Both the position numbers and the translations under genes were made by a program. From positions 7,564,001 to 7,628,000 of the forward strand of contig NZ_CP107976.1 in NCBI RefSeq assembly GCF_036099295.1: a stretch of DNA of 64,000 nt. Reading direction: 5' to 3'. The notes beneath the pieces were generated by a model. That model worked only from the letters and a program-made list of their open reading frames with translations, was not told the origin of the DNA and did not search any database. Below are positions 1-64,000 of the stretch, one piece after another (the first letter of the stretch is position 1; each line of letters starts with the position of its first letter). The stretch comes from Streptomyces sp. NBC_00358 (GTDB lineage: Bacteria > Actinomycetota > Actinomycetes > Streptomycetales > Streptomycetaceae).

Positions 1-661
1 CGGCCGGTTCGCCCTCGGCGACGACCCGGCCCCGCGCGATGACGGCCAGCCGGTTCGCGAGGGCTTCGGCCTCCTCCAGGTAGTGCGTGGTCAAAAGGAT
101 GGTGGTGCCCTCGTCGGCCAGCTTGCGGATCAGTTCCCAGAACTGCCGCCGTGCCGCCGGGTCGAAGCCGGTGGTCGGCTCGTCCAGGAGCAGCAGTTCG
201 GGGCCGCCGATCACCCCGAGGGCCACATCGAGCCGCCGGCGCTGGCCACCCGACAGCGACTTGATCCGACTGCCCGTCTTCTCCTCCAGGCCGACCAGAC
301 CGATGACTTCCTCGGGGTCGCGTGGATTCGGGTAATAACGGGAGAAATGCCTCACGGTCTCCCCCACCGTCAACTCGGCGGGCGCTGATTCGTCCTGCCA
401 GACGATTCCGACGCGTGAGCGCCACGCGCGCGTGGCCGTCGCCGGGTCCGAGCCGAGCACGGAGACCTCGCCCGCGTCCCGCCGCCGGTTGCCCTGGAGG
501 ATCTCCACGGTGGTGCTCTTGCCCGCGCCGTTCGGTCCGAGCAGGCCGAACACCTCGCCCTGCCGGATACCGAGATCGATGCCGTCGACGGCGGTGACGT
601 CCCCGTACTGCTTGCGCAGCCCCCGTACGTCCACCGCGAGTTGATCCGCGTGTGCTGTCAT
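1..661 (-). CDS. ABC exporter ATP-binding subunit (DrrA-like), 3' end cut by window edge
   Basis: ATPase of a two-component drug- or lipid-type ABC exporter; the permease partner would be expected beyond the left edge. Reading leftward from the ATG at 661, I see Walker A GPNGAGKST (residues 42-50), the signature LSGGQ, Walker B LLLLDEPTTG and the switch histidine in TTHYLEEAE. The nucleotide-binding domain is therefore essentially complete. About 220 codons are inside the window and the frame is open to base 1; DrrA-type proteins usually have a further C-terminal stretch of roughly 100 residues. The start is the only ATG before the conserved N-terminal strand and faces the VKOR gene divergently. 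The substrate cannot be told from the ATPase alone. Confidence 0.93.
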   Translation of the reverse strand, partial: MTAHADQLAVDVRGLRKQYGDVTAVDGIDLGIRQGEVFGLLGPNGAGKSTTVEILQGNRRRDAGEVSVLGSDPATATRAWRSRVGIVWQDESAPAELTVGETVRHFSRYYPNPRDPEEVIGLVGLEEKTGSRIKSLSGGQRRRLDVALGVIGGPELLLLDEPTTGFDPAARRQFWELIRKLADEGTTILLTTHYLEEAEALANRLAVIARGRVVAEGEPA

Positions 662-718
662 GCCGACGAGGGTCCCCCAGAACCGAACGTTCCGGGACGG
701 CCCCGCGTACTTTCTTAT

Positions 719-736
719 GTCCACCGAACGGTGGAC
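719..736. promoter_or_regulatory. 18-bp perfect dyad between divergent genes, possible operator
   Basis: The sequence gtccaccgaacggtggac has 7-bp perfect arms and a 4-nt centre. It lies 58 bp before the divergent ABC ATPase start and 65 bp before the VKOR start. Its size and symmetry are those of a dimeric repressor site (TetR, PadR or MarR type). No regulator gene is next to it inside the window, so the protein that would bind is unknown. A second short palindrome, gaacgttc, is at 685-692. Confidence 0.35.
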
Positions 737-800
737 CGGCGGGCGTGTGCGGCACAATGAGCCTGCCCGCTGGCCCCTTCGAAGCTACGGAAACGGCGTG

Positions 801-1436
801 ATGAGCAAGACGACAGTCAAGGACGCCCCGACGGACCAGGAACGCCCCGCCGCTCCCCGGACGGTCGGCGGCAGCCGTGCCCTCGCACTGCTGCTGGTGA
901 TCACGGGTGCCGCCGGTCTGCTCGCCGCGTGGGTCATCACGATCGACAAGTTCAAACTGCTGGAGAACCCGAACTTCGTGCCCGGGTGCAGCCTGAACCC
1001 GGTGGTCTCCTGCGGCAACATCATGAAGAGCGCCCAGGCCTCGGCCTTCGGCTTCCCGAACCCGATGATGGGACTCGTCGCCTACGGCATCGTGATCTGC
1101 GTCGGCGTGAGCCTGCTCGCCCGGGTCACCTTCCCGCGCTGGTACTGGCTGACGTTCAACGCCGGCACCCTCTTCGGGGTCGCGTTCTGCACCTGGCTCC
1201 AGTTCCAGTCGCTGTACCGGATCAACTCGCTCTGCCTGTGGTGCAGCCTCGCCTGGGTCGCCACGATCACCATGTTCTGGTACGTGACCTCCTTCAACGT
1301 CCGCAACGGCTTCCTGCCCGCCCCGCGCTGGATGAAGAGCTTCTTCGGCGAGTTCACCTGGGTCCTGCCGACGCTGCACGTCGGCATCATCGGCATGCTG
1401 ATCCTGACCCGCTGGTGGGACTTCTGGACCAGCTGA
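801..1436 (+). CDS. Vitamin K epoxide reductase (VKOR) family membrane protein
   Basis: Membrane thiol oxidoreductase that reoxidises a DsbA-like partner using quinone, supporting disulfide formation in exported proteins of actinobacteria. The 211-residue protein has about five hydrophobic segments. The two family cysteine pairs are visible: C63 and C71 in a periplasmic loop ([11 protein letters not shown]), and the redox centre CLWC at 145-148. No fused thioredoxin domain follows, so the partner is encoded elsewhere. I chose the ATG at 801 because residues before it are not protein-like and the predicted first membrane helix begins about 25 residues after it. The gene is monocistronic here, with rarA 76 bp downstream. 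Confidence 0.9.
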
Positions 1437-1512
1437 CGGGGCCGCGGGGAGCCGGGCCGGGGGACCGACGGCCCTGCGGGGATTGTCAGTGGCCCCCGGT
1501 AGGGTTCTTGAC

Positions 1513-2865
1513 GTGGAGCCCGACCTGTTCACCGCCGCGGCAGAAGAACGCCAGGAGAAGGACCCGTCCAGCAGCCCCCTGGCGGTGCGGATGCGTCCGC
1601 GCACCCTCGACGAAGTCGTGGGGCAGCAGCATCTGCTGAAACCGGGCTCACCCCTGCGCAGACTTGTCGCGGAGGGGAGCGGCGGCCCGGCCGGACCGTC
1701 CTCGGTGATCCTCTGGGGTCCGCCGGGCACCGGCAAGACGACCCTCGCGTACGTCGTCTCCAAGGCCACCGACAAGCGCTTCGTGGAGCTCTCCGCGATC
1801 ACCGCGGGCGTCAAGGAAGTGCGCGCGGTCATCGAAGGCGCCCGCCGCGCCACCGGCGGCTACGGCAAGGAGACCGTCCTCTTCCTGGACGAGATCCACC
1901 GCTTCAGCAAGGCCCAGCAGGACTCCCTGCTCCCGGCCGTGGAGAACCGCTGGGTGACCCTGATCGCCGCGACCACCGAGAACCCGTACTTCTCGGTGAT
2001 CTCACCGCTGCTCTCCCGCTCCCTCCTCCTCACCCTCGAACCGCTCACGGACGACGACCTGCGCGGCCTGCTGCGCCGGGCCCTCGCCTCCGAGCGCGGT
2101 CTGAAGGAGACCGTCGCCCTGCCAGGCGACGCCGAGGAGCATCTGCTGCGGATCGCCGGCGGCGACGCCCGCCGCGCACTGACCGCCCTGGAGGCCGCGG
2201 CCGGCGCGGCCCTCGACAAGGGCGAGCCCGAGATCACCCTCCAGACGCTGGAGGAGACGGTCGACCGGGCCGCGGTGAAGTACGACCGCGACGGGGACCA
2301 GCACTACGACGTGGCCAGCGCGCTCATCAAGTCCATCCGCGGCTCCGACGTGGACGCCGCCCTGCACTATCTGGCCCGGATGATCGAGGCGGGCGAGGAC
2401 CCCCGCTTCATCGCCCGCCGGCTGATGATCTCCGCCAGCGAGGACATCGGCCTCGCCGACCCGAACGCGCTGCCCATAGCGGTGGCCGCCGCCCAGGCCG
2501 TCGCGATGATCGGCTTCCCCGAGGCCGCGCTCACCCTCAGCCACGCCACCATCGCCCTCGCGCTGGCCCCGAAGTCCAACGCCGCGACCATGGCCATCGG
2601 CGCCGCCATGGAGGACGTGCGCAAGGGCCACGCGGGTCCGGTGCCGACGCATCTGCGCGACGGGCACTACAAGGGCGCGGCCAAGCTCGGGCACGCGCAG
2701 GGCTATGTGTACCCGCACGACCTGCCCGAGGGCATCGCGGCCCAGCGGTACGCGCCCGAGGAGCTCGCGGACCGGGAGTACTACACACCGACCCGGCACG
2801 GCGCCGAGGCGCGCTACGCGGACGCGGTGGAGTGGACCCGCAAGCGCCTCGGTAGAGGGCGGTAG
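1513..2865 (+). CDS. rarA: Replication-associated recombination protein RarA (MgsA), AAA+ ATPase
   Basis: Clamp-loader-like AAA+ ATPase that acts at stalled replication forks. The 450-residue protein carries Walker [10 protein letters not shown] (residues 69-77), Walker [10 protein letters not shown], a sensor stretch AATTENPYF, and the C-terminal oligomerisation region typical of RarA/WRNIP1, including [11 protein letters not shown] and [10 protein letters not shown]. The GTG at 1513 gives the start [10 protein letters not shown] usual for Streptomyces RarA; an in-frame TTG 30 bp upstream is possible but adds a non-conserved tail. Length matches the family (about 440-460). Its neighbour rpsD is on the same strand but separated by 326 bp, so the two are probably transcribed apart. 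Confidence 0.95.
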
Positions 2866-3191
2866 TGAGCACCCTGTAACATGTCTCGAAGCGCTGCGTC
2901 CCGCGTCCGGCTCCGGTCGGAATCACCCAACGGGACATGCAGCCGGAACCCCGACACCGTACTCGTACGGCGAGGGGATCCAGGAGCGTCGCGCACCGTC
3001 GAAGGTGTCGCGGGCTGCCCACCACCACCCGGCTTCCGGGAACGGTCGGTGGGCTGCTCGTGTGCTGCACGTAGTGCCCAGACCAGGGAGCGGCTGCCCG
3101 GCAGGCCCATCAGGGCCCGCAGGGTTTCCCAGGCTGCGGATGCGACCTCCTTTAACCCGGGTGAGCCGGAATAAGGAAAGAGAAACAGACA
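2866..3191 (+). other. Intergenic leader region before rpsD
   Basis: No convincing gene; the one open frame here has random composition. Just before rpsD comes an A-rich stretch (gaataaggaaagagaaaca) holding the ribosome binding site AAGGAAAG. An imperfect stem-loop around 2989-3013 (cgcgcacc facing ggtgtcgcg) is visible. The long 5' region would suit autogenous control by S4, which is known in other bacteria, but I recognise no described S4 leader fold. Confidence 0.4.
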
Positions 3192-3806
3192 GTGGCGAAT
3201 CAGTCCCGCCCCAAGGTCAAGAAGTCGCGTGCGCTCGGTATCGCGCTGACCCCGAAGGCCGTCAAGTACTTCGAGGCCCGCCCCTACCCGCCGGGCGAGC
3301 ACGGCCGTGGCCGCAAGCAGAACTCGGACTACAAGGTCCGTCTGCTGGAGAAGCAGCGTCTGCGCGCGCAGTACGACGTGTCCGAGCGCCAGCTCGTCCG
3401 CGCCTACGAGCGTGCCGCCAAGACGCAGGGCAAGACCGGTGAGGCTCTGGTCATCGAGCTGGAGCGTCGTCTCGACGCGCTGGTCCTTCGTTCGGGCATC
3501 GCCCGCACGATCTACCAGGCCCGCCAGATGGTCGTTCACGGCCACATCGAGGTCAACGGCCAGAAGGTCGACAAGCCCTCGTTCCGCGTCCGTCCCGACG
3601 ACGTCGTGATGGTCCGCGAGCGCAGCCGCAGCAAGACGCTGTTCGAGGTTTCCCGCGCCGGTGGCTTCGCCCCCGACGGTGAGACCCCGCGCTACCTCCA
3701 GGTGAACCTCCCGGCCCTGGCGTTCCGCCTGGACCGTGAGCCGAACCGCAAGGAGATCCCGGTGATCTGCGACGAGCAGCTCGTCGTCGAGTACTACGCC
3801 CGCTGA
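3192..3806 (+). CDS. rpsD: 30S ribosomal protein S4
   Basis: Primary 16S rRNA-binding protein that starts assembly of the 30S body. The 204-residue product has the S4 N-terminal domain ([10 protein letters not shown] near residue 35) followed by the S4 RNA-binding domain ([20 protein letters not shown], then [14 protein letters not shown] at about 110-125). It is the zinc-free form: the N-terminal CxxC-type cysteines of zinc-binding S4 are absent, and the only cysteine is near the C-terminus (VICDEQ). The GTG start is preceded by a purine-rich binding site. As often in actinobacteria, rpsD is here away from the rpoA cluster. Confidence 0.97.
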
Positions 3807-3845
3807 TCTTCTTACAGCGGACGCGGTACCACCTGCGCGTCAGTG

Positions 3846-6014
3846 TCAGCCCGTCGTCTCCCCGCCCTTCGCGGTGGGCGAGACGGCGGGCTCTCGCATG
3901 TCCGGGGGCAGCCTGCGCGGCGACGGCACCGCCCCGAGCGGCGGAGCCCCGGCCCCCTTGAGCGCACGGGCGACCGCCGCGTCCTGCCCCAGCAGCTCTC
4001 CCGCCCGTACGCACTCCTCGTACCGCTCGTCGCCCAGCCCCCGCCTGGCCAGGGCCGCACAGCGCTCGTGCGGCGCGTTGTAGTAGGCGGAGCCGAACAG
4101 CGGCAGACCCACCGACGGCCACATCCGCGAAGCCGCCCCCTGGAGCAGCGCGGCCTCGGCCGGGTCGCCCTCCACCGCCGTGACCAGGGCGAGCAGCTCG
4201 ACCGCGAGGACGGCGCCGAGCAGATCGTGGAAGGTGTGCGCGATACCGAGGCCCTGCTCCAGAAGATCCCGGGCCCGTGCCTGATCGCCCTCGACCTGGG
4301 CCTGGTACGCCAGGACGTACAGCGCGTACGCCAGCGCCCAGCGTTCCCCGTGGTCCTCGCAGACCCTGCGGACGTCCTCGCACAGCTTCACCGCGCCCGG
4401 CATGTCGCCCTGGAAGGCGAGCGCCATCGCGAGCTCCACCTGGCCCATCAGCACATTGCTGTTGAGCTCGCCGATCTCGTGATAGCGGTCCAGCGCCGAG
4501 CGCAGCAGGGCTTCGGCGCGGGCCATGTCGTCCGTGACCAGGGCCAGACAGCCGGTGCGGTGCTCCGCGTAGGCGACCGCTACCGCGTTCTCCGAGCGCT
4601 CCGCCTCCTCGCGGCACTCCTGGAGCGCGGATAGCGCGGGCACCGAGTCCCCCTGGAGGACCGCCACATAGCCCAGCACCCACAGGGCCTTCAGCCGCGA
4701 CTGATCGCGGTCGCCGTCGAGCTCGACGCTGCGCTCCAGCCAGTGCCTGCCCTCGGAGAGCCGGCCGCAGCCGACCCAGTAGAACCACAGGGCGCCCGCC
4801 AGGTACTGGCCCAGGTGCGCCTCGTCCGGTGCGGTCAGCGAGTACTCCAGGGCGCAGCGCAGATTCGGCAGCTCCGTCTCGACGCGCGCCGCCACCTCGC
4901 CCTGCCGCGGTGAGAACCAGTCCAGCTCGCACCAGGTGGCCAGACCCATGTACCAGTCGCGGTGCCGGCGCCGCAGCCGCTCCGCGTCGCCCGTCGCCTC
5001 CAGCCAGTCCGCGCCGTAGGCCCGGACCGTGTCCAGCATCCGGTAGCGCACCCCCGCCGACGTCTCCTCGCGCGACAGCACCGACTGCGCGAGCAGTTCG
5101 CCCAGCACATCGAGGACGTCGTCGGCGTGCAGGCCCTCGCCGCTGCACACGTACTCGGCGGCCTCCAGGTCGAACTGCCCGGCGAACACCGACAACCGCG
5201 ACCACAGCAGCCGTTCCCCCGGAGTGCACAGTTCATGGCTCCAGCCGATGGCCGTCCGCAGGGTCTGGTGCCGCGGAGGCGTGTCGCGCGCACCGCCGGT
5301 CAGCAGCCGGAAGCGGTCCTCCAGCCGGGCGAGGAGCTGCGCGGGGGAGAGGGCGCTGAGCCGTCCCGCCGCCAGCTCCACCGCCAGCGGGATTCCGTCG
5401 AGCCGCCGGCAGAGCTCCTCGACATCGGAGCGGTTCCCCTCGTCCAGCGCGAACCCGGGCACCCGGGCGGCCGCCCGGTCCGCGAACAGCTCCACCGCCT
5501 CCGCCCCGGCCAGCGGAGCCAGCGGGAACAGCCGCTCGCCCCCGATGTCCAGCGGTCTGCGGCCCACGGCCAGCACCCGCAGTCCGGGTGCCCGCCGCAG
5601 CAACTCGCCCACCAGCGAGGCGGTCACGTCCACCAGGTGCTCGAAACCGTCCAGGACCAGGAGGAGCCGGCGCTCCGCGACATGGTCGAGGAGCACCTGC
5701 CGCGGCGGCTTCGCGGTGTGGTCCGTCAGACCGAGGGCCTCGACCACCGCGTACTCGACGAGTTCCGGGTCGTGCACCGCGGACAGGTCCACGCGCCACA
5801 CCCCGTCGTGTACGTCCGCCCTTACCGCCGCGTGCGCGGCGAACCGTGTCTTGCCGATGCCTCCCATACCGGTCACCGTGACCAGCCGGACCGTCTCCAG
5901 TGCCTCGGCCAGCCCCGCGAGCTCGGTGGAGCGCCCCACGAACGCGTCGAGTTCCAGGGGCAGATTGCCGGGTGCCGCGGGGCCGGGACGCCGGGCGCGG
6001 TGAGAACGCTGCAT
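3846..6014 (-). CDS. STAND/NB-ARC ATPase with TPR-like C-terminus, no visible DNA-binding domain
   Basis: A 722-residue signal-transduction ATPase. The N-terminus is short, then comes Walker A GMGGIGKT (49-56), Walker B RRLLLVLDGFEHL, and a region (PLAVELAAGRLSALSP) typical of the AfsR/LuxR-associated ATPases of Streptomyces. The second half is helical and TPR-like (repeats such as AVLQGDSVPALSALQECREEAERS). Related proteins join this module to a SARP, LuxR or XRE DNA-binding domain; here none is seen at either end, so it may act through a partner protein. I chose the ATG at 6014; an upstream in-frame start would add 78 unconserved residues overlapping the divergent gene. It converges on rpsD. 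The ligand is unknown. Confidence 0.85.
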   Translation of the reverse strand: MQRSHRARRPGPAAPGNLPLELDAFVGRSTELAGLAEALETVRLVTVTGMGGIGKTRFAAHAAVRADVHDGVWRVDLSAVHDPELVEYAVVEALGLTDHTAKPPRQVLLDHVAERRLLLVLDGFEHLVDVTASLVGELLRRAPGLRVLAVGRRPLDIGGERLFPLAPLAGAEAVELFADRAAARVPGFALDEGNRSDVEELCRRLDGIPLAVELAAGRLSALSPAQLLARLEDRFRLLTGGARDTPPRHQTLRTAIGWSHELCTPGERLLWSRLSVFAGQFDLEAAEYVCSGEGLHADDVLDVLGELLAQSVLSREETSAGVRYRMLDTVRAYGADWLEATGDAERLRRRHRDWYMGLATWCELDWFSPRQGEVAARVETELPNLRCALEYSLTAPDEAHLGQYLAGALWFYWVGCGRLSEGRHWLERSVELDGDRDQSRLKALWVLGYVAVLQGDSVPALSALQECREEAERSENAVAVAYAEHRTGCLALVTDDMARAEALLRSALDRYHEIGELNSNVLMGQVELAMALAFQGDMPGAVKLCEDVRRVCEDHGERWALAYALYVLAYQAQVEGDQARARDLLEQGLGIAHTFHDLLGAVLAVELLALVTAVEGDPAEAALLQGAASRMWPSVGLPLFGSAYYNAPHERCAALARRGLGDERYEECVRAGELLGQDAAVARALKGAGAPPLGAVPSPRRLPPDMREPAVSPTAKGGETTG

Positions 6015-6175
6015 GAGACACGGAGCGTACTGACCCGCTAGCACTCCGTACAATCGCTTCGCGCAACTCCACGCTCCGCAGCCGTTAAATGCGGTACGGA
6101 GCCCCGGCCCCGGCGCGATAGGCTCGGGTGACGACTTTTCGATGTCCAGGCACACAGTCAGGGAGCGGGTGCACA

Positions 6176-6610
6176 GTGTCCGGTGGTGAGGTGGCCGGGA
6201 TCCTGGTGGCCGTCTTCTGGGCGATCCTGGTCTCCTTCCTCGCCGTCGCACTGGTGAGGCTGGCCCAGACGCTCAAGGCGACGACCAAGCTCGTGGCGGA
6301 CGTGACCGACCAGGCCGTCCCGCTCCTGGCGGACGCCTCGGCGGCGGTGCGCTCCGCGCAGACCCAGATCGACCGGGTCGACGCCATCGCCTCGGACGTC
6401 CAGGAGGTCACGTCGAACGCCTCGGCGCTGTCGACGACCGTCGCCTCCACGTTCGGTGGCCCGCTGGTCAAGGTCGCGGCGTTCGGCTACGGCGTGCGCC
6501 GGGCCATCGGAGGCCGTCGAGAGAATGTGCCCGACAAAGCGTCCCGTCGTACCGTGATCGTGGGCCGCACCGTCCCGTCCGCGCGGCGGGGAAAGCGGAA
6601 GAAGGACTGA
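6176..6610 (+). CDS. DUF948 family single-pass membrane protein
   Basis: A 144-residue protein with one N-terminal membrane helix (GILVAVFWAILVSFLAVAL), followed by a long, probably coiled-coil stretch (about residues 30-90) and a basic tail ending RRGKRKKD. This layout is that of DUF948 proteins, whose role is not established. The GTG at 6176 is chosen because GGGAGCGGG lies just upstream and the membrane segment then starts near residue 7. It is followed after 7 bp by another small conserved gene and then alaS. This trio is typical of Streptomyces, so co-transcription with alaS is likely. Confidence 0.85.
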   Translation: MSGGEVAGILVAVFWAILVSFLAVALVRLAQTLKATTKLVADVTDQAVPLLADASAAVRSAQTQIDRVDAIASDVQEVTSNASALSTTVASTFGGPLVKVAAFGYGVRRAIGGRRENVPDKASRRTVIVGRTVPSARRGKRKKD

Positions 6611-6617
6611 CGCAGCG

Positions 6618-6974
6618 ATGTTCCGCCGTACGTTCTGGTTCACCGCAGGCGCAGCCGCGGGTGTATGGGCCACCACCAAGGTCAACCGCAAGCTCAAGAA
6701 GCTGACCCCCGAGAGCCTCGCGGCCCAGGCCGCGAACAAGGCGATCGACGCGGGCCACCGGCTCAAGGAGTTCGCGCTCGACGTCCGCGACGGGATGGCC
6801 CAACGAGAGGCCGAACTCGGCGAGGTGCTCGGCCTGAACGAGCGCCCGGACCCCGAACTGCCCCCGCAGCGCCGTATCGCCGAGATCGGCGACGGTGCGC
6901 GGTTCGGCGACAGCAAGCAGATCAAGTACATCGAGAACACGACGTACTCGTACAACCGGAATGAGGACCACTGA
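6618..6974 (+). CDS. Small conserved actinobacterial protein (DUF6167-like)
   Basis: A 118-residue protein of unknown function. The first 20 residues ([20 protein letters not shown]) form a possible short membrane or membrane-anchoring segment. A basic and helical middle ([20 protein letters not shown]) and an acidic C-terminal half follow. It sits between the DUF948 gene and alaS; its TGA overlaps the alaS ATG by one base, so translation of the two is probably coupled. I recall this protein from the same place in other Streptomyces genomes. No catalytic motif is visible. Confidence 0.8.
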
Positions 6975-9646
6975 TGGAGTCGGCTGAAATCCGCCGCCGC
7001 TGGTTGAGCTTCTACGAGGAGCGCGGTCACACCGTCGTCCCTTCGGCGTCGCTCATCGCGGACGACCCGACTCTGCTCCTGGTCCCCGCCGGCATGGTCC
7101 CCTTCAAGCCGTACTTCCTCGGCGAGGTCAAGCCGCCGTGGTCGCGCGCCACCAGCGTGCAGAAGTGCGTACGCACGCCCGACATCGAAGAGGTCGGCAA
7201 GACCACCCGGCACGGCACGTTCTTCCAGATGTGCGGCAACTTCTCCTTCGGCGACTACTTCAAGGAAGGTGCCATCACCTACGCCTGGGAGCTGCTCACC
7301 TCGCCCCAGGACAAGGGTGGTTACGGCCTCGACCCCGAGCGTCTGTGGATCACGGTCTACCTCGACGACGACGAGGCCGAGACCATCTGGCGCGACAAGA
7401 TCGGTGTCCCGGCCGAGCGCATCCAGCGCCTGGGCAAGAAGGACAACTACTGGTCCATGGGCGTCCCCGGACCCTGCGGACCGTGTTCCGAGATCAACTA
7501 CGACCGCGGCCCCGAGTTCGGCGTCGAGGGCGGCCCGGCGGTCAACGACGAGCGGTACGTGGAGATCTGGAACCTGGTCTTCATGCAGTACGAGCGCGGC
7601 GAGGGCACCTCGAAGGACGACTTCGAGATCCTCGGCGACCTGCCCAGCAAGAACATCGACACCGGTCTCGGCATGGAACGCCTCGCCATGATTCTGCAGG
7701 GCGTGCAGAACATGTACGAGATCGACACCTCCATGGCCGTCATCAACAAGGCCACCGAGCTGACGGGTGTCGAGTACGGCGCCGCGCACGGCTCCGACGT
7801 CTCGCTGCGCGTGGTCACCGACCACATGCGCACCTCCGTGATGCTCATCGGCGACGGCGTGAGCCCCGGCAACGAGGGCCGCGGCTATGTGCTGCGCCGC
7901 ATCATGCGCCGCGCCATCCGCAACATGCGGCTGCTGGGCGCCACCGGCTTCGTCGTCAAGGACCTCATCGACGTCGTGATCGCGATGATGGGCCAGCAGT
8001 ACCCGGAACTCGTCAGCGACCGGCAGCGGATCGAGACCGTGGCCCTCGCCGAGGAGGCCGCCTTCCTCAAGACGCTGAAGGCCGGCACGAACATCCTCGA
8101 CACGGCCATCACCGACACCAGGGACTCCGGCGGCACGGTCCTCGCCGGCGACAAGGCGTTCCTGCTCCACGACACCTGGGGCTTCCCGATCGACCTCACC
8201 CTCGAAATGGCCGCCGAACAGGGCCTGTCGGTGGACGAGGACGGCTTCCGCCGCCTGATGAAGGAGCAGCGGGACAAGGCCAAGGCCGACGCCCGCGCCA
8301 AGAAGACCGGCCACGCCGACCTCGGCGCCTACCGTCAGATCGCCGACGCCGCCGGAGAGACCGACTTCATCGGCTACGACCGCACCGAGGCCGAGTCGAC
8401 GGTCGTCGGCATCCTCGTCGACGGCGTCTCCTCCCCGGCCGCCACCGAGGGCGACGAGGTCGAGATCGTCCTCGACCGCACCCCGTTCTACGCCGAGGGC
8501 GGCGGCCAGATCGGTGACACGGGCCGCATCCGGGTCGACACCGGTGCCGTCATCGAGATCCGCGACTGCCAGAAGCCCGTCCCGGGCGTGTACGTCCACA
8601 AGGGCGTCGTCCAGGTCGGCGAGGTCACCGTCGGCGCCAAGGCCCAGGCCACCATCGACGTCCGCCGTCGTACGGCCATCGCCCGCGCCCACTCGGCCAC
8701 GCACCTCACGCACCAGGCGCTGCGCGACGCCCTCGGCCCGACGGCCGCCCAGGCCGGTTCCGAGAACCAGCCCGGCCGCTTCCGCTTCGACTTCGGCTCC
8801 CCGTCCGCCGTCCCGACGGCCGTGATGACCGACGTCGAGCAGCAGATCAACGAGGTGCTCGCCCGCGATCTGGACGTGCACGCCGAGATCCTGAGCCTCG
8901 ACGAGGCCAAGAAGCAGGGCGCCATCGCCGAGTTCGGCGAGAAGTACGGCGAGCGCGTCCGCGTCGTGACCATCGGCGACTTCTCCAAGGAGCTGTGCGG
9001 CGGCACGCACGTGCACAACACCTCCCAGCTCGGCCTGGTCAAGCTGCTCGGCGAATCCTCCATCGGCTCGGGCGTACGGCGCATCGAGGCCCTGGTCGGC
9101 GTCGACGCGTACAACTTCCTCGCCCGTGAGCACACGGTCGTCGCCCAGCTCCAGGAACTGGTCAAGGGCCGCCCCGAGGAGCTTCCGGAAAAGATCTCCG
9201 CCATGCTCGGCAAGCTGAAGGACGCCGAGAAGGAGATCGAGAAGTTCCGCGCGGAGAAGGTCCTGCAGGCCGCCGCCGGTCTCGTCGAGTCCGCCAAGGA
9301 CGTGAACGGCGTCGCCCTGGTCACCGGCCAGGTTCCGGACGGCACGGGCGCCGACGACCTGCGCAAGCTGGTCCTCGACGTGCGCGGCCGTATCCAGGGC
9401 GGACGGGCCGCCGTGGTGGCCCTGTTCACGGTCTCGGGCGGCAAGCCGCTCACCGTCATCGCCACCAACGAGGCCGCCCGTGAGCGCGGTCTGAAGGCCG
9501 GCGAGCTGGTCCGCGCGGCCGCCAAGACCCTCGGCGGCGGCGGTGGCGGCAAGCCGGACGTCGCCCAGGGCGGCGGCCAGAACCCCGCCGCCATCGGCGA
9601 GGCCATCGACGCGGTCCAGCGACTCGTCGCCGAGACGGCCAAGTAA
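6974..9646 (+). CDS. alaS: Alanyl-tRNA synthetase
   Basis: Class II synthetase that charges tRNA-Ala and edits mischarged serine and glycine. The 890-residue protein has the catalytic domain first (motif-2 region with [17 protein letters not shown], and [12 protein letters not shown] for motif 3). The editing domain follows with zinc ligands HSATH and CGGTH, then the C-terminal C-Ala domain with a glycine-rich [15 protein letters not shown] segment near the end. Length is normal for the family. The start ATG overlaps the stop of the preceding small gene. ruvX follows after 15 bp, consistent with one transcription unit reaching at least to ruvX. Confidence 0.98.
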
Positions 9647-9661
9647 GAAACGGCCCAGAAG

Positions 9662-10126
9662 ATGCGCAGAGGACGCCGGCTCGCGATCGACGTCGGGGAC
9701 GCCCGGATCGGGGTCGCCTCGTGCGACCCCGACGGGATCCTCGCGACACCGGTGGAGACGGTCCCGGGACGTGACGTCCCGGCCGCCCACCGCCGGCTGC
9801 GGCAGCTCGTCGAGGAGTACGAGCCGATCGAGGTCGTCGTCGGGCTCCCTCGTTCCCTCAAGGGGGGCGAGGGCCCCGCCGCGGTCAAGGTCCGTGCCTT
9901 CGCCCAGGAGCTCGCGGGCGGGATCGCTCCCGTTCCGGTGCGGCTCGTGGATGAGAGGATGACCACGGTGACGGCCGGTCAGGGGCTGCGCGCCGCGGGC
10001 GTGAAATCGAAGAAGGGCCGGTCGGTGATCGACCAGGCTGCCGCCGTCATCATCCTGCAGCAGGCGCTGGAATCCGAACGGGTGTCAGGTACATCGCCCG
10101 GCGAGGGCGTCGAAGTGGTCATCTGA
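9662..10126 (+). CDS. ruvX: Putative Holliday junction resolvase RuvX/YqgF
   Basis: RNase H-fold nuclease implicated in pre-16S rRNA 5'-end maturation and proposed to resolve Holliday junctions. The 154-residue product shows the first-strand motif LAIDVGDARIGVA with the catalytic Asp at about residue 8, the GLPRSLKG turn, and the acidic motifs VDERMTT and VIDQAAAVIILQ. Start ATG at 9662 follows alaS closely. The alaS-ruvX-mltG-aroE order is common in Gram-positive bacteria. Confidence 0.93.
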   Translation: MRRGRRLAIDVGDARIGVASCDPDGILATPVETVPGRDVPAAHRRLRQLVEEYEPIEVVVGLPRSLKGGEGPAAVKVRAFAQELAGGIAPVPVRLVDERMTTVTAGQGLRAAGVKSKKGRSVIDQAAAVIILQQALESERVSGTSPGEGVEVVI

Positions 10127-10249
10127 TCGCGATACGGTAACGTTCCGCCCGATGCGGTGGCGTTCGAACAGCCCTCGCACAGTAAAGAGGCGGACGGGAG
10201 CCGAGCCATATGAGCCGGCCGCTGCCGGCTCGCGGCTCGTAGGGGATCG

Positions 10250-12163
10250 ATGACTGAGTATGGCCGGGGCCCTGGCTCCGAACCGTGGCATCCGGAGGAC
10301 CCGTTGTACGGGGACGGCGGATGGGGCGGACAGGCCGCCGACGGCCAGTCCGCCTACGACGGCGGCCAGCCGCAGCACTATCCGCAGCAGCAGGCGCAGC
10401 AGGGCGACTGGGGCAACGGCCAGCAGCAGTACCAGCCCCAGGGCCAGCCGGGGCAGTACCAGGACCAGCAGCAGTACCCCGGTCAGGGTCAGCAGCAGTA
10501 CGGCGACCAAGGTCAGCAGCAGTACCCGGGCCAGGGCCAGCAGCAGTATCCCGGTCAGGGTCAGCAGCAGTTCAACGGCCAGGGCCAGCAGCAGTACCCG
10601 GGCCAAGGGCAGCAGCAGTATCCCGGTCAGGGTCAGCAGCAGTACGGCGACCAGGGTCAGCAGCAGTACCCGGGCCAGGGCCAGCAGCAGTACGGCGACC
10701 AGGGCCGGCAGCAGTATCCCGGTGAGGGGCAGCAGCAGTACCCCGGCCAGGGCCGGCAGCAGTACGCCGACGGCGGCCGGAATTCCGGGGCGCAGGGCCA
10801 GACGCCCTACGTCGCCGATCCGGCCGACCCCTACGCCGGCCAGTACACGGGTGAGCAGCCCGACTTCTACAACACCCCCGACGCCTATCCGCCGCCCGAG
10901 CCGCCCGCCCGGCGCCGCGCGGAACCCGAGCCCGAGCCGGACTGGGACCCGGGGCCGGACCAGGGCGAGCACGCCTTCTTCGCCGGTGGCGACGACGATG
11001 ACGACGACCTCGACGACGATGACGATCCGAAGGGCCGAAAGGGCCGCGGGGACCGCAAGGGCCGGGGCGGTGACACGGGCAAGAAGAAGCGCCGCAGCGG
11101 CTGCGCCTGCCTTCTGGTCGTCGTGGTTTTCGGAGGCGCCCTCGCCGGAGCCGGGGTTTACGGCTATCACTACTACCAGAATCGTTTCGGCTCGGCTCCC
11201 GACTTCGCGGGCGACGGTTCGGGACAGGTCGCCGTCATCATCGCCAAGGGCGAGGGCGGTTATGTGATCGGCCAGAAGCTCAAAGCGCTCGGTGTCGTCA
11301 AGAGCGTCGATGCCTTTGTCTCCGCTCAGCAGGAGAATCCCAAGGGCAAGTCGATTCAGGCCGGTGCCTATCTCCTGCGCAAGGGGATGTCGGCCGCGAG
11401 CGCCGTCGACCTGATGCTCGACCCCAAGAGCCAGAACAACGTGACCGTGCCTCCCGGTTTCCGTAATGCCCAGGTGTACACGCTGATCGACAAGAAGCTC
11501 GGGCTCGCCGACGGCACCACCGGTCGTGTCGCGAAGAAGGAATACAAGAGCCTGGGGCTTCCGAGCTGGGCGAACAGCAACAAGGAAATAAAGGATCCGC
11601 TGGAAGGATTCCTTTACCCGCTCACGTATCCCGCGGCCAAGGGCATGAAGCCGGAGACCGTGCTGAAGTCCATGGTCGCGCAGGCCAACAAGAAGTACGT
11701 GGCGCTGGGACTCGTGGCGAAGGCGAAATCCCTCAATCTCGACAATCCCTTGCAGGTGGTCACGGTCGCGAGCCTGGTCCAGGCCGAGGGCAAGACGCAC
11801 GACGACTACCGCAAGATGGCCGAGGTCGTCTACAACCGGCTGAAGGCCACCAATACCGAGACCAATCGGAAGCTGCAGTTCGACTCGACCTTCAATTACC
11901 TGAAGGGGCAGAGCAAGATTCACATCAGTGAGTCCGAGATCAACAGCAACCCGGACCCGTACAATACCTATTACCACGCGGGTCTGCCGCCCGGTCCGAT
12001 CGGTAACCCGGGTGCCGACGCCTTCAGAGCGGTGTTCAACCCCACGAAGAACGGCTGGCTCTATTTCGTGGCGACAGACGGTCAGAACAATACCGAATTC
12101 GCCAAGACCCTGGCTCAATTCGAGAAACTCAAGGATAAGTTCAATGCCAGCTCGGGCAACTGA
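10250..12163 (+). CDS. mltG: Endolytic murein transglycosylase MltG with long Q-rich cytoplasmic tail
   Basis: Membrane-anchored lytic transglycosylase that cuts nascent glycan strands near their growing end. The protein is 637 residues, far longer than the about 340 of E. coli. Residues 1-200 are a Gln/Gly/Tyr repeat region, then an acidic run (DDDDDLDDDDDPKG), a basic stretch, one membrane helix (CLLVVVVFGGALAGAGVY near residue 290) and the extracellular YceG domain. Catalytic-domain motifs ASLVQAEGK, VVYNRLK and YHAGLPPGPIGNPG are present. In the position where many MltG proteins read VEKE, this one reads VQAE, keeping the second glutamate. The Q-rich tail is common in streptomycete MltG and may bind division or polar-growth proteins (inference). 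It overlaps aroE by 20 bp. Confidence 0.93.
   Translation: MTEYGRGPGSEPWHPEDPLYGDGGWGGQAADGQSAYDGGQPQHYPQQQAQQGDWGNGQQQYQPQGQPGQYQDQQQYPGQGQQQYGDQGQQQYPGQGQQQYPGQGQQQFNGQGQQQYPGQGQQQYPGQGQQQYGDQGQQQYPGQGQQQYGDQGRQQYPGEGQQQYPGQGRQQYADGGRNSGAQGQTPYVADPADPYAGQYTGEQPDFYNTPDAYPPPEPPARRRAEPEPEPDWDPGPDQGEHAFFAGGDDDDDDLDDDDDPKGRKGRGDRKGRGGDTGKKKRRSGCACLLVVVVFGGALAGAGVYGYHYYQNRFGSAPDFAGDGSGQVAVIIAKGEGGYVIGQKLKALGVVKSVDAFVSAQQENPKGKSIQAGAYLLRKGMSAASAVDLMLDPKSQNNVTVPPGFRNAQVYTLIDKKLGLADGTTGRVAKKEYKSLGLPSWANSNKEIKDPLEGFLYPLTYPAAKGMKPETVLKSMVAQANKKYVALGLVAKAKSLNLDNPLQVVTVASLVQAEGKTHDDYRKMAEVVYNRLKATNTETNRKLQFDSTFNYLKGQSKIHISESEINSNPDPYNTYYHAGLPPGPIGNPGADAFRAVFNPTKNGWLYFVATDGQNNTEFAKTLAQFEKLKDKFNASSGN
10430..10770 (+). 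repeat. In-gene tandem repeats coding the Gln/Tyr/Gly-rich tail of MltG
   Basis: About a dozen imperfect units of 24 bp, each coding a variant of G-Q-x-Q-Q-Q-Y-P or G-D-Q-G-Q-Q-Q-Y, based on the word cagcagcagta. Two unit types (ending PGQ or GDQ) alternate irregularly. The array stays in frame, so unit number can vary without breaking the gene; length differences between strains would be expected. Confidence 0.85.
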
Positions 12164-12983
12164 TGCCCGCCGGGCCGCGGTGCTCGGTTCCCCGATCGCC
12201 CACTCCCTGTCCCCGGTGCTGCACCGGGCCGCGTACCGCGAGCTGGGCCTCGCGGACTGGTCGTACGAGCGCTTCGAGGTCGACGAGAAGGCCCTGCCCG
12301 GTTTCTTCGAGGATCTCGGACCGGAGTGGGCCGGGCTGTCGCTGACCATGCCGCTCAAGCGGGCCGTGATGCCGCTGGTCGACGAGATCAGCGAGACGGC
12401 GGCCTCCGTCGAGGCGGTCAACACCGTCGTGTTCACCGAGGACGGACGGCGTGTCGGCGACAACACCGACATCCCCGGGATGGTCGCCGCGCTGCGCGAG
12501 CGCGGGATCGAGCAGGTCGACTCGGCCGCCGTTCTCGGTGCCGGCGCCACCGCGTCCTCCGCGCTGGCCGCCCTCGCGCGGATCTGCACGGGCGAGGTCG
12601 TGGCGTACGTCCGCAGCAAGGAACGGGCCGCCGAGATGCGGCAATGGGGCGAGCGGCTGGGCATCGAGGTGCGCACCGAGGACTGGGCCGACGCCGAACA
12701 GGCGCTGCGGGCGCCGCTGGTGATCGCCACGACCCCGGCGGGCACCACGGACGCGCTGGCCGCCGCCGTCCCGGAGCGCCCCGCGACCCTCTTCGACGTG
12801 CTGTACGACCCCTGGCCGACCGACCTGGCCGCGCGCTGGTCGGGGTACGGCGGAGCCGTGGTGAGCGGGCTCGATCTCCTGGTGCACCAGGCGGTGCTCC
12901 AGGTCGAGCGGATGACCGGGCGGACGCCCGCGCCGCTCGGCGCCATGCGCACGGCGGGCGAACACGCGCTCGCGGCTCGGTAG
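12144..12983 (+). CDS. aroE: Shikimate dehydrogenase
   Basis: NADP-dependent reduction of 3-dehydroshikimate to shikimate in the chorismate pathway. The 279-residue protein shows the substrate-site motif SPIAHSLSP near the start, the catalytic lysine in LTMPLK, the paired aspartate in GDNTD, and the nucleotide-binding GAGATASSALAAL. I chose the ATG at 12144, inside the end of mltG, because AAGGAT lies at the right distance upstream and translation gives MPARATDARRAAVLGSP; the 20-bp overlap suggests coupled translation. It stands just before aroC, aroK and aroB but is separated from them by 325 bp. Confidence 0.93.
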   Translation: MPARATDARRAAVLGSPIAHSLSPVLHRAAYRELGLADWSYERFEVDEKALPGFFEDLGPEWAGLSLTMPLKRAVMPLVDEISETAASVEAVNTVVFTEDGRRVGDNTDIPGMVAALRERGIEQVDSAAVLGAGATASSALAALARICTGEVVAYVRSKERAAEMRQWGERLGIEVRTEDWADAEQALRAPLVIATTPAGTTDALAAAVPERPATLFDVLYDPWPTDLAARWSGYGGAVVSGLDLLVHQAVLQVERMTGRTPAPLGAMRTAGEHALAAR

Positions 12984-13308
12984 GCGATCCGGTCGAGGTC
13001 GGTGGGGTGCCTTTTGGCGGGCCTCTCCGGCGCGGGGCACCCCCTGGTGAGGTGAACCCCGGCGCGGCCGGGGAGACGGCCGCCGAGACGGTCCGCCACG
13101 GGCTCGCTCCGGTGGCCCCTGGGGCCTACGCGGGGTCGTGCGCCCCGGCCGGGAGCGTCCGCCTGATGGACCTGCGGCCGGTTCGGGCCTGCGGACGTGG
13201 GAGGATCGGAGACGGCGGGCCAGGGCCGCGCACCCGGTCGCGCCGTAGCCGTACGCGAGGACGCGTGTACGCAGCAGCAGTACCAGGGCGCGAGCATGAG
13301 GAGCACCG
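12984..13308 (+). other. Intergenic region between aroE and aroC
   Basis: No gene is supported. It starts with a terminator-like hairpin at 13004-13043 and ends with the strong ribosome binding site GAGGAG a few bases before the aroC start. The long gap after the tightly packed aroE suggests that aroC-aroK-aroB has its own promoter in this interval, though I could not identify clear -35 and -10 boxes. Confidence 0.5.
13004..13043 (+). terminator. Hairpin after aroE
   Basis: Arms ggggtgcc (13004-13011) and ggcacccc (13036-13043) pair perfectly. The intervening 24 nt can fold further. There is no T-tract after it, as is usual in Streptomyces. It lies 20 bp past the aroE stop. Confidence 0.5.
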
Positions 13309-16093
<2,785 letters not shown>

Positions 16094-16176
16094 CAGGCTC
16101 CGCCCGGCACGGACTTATGGTCCGGAGAAGGCCTGCTCAACCCGTTTTGCCCCTCCGTCCCGGGCACTTCGCAGGC

Positions 16177-16208
16177 TCCCCGGCCGTTCACACAACGGCG
16201 GCCGGGGA
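16177..16208 (+). terminator. Terminator after aroB
   Basis: Perfect 10-bp arms tccccggccg (16177-16186) and cggccgggga (16199-16208), separated by 12 nt, lie 84 bp after the aroB stop and before the next gene. Confidence 0.65.
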
Positions 16209-16285
16209 AGGTACCGTTCGGTAGCGACGGGACCGGCGTCCCGTCCACCAGCGCACATCGCCTGTACGAGACGGAGTGGCACCGG

Positions 16286-17191
16286 ATGCAGCACGCAGTG
16301 GGGGCTCCGCTGCCGCCGCCCCACCAGCCGGGGCAGGAACCGGCCGCCGGATGGTCGCCGGCCGGTCAGTACCCGGGACAGCGGGGTCCCGCGCCCGCCC
16401 CGGGCTTCGCCGGAGCGCCGGTGCCGCCCGGCGCCCCTCCCGCCCAGGCCCCGCAGCATCACCTGCCGCCGCACCAGATGCCCCCGCAGCCTCCGCAGCA
16501 CGCTGCGGCGCCGCCCCCGCCACACCCTCCCGTCCCGCCCGCGCCGGACACCACCGGGCATGTGCGGCTGCCCCCGGGCGTTTCGGTGGCCATGCCGAGC
16601 CCGCCGCCCGCCACCGGCGCGCCCGATCCGGCGGCCACCACGCTCGCGGTCCTGCTCATCGGCCCCGCGGGCGCCGGAAAGACCAGCGTCGCCAAGTACT
16701 GGGCGGACCACCGCCGGGTGCCCACGGCCCACATCAGCCTCGACGACGTACGCGAATGGGTGCGTTCGGGCTTCGCCGACCCCCAGTCGGGCTGGAACGA
16801 CCATTCCGAGGCGCAGTATCGTCTCGCCCGCCGTACCTGCGGCTTCGCCGCCCGCAACTTCCTGGCCAACGGCATCTCGTGCATCCTCGACGACGCCGTC
16901 TTCCCGGACCGCCCGGTCGTCGGCCTCGGCGGCTGGAAGCGGCACGTGGGCCCCGGGCTGCTGCCGGTGGTGCTCCTGCCGGGCCTGGAAGTGGTCCTGG
17001 AGCGCAACGCCGAGCGCTCGGGCAACCGCAGGCTCAGCGACGAGGAGGTCGCGCGCATCCACGGCCGGATGGCCGGCTGGTACGGCTCCGGGCTCCCGAT
17101 CATCGACAACTCGCAGCTCGACGTGGCGGCGACGGCCCGCGTCCTGGACGACGTCCTGGCCCGGTCGATCGCCAGCCCGCCCCAGTGGTGA
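16286..17191 (+). CDS. P-loop kinase-like ATPase with proline-rich N-terminus
   Basis: A 301-residue protein with two parts. Residues 1-110 are low-complexity, rich in Pro, Ala and Gln, probably disordered. Residues 115-301 form a P-loop domain resembling zeta-toxin or polynucleotide-kinase-like predicted kinases: Walker A GPAGAGKTSVAKYW, then SLDDVREWV (possible substrate-contact acidic pair), DDAVFPDRP, and LERNAERSGNRRLSDEEVARIH with lid-like arginines. Similar proteins occur at this place next to the M24 peptidase and efp in other Streptomyces. Substrate unknown. The last codons lie within a 17-bp tandem repeat that continues past the stop. Confidence 0.75.
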   Translation: MQHAVGAPLPPPHQPGQEPAAGWSPAGQYPGQRGPAPAPGFAGAPVPPGAPPAQAPQHHLPPHQMPPQPPQHAAAPPPPHPPVPPAPDTTGHVRLPPGVSVAMPSPPPATGAPDPAATTLAVLLIGPAGAGKTSVAKYWADHRRVPTAHISLDDVREWVRSGFADPQSGWNDHSEAQYRLARRTCGFAARNFLANGISCILDDAVFPDRPVVGLGGWKRHVGPGLLPVVLLPGLEVVLERNAERSGNRRLSDEEVARIHGRMAGWYGSGLPIIDNSQLDVAATARVLDDVLARSIASPPQW

Positions 17192-17242
17192 GCCCGCCCC
17201 AGTGGTGAGCCCGCCCCAGTGGTGGGCCCGCCCCAGTGCTGA
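17175..17242 (+). repeat. Four tandem 17-bp repeats spanning the end of the P-loop gene
   Basis: Units of gcccgccccagtggtga at 17175-17191, 17192-17208, 17209-17225 (last base g) and 17226-17242 (one change, gtgctga). Unit one holds the final codons and stop of the upstream gene. Because 17 is not a multiple of three, later units fall in other frames and are noncoding. It looks like recent local duplication by slippage; any role in termination is unproven. Confidence 0.9.
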
Positions 17243-17332
17243 GCGGGCCCCGCGTTCGCCCGTCCGCGCGCCGGTCCACCCGTCCGGCCCTCTGAACCGG
17301 CGACATCCGGCCACCGCTCGTACGCTCGGTTC

Positions 17333-18439
17333 ATGTCAGAGGTGTACGCGACCCGCAGAGAGCGGCTCCGGGAACGCAGTACGGCGGGCGGCAGCGCTGC
17401 CGCGCTGGTGACCCGCCCCGCCAACGTGAGGTATCTCGCGGGCGCGGCGCCGCACGGCGCCGTGCTCCTGCTCGGCGACGGCGAGGACATGCTGCTGTGC
17501 GCCGGTCCGCCGTCCGGCGAAGCCGTCGAAGGCCGCCCGGACGAAGCCCTGAACGTGCGGGTGCTGCCCCGCGCCGGCGGTGATCCCGCGGTCGCCGCCG
17601 CCGGTCTGGCGGCCGGCCGGGGCGCCGAGTCCCTGGCGGTCGAGGAGCACCACCTGACCGTGACGCGGCACCGGGCCCTCGGCTCGGTCGCGCCGCAACT
17701 GCGCCTGGCCGACCTGGGCGGCGCGGTGGAGCAGCTCCGCGTGATCAAGGACGAGGAGGAGATCTCCTCCCTGCGCATCGGCGCCGAGATCGCCGACCAG
17801 GCGCTCGGCGAACTCCTCGAATCCATTCTCGTCGGCCGCACGGAACGCCATCTCGCCCTGGAACTGGAACGCCGGCTCGTCGACCACGGAGCGGACGGAC
17901 CGGCCTTCGCGACCTCGGTCGGCACCGGCCCGAACTCGGGACGGCGCGGCCACCGGCCCACCGACCGGCGCGTCGAGGAGGGCGACTTCCTCTCCGTCTG
18001 CCTCGGCGCGACCTACCGCGGCTACCGGTGTGAGATCGGTCGTACGTTCGTGATCGGCACCTCGCCGGCCGACTGGCAGATCGAGCTGTACGACCTCGTC
18101 TTCGCCGCCCAGCGTGCCGGACGGGAGGCGCTGGCACCCGGCGCCGCCTACCGCGATGTGGACCGCGCGGCCCGCCAGGTTCTGGACTCCGGGGGCCATA
18201 CTGAAGGCCTTCCACCCCTGACGGGGCACGGTGTCGGGCTCGAAATCGACGAGGACCCGCAGCTTGCCCCCGCGGCCATGGGTAAACTGGACGCTTGCGT
18301 GCCGGTCACCGTCGAACCGGGGGTCCACCTTCCGGGCCGGGGCGGTGTCAGGATCGATGACACGCTCGTCGTACGCCCTGAGGCGGACGGCGGACCCGAG
18401 CTACTCACCATTACGACCAAGGAGCTGCTCGCGCTCTAG
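17333..18439 (+). CDS. M24 (Xaa-Pro aminopeptidase-like) family protein with altered metal ligands
   Basis: A 368-residue protein with the two-domain creatinase/PepP fold: an N-terminal domain (1-135) and a C-terminal pita-bread domain. Active members bind two metals through Asp, Asp, His, Glu, Glu. Here the first Asp position (usual VDFGA or VDLGA) reads VCLGA, the second (usual SDxTRT) reads CEIGRT, His is kept (GHGVGL), the first Glu is kept (VEPGVHLPG) and the last (usual RIED) reads RIDD. Three of five ligands therefore differ. It may be an inactive or differently metallated paralogue. It lies directly upstream of efp, a common arrangement for M24 peptidases, and ends 60 bp before it. 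Confidence 0.85.
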   Translation: MSEVYATRRERLRERSTAGGSAAALVTRPANVRYLAGAAPHGAVLLLGDGEDMLLCAGPPSGEAVEGRPDEALNVRVLPRAGGDPAVAAAGLAAGRGAESLAVEEHHLTVTRHRALGSVAPQLRLADLGGAVEQLRVIKDEEEISSLRIGAEIADQALGELLESILVGRTERHLALELERRLVDHGADGPAFATSVGTGPNSGRRGHRPTDRRVEEGDFLSVCLGATYRGYRCEIGRTFVIGTSPADWQIELYDLVFAAQRAGREALAPGAAYRDVDRAARQVLDSGGHTEGLPPLTGHGVGLEIDEDPQLAPAAMGKLDACVPVTVEPGVHLPGRGGVRIDDTLVVRPEADGGPELLTITTKELLAL

Positions 18440-18499
18440 CTCTTCGAGCTGTGCGCCTGCGCCGGGGTCGTCCACGTCAGTCCAGGAGATTCCGCAACC

Positions 18500-19066
18500 G
18501 TGGCTTCCACGAACGACCTCAAGAACGGCCTGGTGCTCAAGCTCGACGGAGGCCAGCTCTGGTCCGTCGTCGAGTTCCAGCACGTCAAGCCCGGCAAGGG
18601 CCCGGCCTTCGTGCGCACCAAGCTGAAGAACGTGCTCTCCGGCAAGGTCGTCGACAAGACGTTCAACGCCGGCGTCAAGGTCGAGACGGCCACGATCGAC
18701 AAGCGCGACATGCAGTTCTCCTACATGGACGGCGAGTACTTCGTCTTCATGGACATGGAGACGTACGACCAGCTCATGGTCGAACGCAAGGCCGTCGCCG
18801 ACGCTGCCAACTTCCTCATCGAGGGCTTCACGGCCAGCGTCGCCCAGCACGAGGGCGAGGTGCTCTTCGTCGAGCTGCCGGCCGCCGTCGAGCTGGTCAT
18901 CCAGGAGACCGAGCCGGGCGTCCAGGGCGACCGCTCCACCGGTGGCACCAAGCCCGCCACCCTGGAGACCGGCCACCAGATCCAGGTCCCGCTCTTCATC
19001 ACCACCGGTGAGAAGATCAAGGTCGACACCCGCACCAGCGACTACCTCGGCCGGGTGAACAGCTAA
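18500..19066 (+). CDS. efp: Elongation factor P
   Basis: Translation factor that relieves ribosome stalling at polyproline. The 188-residue protein has the three beta-barrel domains of EF-P. The domain I loop reads [12 protein letters not shown], so the tip residue that contacts the peptidyl-transferase centre is an unmodified-type lysine (K33) inside the PGKGPA motif known in actinobacteria, where EF-P has been reported to work without modification. The GTG start follows CAGGAGA. nusB begins 2 bp after the stop, so the two are likely co-transcribed. Confidence 0.97.
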
Positions 19067-19068
19067 CC

Positions 19069-19503
19069 GTGGCTGCCCGCAACACGGCCCGCAAGCGCGC
19101 CTTCCAGATTCTCTTCGAGGGCGACCAGCGCGGCGTGGACGTCCTGACGGTCCTCGCGGACTGGATCCGGCACTCCCGGTCAGACACCCGGCAGCCGCCG
19201 GTCAGCGAGTTCACGATGCAGCTGGTCGAGGGTTACGCCACCAAGGTGAGGCGGATCGACGAGCTCATCGCGCAGTACGCCGTCGGCTGGACGCTGGACA
19301 GGATGCCGGTCGTCGACCGCAACATCCTGCGCCTCGGTGCCTACGAGCTGATCTGGGTCGACGAGACCCCGGACGCCGTGGTGCTCGACGAGGCGGTGCA
19401 GCTGGCGAAGGAGTTCTCCACGGACGAGTCGCCCTCGTTCGTGAACGGCCTGCTGGGCCGGCTGAAGGACCTGAAGCCGTCGCTCCGCCGCGACGAGGAC
19501 TAG
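19069..19503 (+). CDS. nusB: Transcription antitermination factor NusB
   Basis: Small helical RNA-binding protein that joins NusE (S10) at boxA RNA for rRNA antitermination. The 144-residue sequence has the family start RKRAFQILFEGDQR, the central WTLDRMPVVDRNILRLGAYEL and the end SFVNGLLGRLKDL. The GTG start is 2 bp from the efp stop. Two strong hairpins follow it, separating it from the convergent bldD. Confidence 0.95.
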   Translation: MAARNTARKRAFQILFEGDQRGVDVLTVLADWIRHSRSDTRQPPVSEFTMQLVEGYATKVRRIDELIAQYAVGWTLDRMPVVDRNILRLGAYELIWVDETPDAVVLDEAVQLAKEFSTDESPSFVNGLLGRLKDLKPSLRRDED

Positions 19504-19540
19504 CCGACAGCCGTAGCCGTACGGCCCGGAGGGGACGTAC

Positions 19541-19590
19541 GGAACGCCGGAGGGCCCGCAGCGATCGTGCTGCGGGCCCTCCGGCGTTCC
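19541..19590 (+). terminator. Strong hairpin after nusB
   Basis: Perfect 21-bp inverted repeat, arms 19541-19561 and 19570-19590, loop cgatcgtg. It starts 38 bp after nusB. No T-run follows, as is usual in high-GC actinobacteria. Confidence 0.85.
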
Positions 19591-19643
19591 CGTGCGGGTT
19601 CTCGGCGTTCCGGTACCTCGAAGGCTCCCGAGGCCCGCAGACG

Positions 19644-19689
19644 GCCGCCGGGGTGGCCGGAACCGTCAGGTTCCGGCCACCCCGGCGGC
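19644..19689. terminator. Second strong hairpin, between nusB and bldD
   Basis: Another perfect 21-bp inverted repeat, arms 19644-19664 and 19669-19689, with a 4-nt loop gtca. It ends 28 bp from the bldD stop, so it probably terminates bldD on the minus strand and backs up the nusB terminator on the plus strand. Confidence 0.85.
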
Positions 19690-19717
19690 ACGTTTCTGCA
19701 GAGCTGTCCTAAGGGAT

Positions 19718-20218
19718 TCAGCCCTCGTCGTGGGCGACCGCGCGGCGCGCGTCCGCGTCCAGGACGCCCCAGCTGATCAGCTGCTCGGTCAGGACCGAGG
19801 GGGACTGGTCGTAGATCACGGCGAGGGTGCGCAGGTCGTCCTGGCGGATCGACAGCACCTTGCCGTTGTAGTCGCCGCGCTGGGACTGGATCGTCGCCGC
19901 GTAGCGCTGCAGCGGGCCCGCCTTCTCGGCCGGCACGTGCGCCAGCCGCTCAAGGTCGAGGACCAGCTTCGGCGGCGGCTCGGCGGCCCCGCCCGGAGTG
20001 GTGCCGGGCAGCAGCTCCTGGACCGGAACCCCGTAGAAGTCCGCCAGCTCGGCAAGGCGCTGCACGGTGACAGCGCGGTCGCCGCGCTCGTACGAACCGA
20101 CCACGACCGCCTTCCAGCGTCCCTGGGACTTCTCCTCCACTCCGTGGAGGGAAAGGCCCTGCTGGGTGCGGATGGCGCGGAGCTTGGCCCCGAGCTGTTT
20201 GGCGTATTCGCTGGACAT
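19718..20218 (-). CDS. bldD: Developmental master repressor BldD, c-di-GMP responsive
   Basis: Represses sporulation genes during vegetative growth; a tetramer of c-di-GMP holds two BldD subunits on DNA. The 166-residue protein has an N-terminal XRE-type helix-turn-helix (GLSLHGVEEKS to VGSYERGDR, about 21-48) and a C-terminal domain with the c-di-GMP signature RxD-x8-RxxD. Here that is R114-G-D116 and R125-Q-D-D128, exactly at the residue numbers described for S. coelicolor. I chose the ATG at 20218 (MSSEYAKQLG) over one 24 bp upstream because it gives the known N-terminus. It is convergent with nusB and divergent from the pyr operon; two BldD boxes sit upstream, in line with known autorepression. 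Confidence 0.98.
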   Translation of the reverse strand: MSSEYAKQLGAKLRAIRTQQGLSLHGVEEKSQGRWKAVVVGSYERGDRAVTVQRLAELADFYGVPVQELLPGTTPGGAAEPPPKLVLDLERLAHVPAEKAGPLQRYAATIQSQRGDYNGKVLSIRQDDLRTLAVIYDQSPSVLTEQLISWGVLDADARRAVAHDEG

Positions 20219-20265
20219 ATAGCTCCCCGGACGCTGTATCAACGTGCGGCTCCGCCGCGCGGCTG

Positions 20266-20295
20266 GTGACTCACTGTGAGGTTACGCAGCGTTAC
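20266..20295. promoter_or_regulatory. Two adjacent BldD boxes (autoregulatory) upstream of bldD
   Basis: gttacgcagcgttac at 20281-20295 fits the published BldD consensus nTnACnC(A/T)GnGTnAn at every fixed position. The neighbouring gtgactcactgtgag (20266-20280) fits at all fixed positions but one. They lie 48-77 bp before the bldD start. BldD repression of its own promoter is established in S. coelicolor; the exact promoter position here is inferred. Confidence 0.88.
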
Positions 20296-20412
20296 TCTCC
20301 CCCGTCAAGCCGAAGGATTTTCGACCGGCCCCCGCACGGGTGTCGCCGGAGGTGGCTCAAAGGGATGTGATCAGGTGCGTTGCCGGGCTGGTAGCGTTGA
20401 TGGCGCAATTCC

Positions 20413-21054
<642 letters not shown>

Positions 21055-21136
21055 CACTCCGGTCCCCGCCACCGAGTGCGCTCCCGCGCGCCCGCATGCC
21101 CGAATCCTCCCTGAACTTCCTTACGGAGCCTGACAG

Positions 21137-22114
21137 ATGCAGCGTCATCTCATCTCGGCCGCCGACCTCACCCGCGACGACGCCGTCCTGATCCTCGACA
21201 CCGCCGAGGAGATGGCCCGGGTCGCAGACCGGCCGATCAAGAAGCTGCCGACCCTGCGCGGCCGCACCGTGGTCAACCTCTTCTTCGAGGACTCGACCCG
21301 CACCCGGATCTCCTTCGAGGCCGCCGAGAAGCGCCTCTCCGCGGACGTCATCAACTTCACCGCCAAGGGGTCGAGCGTCTCCAAGGGCGAGTCACTCAAG
21401 GACACCGCCCAGACCCTGGAGGCCATGGGCGTCGACGCCGTCGTCATCCGGCACGGCGCCTCCGGAGCCCCCTACCGGCTCGCCACCTCCGACTGGATCG
21501 ACGCCGCCGTCATCAACGCGGGCGACGGCACCCACCAGCACCCCACGCAGGCCCTGCTCGACGCCTTCACCATGCGCCGCCGCCTCGTCGGCCGGGACGC
21601 CGGGATCGGCCAGGACCTGGCCGGCAAGCGCATCACGATCGTCGGCGACGTCCTGCACAGCCGCGTCGCCCGCTCCAACGTCGACCTGCTGCACACCCTC
21701 GGCGCCGACGTCACCCTCGTCGCGCCGCCCACCCTGGTGCCGGTCGGCGTGGAGAGCTGGCCCTGCGAGATCTCGTACGACCTCGACAGCACCCTCTCCA
21801 AGTCCGACGCCGTGATGATGCTGCGCGTGCAGCGCGAGCGGATGAACGCGGCGTTCTTCCCGACCGAGCGCGAGTACTCGCGTCGCTACGGGCTCGACGG
21901 CGAGCGCATGGCGAAAATGCCGGAGCACGCCATCGTGATGCACCCCGGCCCGATGGTCCGCGGCATGGAGATCACCGCCGAGGTCGCCGACTCCGAGCGC
22001 TGCACCGTCGTCGAGCAGGTCGCCAACGGTGTCTCCATCCGCATGGCCGTCCTGTACCTGCTCCTGGGCGGCAACGAACCCGCCGTCACCCACACCCGTA
22101 CCGAGGAGAAGTAA
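21137..22114 (+). CDS. pyrB: Aspartate carbamoyltransferase catalytic subunit
   Basis: Transfers carbamoyl from carbamoyl phosphate to aspartate, the committed step of UMP synthesis. The 325-residue protein shows the carbamoyl-phosphate motif [11 protein letters not shown], the [13 protein letters not shown] motif and the [11 protein letters not shown] motif of the catalytic chain. There is no pyrI-like regulatory gene; in actinobacteria the adjacent dihydroorotase may associate with it instead. pyrC starts 4 bp after its stop. Confidence 0.97.
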
Positions 22115-22118
22115 GCAC

Positions 22119-23405
22119 ATGAGCAAGATCCTGATCCGTGGTGCGAGGGTGCTCGGCGGCGAGCCGCAGGACGTCCTGATCGACGGCGACACGATCGCCT
22201 CCGTCGGCACCGGGCTGTCCGCCGAGGGCGCCGAGGTCGTCGAGGCCGACGGCAAGGTCCTACTGCCGGGCCTCGTCGACCTGCACACCCATCTGCGCGA
22301 GCCCGGCCGCGAGGACTCCGAGACCGTGCTGACCGGCACGCGCGCGGCGGCGAGCGGCGGCTTCACGGCCGTGTTCGCCATGGCCAACACCTTCCCCGTC
22401 GCCGACACCGCCGGCGTGGTCGAGCAGGTCTACCGGCTCGGCCGGGAGCACGGCTACTGCGACGTGCAGCCGATCGGCGCCGTCACCGTCGGCCTGGAGG
22501 GCAAGAAGCTCGCCGAGCTGGGCGCCATGCACGAGTCCGCGGCCGGAGTCACGGTCTTCTCCGACGACGGCAAGTGCGTCGACGACGCGGTGATGATGCG
22601 CCGCGCGCTGGAGTACGTGAAGGCCTTCGGCGGCGTCGTCGCCCAGCACGCGCAGGAGCCCCGCCTCACCGAGGGCGCCCAGATGAACGAGGGCGTCGTC
22701 TCCGCGGAGCTCGGACTCGGCGGCTGGCCCGCGGTGGCCGAGGAGTCGATCATCGCCCGCGACGTCCTGCTCGCCGAGCACGTCGGCTCCCGCGTCCACA
22801 TCTGCCACCTGTCGACCGCGGGTTCCGTCGAGATCGTCCGCTGGGCCAAGTCCCGCGGCATCGATGTCACCGCCGAGGTCACCCCGCACCACCTGCTCCT
22901 GACCGACGAACTGGTCCGGTCGTACAACCCGGTCTACAAGGTCAACCCGCCGCTGCGCACCGAGCGGGACGTCCTGGCGCTGCGCGAGGCGCTGGCCGAC
23001 GGCACGATCGACATCGTCGCCACCGACCACGCGCCGCACCCGCACGAGGACAAGGACTGCGAGTGGGCCGCCGCCGCCATGGGCATGGTCGGCCTGGAGA
23101 CCGCGCTGTCCGTCGTCCAGCAGACGATGGTCGAGACCGGACTGCTCGACTGGGCCGGCGTCGCCGACCGCATGTCCGTCAAGCCCGCGCTGATCGGCGG
23201 GGCCACCGGCCATGGACGCCCCGTCTCGGAGGGTGAGCCCGCCAACCTCACGCTCGTCGACACGGCATACCGTGGGACCGTGGATCCCGCTGGCTTCGCC
23301 TCGCGCAGCCGCAACACCCCCTACGAGGGCCGTGAGCTGCCGGGCCGGGTCACCCACACCTGGCTGCGGGGCAAGGCCACCCTCGTCGACGGGAAGCTCG
23401 CGTGA
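22119..23405 (+). CDS. pyrC: Dihydroorotase
   Basis: Zinc enzyme that cyclises carbamoyl aspartate to dihydroorotate. The 428-residue class I enzyme has the metal-site [10 protein letters not shown] near residue 55, the central [16 protein letters not shown], the later histidines [10 protein letters not shown], and the catalytic aspartate in [11 protein letters not shown] placed the start at the ATG at 22119 because it gives the conserved [14 protein letters not shown] and follows pyrB by only a few bases. The next gene overlaps its stop as GTGA. Confidence 0.96.
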
Positions 23406-23971
23406 CACCTCTCATCTCCTTGGCCGCCGCCGGACAGAAGTCCGCGGAAGTGACCGACTGGTCCGCCCGGATCGGCTGGCTCGTCGGCCTCGCCCTCTTC
23501 GTCGCGCTCGTCTACTGGCTGATGCGCGAGGGCTGGAAGTGGCGTGGCACCCTCCAGGGCGACCTGCCCGAGCTTCCCACCGCGCCGGAAGACACCGGCC
23601 CGGCCAGACTGAGCATGAGCGGCCGCTACCACGGCTCCACCACCGCCGGACAGTGGCTCGACCGCATCGTGGCGCACGGCCTGGGCACCCGCAGCCGGGC
23701 CGAGCTCACCCTGACGGACGCCGGACTGGACGTCGTACGCCCCGGCGCGGACGACTTCTTCGTCCCGGCCTCGCAGTTGCGCGAGGCACGGCTCGACAAG
23801 GGCATCGCGGGCAAGGTCCTCACCGAGGGCGGGCTCCTCGTGGTCACCTGGGCGCACGGCGACAGGCTCCTCGACTCCGGATTCCGCTCGGACCGCGCGG
23901 CCGAGCACAACGAATGGGTCGACACCCTGAACGACATGATCAACAAGACGGAAACGGAAGGCGCACGATGA
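23402..23971 (+). CDS. Conserved membrane protein of the pyr operon (PH-like domain)
   Basis: A 189-residue protein with one membrane helix ([18 protein letters not shown], about residues 24-41). A soluble domain follows that reads like a bacterial PH-type barrel ([25 protein letters not shown], then [19 protein letters not shown]) and a C-terminal amphipathic helix. It lies between pyrC and carA with start and stop overlaps on both sides, so it is clearly part of the operon. I recall a gene of this type at the same place in other actinobacteria. No enzymatic motif; a membrane-anchoring or regulatory role for the pathway is only a guess. Confidence 0.8.
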
Positions 23972-25132
23972 CGACCTCCACTCAGGGGAACGCCTCGCAG
24001 AGGGAAAAGGCGCTTCCCGCCGTGCTCGTCCTGGAGGACGGCCGGGTCTTCCGCGGCCGCTCCTACGGGGCCGTGGGGGTGACCTTCGGCGAAGCCGTGT
24101 TCTCCACCGGGATGACCGGCTACCAGGAGACCCTGACGGACCCGTCGTACCACCGCCAGGTCGTCGTGATGACCGCCCCGCACGTGGGCAACACCGGCGT
24201 CAACGACGAGGACCCCGAGTCGGGGCGGATCTGGGTCGCCGGATACGTCGTCCGCGACCCCGCGCGCGTGCCCTCCAACTGGCGGTCGCGGCGCTCGCTG
24301 GACGAGGAACTGCGCAGCCAGGGCGTCGTCGGCATCAGCGGCATCGACACCCGCGCCCTCACCCGCCATCTGCGTGAGCGCGGAGCCATGCGCGTCGGCA
24401 TCTTCTCCGGCAACGCGCTGCCCGACGGGGGCACCATGCTCGCCGAGGTGCGCCAGGCGCCCGAGATGAAGGGCGCGAACCTCGCCGCGGAGGTCGCCAC
24501 CAAGGAGCCGTACGTCGTTCCCGCGATCGGCGAGAAGAGGTTCACCGTCGCCGCCGTGGACCTCGGCATCAAGGGCATGACCCCGCACCGGATGGCCGAA
24601 CGCGGCATCGAGGTGCACGTGCTGCCCGCGACGGCCACCGCCGAGGACATCTACGCCGTGAACCCGGACGGCGTGTTCTTCTCCAACGGCCCCGGCGACC
24701 CGGCGACCGCCGACGGTCCCGTCGCCGTCATGCGGGAGGTCCTCTCCCGCAAGACCCCGCTCTTCGGCATCTGCTTCGGCAACCAGATCCTCGGCCGGGC
24801 CCTCGGCTTCGGCACGTACAAGCTGAAGTACGGCCACCGCGGCATCAACCAGCCCGTGCAGGACCGTACGACCGGCAAGGTCGAGGTCACCGCGCACAAC
24901 CACGGCTTCGCCGTCGACGCCCCGCTCGACGAGGTCTCCCAGACGCCCTACGGCCGCGCCGAGGTCTCCCACGTCTGCCTCAACGACAACGTGGTGGAGG
25001 GCCTCCAGCTGCTCGACCAGCCGGCCTTCAGCGTCCAGTACCACCCGGAAGCGGCGGCAGGACCGCACGACGCGGCCTACCTGTTCGACCGCTTCACGTC
25101 TTTGATGGAAACAGTCCCGATGGAGGGCCAGC

Positions 25133-25140
<8 letters not shown>
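23968..25140 (+). CDS. carA: Carbamoyl-phosphate synthase small subunit (glutaminase)
   Basis: Class I glutamine amidotransferase subunit that feeds ammonia to CarB. The 390-residue protein has the CarA N-terminal domain ([14 protein letters not shown] onward) and the amidase domain with nucleophile Cys in [15 protein letters not shown], the HNHGFAV motif, and the His-Glu pair in [11 protein letters not shown]. The start ATG overlaps the preceding gene by 4 bp and carB starts within its last codons. Confidence 0.97.
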
Positions 25141-28441
<3,301 letters not shown>

Positions 28442-28449
28442 CGGCCCTG

Positions 28450-28478
28450 AGGGGGACACCGGAAAACGGTGTCCCCCT
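28450..28478 (+). terminator. Hairpin between carB and pyrD
   Basis: Perfect 12-bp stem: agggggacaccg (28450-28461) and cggtgtccccct (28467-28478), loop gaaaa. It lies 8 bp after carB and about 60 bp before pyrD. It may end most carB transcripts or act as an mRNA-stability or partial-attenuation element inside the operon. Confidence 0.75.
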
Positions 28479-28541
28479 CTTCATGCGGCCCCCTGCCCCT
28501 TCAAGAGGCGCCCCTCACCGGGCTCTTTCGAGGACATGATC

Positions 28542-29648
28542 ATGTACAAGCTCTTCTTCGACCTCGTCTTCAAGCGGATGGACCCGGAGCAGGCCCACCA
28601 CCTCGCCTTCCGCTGGATCCGCCTCGTCGCCCGCGTCCCCGTCCTGCGCACCTTCGTCGCCGCCGTGCTCGCGCCGCGCTACGAGGAACTGCGCACCGAG
28701 GCGCTCGGCCTGCGCATGCACGGGCCCTTCGGCCTCGCGGCGGGCTTCGACAAGAACGCCGTGGCCATCGACGGCATGTCGATGCTCGGCTTCGACCACA
28801 TCGAGATCGGCACGGTCACCGGGGAGCCCCAGCCCGGCAACCCCAAGAAGCGGCTGTTCCGCCTCGTGCCGGACCGCGCGCTGATCAACCGCATGGGATT
28901 CAACAACGAGGGCTCCGCGGCCGTCTCCGAGCGCCTGGCGGCCCGTACGCCCGTCTTCCGGACCGTCGTGGGCGTCAACATCGGCAAGACCAAGGCCGTC
29001 CCGGAGGAGGAGGCCGTCGGTGACTACGTGAAGTCGGCCGAACGCCTCGCCCGGCACGCCGACTACCTCGTCGTGAACGTGTCGTCCCCGAACACCCCCG
29101 GGCTGCGCAACCTCCAGGCCACCGAGGCGCTGCGCCCGCTGCTCGGCGCCGTCCGTGAGGCAGCCGACCGCGCGGTCACCGGCCGGCGCGTCCCGCTGCT
29201 GGTCAAGATCGCGCCCGACCTCGCCGACGAGGACATCGACGCGGTCGCCGACCTCGCCGTCGAACTCGGCCTCGACGGGATCATCGCCACGAACACGACC
29301 ATCGCGCGCGAGGGGCTCGGTCTGACGTCCGACCCCTCGGTGGTGAAGGAGACCGGGGGCCTGTCCGGAGCGCCGCTCAAGTCACGCTCCCTGGAGGTGC
29401 TGCGCCGCCTCTACGCGCGCGTGGGCGACCGCGTCACCCTGGTGGGCGTCGGCGGCATCGAGAACGCCGAGGACGCCTGGCAGCGCATCCTGGCCGGCGC
29501 CACGCTGGTGCAGGGCTACAGCGCCTTCGTCTACGAGGGCCCCTTCTGGGGCCGCGCCATCCACAAGGGGCTCGCCTCCCGCCTGCGGACGAGCCCGTAC
29601 GCCACCCTCGCCGACGCGGTCGGCGCCGACGTGAGGAAGCCCGTATGA
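28542..29648 (+). CDS. pyrD: Dihydroorotate dehydrogenase (quinone), class 2
   Basis: FMN enzyme at the membrane that oxidises dihydroorotate with quinone. The 368-residue length and N-terminal extension (MYKLFFDLVFKRMDPEQ, two amphipathic helices) mark class 2. Motifs: GLAAGFDKNAVAIDG, GTVTGEPQPGNPKKRLFR, RMGFNNEG, NVSSPNTPGLRNLQ with the class 2 serine, and VGVGGIENAEDAW. There are two ATGs six bases apart; the second (28542) has GAGG at a better distance and gives the usual MYKLFF start. It follows the carB hairpin and overlaps pyrF. Confidence 0.95.
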   Translation: MYKLFFDLVFKRMDPEQAHHLAFRWIRLVARVPVLRTFVAAVLAPRYEELRTEALGLRMHGPFGLAAGFDKNAVAIDGMSMLGFDHIEIGTVTGEPQPGNPKKRLFRLVPDRALINRMGFNNEGSAAVSERLAARTPVFRTVVGVNIGKTKAVPEEEAVGDYVKSAERLARHADYLVVNVSSPNTPGLRNLQATEALRPLLGAVREAADRAVTGRRVPLLVKIAPDLADEDIDAVADLAVELGLDGIIATNTTIAREGLGLTSDPSVVKETGGLSGAPLKSRSLEVLRRLYARVGDRVTLVGVGGIENAEDAWQRILAGATLVQGYSAFVYEGPFWGRAIHKGLASRLRTSPYATLADAVGADVRKPV

Positions 29649-30487
29649 GACTGGAACCCTTCGGCGCGCGCCTTCGCCGCGCCATGGACGAGCGCGGTCC
29701 CCTGTGCGTGGGCATCGACCCGCACGCCTCCCTGCTCGCCGACTGGGGGCTCGGCGACGACATCGCGGGTCTGGAGCGCTTCAGCCGCACGGTCGTGGAG
29801 GCGCTGGCCGAGCGGGTCGCCGTCCTGAAGCCGCAGAGCGCGTTCTTCGAGCGGTTCGGGTCGCGCGGGATCGCCGTCCTGGAGAAGTCGGTCGAACAGG
29901 CGCGTGCGGCCGGGGCGCTGGTCGTGATGGACGCCAAGCGCGGCGACATCGGCTCGACCATGGCCGCGTACGCCGAGACCTTCCTGCGCAAGGACGCGCC
30001 GCTGTTCTCGGACGCGCTGACCGTCTCGCCGTACCTGGGCTACGGCTCGCTGAAGCCGGCGGTGGAACTGGCGCGCGAGAGCGGTGCGGGTCTCTTCGTC
30101 CTCGCGCTCACCTCGAACCCGGAGGGCGGCGAGGTGCAGCACGCCGTCCGGGCGGACGGACGCACCGTCGGAGCGACGATGCTCGGGCACCTCGCCGCCG
30201 AGAACGCGGACGAGCGGCCGCTCGGTTCCTTCGGAGCGGTCGTCGGCGCCACGCTGGGCGATCTCTCCTCGTACGACCTGGACATCAACGGCCCGCTCCT
30301 GGCGCCCGGCATCGGTGCCCAGGGAGCGACGGCGGCCGATCTGGCGGGTGTCTTCGGATCCGCCGTGCGCAATGTCGTCCCGAACGTGAGCCGGGGTGTT
30401 CTGCGTCACGGTCCCGACGTGATGGCCCTGCGCGAGTCCGCGGAGGGGTTCGCGGAGGAGATCAGGGCGGCCGTGGCGGCCGCCTGA
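29645..30487 (+). CDS. pyrF: Orotidine 5'-phosphate decarboxylase (type 2)
   Basis: Last step of UMP synthesis. The 280-residue protein is the longer actinobacterial type: catalytic charge network DAKRGDIGST, an early CVGIDPHASLL, then PYLGYGSLKPAVE and the phosphate-binding APGIGAQGATAADLAGVFG. The ATG overlaps the pyrD stop (ATGA). It ends the pyr operon; 311 bp of noncoding DNA follow. Confidence 0.95.
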   Translation: MRLEPFGARLRRAMDERGPLCVGIDPHASLLADWGLGDDIAGLERFSRTVVEALAERVAVLKPQSAFFERFGSRGIAVLEKSVEQARAAGALVVMDAKRGDIGSTMAAYAETFLRKDAPLFSDALTVSPYLGYGSLKPAVELARESGAGLFVLALTSNPEGGEVQHAVRADGRTVGATMLGHLAAENADERPLGSFGAVVGATLGDLSSYDLDINGPLLAPGIGAQGATAADLAGVFGSAVRNVVPNVSRGVLRHGPDVMALRESAEGFAEEIRAAVAAA

Positions 30488-30798
30488 GTCCTCCGACAGC
30501 CGTTCGACAGTCCTCCCACGAGTGTCCCGCGGGTGCCCCGAGTCTGAATACATTCTCAAATCCGGGGAGTTATGTCGGAAATGTCGGGCCCCAGGGAGGC
30601 TGACCAGGACTTTTCCTCTGTTCTCGCTGACTCCGGCGCACTTGCCCGCTAGTCTCCGTCGAGTGGGGCACCTCCCGCGGCCTCAAGGGGGCTGTGGGAG
30701 GGATCGGGCAAGCGTGTTGCTCGTAGCTCCCAGGTGTGGGGCGACTAGGTTCCTCACCGGTCCGTATCCGACAGTTCGACATCCGAGGTGACGTAGGC
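30488..30798 (+). other. Intergenic region before sIHF
   Basis: No gene is supported. It is less GC-rich than its surroundings in places (gaatacattctcaaatccgg near 30546) and probably holds the promoter or promoters of the sIHF gene. I see possible half-boxes (TTGCTC near 30717, TAGGTT at 30746) but the spacing between them is not normal, so I do not assign a promoter. Confidence 0.4.
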
Positions 30799-31122
30799 GT
30801 GGCTCTTCCGCCCCTTACCCCTGAACAGCGCGCAGCCGCGCTCGAAAAGGCCGCCGCGGCTCGCCGGGAGCGGGCCGAGGTCAAGAATCGACTCAAGCAC
30901 TCCGGCGCGTCCCTTCACGAGGTCATCAAGCAGGGCCAGGAGAACGACGTCGTCGGCAAGATGAAGGTCTCCGCTCTCCTGGAGTCCCTGCCGGGCGTGG
31001 GCAAGGTCCGCGCCAAGCAGATCATGGAGCGACTCGGGATCTCCGAGAGCCGTCGTGTTCGCGGTCTCGGCTCGAACCAGATCGCCTCTTTGGAGCGCGA
31101 GTTCGGCGGTTCCGGCGCCTGA
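30799..31122 (+). CDS. sihF: Streptomycete integration host factor sIHF (mIHF family)
   Basis: Small nucleoid-associated protein that bends DNA and affects supercoiling, development and antibiotic production; it is unrelated to proteobacterial IHF. The 107-residue protein begins [18 protein letters not shown] with a long N-terminal helix, then a helix-two-turn-helix domain ([20 protein letters not shown], about 60-80) and a basic C-terminal part [14 protein letters not shown]. The GTG at 30799 is chosen because it gives the conserved 107-residue form. gmk follows 37 bp downstream, the usual neighbour. Confidence 0.96.
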
Positions 31123-31159
31123 GTCCTGGACACCCCGGGATTGCTGGAATAATCGCTGT

Positions 31160-31753
31160 ATGGCTGCAACATTCCGGGGGACGACCCCCGTGCCCCCGGA
31201 CGTACGTCCGCGGCTGACCGTGCTCTCCGGCCCCTCAGGGGTCGGCAAGAGCACGGTCGTCGCTCATATGCGCAAGGAACACCCCGAGGTCTGGCTCTCG
31301 GTGTCGGCGACGACCCGCAAGCCCCGCCCCGGTGAGAAGCACGGAGTCCACTACTTCTTCGTCACAGACGATGAGATGGACAAGCTGATCGCCAACGGCG
31401 AGCTCCTGGAGTGGGCCGAATTCGCCGGCAATCGCTACGGGACCCCGCGTGCGGCCGTCCTGGAGCACCTGGAGTCGGGAGCGCCGCTCCTCCTGGAGAT
31501 CGACCTCCAGGGTGCCCGGCAGGTCCGCGAGTCCATGGAGGACGCGCTGCTGGTGTTCCTGGCCCCGCCCTCCTGGGAGGAATTGGTCCGCAGGCTCACC
31601 GGACGAGGCACCGAAGCGCCCGCGGTGATCGAGCGCCGCCTGGAGGCGGCCAAGATCGAACTGGCGGCCGAGCCGGAGTTCGATGTCACCCTGGTCAACA
31701 CCTCCGTCGAGGACGTGGCGCGTGAGCTGCTAGCCTTGGTGGAAGTTGTTTGA
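31160..31753 (+). CDS. gmk: Guanylate kinase
   Basis: Phosphorylates GMP to GDP. The 197-residue enzyme has Walker [10 protein letters not shown], the GMP-binding [13 protein letters not shown] and [11 protein letters not shown], then YGTPRAAV and [13 protein letters not shown]. The ATG at 31160 follows the sIHF gene and gives the expected length. rpoZ begins 37 bp after, an order (sIHF-gmk-rpoZ-coaBC-metK) shared across actinobacteria. Confidence 0.96.
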
Positions 31754-31790
31754 TCTTTCAGGTCAATTTCCACCTTTCGGAAGGCAGAGC

Positions 31791-32063
31791 GTGTCCTCTT
31801 CCATCACTGCTCCCGAGGGCATCATCAACCCTCCGATCGACGAGCTTCTCGAGGCCACCGACTCGAAGTACAGCCTGGTGATCTACGCGGCCAAGCGTGC
31901 CCGCCAGATCAACGCGTACTACTCGCAGCTCGGCGAGGGCCTCCTCGAGTACGTCGGTCCGCTCGTCGACACCCACGTCCACGAGAAGCCGCTGTCGATC
32001 GCCCTGCGCGAGATCAACGCGGGTCTGCTGACCTCCGAGGCCGTCGAAGGCCCCGCCCAGTAG
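31791..32063 (+). CDS. rpoZ: RNA polymerase omega subunit
   Basis: Assists folding and assembly of the beta-prime subunit. The 90-residue protein has the omega core [21 protein letters not shown] and the C-terminal [17 protein letters not shown]. The GTG at 31791, preceded by GGAAGG, gives the 90-residue length known in S. coelicolor; an upstream in-frame ATG within gmk is not preferred. A hairpin follows it. Confidence 0.95.
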
Positions 32064-32081
32064 TCGTTCATTTGCTCATCC

Positions 32082-32110
32082 CAGGCCCGGCGGCGCGACT
32101 GCCGGGCCTG
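32082..32110 (+). terminator. Hairpin after rpoZ
   Basis: Arms caggcccggc (32082-32091) and gccgggcctg (32101-32110), perfect 10 bp with a 9-nt loop, 18 bp after the rpoZ stop and 43 bp before coaBC. Confidence 0.65.
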
Positions 32111-32153
32111 TGGTGTGTCATGGAGTCGTACGTTTCCGAGCCGGGGAGAGACG

Positions 32154-33356
32154 GTGGACAAGCCGAAGGTCGTTCTGGGGGTCAGCGGTGGCATCGCCGC
32201 GTACAAGGCCTGTGAGCTGCTGCGACGACTGACGGAGTCGGGCCACGACGTGCGCGTCGTGCCCACCGCGTCCGCGCTGCACTTCGTCGGCGCCGCCACC
32301 TGGTCCGCGCTCTCGGGCCATCCCGTCTCCACCGAGGTCTGGTCGGACGTCCACGAGGTCCCGCACGTCCGCATCGGGCAGCACGCCGATCTGGTGGTGG
32401 TCGCCCCGGCGACGGCCGACATGCTGGCCAAGGCCGCCCACGGACTGGCCGACGACCTCCTCACCAACACCCTGCTCACCGCCCGCTGCCCGGTCGTCTT
32501 CGCGCCCGCCATGCACACCGAGATGTGGGAGCACCCGGCGACGCAGGAGAACGTGGCCACCCTTCGGCGGCGCGGTGCCGTGGTGATCGAGCCCGCCGTG
32601 GGGCGGCTGACCGGCGTGGACACCGGCAAGGGGCGGCTGCCCGACCCGGGGGAGATCTTCGAGGTCTGCCGCCGCGTGCTCGCCCGTGGGGTCGCCGAAC
32701 CGGATCTCGCCGGCCGCCATGTCGTCGTCAGCGCGGGCGGCACCCGCGAGCCCCTGGACCCCGTCCGCTTCCTCGGCAACCGCTCCTCCGGCAAGCAGGG
32801 GTACGCCCTCGCCCGTACCGCCGCCGCCCGCGGCGCCCGGGTCACGCTGATCGCGGCGAACACGGGCCTCGCGGACCCGGCCGGGGTCGACGTGGTCCAG
32901 GTCGGAACCGCCGTGCAGATGCGTGAGGCGGTGCTGAAGGCGGCCCCGGACGCCGACGTGGTGGTGATGGCCGCCGCGGTGGCGGACTTCCGCCCGGAGG
33001 TCTACGCCGCCGGAAAGATCAAGAAGAAGGACGGTCAGGAGCCCGAGCCGATCGTCCTCGTCCGCAATCCGGACATCCTCGCCGAGATCGCCAAGGACCG
33101 GGGTCGCCCCGGCCAGATCGTCGTGGGATTCGCCGCCGAGACCGACGACGTCCTCGCCAACGGACGGACGAAACTGGAACGCAAGGGCTGCGATCTCCTC
33201 GTGGTGAACGAGGTGGGGGAGCGCAAGACCTTCGGTTCCGAGGAGAACGAGGCGGTGGTGCTCGGGGCCGACGGCAGTGAGACCCCGGTGCCCCACGGAC
33301 CCAAGGAAGCACTGGCCGAGACGGTGTGGGACCTCGTGACACACCGACTGGTATGA
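32154..33356 (+). CDS. coaBC: Bifunctional phosphopantothenoylcysteine decarboxylase/synthetase CoaBC
   Basis: Two consecutive steps of coenzyme A synthesis. The 400-residue fusion has an N-terminal FMN decarboxylase domain (VVLGVSGGIAAYKACELLRRL, VVVAPATADMLAK, and PAMHTEMW; many homologues have PAMN) and a C-terminal synthetase domain (VVSAGGTREPLDPVRFLGN, AAAVADFRPE, the AGKIKKKDG motif and VRNPDIL). The GTG at 32154 has GGGGAGAG upstream. It lies in the standard actinobacterial order between rpoZ and metK. Confidence 0.96.
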   Translation: MDKPKVVLGVSGGIAAYKACELLRRLTESGHDVRVVPTASALHFVGAATWSALSGHPVSTEVWSDVHEVPHVRIGQHADLVVVAPATADMLAKAAHGLADDLLTNTLLTARCPVVFAPAMHTEMWEHPATQENVATLRRRGAVVIEPAVGRLTGVDTGKGRLPDPGEIFEVCRRVLARGVAEPDLAGRHVVVSAGGTREPLDPVRFLGNRSSGKQGYALARTAAARGARVTLIAANTGLADPAGVDVVQVGTAVQMREAVLKAAPDADVVVMAAAVADFRPEVYAAGKIKKKDGQEPEPIVLVRNPDILAEIAKDRGRPGQIVVGFAAETDDVLANGRTKLERKGCDLLVVNEVGERKTFGSEENEAVVLGADGSETPVPHGPKEALAETVWDLVTHRLV

Positions 33357-33594
33357 AGGCTCACCCATCCCTCCTGTCACCACAAAGCCAGCAAAAACGG
33401 GCGTGGCGAGTCTGGCGGAGAGTGATGGAGATGGCGCAGAATGCCCGTGCCGCAGGTCACAGGGGTTTCGAGAGGCGAGACAGGGGTCCCGCGGCTGAGT
33501 GCGACCGATAAACTGTTCTCGGACGACGCCGGGCGCAGCCCCCGTCCCGTCCACCAATGATCAGCCAGCAGCCGCTGCAACCACAGGGAGCGTT

Positions 33595-34803
33595 GTGTCC
33601 CGTCGCCTGTTCACCTCGGAGTCCGTGACCGAGGGCCACCCCGACAAGATCGCTGACCAGATCAGCGACACCATTCTCGATGCGCTCCTGCGCGAGGACC
33701 CCACATCCCGGGTCGCCGTGGAGACGCTCATCACGACCGGCCTGGTGCACGTGGCCGGAGAGGTCACGACCAAGGCGTACGCGCCGATCGCCCAGCTCGT
33801 TCGCGACAAGATCCTCGAGATCGGCTACGACTCGTCGAAGAAGGGCTTCGACGGAGCGTCCTGTGGCGTGTCGGTGTCGATCGGCTCCCAGTCCCCGGAC
33901 ATCGCGCAGGGTGTCGACACGGCGTACGAGTCCCGTGTCGAGGGTGACGAGGACGAGCTGGACAAGCAGGGCGCGGGCGACCAGGGCCTGATGTTCGGGT
34001 ACGCGACGGACGAGACCCCGAACCTGATGCCGCTCCCGATCCACCTCGCGCACAAGCTCTCGCGCCGGCTGTCCGACGTCCGCAAGAACGGGACCATCCC
34101 GTACCTGCGTCCCGACGGCAAGACCCAGGTCACCATCGAGTACGACGGCGACAAGGCGGTCCGTCTGGACACCGTCGTCGTCTCCTCGCAGCACGCCTCG
34201 GACATCGACCTGGACTCGCTGCTCGCTCCCGACATCCGCGAGTTCGTGGTGGAGCCGGAGCTGAAGGCCCTCCTCGAAGACGGCATCAAGCTGGAGACCG
34301 AGGGCTACCGCCTGCTGGTGAACCCGACCGGCCGCTTCGAGATCGGCGGCCCGATGGGCGACGCCGGCCTCACCGGCCGCAAGATCATCATCGACACGTA
34401 CGGCGGCATGGCCCGCCACGGCGGCGGCGCCTTCTCCGGCAAGGACCCGTCCAAGGTCGACCGCTCCGCCGCGTACGCCATGCGCTGGGTCGCGAAGAAC
34501 GTCGTCGCCGCGGGCCTCGCCTCGCGCTGCGAGGTCCAGGTCGCCTACGCCATCGGCAAGGCCGAGCCGGTCGGTCTGTTCGTCGAGACCTTCGGCACCG
34601 CCAAGGTCGACGCCGAGAAGATCGAGACCGCCATCACGGACGTCTTCGACCTCCGTCCGGCGGCCATCATCCGCGACCTCGACCTGCTCCGCCCGATCTA
34701 CGCGCAGACCGCCGCGTACGGTCACTTCGGCCGCGAGCTGCCCGACTTCACGTGGGAGCGCACGGACCGGGTGGAAGCGCTGCGCAAGGCCGTGGGCCTG
34801 TAG
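33595..34803 (+). CDS. metK: S-adenosylmethionine synthetase
   Basis: Makes SAM from methionine and ATP. The 402-residue protein has the N-terminal [12 protein letters not shown], the [12 protein letters not shown] signature, and the phosphate-loop [19 protein letters not shown]. The GTG at 33595, just after CAGGGAG, gives the known 402-residue streptomycete form. The 238-bp gap upstream contains no SAM riboswitch that I recognise. A strong terminator follows. Confidence 0.97.
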
Positions 34804-34822
34804 TCCCGAAGGCTTCGTCAGA

Positions 34823-34864
34823 GCCGTGAGGCCCGGTACCCCTCGGGGTGCCGGGCCTCACGGC
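34823..34864 (+). terminator. Terminator after metK
   Basis: Stem of about 18 bp with a short tcgg-type loop: gccgtgaggcccggtacc at 34823-34840 pairs with a matching arm ending at 34864 with one G-U pair. It starts 20 bp after the metK stop. Confidence 0.85.
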
Positions 34865-35124
34865 TGCCCGGAAACCTCCGGTCCCGGCGGGCCGTCGTCC
34901 GTACGCTGGTGATCTCCCGGTGCGATGGCCGCGGTTACTTCGGTGGAGTACGCCCATGGCGTGCGGTGAATCTGGATCACGTTCCGCTGCCGCCCGGATC
35001 TCGGGAGAACCGCCGTCGTCCCGCCCGGTGCCGTGGCGAAGGCGCCCCGAGGGCGTTCACGATCCGCGGCCGGCCCGATCGCGGGCGGGCGGCGCTGTCG
35101 GTGCGGTCTGGTAGGAATACTGCT
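34865..35124 (+). other. Intergenic region before priA
   Basis: This 260-bp stretch after the metK terminator has no supported gene; an open frame in line with priA runs through it but its translation (RAFTIRGRPDRGRA and similar) is not conserved-looking. It presumably carries the priA promoter. No clear operator seen. Confidence 0.4.
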
Positions 35125-37290
35125 GTGAGCAGCGCGAACGGGCACCCGGCAGAGGGCGCGGACGGCGCGGGTGGCGCGGACGGCGCGCCGCCCGAGCAGC
35201 TTGCGCTGATCCGGGAGACCGTGCGCCGGGCCAAGGCGCCGAAGGCGAAACCGCGGACGTGGCGGGGAGCCGCGCTGGCGAAGGAGCTGCCGGTCGCGCG
35301 GGTGCTCGTCGACAAAGGGGTGCTGCACCTCGACCGCTACTTCGACTACGCCGTGCCCGAGGAACTGGACGAGGCCGCGCGGCCGGGCGTGCGGGTGCGG
35401 GTGCGGTTCGGTGCCGGCGGACGCAATGTGCGGGACGGCCGGCGCGAGGGCGGCGGTCTGATCGACGGATTCCTCGTCGAACGGGTCGCCGAGTCCGACT
35501 ACTCAGGGCCGCTGGCGGCCCTCGCGCAGGTCGTCTCGCCCGAGCCCGTCCTCGGACCCGAACTGCTCGGACTGGCCCGTGCCGTCGCCGACCGGTACGC
35601 GGGATCACTCGCCGACGTCCTGCAACTGGCCGTTCCGCCCCGGCACGCCCGAGCCGAGGCCCGCGAGTCGCCGGCGCCTCCGCCGCCCCCCACCGCACCC
35701 GACCCCGGGACCTGGCGGCGGTACGGGCGGGGCGCGGACTTCCTCGCCTCGCTCGCCTCCGGCGGTGCCCCGCGCGCCGTGTGGACCGCGCTGCCCGGCC
35801 CCGAGTGGGCCGAGGAGATCGCCCGCGCGGTGCAGGCCACACTCGCCTCCGGGCGCGGCGCGCTCGTCGTCGTACCGGCCGGGCGGCCCGCCGCCCGTGT
35901 GGACACCGCGCTCACGGCCCTGCTGGGGAAGGGCCGGCACGCCGTGCTGACCGCCGACGCCGGCCCGGAGAGGCGCTATCGCGAGTGGCTCGCCGTACGA
36001 CGGGGGTCGGTACGGGCCGTGGTCGGCACCCGGGCCGCGATGTTCGCGCCCGTGCGGGATCTGGGACTTGTCGTCGTCTGGGACGACGGCGACGCCGGAC
36101 ACAGCGATGACAACGCTCCCTTCCCGCATGTCCGGGAGGTGCTGGAACTACGGGCCTCGCGCGACAAGTGCGGCTTCCTGCTGGGTAGTTGGACGTGCAC
36201 GGTGGAGGCGGCGCAACTGATCGAGAGCGGTTGGGCGCTGCCGCTGGCCGCGGACCGGGAACAGGTGCGCGCCGCCGCTCCGATGGTGCGGACCGTCGGC
36301 GACGGAGATCTCGCGCGCGACGAGGCCGCTCGGGCCGCCCGGCTGCCCACGCTCGCCTGGCAGGCCGTCAGGGAGGGGCTGCGGCACGGGCCCGTGCTGG
36401 TCCAGGTGCCCCGGCGGGGATATGTGCCCCGGATGGCGTGTGCCCAGTGCCGGGCTCCCGCCCGGTGCCGGCACTGCGCGGGGCCGCTGGAGGCGCAGGA
36501 CGCCCAGGCCCTGCGCTGCGCGTGGTGCGGGCGGGACGAGGCGGCCTGGCACTGCCAGGAGTGCGGCGGGTTCCGGCTGCGGGCTCAGGTCGTGGGCGCC
36601 CGACGCACCGCGGAGGAACTGGGCAGGGCCTTCCCCGCGGTGCCGGTGCGTACGTCCGGGCGGGAGCAGGTGCTGGACACGGTGCCGGCGTCGCCCGCGC
36701 TGGTGGTGAGCACGCCGGGGGCGGAGCCCGTCGCCGAGGGCGGCTACGCGGCGGCACTGCTGCTGGACGGCTGGGCGATGCTCGGACGGCCCGATCTGCG
36801 GGCCGGGGAGGACGCGTTGCGCCGCTGGACAGGGGCCGCCGCGCTGGTCCGTCCGCAGGGGGCGGGCGGCACGGTGGTGGTCGTGGCCGAACCGACCCTG
36901 CGGCCCGTGCAGGCGCTCGTACGGTGGGATCCCGTCGGGCACGCGGTGCGTGAACTCGCCGAGCGGGCCGAGCTGGGATTTCCGCCGGTCTCCCGGATGG
37001 CGGCGGTGTCCGGGGCGCCGGAGGCGCTCGCCGGGTTCCTCGCCGCCGCCGAACTGCCGCCCGACGCCGAGGTGTTGGGGCCCGTGCCGCTGCCGGCCGG
37101 CGAGGCCGGGCGGCCCCGGCGTCCCGGTGGGCCGCCGCCCGGGGAACCGGGGGAGCGGGTGCTCGTCCGGGTGCCCCCGGGGAGCGGCGCCGCGCTGGCG
37201 GCCGCGCTGAAGAGCGCGCAGGCGGCGCGGCTGGCGCGCGGCGGGAGCGAGCCCATAAGGATCCGGATCGATCCGCCCGACATCGGGTGA
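35125..37290 (+). CDS. priA: PriA-like primosomal protein N', helicase motifs degenerate
   Basis: Replication-restart protein homologue of 721 residues. The N-terminal DNA-binding part (RVLVDKGVLHLDRYFDYAVPEEL) and the zinc region are kept: four CxxC pairs CAQC, CRHC, CAWC and CQEC (about 437-480). The ATPase motifs are not kept. Where Walker A should be, it reads VVVPAGRPAARV, and the DEAH-like box reads VVVWDDGDAGH. Loss of helicase motifs is known in actinobacterial PriA, so it may serve as a structural loader. The GTG at 35125 is chosen over upstream in-frame starts because conservation begins there. Five 10-bp repeats follow the stop. Confidence 0.9.
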   Translation: MSSANGHPAEGADGAGGADGAPPEQLALIRETVRRAKAPKAKPRTWRGAALAKELPVARVLVDKGVLHLDRYFDYAVPEELDEAARPGVRVRVRFGAGGRNVRDGRREGGGLIDGFLVERVAESDYSGPLAALAQVVSPEPVLGPELLGLARAVADRYAGSLADVLQLAVPPRHARAEARESPAPPPPPTAPDPGTWRRYGRGADFLASLASGGAPRAVWTALPGPEWAEEIARAVQATLASGRGALVVVPAGRPAARVDTALTALLGKGRHAVLTADAGPERRYREWLAVRRGSVRAVVGTRAAMFAPVRDLGLVVVWDDGDAGHSDDNAPFPHVREVLELRASRDKCGFLLGSWTCTVEAAQLIESGWALPLAADREQVRAAAPMVRTVGDGDLARDEAARAARLPTLAWQAVREGLRHGPVLVQVPRRGYVPRMACAQCRAPARCRHCAGPLEAQDAQALRCAWCGRDEAAWHCQECGGFRLRAQVVGARRTAEELGRAFPAVPVRTSGREQVLDTVPASPALVVSTPGAEPVAEGGYAAALLLDGWAMLGRPDLRAGEDALRRWTGAAALVRPQGAGGTVVVVAEPTLRPVQALVRWDPVGHAVRELAERAELGFPPVSRMAAVSGAPEALAGFLAAAELPPDAEVLGPVPLPAGEAGRPRRPGGPPPGEPGERVLVRVPPGSGAALAAALKSAQAARLARGGSEPIRIRIDPPDIG

Positions 37291-37300
37291 GATCCAGTGC

Positions 37301-37360
37301 AGGCAGGTGCAGGCAGGTGCAGGCAGGTGCAGGCAGGTGCAGGCAGGTGCAGGGAGGCGC
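37301..37360 (+). repeat. Tandem 10-bp repeats just after priA
   Basis: Five perfect copies of aggcaggtgc (37301-37350) and one degenerate copy agggaggcgc (37351-37360), beginning 11 bp after the priA stop. The period is about one helical turn. Copy number is likely variable between strains by slippage. Confidence 0.92.
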
Positions 37361-37397
37361 AGAGGGGGAGGAGCAAGGGGGGAGCGGCGGACGTAGG

Positions 37398-37432
37398 ACT
37401 GCCTCCCGGGGGCCTTTGTGCCGGGAGGCAGT
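37398..37432. terminator. Bidirectional terminator between priA and the convergent gene
   Basis: Arms actgcctcccgg (37398-37409) and ccgggaggcagt (37421-37432), perfect 12 bp with an 11-nt loop, lie between convergent genes. Confidence 0.75.
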
Positions 37433-37450
37433 TGCCGTCTCGGGGGCCGG

Positions 37451-38438
<988 letters not shown>

Positions 38439-39371
38439 ATGAAGCTCGTCTTCGCAGGTACCCCCGAGGTCGCCGTTCCCGCCCTGGACGCCCTGATCGC
38501 CTCCGGGCGGCACGAGGTGGCCGCAGTCGTGACCCGGCCGGACGCGCCGGCCGGACGGGGGCGACGGCTCGTCGCGAGTCCGGTCGCCGTGCGGGCGGAG
38601 GAGGCCGGGATCGAGGTGCTCAAGCCCGCCAAGCCCCGGGACGAGGAATTCCTGGCCAGGCTGCGGGAGATCGGCCCCGACTGCTGTCCCGTCGTCGCGT
38701 ACGGGGCGCTGCTGCCCCGGGTCGCCCTCGACATCCCCGCCCAGGGCTGGGTCAACCTGCACTTCTCCCTGCTGCCGGCCTGGCGCGGCGCCGCCCCCGT
38801 CCAGCACGCGATCATGGCCGGCGACGAGATCACCGGCGCCACCACCTTCCTGATCGAGGAGGGCCTCGACTCGGGGCCGGTGTACGGCACCGTCACCGAG
38901 GAGATCCGGCCCACCGACACCAGCGGGGACCTGCTCACGCGGCTCGCCTTCGCCGGATCGGGACTGCTCGCCGCGACGATGGACGGGATCGAGGACGGCA
39001 CGCTCAAGGCCGTACCGCAGCCCGCCGACGGCATCAGCACCGCGTCGAAGATCACCGTCGAGAGCGCCCACGTCGACTGGACCGCCCCGGCGCTGCGCGT
39101 CGACCGCGTGGTGCGCGGCTGCACTCCCGCCCCCGGCTCCTGGACCGTCTTCCGGGACGAGCGGCTCAAGCTCATCCAGGTCGCCACGGTGCCCGACCGC
39201 ACGGACCTGGCCCCCGGCGAGCTGTTCGTCGCCAAGAACAACGTGTACGTGGGCACCGGTTCGTACGCCGTCGAGCTGCTCTGGGTGCAGGCCCAGGGCA
39301 AGAAGCCGATGCGCGCGGCGGACTGGGCCCGCGGGGTGCGGATCGCCTCCGGCGAGCGCCTCGGCGTCTGA
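38439..39371 (+). CDS. fmt: Methionyl-tRNA formyltransferase
   Basis: Formylates initiator Met-tRNA with 10-formyl-THF. The 310-residue enzyme has [17 protein letters not shown] at its start, the catalytic block [19 protein letters not shown] with Asn, His and SLLP, and the aspartate in GLDSGPV; the C-terminal OB-like domain follows from about residue 205. The ATG at 38439 gives the family N-terminus; the open frame upstream is not conserved. rsmB follows 62 bp later, as in most bacteria, so the two likely form an operon. Confidence 0.96.
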
Positions 39372-39433
39372 CGTCGGCCCTGCGGCGTACGCTGATAAGC
39401 GCATCTTTTTCCTGGATCCGGAGCACCTTTTTC

Positions 39434-40867
39434 GTGACTGAGCAGCCCCGTCGGCCGCAGAAGCCCGGCAAGCCCTACCGCCGCCCCCAGAAGGACCCGG
39501 TCCGCATGCTCGCCTTCGAGGCGCTGCGGGCCGTGGACGAGCGGGACGCGTACGCGAACCTCGTCCTGCCGCCGCTGCTGCGCAAGGCGCGGGAGAAGGG
39601 CGACTTCGACACACGGGACGCGGCGCTCGCCACCGAGCTGGTGTACGGCACGCTGCGCCGCCAGGGGACGTACGACGCCGTCATCTCGGCCTGTGTCGAC
39701 CGGCCGCTGCGGGAGGTCGACCCGCCGGTCCTCGACGTGCTCAGCCTCGGCGTCCACCAGTTGCTCGGCACCCGCATCCCCACGCACGCCGCCGTCTCCG
39801 CCTCCGTCGAGCTGGCCCGGGTGGTGCTCGGCGACGGGCGGGCCAAGTTCGTGAACGCCGTGCTGCGCAAGGTCGCGCGGCAGGACCTCGACGCCTGGCT
39901 GGAGCAGGTCGCGCCGCCGTACGACGACGACCCCGAGGACCATCTCGCCGTCGTGCACTCGCACCCGCGCTGGGTCGTCTCCGCGCTGTGGGACTCGCTG
40001 GGCGGCGGCCGGGCCGGCATCGAGGACCTGCTGGAGGCCGACAACGAGCGGCCCGAGGTGACCCTCGTCGCCCGGCCCGGACGCTCCACCGCCGAGGAAC
40101 TCCTCGACGCCCTCGACGAGGACTCGGCGCTGCCCGGGCGCTGGTCGCCGTACGCCGTGCGGCTCACCGAGGGCGGGGAGCCGGGCGCCATCGACGCCGT
40201 CCGCGAGGGCCGCGCGGGCGTCCAGGACGAGGGCAGCCAGCTCGTCGCGATCGCCCTCGCGAACGCGCCGCTCGACGGGCCCGACCGGGCCTGGCTGGAC
40301 GGCTGCGCCGGACCCGGCGGCAAGGCCGCGATGCTGGCGGGCCTCGCCGCCCGGCGAGGCGCGACGCTGCTCGCCTCGGAGAAGCAGCCGCACCGGGCCG
40401 GGCTCGTCGCCAAGGCGCTCGCCGGGAACCCCGGCCCCTACCAGGTCATCGCCGCCGACGGGACCCGCCCGCCGTGGCGGCCCGGCACCTTCGACCGGGT
40501 GCTCATGGACGTTCCCTGCACGGGCCTGGGCGCGCTGCGCCGCCGTCCCGAGGCCCGCTGGCGTCGCCGCCCCGAGGACCTCGACGGCTTCGCGACGCTC
40601 CAGCGCGGGCTGCTGCGTACGGCGCTCGAATCGGTGCGGGTCGGTGGTGTCGTCGGGTACGCGACCTGTTCGCCGCACCTCGCCGAGACCCGCGCGGTCG
40701 TCGACGACGTCCTCAAGCACTTCGAGGGCGGCTCCGCCGAACTGTTCGACGCCCGTCCGCTGCTGCCCGGCGTGCCCGGCCTCGGGGACGGCCCCGACGT
40801 ACAGCTCTGGCCGCATCTGCACGGGACGGACGCGATGTACCTGGCCCTGATCCGCAGAACCGGCTGA
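39434..40867 (+). CDS. rsmB: 16S rRNA m5C967 methyltransferase RsmB (Fmu/Sun)
   Basis: SAM-dependent cytosine-5 methyltransferase. The 477-residue protein has an N-terminal NusB-like domain (about 25-155) and a C-terminal Rossmann methyltransferase domain. Motif I is DGCAGPGGKAAMLA, motif IV has the cysteine in MDVPCTGLGALRRRPEARW, and motif VI has the catalytic cysteine in GYATCSPH. The GTG at 39434 starts VTEQPRRPQKPGKPYR, a typical basic leader. It is convergent with the MMPL gene, with a hairpin between. Confidence 0.94.
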   Translation: MTEQPRRPQKPGKPYRRPQKDPVRMLAFEALRAVDERDAYANLVLPPLLRKAREKGDFDTRDAALATELVYGTLRRQGTYDAVISACVDRPLREVDPPVLDVLSLGVHQLLGTRIPTHAAVSASVELARVVLGDGRAKFVNAVLRKVARQDLDAWLEQVAPPYDDDPEDHLAVVHSHPRWVVSALWDSLGGGRAGIEDLLEADNERPEVTLVARPGRSTAEELLDALDEDSALPGRWSPYAVRLTEGGEPGAIDAVREGRAGVQDEGSQLVAIALANAPLDGPDRAWLDGCAGPGGKAAMLAGLAARRGATLLASEKQPHRAGLVAKALAGNPGPYQVIAADGTRPPWRPGTFDRVLMDVPCTGLGALRRRPEARWRRRPEDLDGFATLQRGLLRTALESVRVGGVVGYATCSPHLAETRAVVDDVLKHFEGGSAELFDARPLLPGVPGLGDGPDVQLWPHLHGTDAMYLALIRRTG

Positions 40868-40921
40868 CCCCACGGCGCGACCGGCGCGTCCGGCCCGTCC
40901 GGCCGTTGGTTTCGTCCGGCC

Positions 40922-40952
40922 CGCGGTGGGCGGCGCCGCGCTGCCCACCGCG
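40922..40952. terminator. Hairpin between convergent rsmB and MMPL genes
   Basis: Arms cgcggtgggc (40922-40931) and gcccaccgcg (40943-40952), perfect 10 bp with an 11-nt loop. Confidence 0.7.
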
Positions 40953-40975
40953 TCCGCCTGTCGCGGTTCGCTTCG

Positions 40976-43192
40976 TCAGCCGGGCGGCGAAGCCGGGTCC
41001 GAGGCCTGCCCGGGTCCTTCGGTTTCGCCGGGTGTTCCGGGGGCCCCGGGAGCGTCCGGCTCGGCCGCGTCCGGGGGCGGGACGCCGCCGTCCTCGTGGG
41101 CGAGCCGGTGGGGCCACCACACCTTGGGGCCCACGTCGAGGAAGAGCGCGGTGACCAGTACCGAGCGCACCACGAAGGTGTCCAGGAGCACGCCCAGGGC
41201 GACCGCGAAGCCGATCTCCGCGAAGCCCACGATCGGCAGGGTGCCGAGGGCCGCGAACGTGCCCGCGAGGACGAGACCGGCGGAGGTGATCACCGCCCCG
41301 GTGGTGGCGAGCCCCGTCACCACACCCTCGCGAGTCCCCCGGTGCCCCGCCTCCTCGCGGATGCGCGTCGTCAGGAAGATGTTGTAGTCGATGCCGAGCG
41401 CCACCAGGAACACGAAGACGAACAGGGGGAAGGCCACGTCCTCGCCCGCGTAGTCGAAGATGTGCCGGAAGGCCAGCGCGCTCACACCGAGGGCCGTGGC
41501 CAGCGACAGCACCACGGTCCCGATCAGCAGGAGCGGAGCGACCAGAGCGCGCAGCAGGACGCTCAGGACCAGCAGGACCACCAGCAGGACGAGCGGGATC
41601 ACCAGGTAGTTGTCGTGCGTCTGGGCCTTCTCCATGTCGAGCAGGGCCGCCGAGCCGCCGCCCACCTTCGCGTCGGCGCCGGGTACGGCGTGCACCGCGT
41701 CGCGCACCCGCTCGACGGTGGCCTTCGCCGCCGCGCTGTCGGAGGGGGCACGGGTCGTCGCCTCGAACAGCACCCGGCCGCCGTGCTCGGGCGCGGTGCC
41801 CGGCGGCACGCCGATGCTCGTCGGCACCACCCCCGGGTCCGCCGCCACGGTACGGCCGACCTCTCTGCCCTGCGCCGTGTTGGACACGATCACCAGCGGA
41901 TCCCCGTCACCCGCGGGGAAGTAGCGTGCCGAGACCTCCTGGCCGACGATCGAGTCCGGTCTCCCGGTGAAGGTGTCGGCGTTGGAGATGCCCGCGGCCC
42001 GCAACTGGATCAGCCCCAGGGACAGCACCCCCAGCGCCAGTGCCGTGGCCACCCAGGTCGTCCGGGGGCGGCGGGCGATCCGGCGGCCCATGCGCGCCCA
42101 GACGCCGCTCTTGGTCGGATCGGCCGAGCCGACGTGCGGGACGGCGGGCCAGAAGATCCAGCGCCCGAAGACCAGCAGCAGGGCGGGGAAGAGGGTGAGC
42201 ATGGTCAGCAGGCCGACGCCCACGCCGATCGCCGCGACCGGTCCGAGACCGCGCGTCGAGTTCATCTCGGCGACCAGGAGCACCAGCATGCTCAGCACGA
42301 CCGTCGCCCCGGAGGCGAGGATGGCCGGACCGGCCCGGTTCATGGCGAGTGCCATCGCCTCGTGGCGGTCCTCGTGGCGGCGCAGCTCCTCGCGGTAGCG
42401 GGCGACCAGCAGCAGCGCGTAGTCGGTCCCCGCGCCGAACACCAGCACCGTCAGGATGCCCGCGCTCTGCCCGTTGACCGTCAGACCGGCGTGTTTCGCC
42501 AGCAGATAGATCAGCGCCTGCGCCGTGAACAGCGCGACGACCACGCCGAGCAGCGGGACGAACAGCAGGGTGGGGCTCCGGAAGGTGATCAGCAGCATCA
42601 CGACGACGACGGCCATCGCGGCGTAGAGCAGGGTCGAGTCGATGCCCTTGAAGGCGTTGGAGGAGTCCGCGGCGGTACCGCCGGGCCCGGTGACGTGCAC
42701 GGAGAGCCCGTCGCCGCCTTTGCCCACCTGGTCGCGGATGGAGGCGACGGCGGGGGAGATCCGCTGCCAGCCGGCCGCGTCCATCGTGATGGGGACGTAG
42801 ATCTGCGCGGCGCGCGGATCCACGGGCCGGTCGAAGGCCGGTCCCCGGGTCTCCGCGCCGCGGACGCCGTGCTCCCGCAGTGCCTTCACCTGCTGGACGT
42901 CCTCGGCGATCTGCCGGCGGTCCTGTGCCGTCAGACCGTCCGGGCGCGCGTAGACGACGACCGCGGGAATCTGCTCGGGCCGGAACTCGTTCGAGATGTC
43001 GAGGACTTGGGTGGACTCGGCCGAGCCCGGCAGCCAGGACTGGGCGTCGTTGTCCTGGGCGTCACTGAGCTTCGCGCCGAGCGGTGCCACGAAGACGAGC
43101 ACGAGCAGCCACAGGGCCAGGACCAGCCACTTGGACCGGCGTCCGCACACGATCCCGATGGCCGCCCGCTTCCAGGCGTCGAGCTGCTTCAT
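40976..43192 (-). CDS. MMPL/RND-family membrane transporter
   Basis: A 738-residue inner-membrane protein with the MMPL plan: one N-terminal membrane helix (WLVLALWLLVLVFVAPLGAKL), a large extracytoplasmic loop, five helices, and the same pattern repeated. Conserved proton-path motifs are VFGAGTDYALLLVARYREEL (first half) and the matching ALGIDYNIFLTTRIREE (second half). It probably exports a lipid or drug. The C-terminus is a Pro/Gly-rich tail. The ATG at 43192 (MKQLDAWKRAA) is chosen; an upstream in-frame ATG adds an unlikely 40-residue leader. No regulator is adjacent; rpe is divergent. Confidence 0.9.
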   Translation of the reverse strand: MKQLDAWKRAAIGIVCGRRSKWLVLALWLLVLVFVAPLGAKLSDAQDNDAQSWLPGSAESTQVLDISNEFRPEQIPAVVVYARPDGLTAQDRRQIAEDVQQVKALREHGVRGAETRGPAFDRPVDPRAAQIYVPITMDAAGWQRISPAVASIRDQVGKGGDGLSVHVTGPGGTAADSSNAFKGIDSTLLYAAMAVVVVMLLITFRSPTLLFVPLLGVVVALFTAQALIYLLAKHAGLTVNGQSAGILTVLVFGAGTDYALLLVARYREELRRHEDRHEAMALAMNRAGPAILASGATVVLSMLVLLVAEMNSTRGLGPVAAIGVGVGLLTMLTLFPALLLVFGRWIFWPAVPHVGSADPTKSGVWARMGRRIARRPRTTWVATALALGVLSLGLIQLRAAGISNADTFTGRPDSIVGQEVSARYFPAGDGDPLVIVSNTAQGREVGRTVAADPGVVPTSIGVPPGTAPEHGGRVLFEATTRAPSDSAAAKATVERVRDAVHAVPGADAKVGGGSAALLDMEKAQTHDNYLVIPLVLLVVLLVLSVLLRALVAPLLLIGTVVLSLATALGVSALAFRHIFDYAGEDVAFPLFVFVFLVALGIDYNIFLTTRIREEAGHRGTREGVVTGLATTGAVITSAGLVLAGTFAALGTLPIVGFAEIGFAVALGVLLDTFVVRSVLVTALFLDVGPKVWWPHRLAHEDGGVPPPDAAEPDAPGAPGTPGETEGPGQASDPASPPG

Positions 43193-43326
43193 GCCCACCC
43201 CCGAGGTCGGACGCGGCGCCGCTGGGCCGCCCAGCATGGCATGCCGGAGGGTCGTAGGACATCCGCGGAACAACCCAGGTCCGGACCGAGGCGGGCAACC
43301 GGCCCGGGACATGGCAGTCTTGGGGC

Positions 43327-44013
43327 ATGGCCGTGCAGATCAACCCCAGCATCCTGTCCGCCGACTTCGCCCGTCTTGCCGAGGAGGCAAGGGCGGTGGA
43401 AGGCGCGGACTGGCTCCATGTCGACGTCATGGACAACCATTTCGTACCGAACCTCACGCTCGGGGTGCCGGTCGTGGAGTCTTTGGCCCGCGCGACGGAC
43501 ACACCGCTGGACTGCCATCTGATGATCGAGGACCCCGACCGGTGGGCTCCCCAGTATGTGGAAGCCGGTGCGGGCTCCGTAACCTTCCACGTGGAGGCCG
43601 CCGCCGCGCCCGTCCGGCTCGCCCGTGAGATCCGGGCCAAGGGTGCCCGTGCCTCCATGGCGCTCAAGCCGGCGACCCCCATCGAGCCGTACGAGGACTT
43701 GCTGCCCGAGCTCGACATGTTGCTGATCATGACGGTCGAGCCCGGATTCGGGGGTCAGGCCTTTCTTGACATCATGCTCCCCAAGATCCGCCGCACGCGC
43801 GAGTTGATCAGCAAGCACGGCCTGGAACTGTGGCTCCAGATCGACGGCGGTGTCTCGGCGTCCACCATCGAGCGGTGCGCGGAGGCGGGCGCCGACGTGT
43901 TCGTCGCCGGATCGGCGGTGTACGGGGCGGCGGACCCGGCCCAGGCGGTACGTGCACTGCGCACCCAGGCACAGGAGGCGACGGCCCATGCGTCGTGGGC
44001 GTGCGACCACTGA
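43327..44013 (+). CDS. rpe: Ribulose-phosphate 3-epimerase
   Basis: Metal-dependent epimerase of the pentose phosphate pathway. The 228-residue TIM-barrel protein shows [16 protein letters not shown], the metal ligand motifs [17 protein letters not shown] and [12 protein letters not shown], the [11 protein letters not shown] loop and [16 protein letters not shown]. The SorC-type regulator gene begins about 100 bp downstream on the same strand. Confidence 0.96.
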
Positions 44014-44115
44014 ACCAAGGGAACGTGAACGCCGCCCATCAGGGCGGATCAAGTGCGCCGGATCTGCAAGGATGAACGGCGAATCCAGAGTGTGAACAGA
44101 AGTGAGGAGATCGCC

Positions 44116-45135
44116 GTGTCGGGTATGTCGGCGGGCCGGTCAGCCATGCGGATGGGACCCGCTGAGCTGGTCCAGGCGGCGGCCATGGCCCGCCGCTTCT
44201 ACCTTGAGGGCAAATCCAAGATCCAGATCGCCGAGGAGTTCGGCGTCAGCCGCTTCAAGGTGGCCCGGGTCCTGGAGACCGCTCTCGAACGGGATCTCGT
44301 GAGGATCGAGATCCGCGTCCCGGCCGAGCTGGACGCGGAGCGCTCGGACGCGCTGCGTGCCCGCTACGGCCTGCGGCACGCCGTGGTCGTCGAGTCCCCG
44401 GCCGAGGCCGAGGAGTCGCCCGACCCGGAGAACCTCGGCGAGGTGGCCGCCGACCTGCTCGGCGAGCTCGTCAACGAGGGCGATGTGCTCGGTCTCGCCT
44501 GGGGCCGCTCCACGATCCACATGGCGGCGGCGCTCGACCGGCTCCCGCCGTGCACCGTGGTGCAGCTGACGGGGGTGTACGACGCGGGTACCGCCGAGCG
44601 CGGCTCCGTCGAGGCGGTCCGGCGCGCCGCGCAGGTGTCGGGCGGCGACGCCCACCCCATCTACGCGCCGATGCTGCTGCCCGACGCGGCCACCGCGGCG
44701 GCGCTGCGCAACCAGACGGGGATCGCCCGCGCCTTCGAGTACTTCGACAAGGTCACGGTCGCCTGCGTCTCCATCGGCTCGTGGGAGCCGGGCATCTCCA
44801 CGGTGCACGACATGCTCAGCGACGAGGAGCGCGCCCACTACGCGTCCCTCGGTGTCGCCGCCGAGATGTCCGCGCACCTCTTCGACGCCGAGGGCCGGCG
44901 GGTCGGGCGTGACCTCGGCGAGCGCTGCATCACGGTCGAGGCCGACCGGCTGCGCCGTATCCCCGAGGTCGTCGCCATAGCGGGCGGGCAGCGAAAGGCC
45001 GCCGCCATCGACGCGGTGCTGCGGTCCGGGCTCGTCACCAGTCTGGTGACGGACACCTCGGCCGCGGACGCGCTGATGACGGCGGGACCGCCGCCGCGCC
45101 CGGCGCTGAACCGGGCCGACCCGGACGGGCCCTGA
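44116..45135 (+). CDS. SorC/DeoR-type sugar-binding transcriptional regulator
   Basis: A 339-residue regulator with an N-terminal helix-turn-helix (KSKIQIAEEFGVSRFKVARVLE, about 32-53) and a large C-terminal sugar-phosphate-binding domain of the SorC family. Typical motifs are GDVLGLAWGRS, QLTGVYD and AIAGGQRKAAAIDAVLRSG. I chose the GTG at 44116 because GAGGAG lies 8 bases upstream; another GTG 24 bp earlier has no good binding site. Its place after rpe suggests a sugar phosphate ligand, but the target genes are not evident. A long inverted repeat follows the stop. Confidence 0.88.
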   Translation: MSGMSAGRSAMRMGPAELVQAAAMARRFYLEGKSKIQIAEEFGVSRFKVARVLETALERDLVRIEIRVPAELDAERSDALRARYGLRHAVVVESPAEAEESPDPENLGEVAADLLGELVNEGDVLGLAWGRSTIHMAAALDRLPPCTVVQLTGVYDAGTAERGSVEAVRRAAQVSGGDAHPIYAPMLLPDAATAAALRNQTGIARAFEYFDKVTVACVSIGSWEPGISTVHDMLSDEERAHYASLGVAAEMSAHLFDAEGRRVGRDLGERCITVEADRLRRIPEVVAIAGGQRKAAAIDAVLRSGLVTSLVTDTSAADALMTAGPPPRPALNRADPDGP

Positions 45136-45156
45136 GGAGAACACCCAGAGCGCGCC

Positions 45157-45211
45157 GCGAGGGGACGGCCGTGGCAGCATCGACGTCATGCTGCTGCGGC
45201 CGTCCCCTCGC
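45157..45211 (+). promoter_or_regulatory. Long inverted repeat covering the RNase gene start
   Basis: Outer arms of 15 bp pair perfectly: gcgaggggacggccg (45157-45171) and cggccgtcccctcgc (45197-45211). An inner stem gcagcat (45174-45180) with atgctgc (45188-45194) leaves a 7-nt loop cgacgtc. The start codon of the RNase gene (45188-45190) is the first part of the inner right arm. It could be the terminator of the SorC gene, a translation block on the RNase, or both. Confidence 0.75.
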
Positions 45212-45634
45212 ACGTTCGCGGGCCGCCTGCTCGCGGGACTGCTGGTCTGTCTGACGGTCCTGCTGGCGGGCTGCTCGTCGACGGGCACCGCCGCCCCCGG
45301 CGACTCCGCCGCCACGGCCGCGAGCGGTGGCGCGGCGGTCCCCTCCTGGGCCGGCGGCCTGCCGGTCGTCCCAGCGGCCGCGCTCCCCGCCGAAGCGCGG
45401 GCCACCCTCGTGCTCATCGACCGGGGAGGCCCCTTCCCGTACGCCAAGGACGGCGCCGTCTTCGGCAATTTCGAGCGGGAACTGCCCGGGGAGGCCAACG
45501 GGTACTACCAGGAGTACACGGTGCGGACCCCGGGCGAAGGCGACCGCGGGGCCCGGCGCATCGTCACCGGGCGGCACGGGGAGATCTTCTACACCGACGA
45601 TCACTACAACTCGTTCAAGGCGGTGCTGAGATGA
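45188..45634 (+). CDS. Guanyl-specific ribonuclease lipoprotein (RNase Sa/barnase type)
   Basis: Secreted or surface-anchored RNase of 148 residues. A lipoprotein signal (hydrophobic RLLAGLLVCLTVLLAGC, lipobox cysteine at residue 29) is followed by a Ser/Thr/Ala-rich linker and the catalytic domain. The domain has GGPFPYAKDGAVFGNFEREL, GYYQEYTVRTPG with the general-base Glu, RRIVTG with the catalytic Arg, and the end YTDDHYNSFKAV with the general-acid His. This motif order is that of Streptomyces RNase Sa. The barstar-type inhibitor gene overlaps the stop. There is no clear ribosome binding site before the ATG, which sits inside a long hairpin. Confidence 0.93.
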   Translation: MLLRPSPRTFAGRLLAGLLVCLTVLLAGCSSTGTAAPGDSAATAASGGAAVPSWAGGLPVVPAAALPAEARATLVLIDRGGPFPYAKDGAVFGNFERELPGEANGYYQEYTVRTPGEGDRGARRIVTGRHGEIFYTDDHYNSFKAVLR

Positions 45635-46008
45635 CGCACGGTCCGCTCGCGCAGGTGTGCCGCTCCGCCGGATGGCAGGTCACGGAGCTCGATCTCACCG
45701 GTGTGCTCGACAAGGCCGGCTTCATGGCGCGCTGTGTCCGCGCCCTCGACCTGCCGGAGTGGTTCGGGCGGAACTGGGACGCGCTCGCCGACGTCCTCGG
45801 CGACCCCGACTGGGGACCGGCCAGCCCGGGCAGGCTCCTCGTCGTGACCGGCTGGCGCCCCTACGCGAGGACGCGGCCCGACGAGTGGGAGACGGCCCAG
45901 GAGGTCCTGGAGTCGGCCTCCGGCCACTACCAGCAGTTCGACGCCACGCTCTCGGTCGTCCTCACCCTTGGAGGATCCGACCAATTGCCCCCTGACCAGC
46001 CTGGATGA
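45631..46008 (+). CDS. Barstar family RNase inhibitor
   Basis: A 125-residue cytoplasmic protein with the barstar plan: an N-terminal strand (WQVTELDLTGVLDKAGFMARC), the inhibitory helix region LPEWFGRNWDALADVLGD that in barstar plugs the RNase active site, and a later WETAQEVLES helix. It overlaps the RNase gene by ATGA, so the two are made together, and the inhibitor would protect the producer from RNase before export. The pairing of a barstar gene with its cognate RNase is the expected immunity arrangement. Confidence 0.93.
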   Translation: MTHGPLAQVCRSAGWQVTELDLTGVLDKAGFMARCVRALDLPEWFGRNWDALADVLGDPDWGPASPGRLLVVTGWRPYARTRPDEWETAQEVLESASGHYQQFDATLSVVLTLGGSDQLPPDQPG

Positions 46009-46095
46009 TCTGTCCGGCGACCGTACGGGGGCTGTCGTGGGACAATGAAGTACGTGCTCTTCCCCCTGGCTGACCTGTCCGGGGGCCACCTCTGA

Positions 46096-47559
<1,464 letters not shown>

Positions 47560-47573
47560 CCGCCCCCGTTCCC

Positions 47574-47613
47574 CGTACGGCCCCTGTTCCCTCCCGGGAG
47601 CAGGGGCCGTACG
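47574..47613 (+). terminator. Terminator after guaB1
   Basis: Perfect 13-bp arms cgtacggcccctg (47574-47586) and caggggccgtacg (47601-47613), with an inner palindrome ctcccgggag; 14 bp after the guaB1 stop. Confidence 0.8.
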
Positions 47614-47736
47614 CGTGTCCCTGCTGGGTGACGGGACCGTACGCGCGGGTGGCCTCGGAAGGAGATCCGGAAGAGAGCTGACGACCCGTCAATTCAGCGG
47701 TCTCCGTGGCCCGGTAGCCCGCCGAAAGGCGCCTCA

Positions 47737-47815
47737 CGCAACCATCGAAAGGCCCCGCGCAACGAACACGCGGCCGGGATGCGATGAACGCAACGATCTT
47801 GCGGAGATGCGCAAG
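47737..47815 (+). promoter_or_regulatory. Helically phased CGCAAC motif array (probable Lrp-type operator)
   Basis: CGCAAC occurs at 47737, 47758 and 47789, and the variant CGCAAG at 47810. Spacings are 21, 31 and 21 bp, close to two, three and two turns of the helix. The last two motifs also frame the dyad cttgcg-n6-cgcaag (47798-47815). The array ends 10 bp before a putative -35 box. Phased half-sites are characteristic of Lrp/AsnC proteins that wrap DNA, and an Lrp gene lies just after the permease. Confidence 0.65.
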
Positions 47816-47824
47816 GTTGCTGCA

Positions 47825-47853
47825 TTACGCCCGTGAAGCCGGACTCATAGGGT
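47825..47853 (+). promoter_or_regulatory. Putative promoter of the amino-acid permease
   Basis: TTACGC (47825-47830), a 17-bp spacer and TAGGGT (47848-47853) resemble a sigma-HrdB type promoter. The rest of this 402-bp gap (47560-47961) holds the guaB1 terminator, the phased motifs and a GC-rich leader with the binding site AAGGAG before the permease start. Confidence 0.5.
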
Positions 47854-47961
47854 CAAGCGCTGTACACAGGCGTGGCGGGAACCCCGCTCGGTGGGTCCCT
47901 CCTGTCGGGGGAGCCGCCGGTTCCCGTCCTCGTCGACCCACAGCGATGAAGGAGCCAGCGC

Positions 47962-49443
47962 GTGCTCGACCAAGGCGCACCCCCGCAGTCCCCACCCATG
48001 TCGACCGCGCCCTCCCCGGGGGTCGGCGCGCGGCTCATGCGCCGAAAGCCGGTGGAACGCCTGGTGGAGGAGGGCGGCCAGGGCGAGGGAGGCTCGTTGC
48101 GGCGCTCCCTCGGCCTGTGGCAGCTCACCATGATCAGCATCGGAGCCACGCTCGGCACCGGCATCTTCGTCGTCCTCGGTCAGGCCGTCCCCAAGGCCGG
48201 GCCGGCGGTCACCCTGTCCTTCGTGATCGCCGGTCTCACGGCGCTCTTCTCCGCCCTCTCCTACGCCGAGCTGGCCGGCACCATTCCGGTCGCCGGATCC
48301 TCGTACTCGTACGCGTACGCAACGATGGGCGAGCTGATCGCCTGGATCTGCGGCTGGTGCCTGGTCCTGGAGTACGGCGTCTCGGTCGCGGCCGTCGCGG
48401 TCGGCTGGGGCGAGTACCTGAACGAACTGCTCGACGGCACCATCGGCGTCACCATTCCGGACGCGCTGTCCGCGCCGCCCGGTGACGGGGGCATCTTCAA
48501 CCTGCCCGCGCTCATCGTGGTGATGCTCGCGATGGCGTTCCTGCTCGGCGGAGCGCGGGAGTCCGCGCGCGCCAACACCATCATGGTCACGGTGAAGATC
48601 GCCGCGCTGGTGCTGTTCTGCGCGATCGGCGTCCAGGGCTTCCGCTCCGGCAACTACGACCACTTCATGCCGCTCGGCATGGCGGGCGTCAGCGCCGCCG
48701 GCGCCACCCTGTTCTTCTCCTACATCGGCTTCGACGCCGCCTCCACCGCCGGTGAGGAGGCCAAGGACCCGCAGCGCGACCTGCCCCGCGCGATCATGCT
48801 CTCGCTGGTCATCGTGACCGCCCTGTACGTCCTCGTCGCGGCCGTCGCCGTCGGCGCGATGCCCTGGCGGCAGTTCGGCGACGCGCACGCCGCGCTCGCC
48901 GAGATCATGAAGGACGTCACCGGGCAGACCTTCTGGGGCACGCTGCTGGCGGGCTGCGCGGTCATCGCCATCGCGAGTGTCGTGCTGACCGTGCTCTACG
49001 GCCAGACCCGCATCCTGTTCGCGATGGGCCGCGACGGCCTGGTGCCCAAGGTGTTCGCCAAGGTCCACCCGAAGACCGGCACGCCCCGGGCCAACACGGT
49101 CATCGTCTCGCTGTTCTGCGGTGTCCTCGCCGCCGCGATCCCGCTCGGCCAGCTCGCCGACGCCACCAGCATCGGTACGCTCTTCGCCTTCGCACTGGTC
49201 AACGTCGCCGTCGTCGTGCTGCGCCGGACGCGCCCGGCCATGCGCCGTACCTTCCGGGTTCCGCTCGCTCCGGTGCTGCCCGCCATCGGCTTCCTGCTGT
49301 GCGTGTGGATGATGGCCAGTCTCTCCGCCGTGACCTGGGTGGTCTTCGGAGTCTGGATGGCCGTCGGGCTCGTGTTCTACTTCACTTATGGCTACCGCCG
49401 GTCCCGGATGGCGACCGTGGAACCCGTCGCCGAGCAACCGTAG
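47962..49443 (+). CDS. APC superfamily amino acid permease
   Basis: A 493-residue membrane protein with about twelve membrane helices. A cytoplasmic N-terminus (1-50) leads to the APC signature SIGATLGTGIFVVLGQAV (helix 1, with the unwound GTG segment), then GLTALFSALSYAELAGTIPVAGSSYSYAY, and FFSYIGFDAASTAGEEAKDPQRDLP (helix 6 and loop). This pattern fits the cationic amino acid transporter-like group. The substrate cannot be fixed by eye. The GTG start has AAGGAG 7 bases upstream. The Lrp regulator gene starts 30 bp after its stop, so the pair is probably an operon under that regulator. Confidence 0.92.
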   Translation: MLDQGAPPQSPPMSTAPSPGVGARLMRRKPVERLVEEGGQGEGGSLRRSLGLWQLTMISIGATLGTGIFVVLGQAVPKAGPAVTLSFVIAGLTALFSALSYAELAGTIPVAGSSYSYAYATMGELIAWICGWCLVLEYGVSVAAVAVGWGEYLNELLDGTIGVTIPDALSAPPGDGGIFNLPALIVVMLAMAFLLGGARESARANTIMVTVKIAALVLFCAIGVQGFRSGNYDHFMPLGMAGVSAAGATLFFSYIGFDAASTAGEEAKDPQRDLPRAIMLSLVIVTALYVLVAAVAVGAMPWRQFGDAHAALAEIMKDVTGQTFWGTLLAGCAVIAIASVVLTVLYGQTRILFAMGRDGLVPKVFAKVHPKTGTPRANTVIVSLFCGVLAAAIPLGQLADATSIGTLFAFALVNVAVVVLRRTRPAMRRTFRVPLAPVLPAIGFLLCVWMMASLSAVTWVVFGVWMAVGLVFYFTYGYRRSRMATVEPVAEQP

Positions 49444-49473
49444 AACTCCTCGCAGAAAAGTGAACCACCCGCA

Positions 49474-49926
49474 GTGCTGAACGATCTCGACGAACGCATC
49501 GTGCACGCCCTCGCCGAGGACGCCCGTCGCTCCTACGCGGACATCGGGCAACTGGTCGGGCTGTCCGCGCCCGCCGTGAAGCGGCGGGTGGACCGGCTGC
49601 GGGCCACCGGGGCCATCACCGGGTTCACCGTACGGGTGGACCCGGCGGCGCTCGGCTGGGAGACCGAGGGCTTCGTCGAGATCTACTGCCGGCGGAACAC
49701 CTCGCCGGAGACCATCCAGCGGGGCCTGGAGCGGTATCAGGAAGTCGTGGCCGCCTCCACCGTCACCGGGGAGGCGGACGCGGTGGTGCAGGTCTTCGCC
49801 TCGGACATGCGGCACTTCGAGCGGGTGCTCGAACGGATCGCGGGGGAGCCGTTCGTGGAACGGACGAAGTCCGTCCTCGTGCTTTCGCCGCTGCTGCGGA
49901 GGTTTTCCTCGGGGTCGCCCACGTAG
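49474..49926 (+). CDS. Lrp/AsnC family transcriptional regulator
   Basis: A 150-residue regulator with the N-terminal AsnC-type helix-turn-helix (LDERIVHALAEDARRSYADIGQLVGLSAP, then AVKRRVDRLRATGAI) and the C-terminal RAM ligand-binding domain (VVAASTVTGEADAVVQVFASD and related). It follows the amino acid permease by 30 bp, so it probably senses an amino acid and controls the permease promoter. The same type of phased motif also occurs upstream of the nitrilase-amine oxidase pair at 60.9 kb, a possible second target. Confidence 0.92.
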   Translation: MLNDLDERIVHALAEDARRSYADIGQLVGLSAPAVKRRVDRLRATGAITGFTVRVDPAALGWETEGFVEIYCRRNTSPETIQRGLERYQEVVAASTVTGEADAVVQVFASDMRHFERVLERIAGEPFVERTKSVLVLSPLLRRFSSGSPT

Positions 49927-49980
49927 TCGGCGCCCCCATCAACGCTGGTGCGCCCGAGGGGGTCGGGGGGCCTGCCTCCG

Positions 49981-50036
49981 CGCGGCTGCGGGATTGTCGT
50001 GGCTGGGCGCGCAGTTCCCCGCGCCCCTTACGGGCG
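49981..50036. repeat. Copy of a repeated Streptomyces intergenic sequence
   Basis: The stretch containing gtggctgggcgcgcagttcc and then ccgcgccccttacgggcgc matches, from memory, a short sequence found in very many Streptomyces intergenic regions. It can fold by gggcgcg (50005-50011) with cgcgccc (50020-50026). It lies between convergent lrp and gntR and may act as their terminator. Confidence 0.6.
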
Positions 50037-50058
50037 CTCCCGCGCCCGGAGCGGACCG

Positions 50059-50799
50059 CTACTCCGCTGTCTTCCTCGCCAGGGCGTTGTTCCCGATGGA
50101 GTTGTGGACGCTGAAGCTCACCGCGTCCGAGCGGTAGCGGTCGTCGGACCATTCCACCGGGCGTCCCTCGCGGGTGGTCGTGACGCGGCGGACGCGCAGC
50201 AGGGGGCTCGTGCGGCGGACTCCGAGCAGGTCGGCGTCCCGGGCGCCGGCCGCGACGGCGTCGATGACGTGCTCGCCGTACGCGAAGACCAGACCGGTGT
50301 TCTCGAAGAGCCGCTGCGTGACGGAGGGGCACTCGGGCTCGATCGCCGCCACCGCGGGGGAGATCCAGTCCGCGTACACCGTGCGCTCCAGCAGCACCGG
50401 CTCGCCGTCCAGGCCGCGGACCCGCAGCACATGCAACACCTTTGTCCTCTCGCGGAGTTGGAGGCGTACGGCGTCCTCGGCGGTCGCCGGGCGGAACTCC
50501 TGCGCCACCACGTGCCCCGTCGCCCCGCGCCCCATCGCGCGCGCCCACTGGGCGAAGCTGCGCAGTTCGGCGAAGCTCTGGCTGCGGCGGCCCGCGAGGA
50601 CCACCCGGCGGGCGCCCTGGCGTGAGCCGATGAGCCCCTCGGCGGTCAGGGCCGCGACGGCCTGGCGGACCGTGCCACGCGAGACGCCGTACTGGGCCGC
50701 GAGGTCGGTCTCCGCCGGCAGCAGGCTGCCCACGGTGTACTCCTCGCGGTCGATCGCCCGCCGCAGCTCCTCGGCGATCTCCTCGTGTCGCGCCGCCAT
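50059..50799 (-). CDS. GntR family (HutC/UTRA) transcriptional regulator
   Basis: A 246-residue repressor-type protein. The N-terminal winged helix (LLPAETDLAAQYGVSRGTVRQAVAALTAEGLI, about 25-58) is followed by a UTRA ligand domain (from about 90, with VLHVLRVRGLDGEPVLLERTVY and SVTQRLFENTGL). It is divergent from an ABC importer operon, with an 18-bp palindrome in the 211-bp gap, so it very likely represses that operon until its ligand, probably the transported compound or a product of it, is present. Confidence 0.9.
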   Translation of the reverse strand: MAARHEEIAEELRRAIDREEYTVGSLLPAETDLAAQYGVSRGTVRQAVAALTAEGLIGSRQGARRVVLAGRRSQSFAELRSFAQWARAMGRGATGHVVAQEFRPATAEDAVRLQLRERTKVLHVLRVRGLDGEPVLLERTVYADWISPAVAAIEPECPSVTQRLFENTGLVFAYGEHVIDAVAAGARDADLLGVRRTSPLLRVRRVTTTREGRPVEWSDDRYRSDAVSFSVHNSIGNNALARKTAE

Positions 50800-50951
50800 T
50801 CTTCCCCTCTGATCCGACCGCTGTGCACAGTGTGATCAGCCTAATCGACATCGGACGCCGATCCGCTGCGGCCGGGATTGTGCAGGGAATGGGGGGTCAC
50901 GGTTTCACCAAAGTTTACGAACAGGACACCATCGGCGGGCCTACTGGGGCC

Positions 50952-50969
50952 AACTTGTTCAGACAAGTT
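50952..50969. promoter_or_regulatory. GntR/UTRA operator upstream of the ABC importer
   Basis: aacttgttcagacaagtt is a perfect dyad with 7-bp arms and a 4-nt centre. The form TTGTnnnnACAA resembles sites of HutC-type GntR regulators. It lies 41 bp before the solute-binding protein start, in the gap shared with the gntR gene, where it could control both. A second short dyad ctgtgcacag is at 50820-50829, near the gntR start. Confidence 0.78.
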
Positions 50970-51010
50970 CTCCGTCCCGCTCCACCCTCGTGCGTCACCC
51001 TGGAGAGACC

Positions 51011-52168
51011 GTGACCGTGTTCCTGCCGAGGACCGCCCTCCTCACCGGCGGCATCGCCGTCGCCGCAGCACTCACCCTGAGCGCCTGCGGCGCCGCTCCC
51101 GACGACAAGGCGACCACCGCCGACGGCAAGAGCGCGGCCACCGCGACCTCCGCCGCGGACTTCGGTGGTCTCGACGCCCTCGTCAAGGCGGCCAAGAAGG
51201 AGGGCACGCTGCACGCGATCGCCCTTCCCCGCGACTGGGCCAACTACGGCGCCCTCATAGACGGCTTCACCAAGAAGTACGGCATCAAGATCGAGGTCGA
51301 GAGCCCGGACGGCACCAGCCAGGACGAGATCAACGCCGTCACCTCGCGCAAGGGCCAGGACCGCGCCCCCGACGTCCTCGACCTCGGCAGCTCCTTCGCG
51401 CTGAGCGCCGCCCAGCAGGGGCTGCTCGCCCCCTACAAGGTGACCGCCTTCGGCGACCTGCCCGCGGGACAGAAGGATTCCGCCGGGCGCTGGTACAACG
51501 ACTACGGCGGCTACATCTCCATCGGCTGCGACGCCAAGAAGGTCAAGGAGTGCCCGACGACCTTCAAGGACCTGCTCAAGCCGCAGTACAAGGGCCAGGT
51601 CGCGCTCAACGGCAACCCCACCAAGTCCGGTTCGGCCTTCGGCGGCGTGTACGCGGCCTCACTGGCGAGCGGCGGCTCCTTCGACGACATCCAGCCGGGC
51701 CTCGACTTCTTCGCCAAGCTGAAGAAGAACGGCAACTACACGCCCGTCGAGTCGACCCCGGCCACCGTCGAGAAGGGCGAGACGCCCATCAGCATCGACT
51801 GGGACTACCTGAACGCCGGTTACGCCGACGAGTTCAAGTCCAAGGGCGTCGACTGGAAGGTCTCCGTGCCCTCCGACGGCCAGTTCTCCCAGTACTACTC
51901 CCAGGCCGTCAACAAGGACGCCCCGCACCCGGCGGCGGCCCGTCTGTGGCAGGAGTACCTCTACAGCGCCGAGGGCCAGAACCTCTGGCTCAAGGGGTAC
52001 GCCCGCCCGGTCCTGATGCCCGCGATGGAGAAGGCCGGCACGCTGGACAAGACGGCCGCCGCGAAGCTCCCCGCGGTCTCCGGGACGCCGAGCTTCCCGA
52101 CCGAGGACCAGCAGAGCAAGGCCAAGACCGTGCTCGCCCAGGGCTGGGGCAAGGCCGTCTCCGGATGA
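51011..52168 (+). CDS. ABC importer substrate-binding lipoprotein (phosphonate/thiamine/iron class)
   Basis: A 385-residue extracellular binding protein. The signal ends in a lipobox (LTLSACGAA, cysteine near residue 27). The mature part has the type 2 periplasmic-binding fold: GGLDALVKAAKKEGTLHAIALPRDWANYG near the start, GRAP-like RAPDVLDLGSSFALSA, then NDYGGYISIGCDAKKV and a late VNKDAPHPAAARLWQEYLYS. The class binds 2-aminoethylphosphonate, thiamine, polyamines, iron or similar. The substrate is not fixed by what I can see. The GTG at 51011 follows TGGAGAG. Permease genes follow with overlaps. Confidence 0.9.
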   Translation: MTVFLPRTALLTGGIAVAAALTLSACGAAPDDKATTADGKSAATATSAADFGGLDALVKAAKKEGTLHAIALPRDWANYGALIDGFTKKYGIKIEVESPDGTSQDEINAVTSRKGQDRAPDVLDLGSSFALSAAQQGLLAPYKVTAFGDLPAGQKDSAGRWYNDYGGYISIGCDAKKVKECPTTFKDLLKPQYKGQVALNGNPTKSGSAFGGVYAASLASGGSFDDIQPGLDFFAKLKKNGNYTPVESTPATVEKGETPISIDWDYLNAGYADEFKSKGVDWKVSVPSDGQFSQYYSQAVNKDAPHPAAARLWQEYLYSAEGQNLWLKGYARPVLMPAMEKAGTLDKTAAAKLPAVSGTPSFPTEDQQSKAKTVLAQGWGKAVSG

Positions 52169-53073
52169 CCACCGCTCTCACCGAGGCCCCGGCCGACGTG
52201 GCGCCCGCCGCTGCCCACCGGCAGCGGCGGGGCCGCCGCGCCACCGGTCCGCTCGCCGTCCTCCCGCTGCTCGTCTTCGTGGCGGTCTCCTTCGGCGTTC
52301 CCGCGCTCGCCATGCTGGGCGGCGCCTTCACCGTCAAGGACCAGACCACCGGCGCCAGTTCGTACACCACGGCGAACCTGACCGGCTCGTTCCAGGGCGC
52401 GTACCTGACCGCTCTGATCGGCAGCGTCAAGCTGTCCGCCGTCTCCGCGGGTCTGGCGACCCTCCTCGGACTGCCGCTCGCCCAGGCCGTGGTGACCTCC
52501 CGCTTCCGGGGGCTGCGCGAGGCCGTGCTCACCGCCTCCGGGGTCCTCGCCAACTTCGGCGGCGTCCCGCTGGCCTTCGCCTTCGTCGCGACCCTCGGCA
52601 ACTCCGGCGTGCTGACACGGCACTTGAGCCTCGCCGACAAGGGCTGGAACCTCTACAGCTTCTGGGGTCTGGTCGTCGTCTACCTGTACTTCCTGATCCC
52701 GCTCATGGTCCTCACCATCACGCCCGCCCTCGACGGCCTGCGCTCCCAGTGGCGCGAGGCGGCGCAGAACAACGGCGCCACCTCCGTCCAGTACTGGCGG
52801 CACGTGGCGCTGCCCGTCCTCATGCCCTCGCTCCTCGGCGGACTCGTGCTCCTGTTCGGCAGCGCCTTCGCCGCGTACGCCACCGCCGCCGCCATGGTGG
52901 GCAGCGCGGTGCCGCTCGTCACCCTGCAGATCGCCGACGCCATCTCCGGCAACGTGCTGGTCGGCCAGGAGAACGTGGCGCTCGCCCTCAGCCTCGACAT
53001 GGTCCTCATCGCGGGCCTGGTCATGGCCGTGTACCTGCCCCTGCAACGACGGAGCGCGCGATGGCTCGCCTGA
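52165..53073 (+). CDS. ABC importer permease subunit 1
   Basis: A 302-residue inner-membrane protein with six or so membrane helices and the coupling EAA loop, read here as EAAQNNGATSVQYWRHVALPVLMPSLLGG (about 192-220). It forms a heterodimer with the next gene product. The start ATG overlaps the binding-protein stop (ATGA) and its end overlaps the second permease by 13 bp. Confidence 0.92.
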   Translation: MTTALTEAPADVAPAAAHRQRRGRRATGPLAVLPLLVFVAVSFGVPALAMLGGAFTVKDQTTGASSYTTANLTGSFQGAYLTALIGSVKLSAVSAGLATLLGLPLAQAVVTSRFRGLREAVLTASGVLANFGGVPLAFAFVATLGNSGVLTRHLSLADKGWNLYSFWGLVVVYLYFLIPLMVLTITPALDGLRSQWREAAQNNGATSVQYWRHVALPVLMPSLLGGLVLLFGSAFAAYATAAAMVGSAVPLVTLQIADAISGNVLVGQENVALALSLDMVLIAGLVMAVYLPLQRRSARWLA

Positions 53074-53885
53074 ACCTGTGGCGCTGGGTGGTCCTCGCCC
53101 TGGCCGCGCTGTACTTCCTGGTGCCCATGGCCGCGTCCGTGATCTTCACGGTCGACGTGCCGGGGCAGGGCGTCACCTTCGACGCCTACAGCCAGATCGT
53201 GTCCGCCGACGGATTCGTCTCCAGCCTGCTGCTCTCGCTGGAACTCGCCGCCGCGACCATCGTCGTGGTGCTGCTCCTGATGGTGCCCGCCACCGTCGCG
53301 CTGCGGCTCGGCTCGCCGAAACTGCGGCCGGTCGTCGAGGTGGTGTGCTCCCTGCCGCTGGTCGTCCCGCCCATCGCGTTCGTCGCGGGGATCGCCACCG
53401 TCCTGAAGTGGGGGCCCGAATATCTGTCGCGCACCCCGCTGTTCGAGACGTTCGTGGCGATCCAGGACCCGGGCTTCCCGGTCGTCCTCGTCCTCGCGTA
53501 CGTCGTGATGGCGCTGCCGTTCGTGTACCGGGCGCTGGACGCGGGGCTGCGGGCCGTCGATGTCCGCACCCTCGTCGAGGCGGCCCGCAGCTGCGGCGCG
53601 AGCCGGCCGCAGGCGCTCGTGCGCGCGGTGCTGCCCAATCTGCGCGGCGCGCTGCTCAACGCCTCCTTCCTCACCCTGGCCCTGGTGCTCGGCGAGTTCA
53701 CGGTCGCGCGCCTGCTCGGCTACCAGCCGTTCGCCGTGTGGATCTACAACATCGGCGGCTCGCAGGCCCAGATGTCCGTCGCCGTCTCCGTGCTCAGCCT
53801 GTTCGTCACCTGGGCCCTGCTCCTCGCGCTCGCCGTCTTCGGCGGCCGCTCCCGTACCGCTTCCGCCTCCCAGGGACAACCATGA
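53061..53885 (+). CDS. ABC importer permease subunit 2
   Basis: A 274-residue inner-membrane protein with about six helices. The EAA motif is EAARSCGASRPQALVRAVLPNLRGALLN (about 174-200). It is homologous in plan to the preceding permease. The ATG start at 53061 lies inside the end of permease 1 and its stop overlaps the ATPase start. Confidence 0.92.
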   Translation: MARLNLWRWVVLALAALYFLVPMAASVIFTVDVPGQGVTFDAYSQIVSADGFVSSLLLSLELAAATIVVVLLLMVPATVALRLGSPKLRPVVEVVCSLPLVVPPIAFVAGIATVLKWGPEYLSRTPLFETFVAIQDPGFPVVLVLAYVVMALPFVYRALDAGLRAVDVRTLVEAARSCGASRPQALVRAVLPNLRGALLNASFLTLALVLGEFTVARLLGYQPFAVWIYNIGGSQAQMSVAVSVLSLFVTWALLLALAVFGGRSRTASASQGQP

Positions 53886-54943
53886 CCGCCGCCACACCCG
53901 ACAAGGCCGCCACCGTCGAATTCCGGGGTCTCAGGCGGGAGTTCGGTCCGACCGTCGCCCTCGACGGCCTGGACCTCGCCGTCCGGCCCGGTGAACTCCT
54001 CGCCCTGCTCGGCCCCTCCGGCTGCGGCAAGACCACCGCGCTGCGCATGCTGGCCGGCTTCGAACATCCCGATTCCGGTGAGGTGCTGGTCGACGGCCAG
54101 GACATCACCCGGGTTCCGGCGCACCGCCGCGACGCCGGGATGGTCTTCCAGTCGTACAGCCTCTTCCCGCATCTGAACGCCCTGGACAACGTGGCCTTCG
54201 GACTGCGGATGCGCAAGGTGCGCACGGCCGAACGGCGTTCCCGCGCAGCCGAGTTGCTCGACCTCGTGGGCCTCGGGGACAAGGGCGAACGGTTCCCGCA
54301 CCAGCTCTCCGGAGGCCAGCAGCAGCGCGTCGCGCTGGCCCGCGCGCTCGCCCTGCGGCCCCGCGTCCTGCTGCTCGACGAGCCGCTCTCCGCGCTGGAC
54401 GCCAAGGTGCGGCTCTCGCTGCGTGAGGAGATCCGCCGCCTGCAACTGGAACTCGGCATCACCACCCTGTTCGTGACCCACGACCAGGAAGAGGCGTTGT
54501 CCATGGCGGACCGGGTCGCGGTGATGCGGGCCGGCCGGCTCGAACAGTGCGCGTCGCCCGCCGAGTTGTACGGGCGCCCCGCCACCGCCTTCGTCGCCGA
54601 GTTCGTGGGCACGATGAGCCGGCTCCCGGGAACCCTCGACGGCGACCGGGTCGAGGTGCTCGGGAGGCGACTGCCGGTGGACGGGGACGCGCCCGCCCCG
54701 GGGGAGGTGCATGTGCTGGTACGGCCCGAGGCGGTCCAGGTGAGCGCCGACGACACCGGTGACGCGCGGGTCGTGGCCACCGCGTTCCTGGGCGCGGCCA
54801 CCCGCGTGACCGTGCGGCTCGCCGACGGCACCGAGGTCAAGGCCGACCTGCCCACGCACGAGGCCGCGACGCTCACGTCGGGCGCCGCCGTGACCGTCAC
54901 CCTGCCGGACCGTCCGGTCCTGGTCGCCGAACGCACGGGCTGA
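53882..54943 (+). CDS. ABC importer ATP-binding subunit with TOBE domain
   Basis: A 353-residue ATPase of the spermidine/iron/AEP (PotA-like) group. It has Walker A GPSGCGKTT (about 47-55), a Q-loop FQSYSLFPHLNALDN, signature LSGGQQQRVALARALA, Walker B LLLDEPLSALDAKVR, and H-loop FVTHDQEEAL. The C-terminal third (about 250-353) is a TOBE-like regulatory domain with DARVVATAFLGAATRVTVRL. The gene closes a four-gene operon with tight overlaps. A 752-bp repetitive gap follows. Confidence 0.94.
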   Translation: MTAATPDKAATVEFRGLRREFGPTVALDGLDLAVRPGELLALLGPSGCGKTTALRMLAGFEHPDSGEVLVDGQDITRVPAHRRDAGMVFQSYSLFPHLNALDNVAFGLRMRKVRTAERRSRAAELLDLVGLGDKGERFPHQLSGGQQQRVALARALALRPRVLLLDEPLSALDAKVRLSLREEIRRLQLELGITTLFVTHDQEEALSMADRVAVMRAGRLEQCASPAELYGRPATAFVAEFVGTMSRLPGTLDGDRVEVLGRRLPVDGDAPAPGEVHVLVRPEAVQVSADDTGDARVVATAFLGAATRVTVRLADGTEVKADLPTHEAATLTSGAAVTVTLPDRPVLVAERTG

Positions 54944-55695
54944 GGAGCGACCGGCATCGCCCGCACGAGGCCACCGGCAGGCCGCCCCGCCCGGGCGCCC
55001 GGCACCGCGACGGGCGCGGCCTCCGGAGGCAGGCCCGCCCGCGGCAACGGGGGCGCGGCCCGCGAGGACCGGCAGCGGTCCCCGGGTGGGCGCGCCGTCG
55101 CGGTCCGCGCCGCGGACGGACCCTGCGTCACCCGGCCCCGGATTCCGGCTCCGGTACCGGCGTGACGGCCGGGCCCGGCGCCGGGCGCCCTGCCCCGCCC
55201 GGTCCCCGGACCGGCCGGCGGGCGTCGTGTCCTGCCCTGCACTGCACTGCCCTGCACTTCACGGTGCGGACAGGTTCGCGCGGTCGGGGTCCGGGCGTCG
55301 TACTCGCCCGACTGTCCGGACCGGCCGGTGGGGCGCCGTGTCGGGCACCCCGCGGTGCGGACGGGTTCGCACAGTCGGCACCCGAGCGCCCCACCCGTCC
55401 GGCGCCCGGACCGGTCGGCGGGTGCCCGGCCCGGCACTCGGGGGTGCCGGGCCGGCGGGCCGGTGGGCCCGGGGGCCCGTGGCGGACGCGTGTGCCTCGC
55501 TGCCAGGTCGGCATCGCGCGGCCGGGGTGCCCGGCCGTTCAGGCCCGCGCGATCCCGGCCTCGCACCGCCGGTCCGGCGCCCCGGCAGCCGCCCCGGCCC
55601 CACCGCCGCGGAATCGACCACCGCATTCGATGCCCCTCACCCGAACCCCTCACCCGAACCCGTCACTCGATCCCCCACCGAGAAAAGAGAACCCA
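54944..55695 (+). other. Long GC-rich repetitive intergenic region
   Basis: 752 bp with no supported gene; open frames here have the composition of random GC-rich DNA. It holds imperfect repeat units that begin with ccggaccggccggcgg or close variants at 55206, 55316 and 55406 and share the words ggtgcggac and gttcgc. A 12-bp-arm hairpin lies at 55426-55455. From about 55620 it becomes less GC-rich (cactcgatcccccaccgagaaaagag), holding the leader of the next gene. Confidence 0.6.
55426..55455 (+). terminator. Hairpin in the gap after the ABC operon
   Basis: Arms ccggcccggcac (55426-55437) and gtgccgggccgg (55444-55455), perfect 12 bp, loop tcgggg. It is far from the ABC operon (over 480 bp), so a terminator role is not certain. 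Confidence 0.4.
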
Positions 55696-57180
55696 GTGAC
55701 CCACCGCACCACCGCCCGGCCTCCCCTTCAGGCCGTCCTGTTCGACATGGACGGCACGCTCGTGGACACCGAGCGCCTGTGGTGGGAGGCGGTGGAGCAG
55801 GTGGCCGACGGGTTCGGGCACGTGCTGACGGGGGCCGATCAGCCGCAGGTGCTCGGGCGGCCCGTCGAGTACACCGCCGCGTGGTTGGCCGGGATCACCG
55901 GTGGGCCGGGAGAGGGGATCGCCGCCGAACTGCACCGGCGGTTCGCCGACCGGGTCCGAACGGGCATCGTGCCCCGCCCGGGGGCGACGGAACTGCTCGA
56001 CGCGCTCGCCCGTGAAGGTGTGCCCACCGCTCTGGTGACCGCGTCCCCGCGCGCGGTCGCCGACACCGTTCTCGAAGCGCTCGGCGCCGAACGCTTCGCC
56101 GTCTCCGTCACCGCCGACGACACCGAACGCACCAAGCCCGCCCCCGACCCCTACCTCGCCGCCTGCCGGGCTCTCGGCGTCGAACCCGCCGCCTGCGTCG
56201 CCGTCGAGGACACCCAGACCGGCGTCACCTCCGCCGAGTCGGCGGGCTGCGCCGTCCTCGCGGTGCCCTCGCTCGCGCCGATCGCGCCCGCGGCCGGCCG
56301 CACCGTGCTCGGCAGCCTGGAGGGGGTGTCCCCGGCCCGGCTGCGCGCGATGGTCGCCCCGGGCGAGCTGCGGGTGATGACCTGGAACCTCTGGTTCGGC
56401 GGCACCAAGGTCGACGGGTACCGCGAGAAGCAGATCGAGATCATCGCCGGGACGGGCGCGGACGTGATCGGCCTCCAGGAGACGTACGGGAGCGCGGCAC
56501 GGGAACTCGCCGACGCCCTCGGCTGGCATCACCACCAGGCGGGCGACAACCTCGGCGTCATCAGCCGCCACCCGATCACCGCCCGGCTGGGCGACCCGGA
56601 CGTCGGTTTCTACGGGGGGACCGGCGTCCGGCTCGAACTGGACGGCGGGCAGCGGGTGGACGTCTGGAGCGTCCACCTGGACTGCGCCCCGTACGGTCCG
56701 TACGAGGCACGCTTCGACGGACTTCCGGCGGCCGCGCTGATCGCGCACGAGAGCGGGCGGCTCGCCCGGATGGGGGAGATCCTGCGGCGGATCGCCGACT
56801 CCGCCGAGGAGTCCGTGCCCGTCGTCCTCACCGGCGACTTCAACGTGCCCTCGCATCTGGACTGGCCGGATGTCGCCTGGCCGGTGACGCGGGCCGCCGA
56901 GGAGGCGGGCCTGCGCGACTCCTACCGCGCGGCCCACCCGGACCCGGTACGGGATCCCGGGCACACCTGGTCGCCCGTCCACGCCGAGCACGAGGACGGC
57001 AGCGGGCGCCAAGAACCGCAGGACCGGATCGACTTCGTCCTGCACCGGGGCCTGACCGTCCTCGACTCCCGCACTCTGGTCAGCGGCACTCCGCGGGCCT
57101 GGCCGGAGGTGGCGGGCAACGACTGGCCCTCCGACCACGCGGCGGTCGTCACCGTATTCGCCCTGCCCGGCCACGAATGA
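55696..57180 (+). CDS. Fused HAD phosphatase and endonuclease/exonuclease/phosphatase (EEP) protein
   Basis: A 494-residue cytoplasmic fusion. Residues 15-215 are a HAD subfamily I hydrolase: VLFDMDGTLVD (nucleophile Asp), ALVTASPRA (motif II), KPAPDPYL (motif III Lys) and VAVEDTQTGVTSA (motif IV). Residues 222-494 are an EEP phosphodiesterase domain: RVMTWNLWFGG, IGLQETYG (metal Glu), VWSVHLD, VLTGDFNVPSHLD (Asp and Asn), DRIDFVLH and PSDHAAVV (catalytic His). No signal peptide. One open frame without a break joins them. An EEP plus HAD pair could hydrolyse a phosphodiester and then the monoester. It lies downstream of the ABC importer but 752 bp away. Confidence 0.88.
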   Translation: MTHRTTARPPLQAVLFDMDGTLVDTERLWWEAVEQVADGFGHVLTGADQPQVLGRPVEYTAAWLAGITGGPGEGIAAELHRRFADRVRTGIVPRPGATELLDALAREGVPTALVTASPRAVADTVLEALGAERFAVSVTADDTERTKPAPDPYLAACRALGVEPAACVAVEDTQTGVTSAESAGCAVLAVPSLAPIAPAAGRTVLGSLEGVSPARLRAMVAPGELRVMTWNLWFGGTKVDGYREKQIEIIAGTGADVIGLQETYGSAARELADALGWHHHQAGDNLGVISRHPITARLGDPDVGFYGGTGVRLELDGGQRVDVWSVHLDCAPYGPYEARFDGLPAAALIAHESGRLARMGEILRRIADSAEESVPVVLTGDFNVPSHLDWPDVAWPVTRAAEEAGLRDSYRAAHPDPVRDPGHTWSPVHAEHEDGSGRQEPQDRIDFVLHRGLTVLDSRTLVSGTPRAWPEVAGNDWPSDHAAVVTVFALPGHE

Positions 57181-57354
57181 GGGAAGGTGTCCCGTGACGG
57201 CGTGCAGCGTGCGTTGAACGCTCAGTCAGTCCGGACCATTGCGGTACGGGCTCAACATCGACTAGTTTGAGCCGCGCGCCCGCTACCCGCGAGTAACACA
57301 TGGGTTACCACACGTCACCCGGCCATCCGACCGTCCTGTCGTCCTGGGGAGACC

Positions 57355-59667
57355 ATGCGCTGGCCCTTCGGTCGTCCGTCCACGGTCCGTTCGCGGATCG
57401 TGGCCCTCTCGATCGCTCCGGTGATCGCCCTGATGACACTGTGGAGTTTCGCCATGGTGTCCGTCACCGGGGAACTCCGCGCACTGGTCCGCCTCCAGGG
57501 TGTCTACAACACCTTCGGTACGCCGGTCGACACGGCGGTAGGCCAGATCCAGATCGAACGACGCCTGGCCGCCGCCTACTTGGGCACGCGGCAGGGAACG
57601 GCGGCAGGCGTCGCGCTGCTGGCCCAGGAGCGCCGCACCGACCGCGCGGTGACCGCCCTGCGCGCGGCGGTCCGGGGCGGGGACCGGGGCAGTCTGTCCG
57701 GTCAGCAGCGGCAGGCGCTCGACGCCATGCTCCATTCCGTCGACGGGCTGGAGGGGCTCCGCGACCGGGTGTTGTCCCACACCGTCACCTGGGACCGGGC
57801 CGTGGCCGAATACAGCACCCTGGTGGAGCCCTCGTTCGACGTCGAGTCCGCGCTGACGGCGCTCCAGGCGGGTCAACTGGCCCGTGAGTCACAGACGGTC
57901 GTCGAGCTGGTGCGGGTCCGGGACTTCGTGTCCCGCGAGGACGCGCTCGTCGCCGGGGCACGAGCCGCCGGAAGCCTCACGGACGGCCAGTACGACACCC
58001 TCACCGCGACCGTCGAGGACCGCCGGGTCTTCGAACGGACCTATGTGCCCGACCTTCCGGCCGACTCGCGCGCCCTCTTCGAGGACTTCCAGCGCGACGA
58101 CCTCCACAAGGAGCTGACCCGGGACGAGGACGCCCTGCTCCGGGCGGGCGCGCGGCGCGCGGGCGAAGCGGTGGCGGCCGGCTCCTGGCGCACCACCACC
58201 GACCGCGCCGTCAAGCGGTACATGCGGCTGTGCACCCGGTCGGCGGTCAACTCCGCCGCGCGCGGGCGGACGTTCGCCTACCAGGAGCTGGCCAAGGCCG
58301 CGATCGTCGGCGTGCTCGGCCTGGCCGCCGTGGGCCTGTCCCTCTGGTTCGCGGTGCGCGGCGCCCGGCGGATCTCGCGCCGCCTGGAGTCGCTGCGGGA
58401 CGCCGCCGATCTGCTGACCAATCGTCAGCTTCCGCACGTCATGGAGCGGTTGAGCGCCGGAGAAGAGATCGACGCCGCCGCCGAGGCGCCGCCGCTGGCC
58501 GACGTGGAGGCGGTGGCCGACGAGATCGGCCAGGTCGGCCGGTCCTTCAACACCGCCCGGCTCGCCGCCGTGGAGGCCGCCGTCAAGCAGGCCACCCTGC
58601 GCCGCGGGCTGTTCGCGGTGCTCCTGAACATCGCCCGCCGCAACCAGGCGCTCGTCCACCGCCAGCTCAAGCTCGTCGACACGCTGGAGCGGCGCACCGA
58701 CGACCCGGACGTCCTGGACGACCTGTTCCGGATCGATCACCTCACCACCCGGATGCGGCGCCACGCGGAGAGCCTGATCATCCTCTCCGGCTCGGCCCCG
58801 GGCCGCCGTTGGCGTCGGCCGGTACCCGTCGCCGAGGTGGTGTCCTCCGCGGTGAGCGAGATCGAGCAGTACGCGCGCGTCGTGGTGCCCCCGATGCCCG
58901 AGGTCGGCGTCGCGGCGGACGCCGTCGCCGACGTCGTCCATCTGATCGCCGAACTCGTCGAGAACGCGACCGTGTTCTCACCGCCCCGCACCCAGGTGAC
59001 CCTGCGCACCGGACGGGCCGGGAGCGGCTTCGTCCTGGAGATCGACGACCGGGGCCTCGGCCTCGCGCCGGACCAGATCGACGAGGCCCACCGCACCCTC
59101 ACCACGCCGGAGGACTTCGACCCGACCCGGCACGACCGGCTCGGGCTGTACGTGGTGGGGCGGCTCGCGGCACGCCACGGCATCAAGGTCACACTGTGCC
59201 GCTCGCCGTACGGCGGTACGACGGCGGTGGTGCTGTTGCCGGAGGCCGTTCTCGCGCCGGTGGACCCGGCGCGCCCGGCGGCGGACCCGGAACCGGTGGG
59301 GCTGCCCGTCCGGACCGGCACCCTGGTCCTCCCGGGGCAGCGGAGGACGCGGCGTGAACTGGAGGACGGCACCGCGCCGCAGGAGGCTCCGGTTCCGGAC
59401 CCGCCGGTGCTGCCCACCCGGGTCCGCCAGCGGGCCCTCGCCCCCGAGCTGCGCGACGCGGCACCCGTGGCCGACGGGGCGCCGGAGCGCGAGGTCACGG
59501 CGGAGGAGATGCGCGCCGTCTTCGGGGCCTTCCAGCGCGGCCTCGACCGTGGCCGCAAGGGCCTGCCCACACAGCCGGAAACCGGCGGGCCCGGTACAGC
59601 GCGGTCCGGCCCCGCCGCGCAGCGAACCGACACCGAGGAAGGGACGGACGCCGACGATGCGCCCTGA
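57355..59667 (+). CDS. Conservon sensor kinase-like protein (CvnA type) with nitrate-sensing domain
   Basis: A 770-residue membrane protein. Helix one is SIAPVIALMTLWSFAMVSV (about 20-38), then an extracytoplasmic NIT-type sensor region with IQIERRLAAAYLGTRQG, a second helix (AAIVGVLGLAAVGLSLWFAV near 317), a linker with HAMP-like RISRRLESLRDAADLLTN, and an ATPase domain with N box ELVENATVFSPP, G1 DRGLGL and G2 RLGLYVVGRLAARHGI. The usual phospho-acceptor histidine box is not obvious, as in other CvnA proteins. The C-terminal 150 residues are Pro-rich and probably disordered. The start overlaps a RBS GGGGAGA. It leads a three-gene operon. Confidence 0.9.
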   Translation: MRWPFGRPSTVRSRIVALSIAPVIALMTLWSFAMVSVTGELRALVRLQGVYNTFGTPVDTAVGQIQIERRLAAAYLGTRQGTAAGVALLAQERRTDRAVTALRAAVRGGDRGSLSGQQRQALDAMLHSVDGLEGLRDRVLSHTVTWDRAVAEYSTLVEPSFDVESALTALQAGQLARESQTVVELVRVRDFVSREDALVAGARAAGSLTDGQYDTLTATVEDRRVFERTYVPDLPADSRALFEDFQRDDLHKELTRDEDALLRAGARRAGEAVAAGSWRTTTDRAVKRYMRLCTRSAVNSAARGRTFAYQELAKAAIVGVLGLAAVGLSLWFAVRGARRISRRLESLRDAADLLTNRQLPHVMERLSAGEEIDAAAEAPPLADVEAVADEIGQVGRSFNTARLAAVEAAVKQATLRRGLFAVLLNIARRNQALVHRQLKLVDTLERRTDDPDVLDDLFRIDHLTTRMRRHAESLIILSGSAPGRRWRRPVPVAEVVSSAVSEIEQYARVVVPPMPEVGVAADAVADVVHLIAELVENATVFSPPRTQVTLRTGRAGSGFVLEIDDRGLGLAPDQIDEAHRTLTTPEDFDPTRHDRLGLYVVGRLAARHGIKVTLCRSPYGGTTAVVLLPEAVLAPVDPARPAADPEPVGLPVRTGTLVLPGQRRTRRELEDGTAPQEAPVPDPPVLPTRVRQRALAPELRDAAPVADGAPEREVTAEEMRAVFGAFQRGLDRGRKGLPTQPETGGPGTARSGPAAQRTDTEEGTDADDAP

Positions 59668-60160
59668 CCAGCTCCCAGAGCACCCCGCTCGCACCCTGGA
59701 GGCCCGGAACCCGGAACCGGCGGGTGCCGCCGCCGACCCAGGGGGCGACGGGGACCGGCCCGGCACCGATCTCGGCTGGCTGCTCGACGACCTCGTGGCC
59801 AGGACCGACCACGTCCGCCAGGCCGTGCTCCTCACCGCCGACGGTCTCCCGCTGAGCTGCTCGGACGGCATGCGCAGACGGGACATCGAGCACCTCGCCG
59901 CGGTCTGCGCCGGCTTCCACAGCCTGGCCCGTTCGGCGGGCGAACGCTTCGCCGCCGGCGGTGTGCGCCAGACCATGGTGATGCTCGACGACGCCTACCT
60001 CTTCATCACCCCGGCGGGTGACGGAAGCCGGCTGGCCGTGCTCAGCGAGGTGCAGACGGACGTCGGACAGCTCGCCCACGAGATGGAACTGCTCGTCCGC
60101 CGCGTCGGCCGCCACATGGCCGCCGCCGTACGTTCGGCGGCTGACCCCGCGGGCCACTGA
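59657..60160 (+). CDS. Roadblock/LC7 domain protein (CvnB type)
   Basis: A 167-residue protein with a disordered N-terminus (1-35) and a Roadblock/LC7 domain (DLGWLLDDLVARTDHVRQAVLLTADGLPL to MVMLDDAYLFIT and SEVQTDVGQLAHEMELLV). In conservons this family supports a small GTPase. It overlaps the sensor gene by 11 bp. The TGA is followed after 7 bp by the next gene. Confidence 0.92.
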   Translation: MRPDQLPEHPARTLEARNPEPAGAAADPGGDGDRPGTDLGWLLDDLVARTDHVRQAVLLTADGLPLSCSDGMRRRDIEHLAAVCAGFHSLARSAGERFAAGGVRQTMVMLDDAYLFITPAGDGSRLAVLSEVQTDVGQLAHEMELLVRRVGRHMAAAVRSAADPAGH

Positions 60161-60167
60161 TCCGGCC

Positions 60168-60548
60168 GTGACCGACGACCACTGGTACGAGGACGAGACA
60201 GGGCCGATGGTCCGGCCCTACACCGTCACCGGGGGCCGGACCAGGCCCTCGGACCGGCACGTCATCGATCTGATGTCGCAGGTCACGGTCCTGGAGACGG
60301 ACGGTGGACGGCCCGGCGTCGATCATTCGTCGGCGGCCCTGCTCGACCTGGCCCGCCGCGGGCCCCGGCCGGTCGTCGAGCTCGCCGCGGACGCCGACCT
60401 GCCGCTGACCGTCGTCCGCGTCCTGCTCGGCGACCTGGCCGAGGCCGGTCTGGTGCGCATCGACGAGCCGCACCGTCCGCCACCCGGAGGCCCGGTGGCC
60501 GACCCGGAACTGCTGCGCGAGATCGTGGAGCGGCTGCGCGAACTGTGA
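60168..60548 (+). CDS. DUF742 winged-helix protein (CvnC type)
   Basis: A 126-residue protein with the DUF742 features: MVRPYTVTGGRTRP near residue 14, HVIDLMSQV, then PVVELAADADLPLTVVRVLLGDLAEAGLV, a winged-helix-like stretch. It is the third standard conservon gene. The fourth, a small MglA-like GTPase (CvnD), should follow directly but does not; 501 bp of noncoding sequence come next. The GTG start is chosen because it gives the conserved N-terminus after CvnB. Confidence 0.92.
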   Translation: MTDDHWYEDETGPMVRPYTVTGGRTRPSDRHVIDLMSQVTVLETDGGRPGVDHSSAALLDLARRGPRPVVELAADADLPLTVVRVLLGDLAEAGLVRIDEPHRPPPGGPVADPELLREIVERLREL

Positions 60549-60907
60549 GCCCCCCGAAGCGCCCCGCGGTCCGAACCGGCGGGCGAGCCGGCCGCGCGTC
60601 CGGACGGCTCTGAGACGGGGTGCGGGCCGGTCCGGACCGGCCCGAGCCCGGCTGGTGAGCCGGACACGCGTCCGGACGGGTGGGCGAGGCGCGGGTCTGG
60701 ACCGGTCGGAGAGCGTGGCAAGGGGCTCCTTCCGGCGGTGCGGCCGGTGCGTCGGTGCGTCGGACGCGGGGGCCAGGGTGCTGGAATTCTCAGGGGGCGG
60801 CCTGTCTCCGGGCTGTCCCCGCGGTCGCTCCGCCCCGGGGCGCGGAACCCGCCTGTGACCTGCGCCTCCCTGGGGAACGGGGTCATGACGGGGCCCGCGG
60901 CGAGGTG

Positions 60908-60966
60908 CGCAACGAATCGCCGCCGAGCGCCCTACGCACGCAACGAATCGTTCGGTGGCGCGCAAC
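60908..60966 (+). promoter_or_regulatory. Helically phased CGCAAC array upstream of the nitrilase gene
   Basis: CGCAAC occurs at 60908, 60939 and 60961; the first two are part of the 12-mer cgcaacgaatcg. Spacings of 31 and 22 bp are about three and two helical turns. The second copy forms the dyad aacga-a-tcgtt. The array ends 15 bp (start to start) from a putative -35 box, exactly as at 47.8 kb upstream of the amino acid permease. Probable Lrp-type operator. Confidence 0.65.
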
Positions 60967-60975
60967 AGGTCCGTC

Positions 60976-61005
60976 TTGTCCGCCCGAGCCGGCCGACCGT
61001 ACCGT
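60976..61005 (+). promoter_or_regulatory. Putative promoter of the nitrilase gene
   Basis: TTGTCC (60976-60981), an 18-bp spacer and TACCGT (61000-61005) resemble a sigma-HrdB promoter. It lies 45 bp before the ATG and directly after the phased CGCAAC motifs. Confidence 0.5.
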
Positions 61006-61049
61006 CTATCTGGCCCCCGAATCCCCCTTCGTACCGGTGGAGAACCCGC

Positions 61050-61877
61050 ATGCGCACAGCCCTGCTCCAGAGCTCCGGCCGCCCCGGCTCGATCGTCGAG
61101 AACCTCAAGGTGCTCGACGACGCCGCGGGCCGCGCCGCCGCGTCGGGCGCCGGGCTGGTCGTGACGTCGGAGATGTTCCTGACCGGCTACGCCATCGGCG
61201 ACGACATCGCACGCCTCGCCGAGCCCGCCGACGGCGACTCCGCCGACGCGGTGGCCGACATCGCCACCCGCCACGGCGTGGCGATCGCCTACGGCTACCC
61301 CGAGCGCGAGGCCGGACCGGGTGAGGGCGAAGGCTCCCAGGCCGACGGCGCGGCGAGGGTCTTCAACTCCGTGCAGTTGATCTCCGCCGACGGCGCCCGG
61401 CTCGCGAACTACCGCAAGACCCACCTCTTCGGCTGCTTCGAGCACGACCACTTCACGCCCGGCGACCAGCCCGTCGTACAGGCGGAACTGGACGGACTGC
61501 GGGTCGGCCTCATGATCTGCTACGACGTCGAGTTCCCGGAGAACGTCCGCGCGCACGCCCTCGCCGGCACCGACCTGCTGCTCGTGCCGACGGCGCAGAT
61601 GCACCCGTTCCAGTTCGTCGCCGAGTCCGTCGTCCCGGTCCGTGCCTTCGAGAACCAGATGTACGTCGCCTACGTCAACCGCACCGGTCCGGAAGGGGAG
61701 TTCGAGTTCGTCGGACTGTCCACGCTGGCCGGGCCCGACGGAGTCGCCCGCGCCCGAGCGGGCCGCGGCGAGGAACTGGTCCTGGCGGACGCCGACCCCG
61801 TACTCCTCGCGGCCTCGCGTGAGACGAACCCGTACCTGAAGGACCGCCGCCCCGGTCTCTACGGGTCCCTCGTCTGA
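61050..61877 (+). CDS. Nitrilase superfamily carbon-nitrogen hydrolase
   Basis: A 275-residue amidase of the nitrilase fold. The catalytic triad is visible: Glu in TSEMFLTGY, Lys in YRKTHLFG, Cys in MICYDVEFPE. A fourth conserved Glu region and HPFQFVAESVVPVRAFENQMYVAYVNRTG follow. It is an amide or N-carbamoyl hydrolase by family, not a true nitrilase by any visible mark. The ATG at 61050 follows GGTGGAG and gives the family start MRTALLQSSGRPG. The amine oxidase gene begins 79 bp downstream, so the two are probably one operon. Confidence 0.9.
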   Translation: MRTALLQSSGRPGSIVENLKVLDDAAGRAAASGAGLVVTSEMFLTGYAIGDDIARLAEPADGDSADAVADIATRHGVAIAYGYPEREAGPGEGEGSQADGAARVFNSVQLISADGARLANYRKTHLFGCFEHDHFTPGDQPVVQAELDGLRVGLMICYDVEFPENVRAHALAGTDLLLVPTAQMHPFQFVAESVVPVRAFENQMYVAYVNRTGPEGEFEFVGLSTLAGPDGVARARAGRGEELVLADADPVLLAASRETNPYLKDRRPGLYGSLV

Positions 61878-61956
61878 CCTCCCGTCCGGACCCCCGGTCC
61901 GGCCCGGCCGAACCAGCCCTCCCCTCACCAGTTTTCGCGCAAGGAGTCCGTACCCC

Positions 61957-63651
61957 ATGACGTCCACCGTGCCCAACGCCGTCCAGCACGCCGACGTGCA
62001 GCAGCCGCCGATCACCATGTTCGGCCCGGACTTCCCCTACGCCTACGACGACTTCCTCGCGCACCCCGCGGGCCTCGGGCAGATACCCGCGACCGAGCAC
62101 GGCACCGAGGTCGCCGTCATCGGCGGCGGACTGTCCGGCATCGTGGCCGCCTACGAGCTGATGAAGATGGGCCTCAAGCCCGTCGTCTACGAGGCCGACG
62201 AGATCGGCGGCCGGCTGCGCACGGTCGGTTTCGAGGGCTGCGACCCCTCGCTGACCGCCGAGATGGGCGCGATGCGTTTCCCGCCCTCCTCCACCGCCCT
62301 CCAGCACTACATCGACCTGGTGGGACTTCAGACCCGCCCGTTCCCCAACCCCCTCGCCGAGTCCACGCCTTCGACGGTCGTCGACCTCAAGGGCGAGTCG
62401 CACTACGCGACCTCCGTCGACGACCTGCCGCAGGTCTACCGCGACGTCATGAACGCCTGGAACGCCTGCCTGGAGGACGGCGCCGACTTCTCCGACATGA
62501 ACCAGGCCATGCGGGAGCGCGACGTTCCGCGCATCCGGGAGATCTGGTCGAAGCTCGTCGAGAAGCTCGACAACCAGACCTTCTACGGCTTCCTCTGCGA
62601 GTCGGAGTCCTTCAAGTCCTTCCGGCACCGCGAGATCTTCGGCCAGGTCGGCTTCGGCACCGGCGGCTGGGACACCGACTTCCCGAACTCCATCCTGGAG
62701 ATCCTGCGCGTCGTCTACACCGAGGCCGACGACCACCACCGCGGCATCGTCGGCGGCTCCCAGCAGCTTCCGCTGCGGCTGTGGGAGCGCGAGCCGCAGA
62801 AGATCGTCCACTGGGCGTACGGCACCTCGCTGTCGACGCTGCACGACGGCGCCCCGCGTCCGGCCGTGACCCGGCTGAACCGCACCGCGGGCAACGGCAT
62901 CACGGTGACGGACGCGAACGGTGACATCCGCACGTTCAAGGCGGCGATCTTCACCGCCCAGTCCTGGATGCTGCTCTCCAAGGTCGCCTGCGACGACTCG
63001 CTCTTCCCGATCGACCACTGGACGGCGATCGAGCGCACCCACTACATGGAGAGCTCCAAGCTCTTCGTCCCCGTCGACCGGCCGTTCTGGCTGGACAAGG
63101 ACGAGGAGACGGGTCGTGACGTCATGTCGATGACGCTCACCGACCGCATGACGCGCGGTACCTACCTCCTGGACGAGGGCCCGGACAAGCCCGCCGTCAT
63201 CTGCCTCTCGTACACGTGGTGCGACGACAGCCTCAAGTGGCTGCCGCTGTCCGCGAGCGAGCGGATGGAGGTCATGCTGAAGTCGCTCGGCGAGATCTAC
63301 CCGAAGGTCGACATCAGGAAGCACATCATCGGCAACCCGGTGACCGTGTCCTGGGAGAACGAGCCCTACTTCATGGGCGCGTTCAAGGCCAACCTGCCCG
63401 GCCACTACCGCTACCAGCGCCGCCTGTTCACGCACTTCATGCAGGAGTCGCTGCCCGAGGACAAGCGGGGCATCTTCCTCGCCGGCGACGACATCTCCTG
63501 GACGGCCGGCTGGGCCGAGGGCGCCGTCCAGACCGCGCTGAACGCGGTCTGGGGCGTCATGCACCAGCTCGGCGGGACGACCGACCCGAGCAACCCCGGG
63601 CCCGGCGACGTCTACGACGAGATCGCCCCGGTGGAACTCCCCGAGGACTGA
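61957..63651 (+). CDS. Flavin monoamine oxidase family protein (amino acid monooxygenase/oxidase-like)
   Basis: A 564-residue flavoenzyme. The FAD-binding motif VIGGGLSGIVAAYELMKMG starts near residue 51, then VVYEADEIGGRLRT, EMGAMRFPPSSTAL (isoalloxazine contact) and the C-terminal FAD end FLAGDDISWTAGWAEGAVQ. Length and the RFPP motif fit L-amino acid oxidase and tryptophan or phenylalanine 2-monooxygenase types better than short amine oxidases. With the upstream amidase it could form an amino acid to amide to acid route (inference). AAGGAG lies 10 bases before the ATG. Confidence 0.87.
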   Translation: MTSTVPNAVQHADVQQPPITMFGPDFPYAYDDFLAHPAGLGQIPATEHGTEVAVIGGGLSGIVAAYELMKMGLKPVVYEADEIGGRLRTVGFEGCDPSLTAEMGAMRFPPSSTALQHYIDLVGLQTRPFPNPLAESTPSTVVDLKGESHYATSVDDLPQVYRDVMNAWNACLEDGADFSDMNQAMRERDVPRIREIWSKLVEKLDNQTFYGFLCESESFKSFRHREIFGQVGFGTGGWDTDFPNSILEILRVVYTEADDHHRGIVGGSQQLPLRLWEREPQKIVHWAYGTSLSTLHDGAPRPAVTRLNRTAGNGITVTDANGDIRTFKAAIFTAQSWMLLSKVACDDSLFPIDHWTAIERTHYMESSKLFVPVDRPFWLDKDEETGRDVMSMTLTDRMTRGTYLLDEGPDKPAVICLSYTWCDDSLKWLPLSASERMEVMLKSLGEIYPKVDIRKHIIGNPVTVSWENEPYFMGAFKANLPGHYRYQRRLFTHFMQESLPEDKRGIFLAGDDISWTAGWAEGAVQTALNAVWGVMHQLGGTTDPSNPGPGDVYDEIAPVELPED

Positions 63652-63695
63652 TCCTTCCCCGCGGGGCGCGGGGCGCGGGGCGCGCGGCGTGCGGG

Positions 63696-64000
63696 TCAGA
63701 CCCCGGCCGCCCGCGCCGCCTCGTACACCTCGGCGGCCACGTCCTTCAGTTCCTGGGCGTCCCGCACCGAGCTCTGGAGGTCGAAGAAGATCTCGCCGAG
63801 ACCGAGCTCGGCGTGGGCGACCAGATCCTCGACGATCTGTTCGACGCTGCCCTGGAAGGGCTGGCGGTCCCCGCCCTCGTACCCCTTCGCCGTGTACTGC
63901 GGGTTGGTCCGCAACACCGTGCGCAGCGGCTCGGTGCGCCCGCGCTCGGCGGCCAGGTCCTGCAACTGGGTCCACTGCGCGGCCAGTTGTTCCACGCCCA
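63696..64000 (-). CDS. LLM class (luciferase-like) F420/FMN oxidoreductase, C-terminal part only
   Basis: The last about 100 residues of a protein entering from the right edge. It ends in a typical luciferase-like monooxygenase C-terminus: GSVEQIVEDLVAHAELGLGEIFFDLQSS (cofactor-side strand and helix), then DAQELKDVAAEVYEAAR. The frame is open to base 64000, so the true start is outside. It converges on the amine oxidase gene across a 44-bp gap with cgcgggg repeats that can fold (63657-63673). Confidence 0.8.
   Translation of the reverse strand, partial: GVEQLAAQWTQLQDLAAERGRTEPLRTVLRTNPQYTAKGYEGGDRQPFQGSVEQIVEDLVAHAELGLGEIFFDLQSSVRDAQELKDVAAEVYEAARAAGV

Follow-up and report, generated by a model that had tools for sequence, protein, structure and literature searches.

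The window, by which we mean the whole 64,000-nucleotide stretch of the Streptomyces sp. NBC_00358 chromosome analysed here, carries two loci of interest, all of whose features lie on the forward strand. The downstream locus consists of two genes, davA (61050-61877) and davB (61957-63651). The davB product aligns at 786 bits, over nearly the full length, with PDB 3we0 (L-amino acid oxidase/monooxygenase), which we take to be a Pseudomonas enzyme, and its sequence identifies it as an L-lysine 2-monooxygenase/oxidase. For davA, the profile matches (PF00795, E 2.7e-46) reach only the level of the nitrilase superfamily of amidases, so that the label of probable 5-aminovaleramidase comes from its pairing with davB. 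The initial annotation had named a nitrilase-amine oxidase pair devoted to flavin-oxidase and amidase catabolism. The enzyme families stand, but the 3we0 match and the pairing of the two genes point to the davAB pathway of lysine degradation rather than to generic amidase catabolism.

The upstream locus starts with an amino acid permease gene (47962-49443; the true start may be slightly further in), whose product scores 610.7 bits against TIGR00909, over the curated cut-off, and also, more weakly, resembles cationic amino-acid permeases; lysine is its presumed substrate. The next gene, lrp (49474-49926), begins 30 bp past the permease gene. Its product belongs to the Lrp/AsnC family, with an AsnC-type HTH and a Lrp/AsnC ligand-binding domain (PF13404, 6.9e-16, and PF01037, 3.1e-14), and we propose it as the owner of the array described below. 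Some 11 kb (49930-60548) separates lrp from davA in the lineage of the window, a stretch that holds a GntR gene and, by appearance, genes for an ABC transporter, a phosphatase/nuclease-like product, and a conservon (a sensor kinase with small partners). In compact relatives, the gap between lrp and davB is too small for this stretch.

Two promoters with a phased array

The dav promoter is preceded by three candidate operator sites. Site 1 (60908-60922, CGCAACGAATCGCCG) has 15 positions that are kept across 57 promoters of the genus, with unconserved flanks, and its sequence (GCAACGAATCGCCGC) contains a partial dyad, GCNNCGANTCGNNGC, which is complete in 23 of the 57. Site 2 (60939-60950, CGCAACGAATCG) starts 31 bp after site 1, and site 3 (60961-60966, CGCAAC) follows 22 bp after site 2 and 15 bp before the -35 element TTGTCC (60976-60981), of which TTGT is invariant in the 57 promoters and the next C is kept in 84%. 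An 18-bp spacer leads to the -10 element TACCGT (61000-61005), 39 bp past the start of site 3, where TANNNT is found in all 57 dav promoters. The three CGCAAC copies at 60908, 60939, and 60961, reported as 68, 37, and 15 bp from the -35 element, were confirmed when the positions were re-read, as the distances hold with the -35 element at 60976-60981.

At the permease promoter (47825-47853), with -35 TTACGC at 47825 and -10 TAGGGT at 47848 (TTAC and TAG..T being kept in relatives), the candidate sites lie at 47758-47763 (site 1, a match to the phased array), 47789-47803 (site 2, CGCAACGATCTTGCG, a dyad), and 47810-47815 (site 3, 15 bp before the -35 element). The previously given distances of 67, 36, and 15 bp to the -35 element are correct here, but the third copy reads CGCAAG and not CGCAAC; a fourth copy, an extra CGCAAC upstream of the array (47737-47742), is present in only some relatives. 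Because both promoters match the consensus weakly, neither was matched in a simple sigma-70 scan.

To express both arrays we used the pattern CGCAAY-N24-26-CGCAA-N16-17-CGCAA. It was composed after viewing both promoters of the window genome, and the independent evidence therefore comes from other genomes, gene linkage, and controls. In the 9.3-Mb genome the pattern has exactly two matches, the permease promoter and the dav promoter, compared with about 0.04 expected per genome, whereas the reversed pattern has none there and the array pattern itself none in 30 Mb of first-order Markov sequence. The array is thus a confirmed observation, far above chance. Its 12-mer CGCAACGAATCG also occurs exactly twice genome-wide, both times within the dav promoter. 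When one mismatch was allowed, 23 further genome positions appeared versus 10 for a control, and weaker targets beyond the two promoters are therefore possible.

Conservation of the array and its link to the regulator

A first draw covered 61 genomes of the genus, of which 59 have davB and 58 have the regulator. A second draw gave 130 genomes of the genus with both genes, and the same three genomes lacked both. In the joined draws, 183 genomes have both genes, five have neither, one has davB only, and none has the regulator only. The regulator thus accompanies davB in 183 of 184 cases, the sole exception being an assembly in 1,300 pieces (Fisher p 3e-9, with genomes counted as independent of shared descent). 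The two genes also tend to be neighbours: their gap is below 20 kb in 53 of 58 genomes and below 1.4 kb in 23 of them, where lrp lies directly upstream of the dav genes. A regulon "not evident from gene order", as it had been called, is an apt description of the window lineage but not of these compact relatives.

The initial annotation had proposed checking whether relatives that keep both operons also keep both arrays, and they do. Across the 61 genomes the pattern has 74 matches, all at dav or permease genes (dav promoters in 53 cases, permease promoters in 20, and a relocated davA in one), versus three for the reversed pattern. The spacing of 31 + 22 bp is found in 56 of 57 dav promoters, whereas that of the permease promoters in the genus is mostly 30 + 21 bp. 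In the 57 dav promoters, each site position carries about 1 to 2.8 bits and the DNA between the sites little information.

A few genomes depart from the usual arrangement. In one (G012), davA (C1:8924645-8925433, L196) and davB (C1:3154814-3156508, L123) are 5.8 Mb from each other; davA has retained the array, and davB has none before it. In three others (G002, G021, and G059; L120, L128, and L107), davA was not found and the array precedes davB; this is also its position in G045 (L108), which has just a 56% davA relative on another contig.

Several comparisons served as negative controls. Another family of the same order contributes 10 genomes with davB, in which no relative of the regulator was found at E 1e-55, and the array was absent before davAB in all seven of those examined. 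Within the genus, second davB copies (60-63% identical) had no array in the eight cases examined. Likewise, lrp loci without the permease have no array upstream of lrp, and autoregulation is therefore not general.

The array outside the genus

When 297 genomes across the class were searched, the array turned up in 27 genomes outside the genus. In 20 of these it adjoins a relative of Lrp (50-66% identity) and/or a dimethylargininase gene, and an ornithine aminotransferase gene comes next in the majority of loci that were inspected over a longer stretch; the remaining seven look like chance matches. Of the 20 arrays, 16 have a TANNNT -10 element 38-40 bp past site 3, as do all 57 dav promoters, and no such element was found at a control offset. 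The array thus recurs in other actinobacterial families at an unchanged distance from the -10 element, beside Lrp and dimethylargininase-ornithine aminotransferase genes, and a single pairing of operator and regulator appears to serve different pathways of basic amino-acid catabolism.

In family f19, represented by two genomes (G271 and G448; L288 and L293), the Lrp relative lies beside permease-davA-davB; in one genome two array sites, spaced 31 bp, precede davA, and the other shows none. The Lrp relatives of another family (f33; L209 and L210 in G258 and G273, and that of G241) have an in-frame stop within the match, and the gene may truly be shorter there.

The window genome itself encodes a second, separate Lrp paralogue with 56% identity (G000:C1:7914211-7914639, L276), which is roc-linked in that it lies beside dimethylargininase and ornithine aminotransferase genes; the lrp gene of the window adjoins the permease gene instead. 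No array was found at this dimethylargininase-linked paralogue, and operator and regulator can therefore part. In a tree of Lrp sequences, linkage to dav or to roc does not divide the genes into two clean clades. The branch that joins the Streptomyces dav-linked genes to those of f21/f17 is supported at 88/85, and the tree requires two switches between dav and roc linkage, with moderate support. On balance we favour the reading that a phased operator, down to its distance from the -10 element, and its Lrp-type regulator stayed near letter-for-letter constant over several actinobacterial families as arginine/ornithine and lysine targets were swapped at least twice (in the genus of the window and in f19).

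Proposed regulation and relation to known systems

Very probably, the array is the operator of the Lrp protein encoded at 49474-49926, which would jointly control davA-davB and permease-lrp, most likely as an activator. The array is linked to this one regulator gene by co-occurrence and by gene neighbourhood, both in the genus and beyond it. What the sequences show directly is the array with its conservation and its confinement to these targets, the genetic linkage to the regulator, and the enzyme families, whereas binding, ligand, and activation are predictions. The regulator, whose gene shares one operon with the permease, would occupy the three sites as an oligomer along a single face of the helix. 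The sites lie three and two helical turns apart and thus on the same face, a phasing that is expected for an Lrp oligomer, and the bound oligomer would end 15 bp before the weak -35 element. In this way, the regulator could control the davA-davB and permease-lrp operons together, with the former presumably converting lysine to 5-aminovaleramide and then to 5-aminovalerate. The signal would most likely be lysine itself or another basic amino acid related to it. Since every site lies upstream of the -35 element, and this element is weak in both promoters, their layout suggests activation as the sign of control. That one regulator joins uptake to catabolism, as first suggested, is supported as the best reading of the sequences, the array being kept at both promoters and linked to one lrp gene. 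The suggestion of Lrp as this regulator is probably right as to the Lrp/AsnC family, but the protein is most likely the product of a local gene in the permease operon and not a global Lrp.

The same regulator could also act on the array as a repressor or dual regulator that is released by lysine. Repression is known for some Streptomyces Lrp proteins, such as SCAB_Lrp2 on its own gene (PMC11609053), yet a position of all sites upstream of the -35 element and a fixed spacing to the -10 element are typical of activators, and dependence on an activator fits the weak -35 elements; we regard repression as unlikely, though it deserves some weight. Less probable still is that the array belongs to another co-occurring DNA-binding protein, for example a global regulator or the product of the GntR-type gene at 50059-50799. 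A GntR gene does lie near lrp in the window, and binding of Lrp to the array is a prediction. However, arrays accompany an Lrp relative in other families, the seven davB genomes examined in which no Lrp relative turned up had no array either, and the gap of less than 1.4 kb between lrp and davB in 23 genomes cannot fit davA plus a GntR gene.

We give hardly any credence to the idea that the two promoters resemble each other by chance, or through a shared ancestry of neighbouring DNA that has no function. The hexamer CGCAAC alone indeed shows no enrichment across the window, where it has 34 copies and 42 are expected, but two array matches in 9.3 Mb far exceed the expected number, and the sites are conserved where the flanks are not. 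Both versions are contradicted by the genus-wide array matches and the site-specific conservation.

With activation by the local Lrp protein as the preferred reading, lysine catabolism would gain a candidate regulator, operator, and small regulon in a genus for which our literature search found no described regulator of lysine monooxygenase. The dav promoter becomes a candidate lysine-responsive promoter, and the operator model extends, as a prediction, to the control of dimethylargininase-rocD genes elsewhere in the actinobacteria. An exchange of targets under a conserved operator is likely. The system would be an example, open to testing, of an operator and regulator whose joint architecture persists as their metabolic targets change and, if the regulon was truly rewired, a clean natural case with an unchanged operator.

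The closest parallel is found in Mycobacterium tuberculosis, where Rv2324 adjoins the arginine-induced roc cluster (Rv2319c-rocDE-Rv2323c) and is itself induced 6-fold by arginine (PMC4569260). Judging from the neighbouring gene family and the gene order, Rv2324 would fall in the same Lrp clade and be a counterpart of the window regulator. The two systems share a regulator gene beside a cluster for basic amino-acid catabolism, with induction by the substrate described for M. tuberculosis (PMC4569260), and the arrays outside the genus adjoin Lrp relatives and dimethylargininase genes of NF045659, a family that takes its name from the M. tuberculosis enzyme. They differ in that roc of M. tuberculosis concerns arginine/ornithine and the window system lysine. 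No operator for Rv2324/roc was seen in the passages of PMC4569260 that were consulted.

With Pseudomonas davBA, the window genes appear to share the same enzyme pair and reactions. The operator described here for the dav genes is separate, and our literature search found no paper linking Pseudomonas davBA to an Lrp/AsnC regulator. Within Streptomyces, SCO3361, SCAB_Lrp, and SCAB_Lrp2 belong to the same Lrp/AsnC family, and the site of SCAB_Lrp2, GTCCACGTCCCCGTCGAC (PMC11609053), is unlike CGCAACGAATCG of the window. These three proteins were studied for their control of antibiotic, thaxtomin, and developmental genes.

Finally, Escherichia coli Lrp, the feast/famine protein, binds multiple phased sites of about 15 bp with dyad character. 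Phased multiple sites are thus shared between the two systems. E. coli Lrp is, however, a global regulator with AT-rich sites, whereas that of the window appears to be a local one with GC-rich sites at two promoters.
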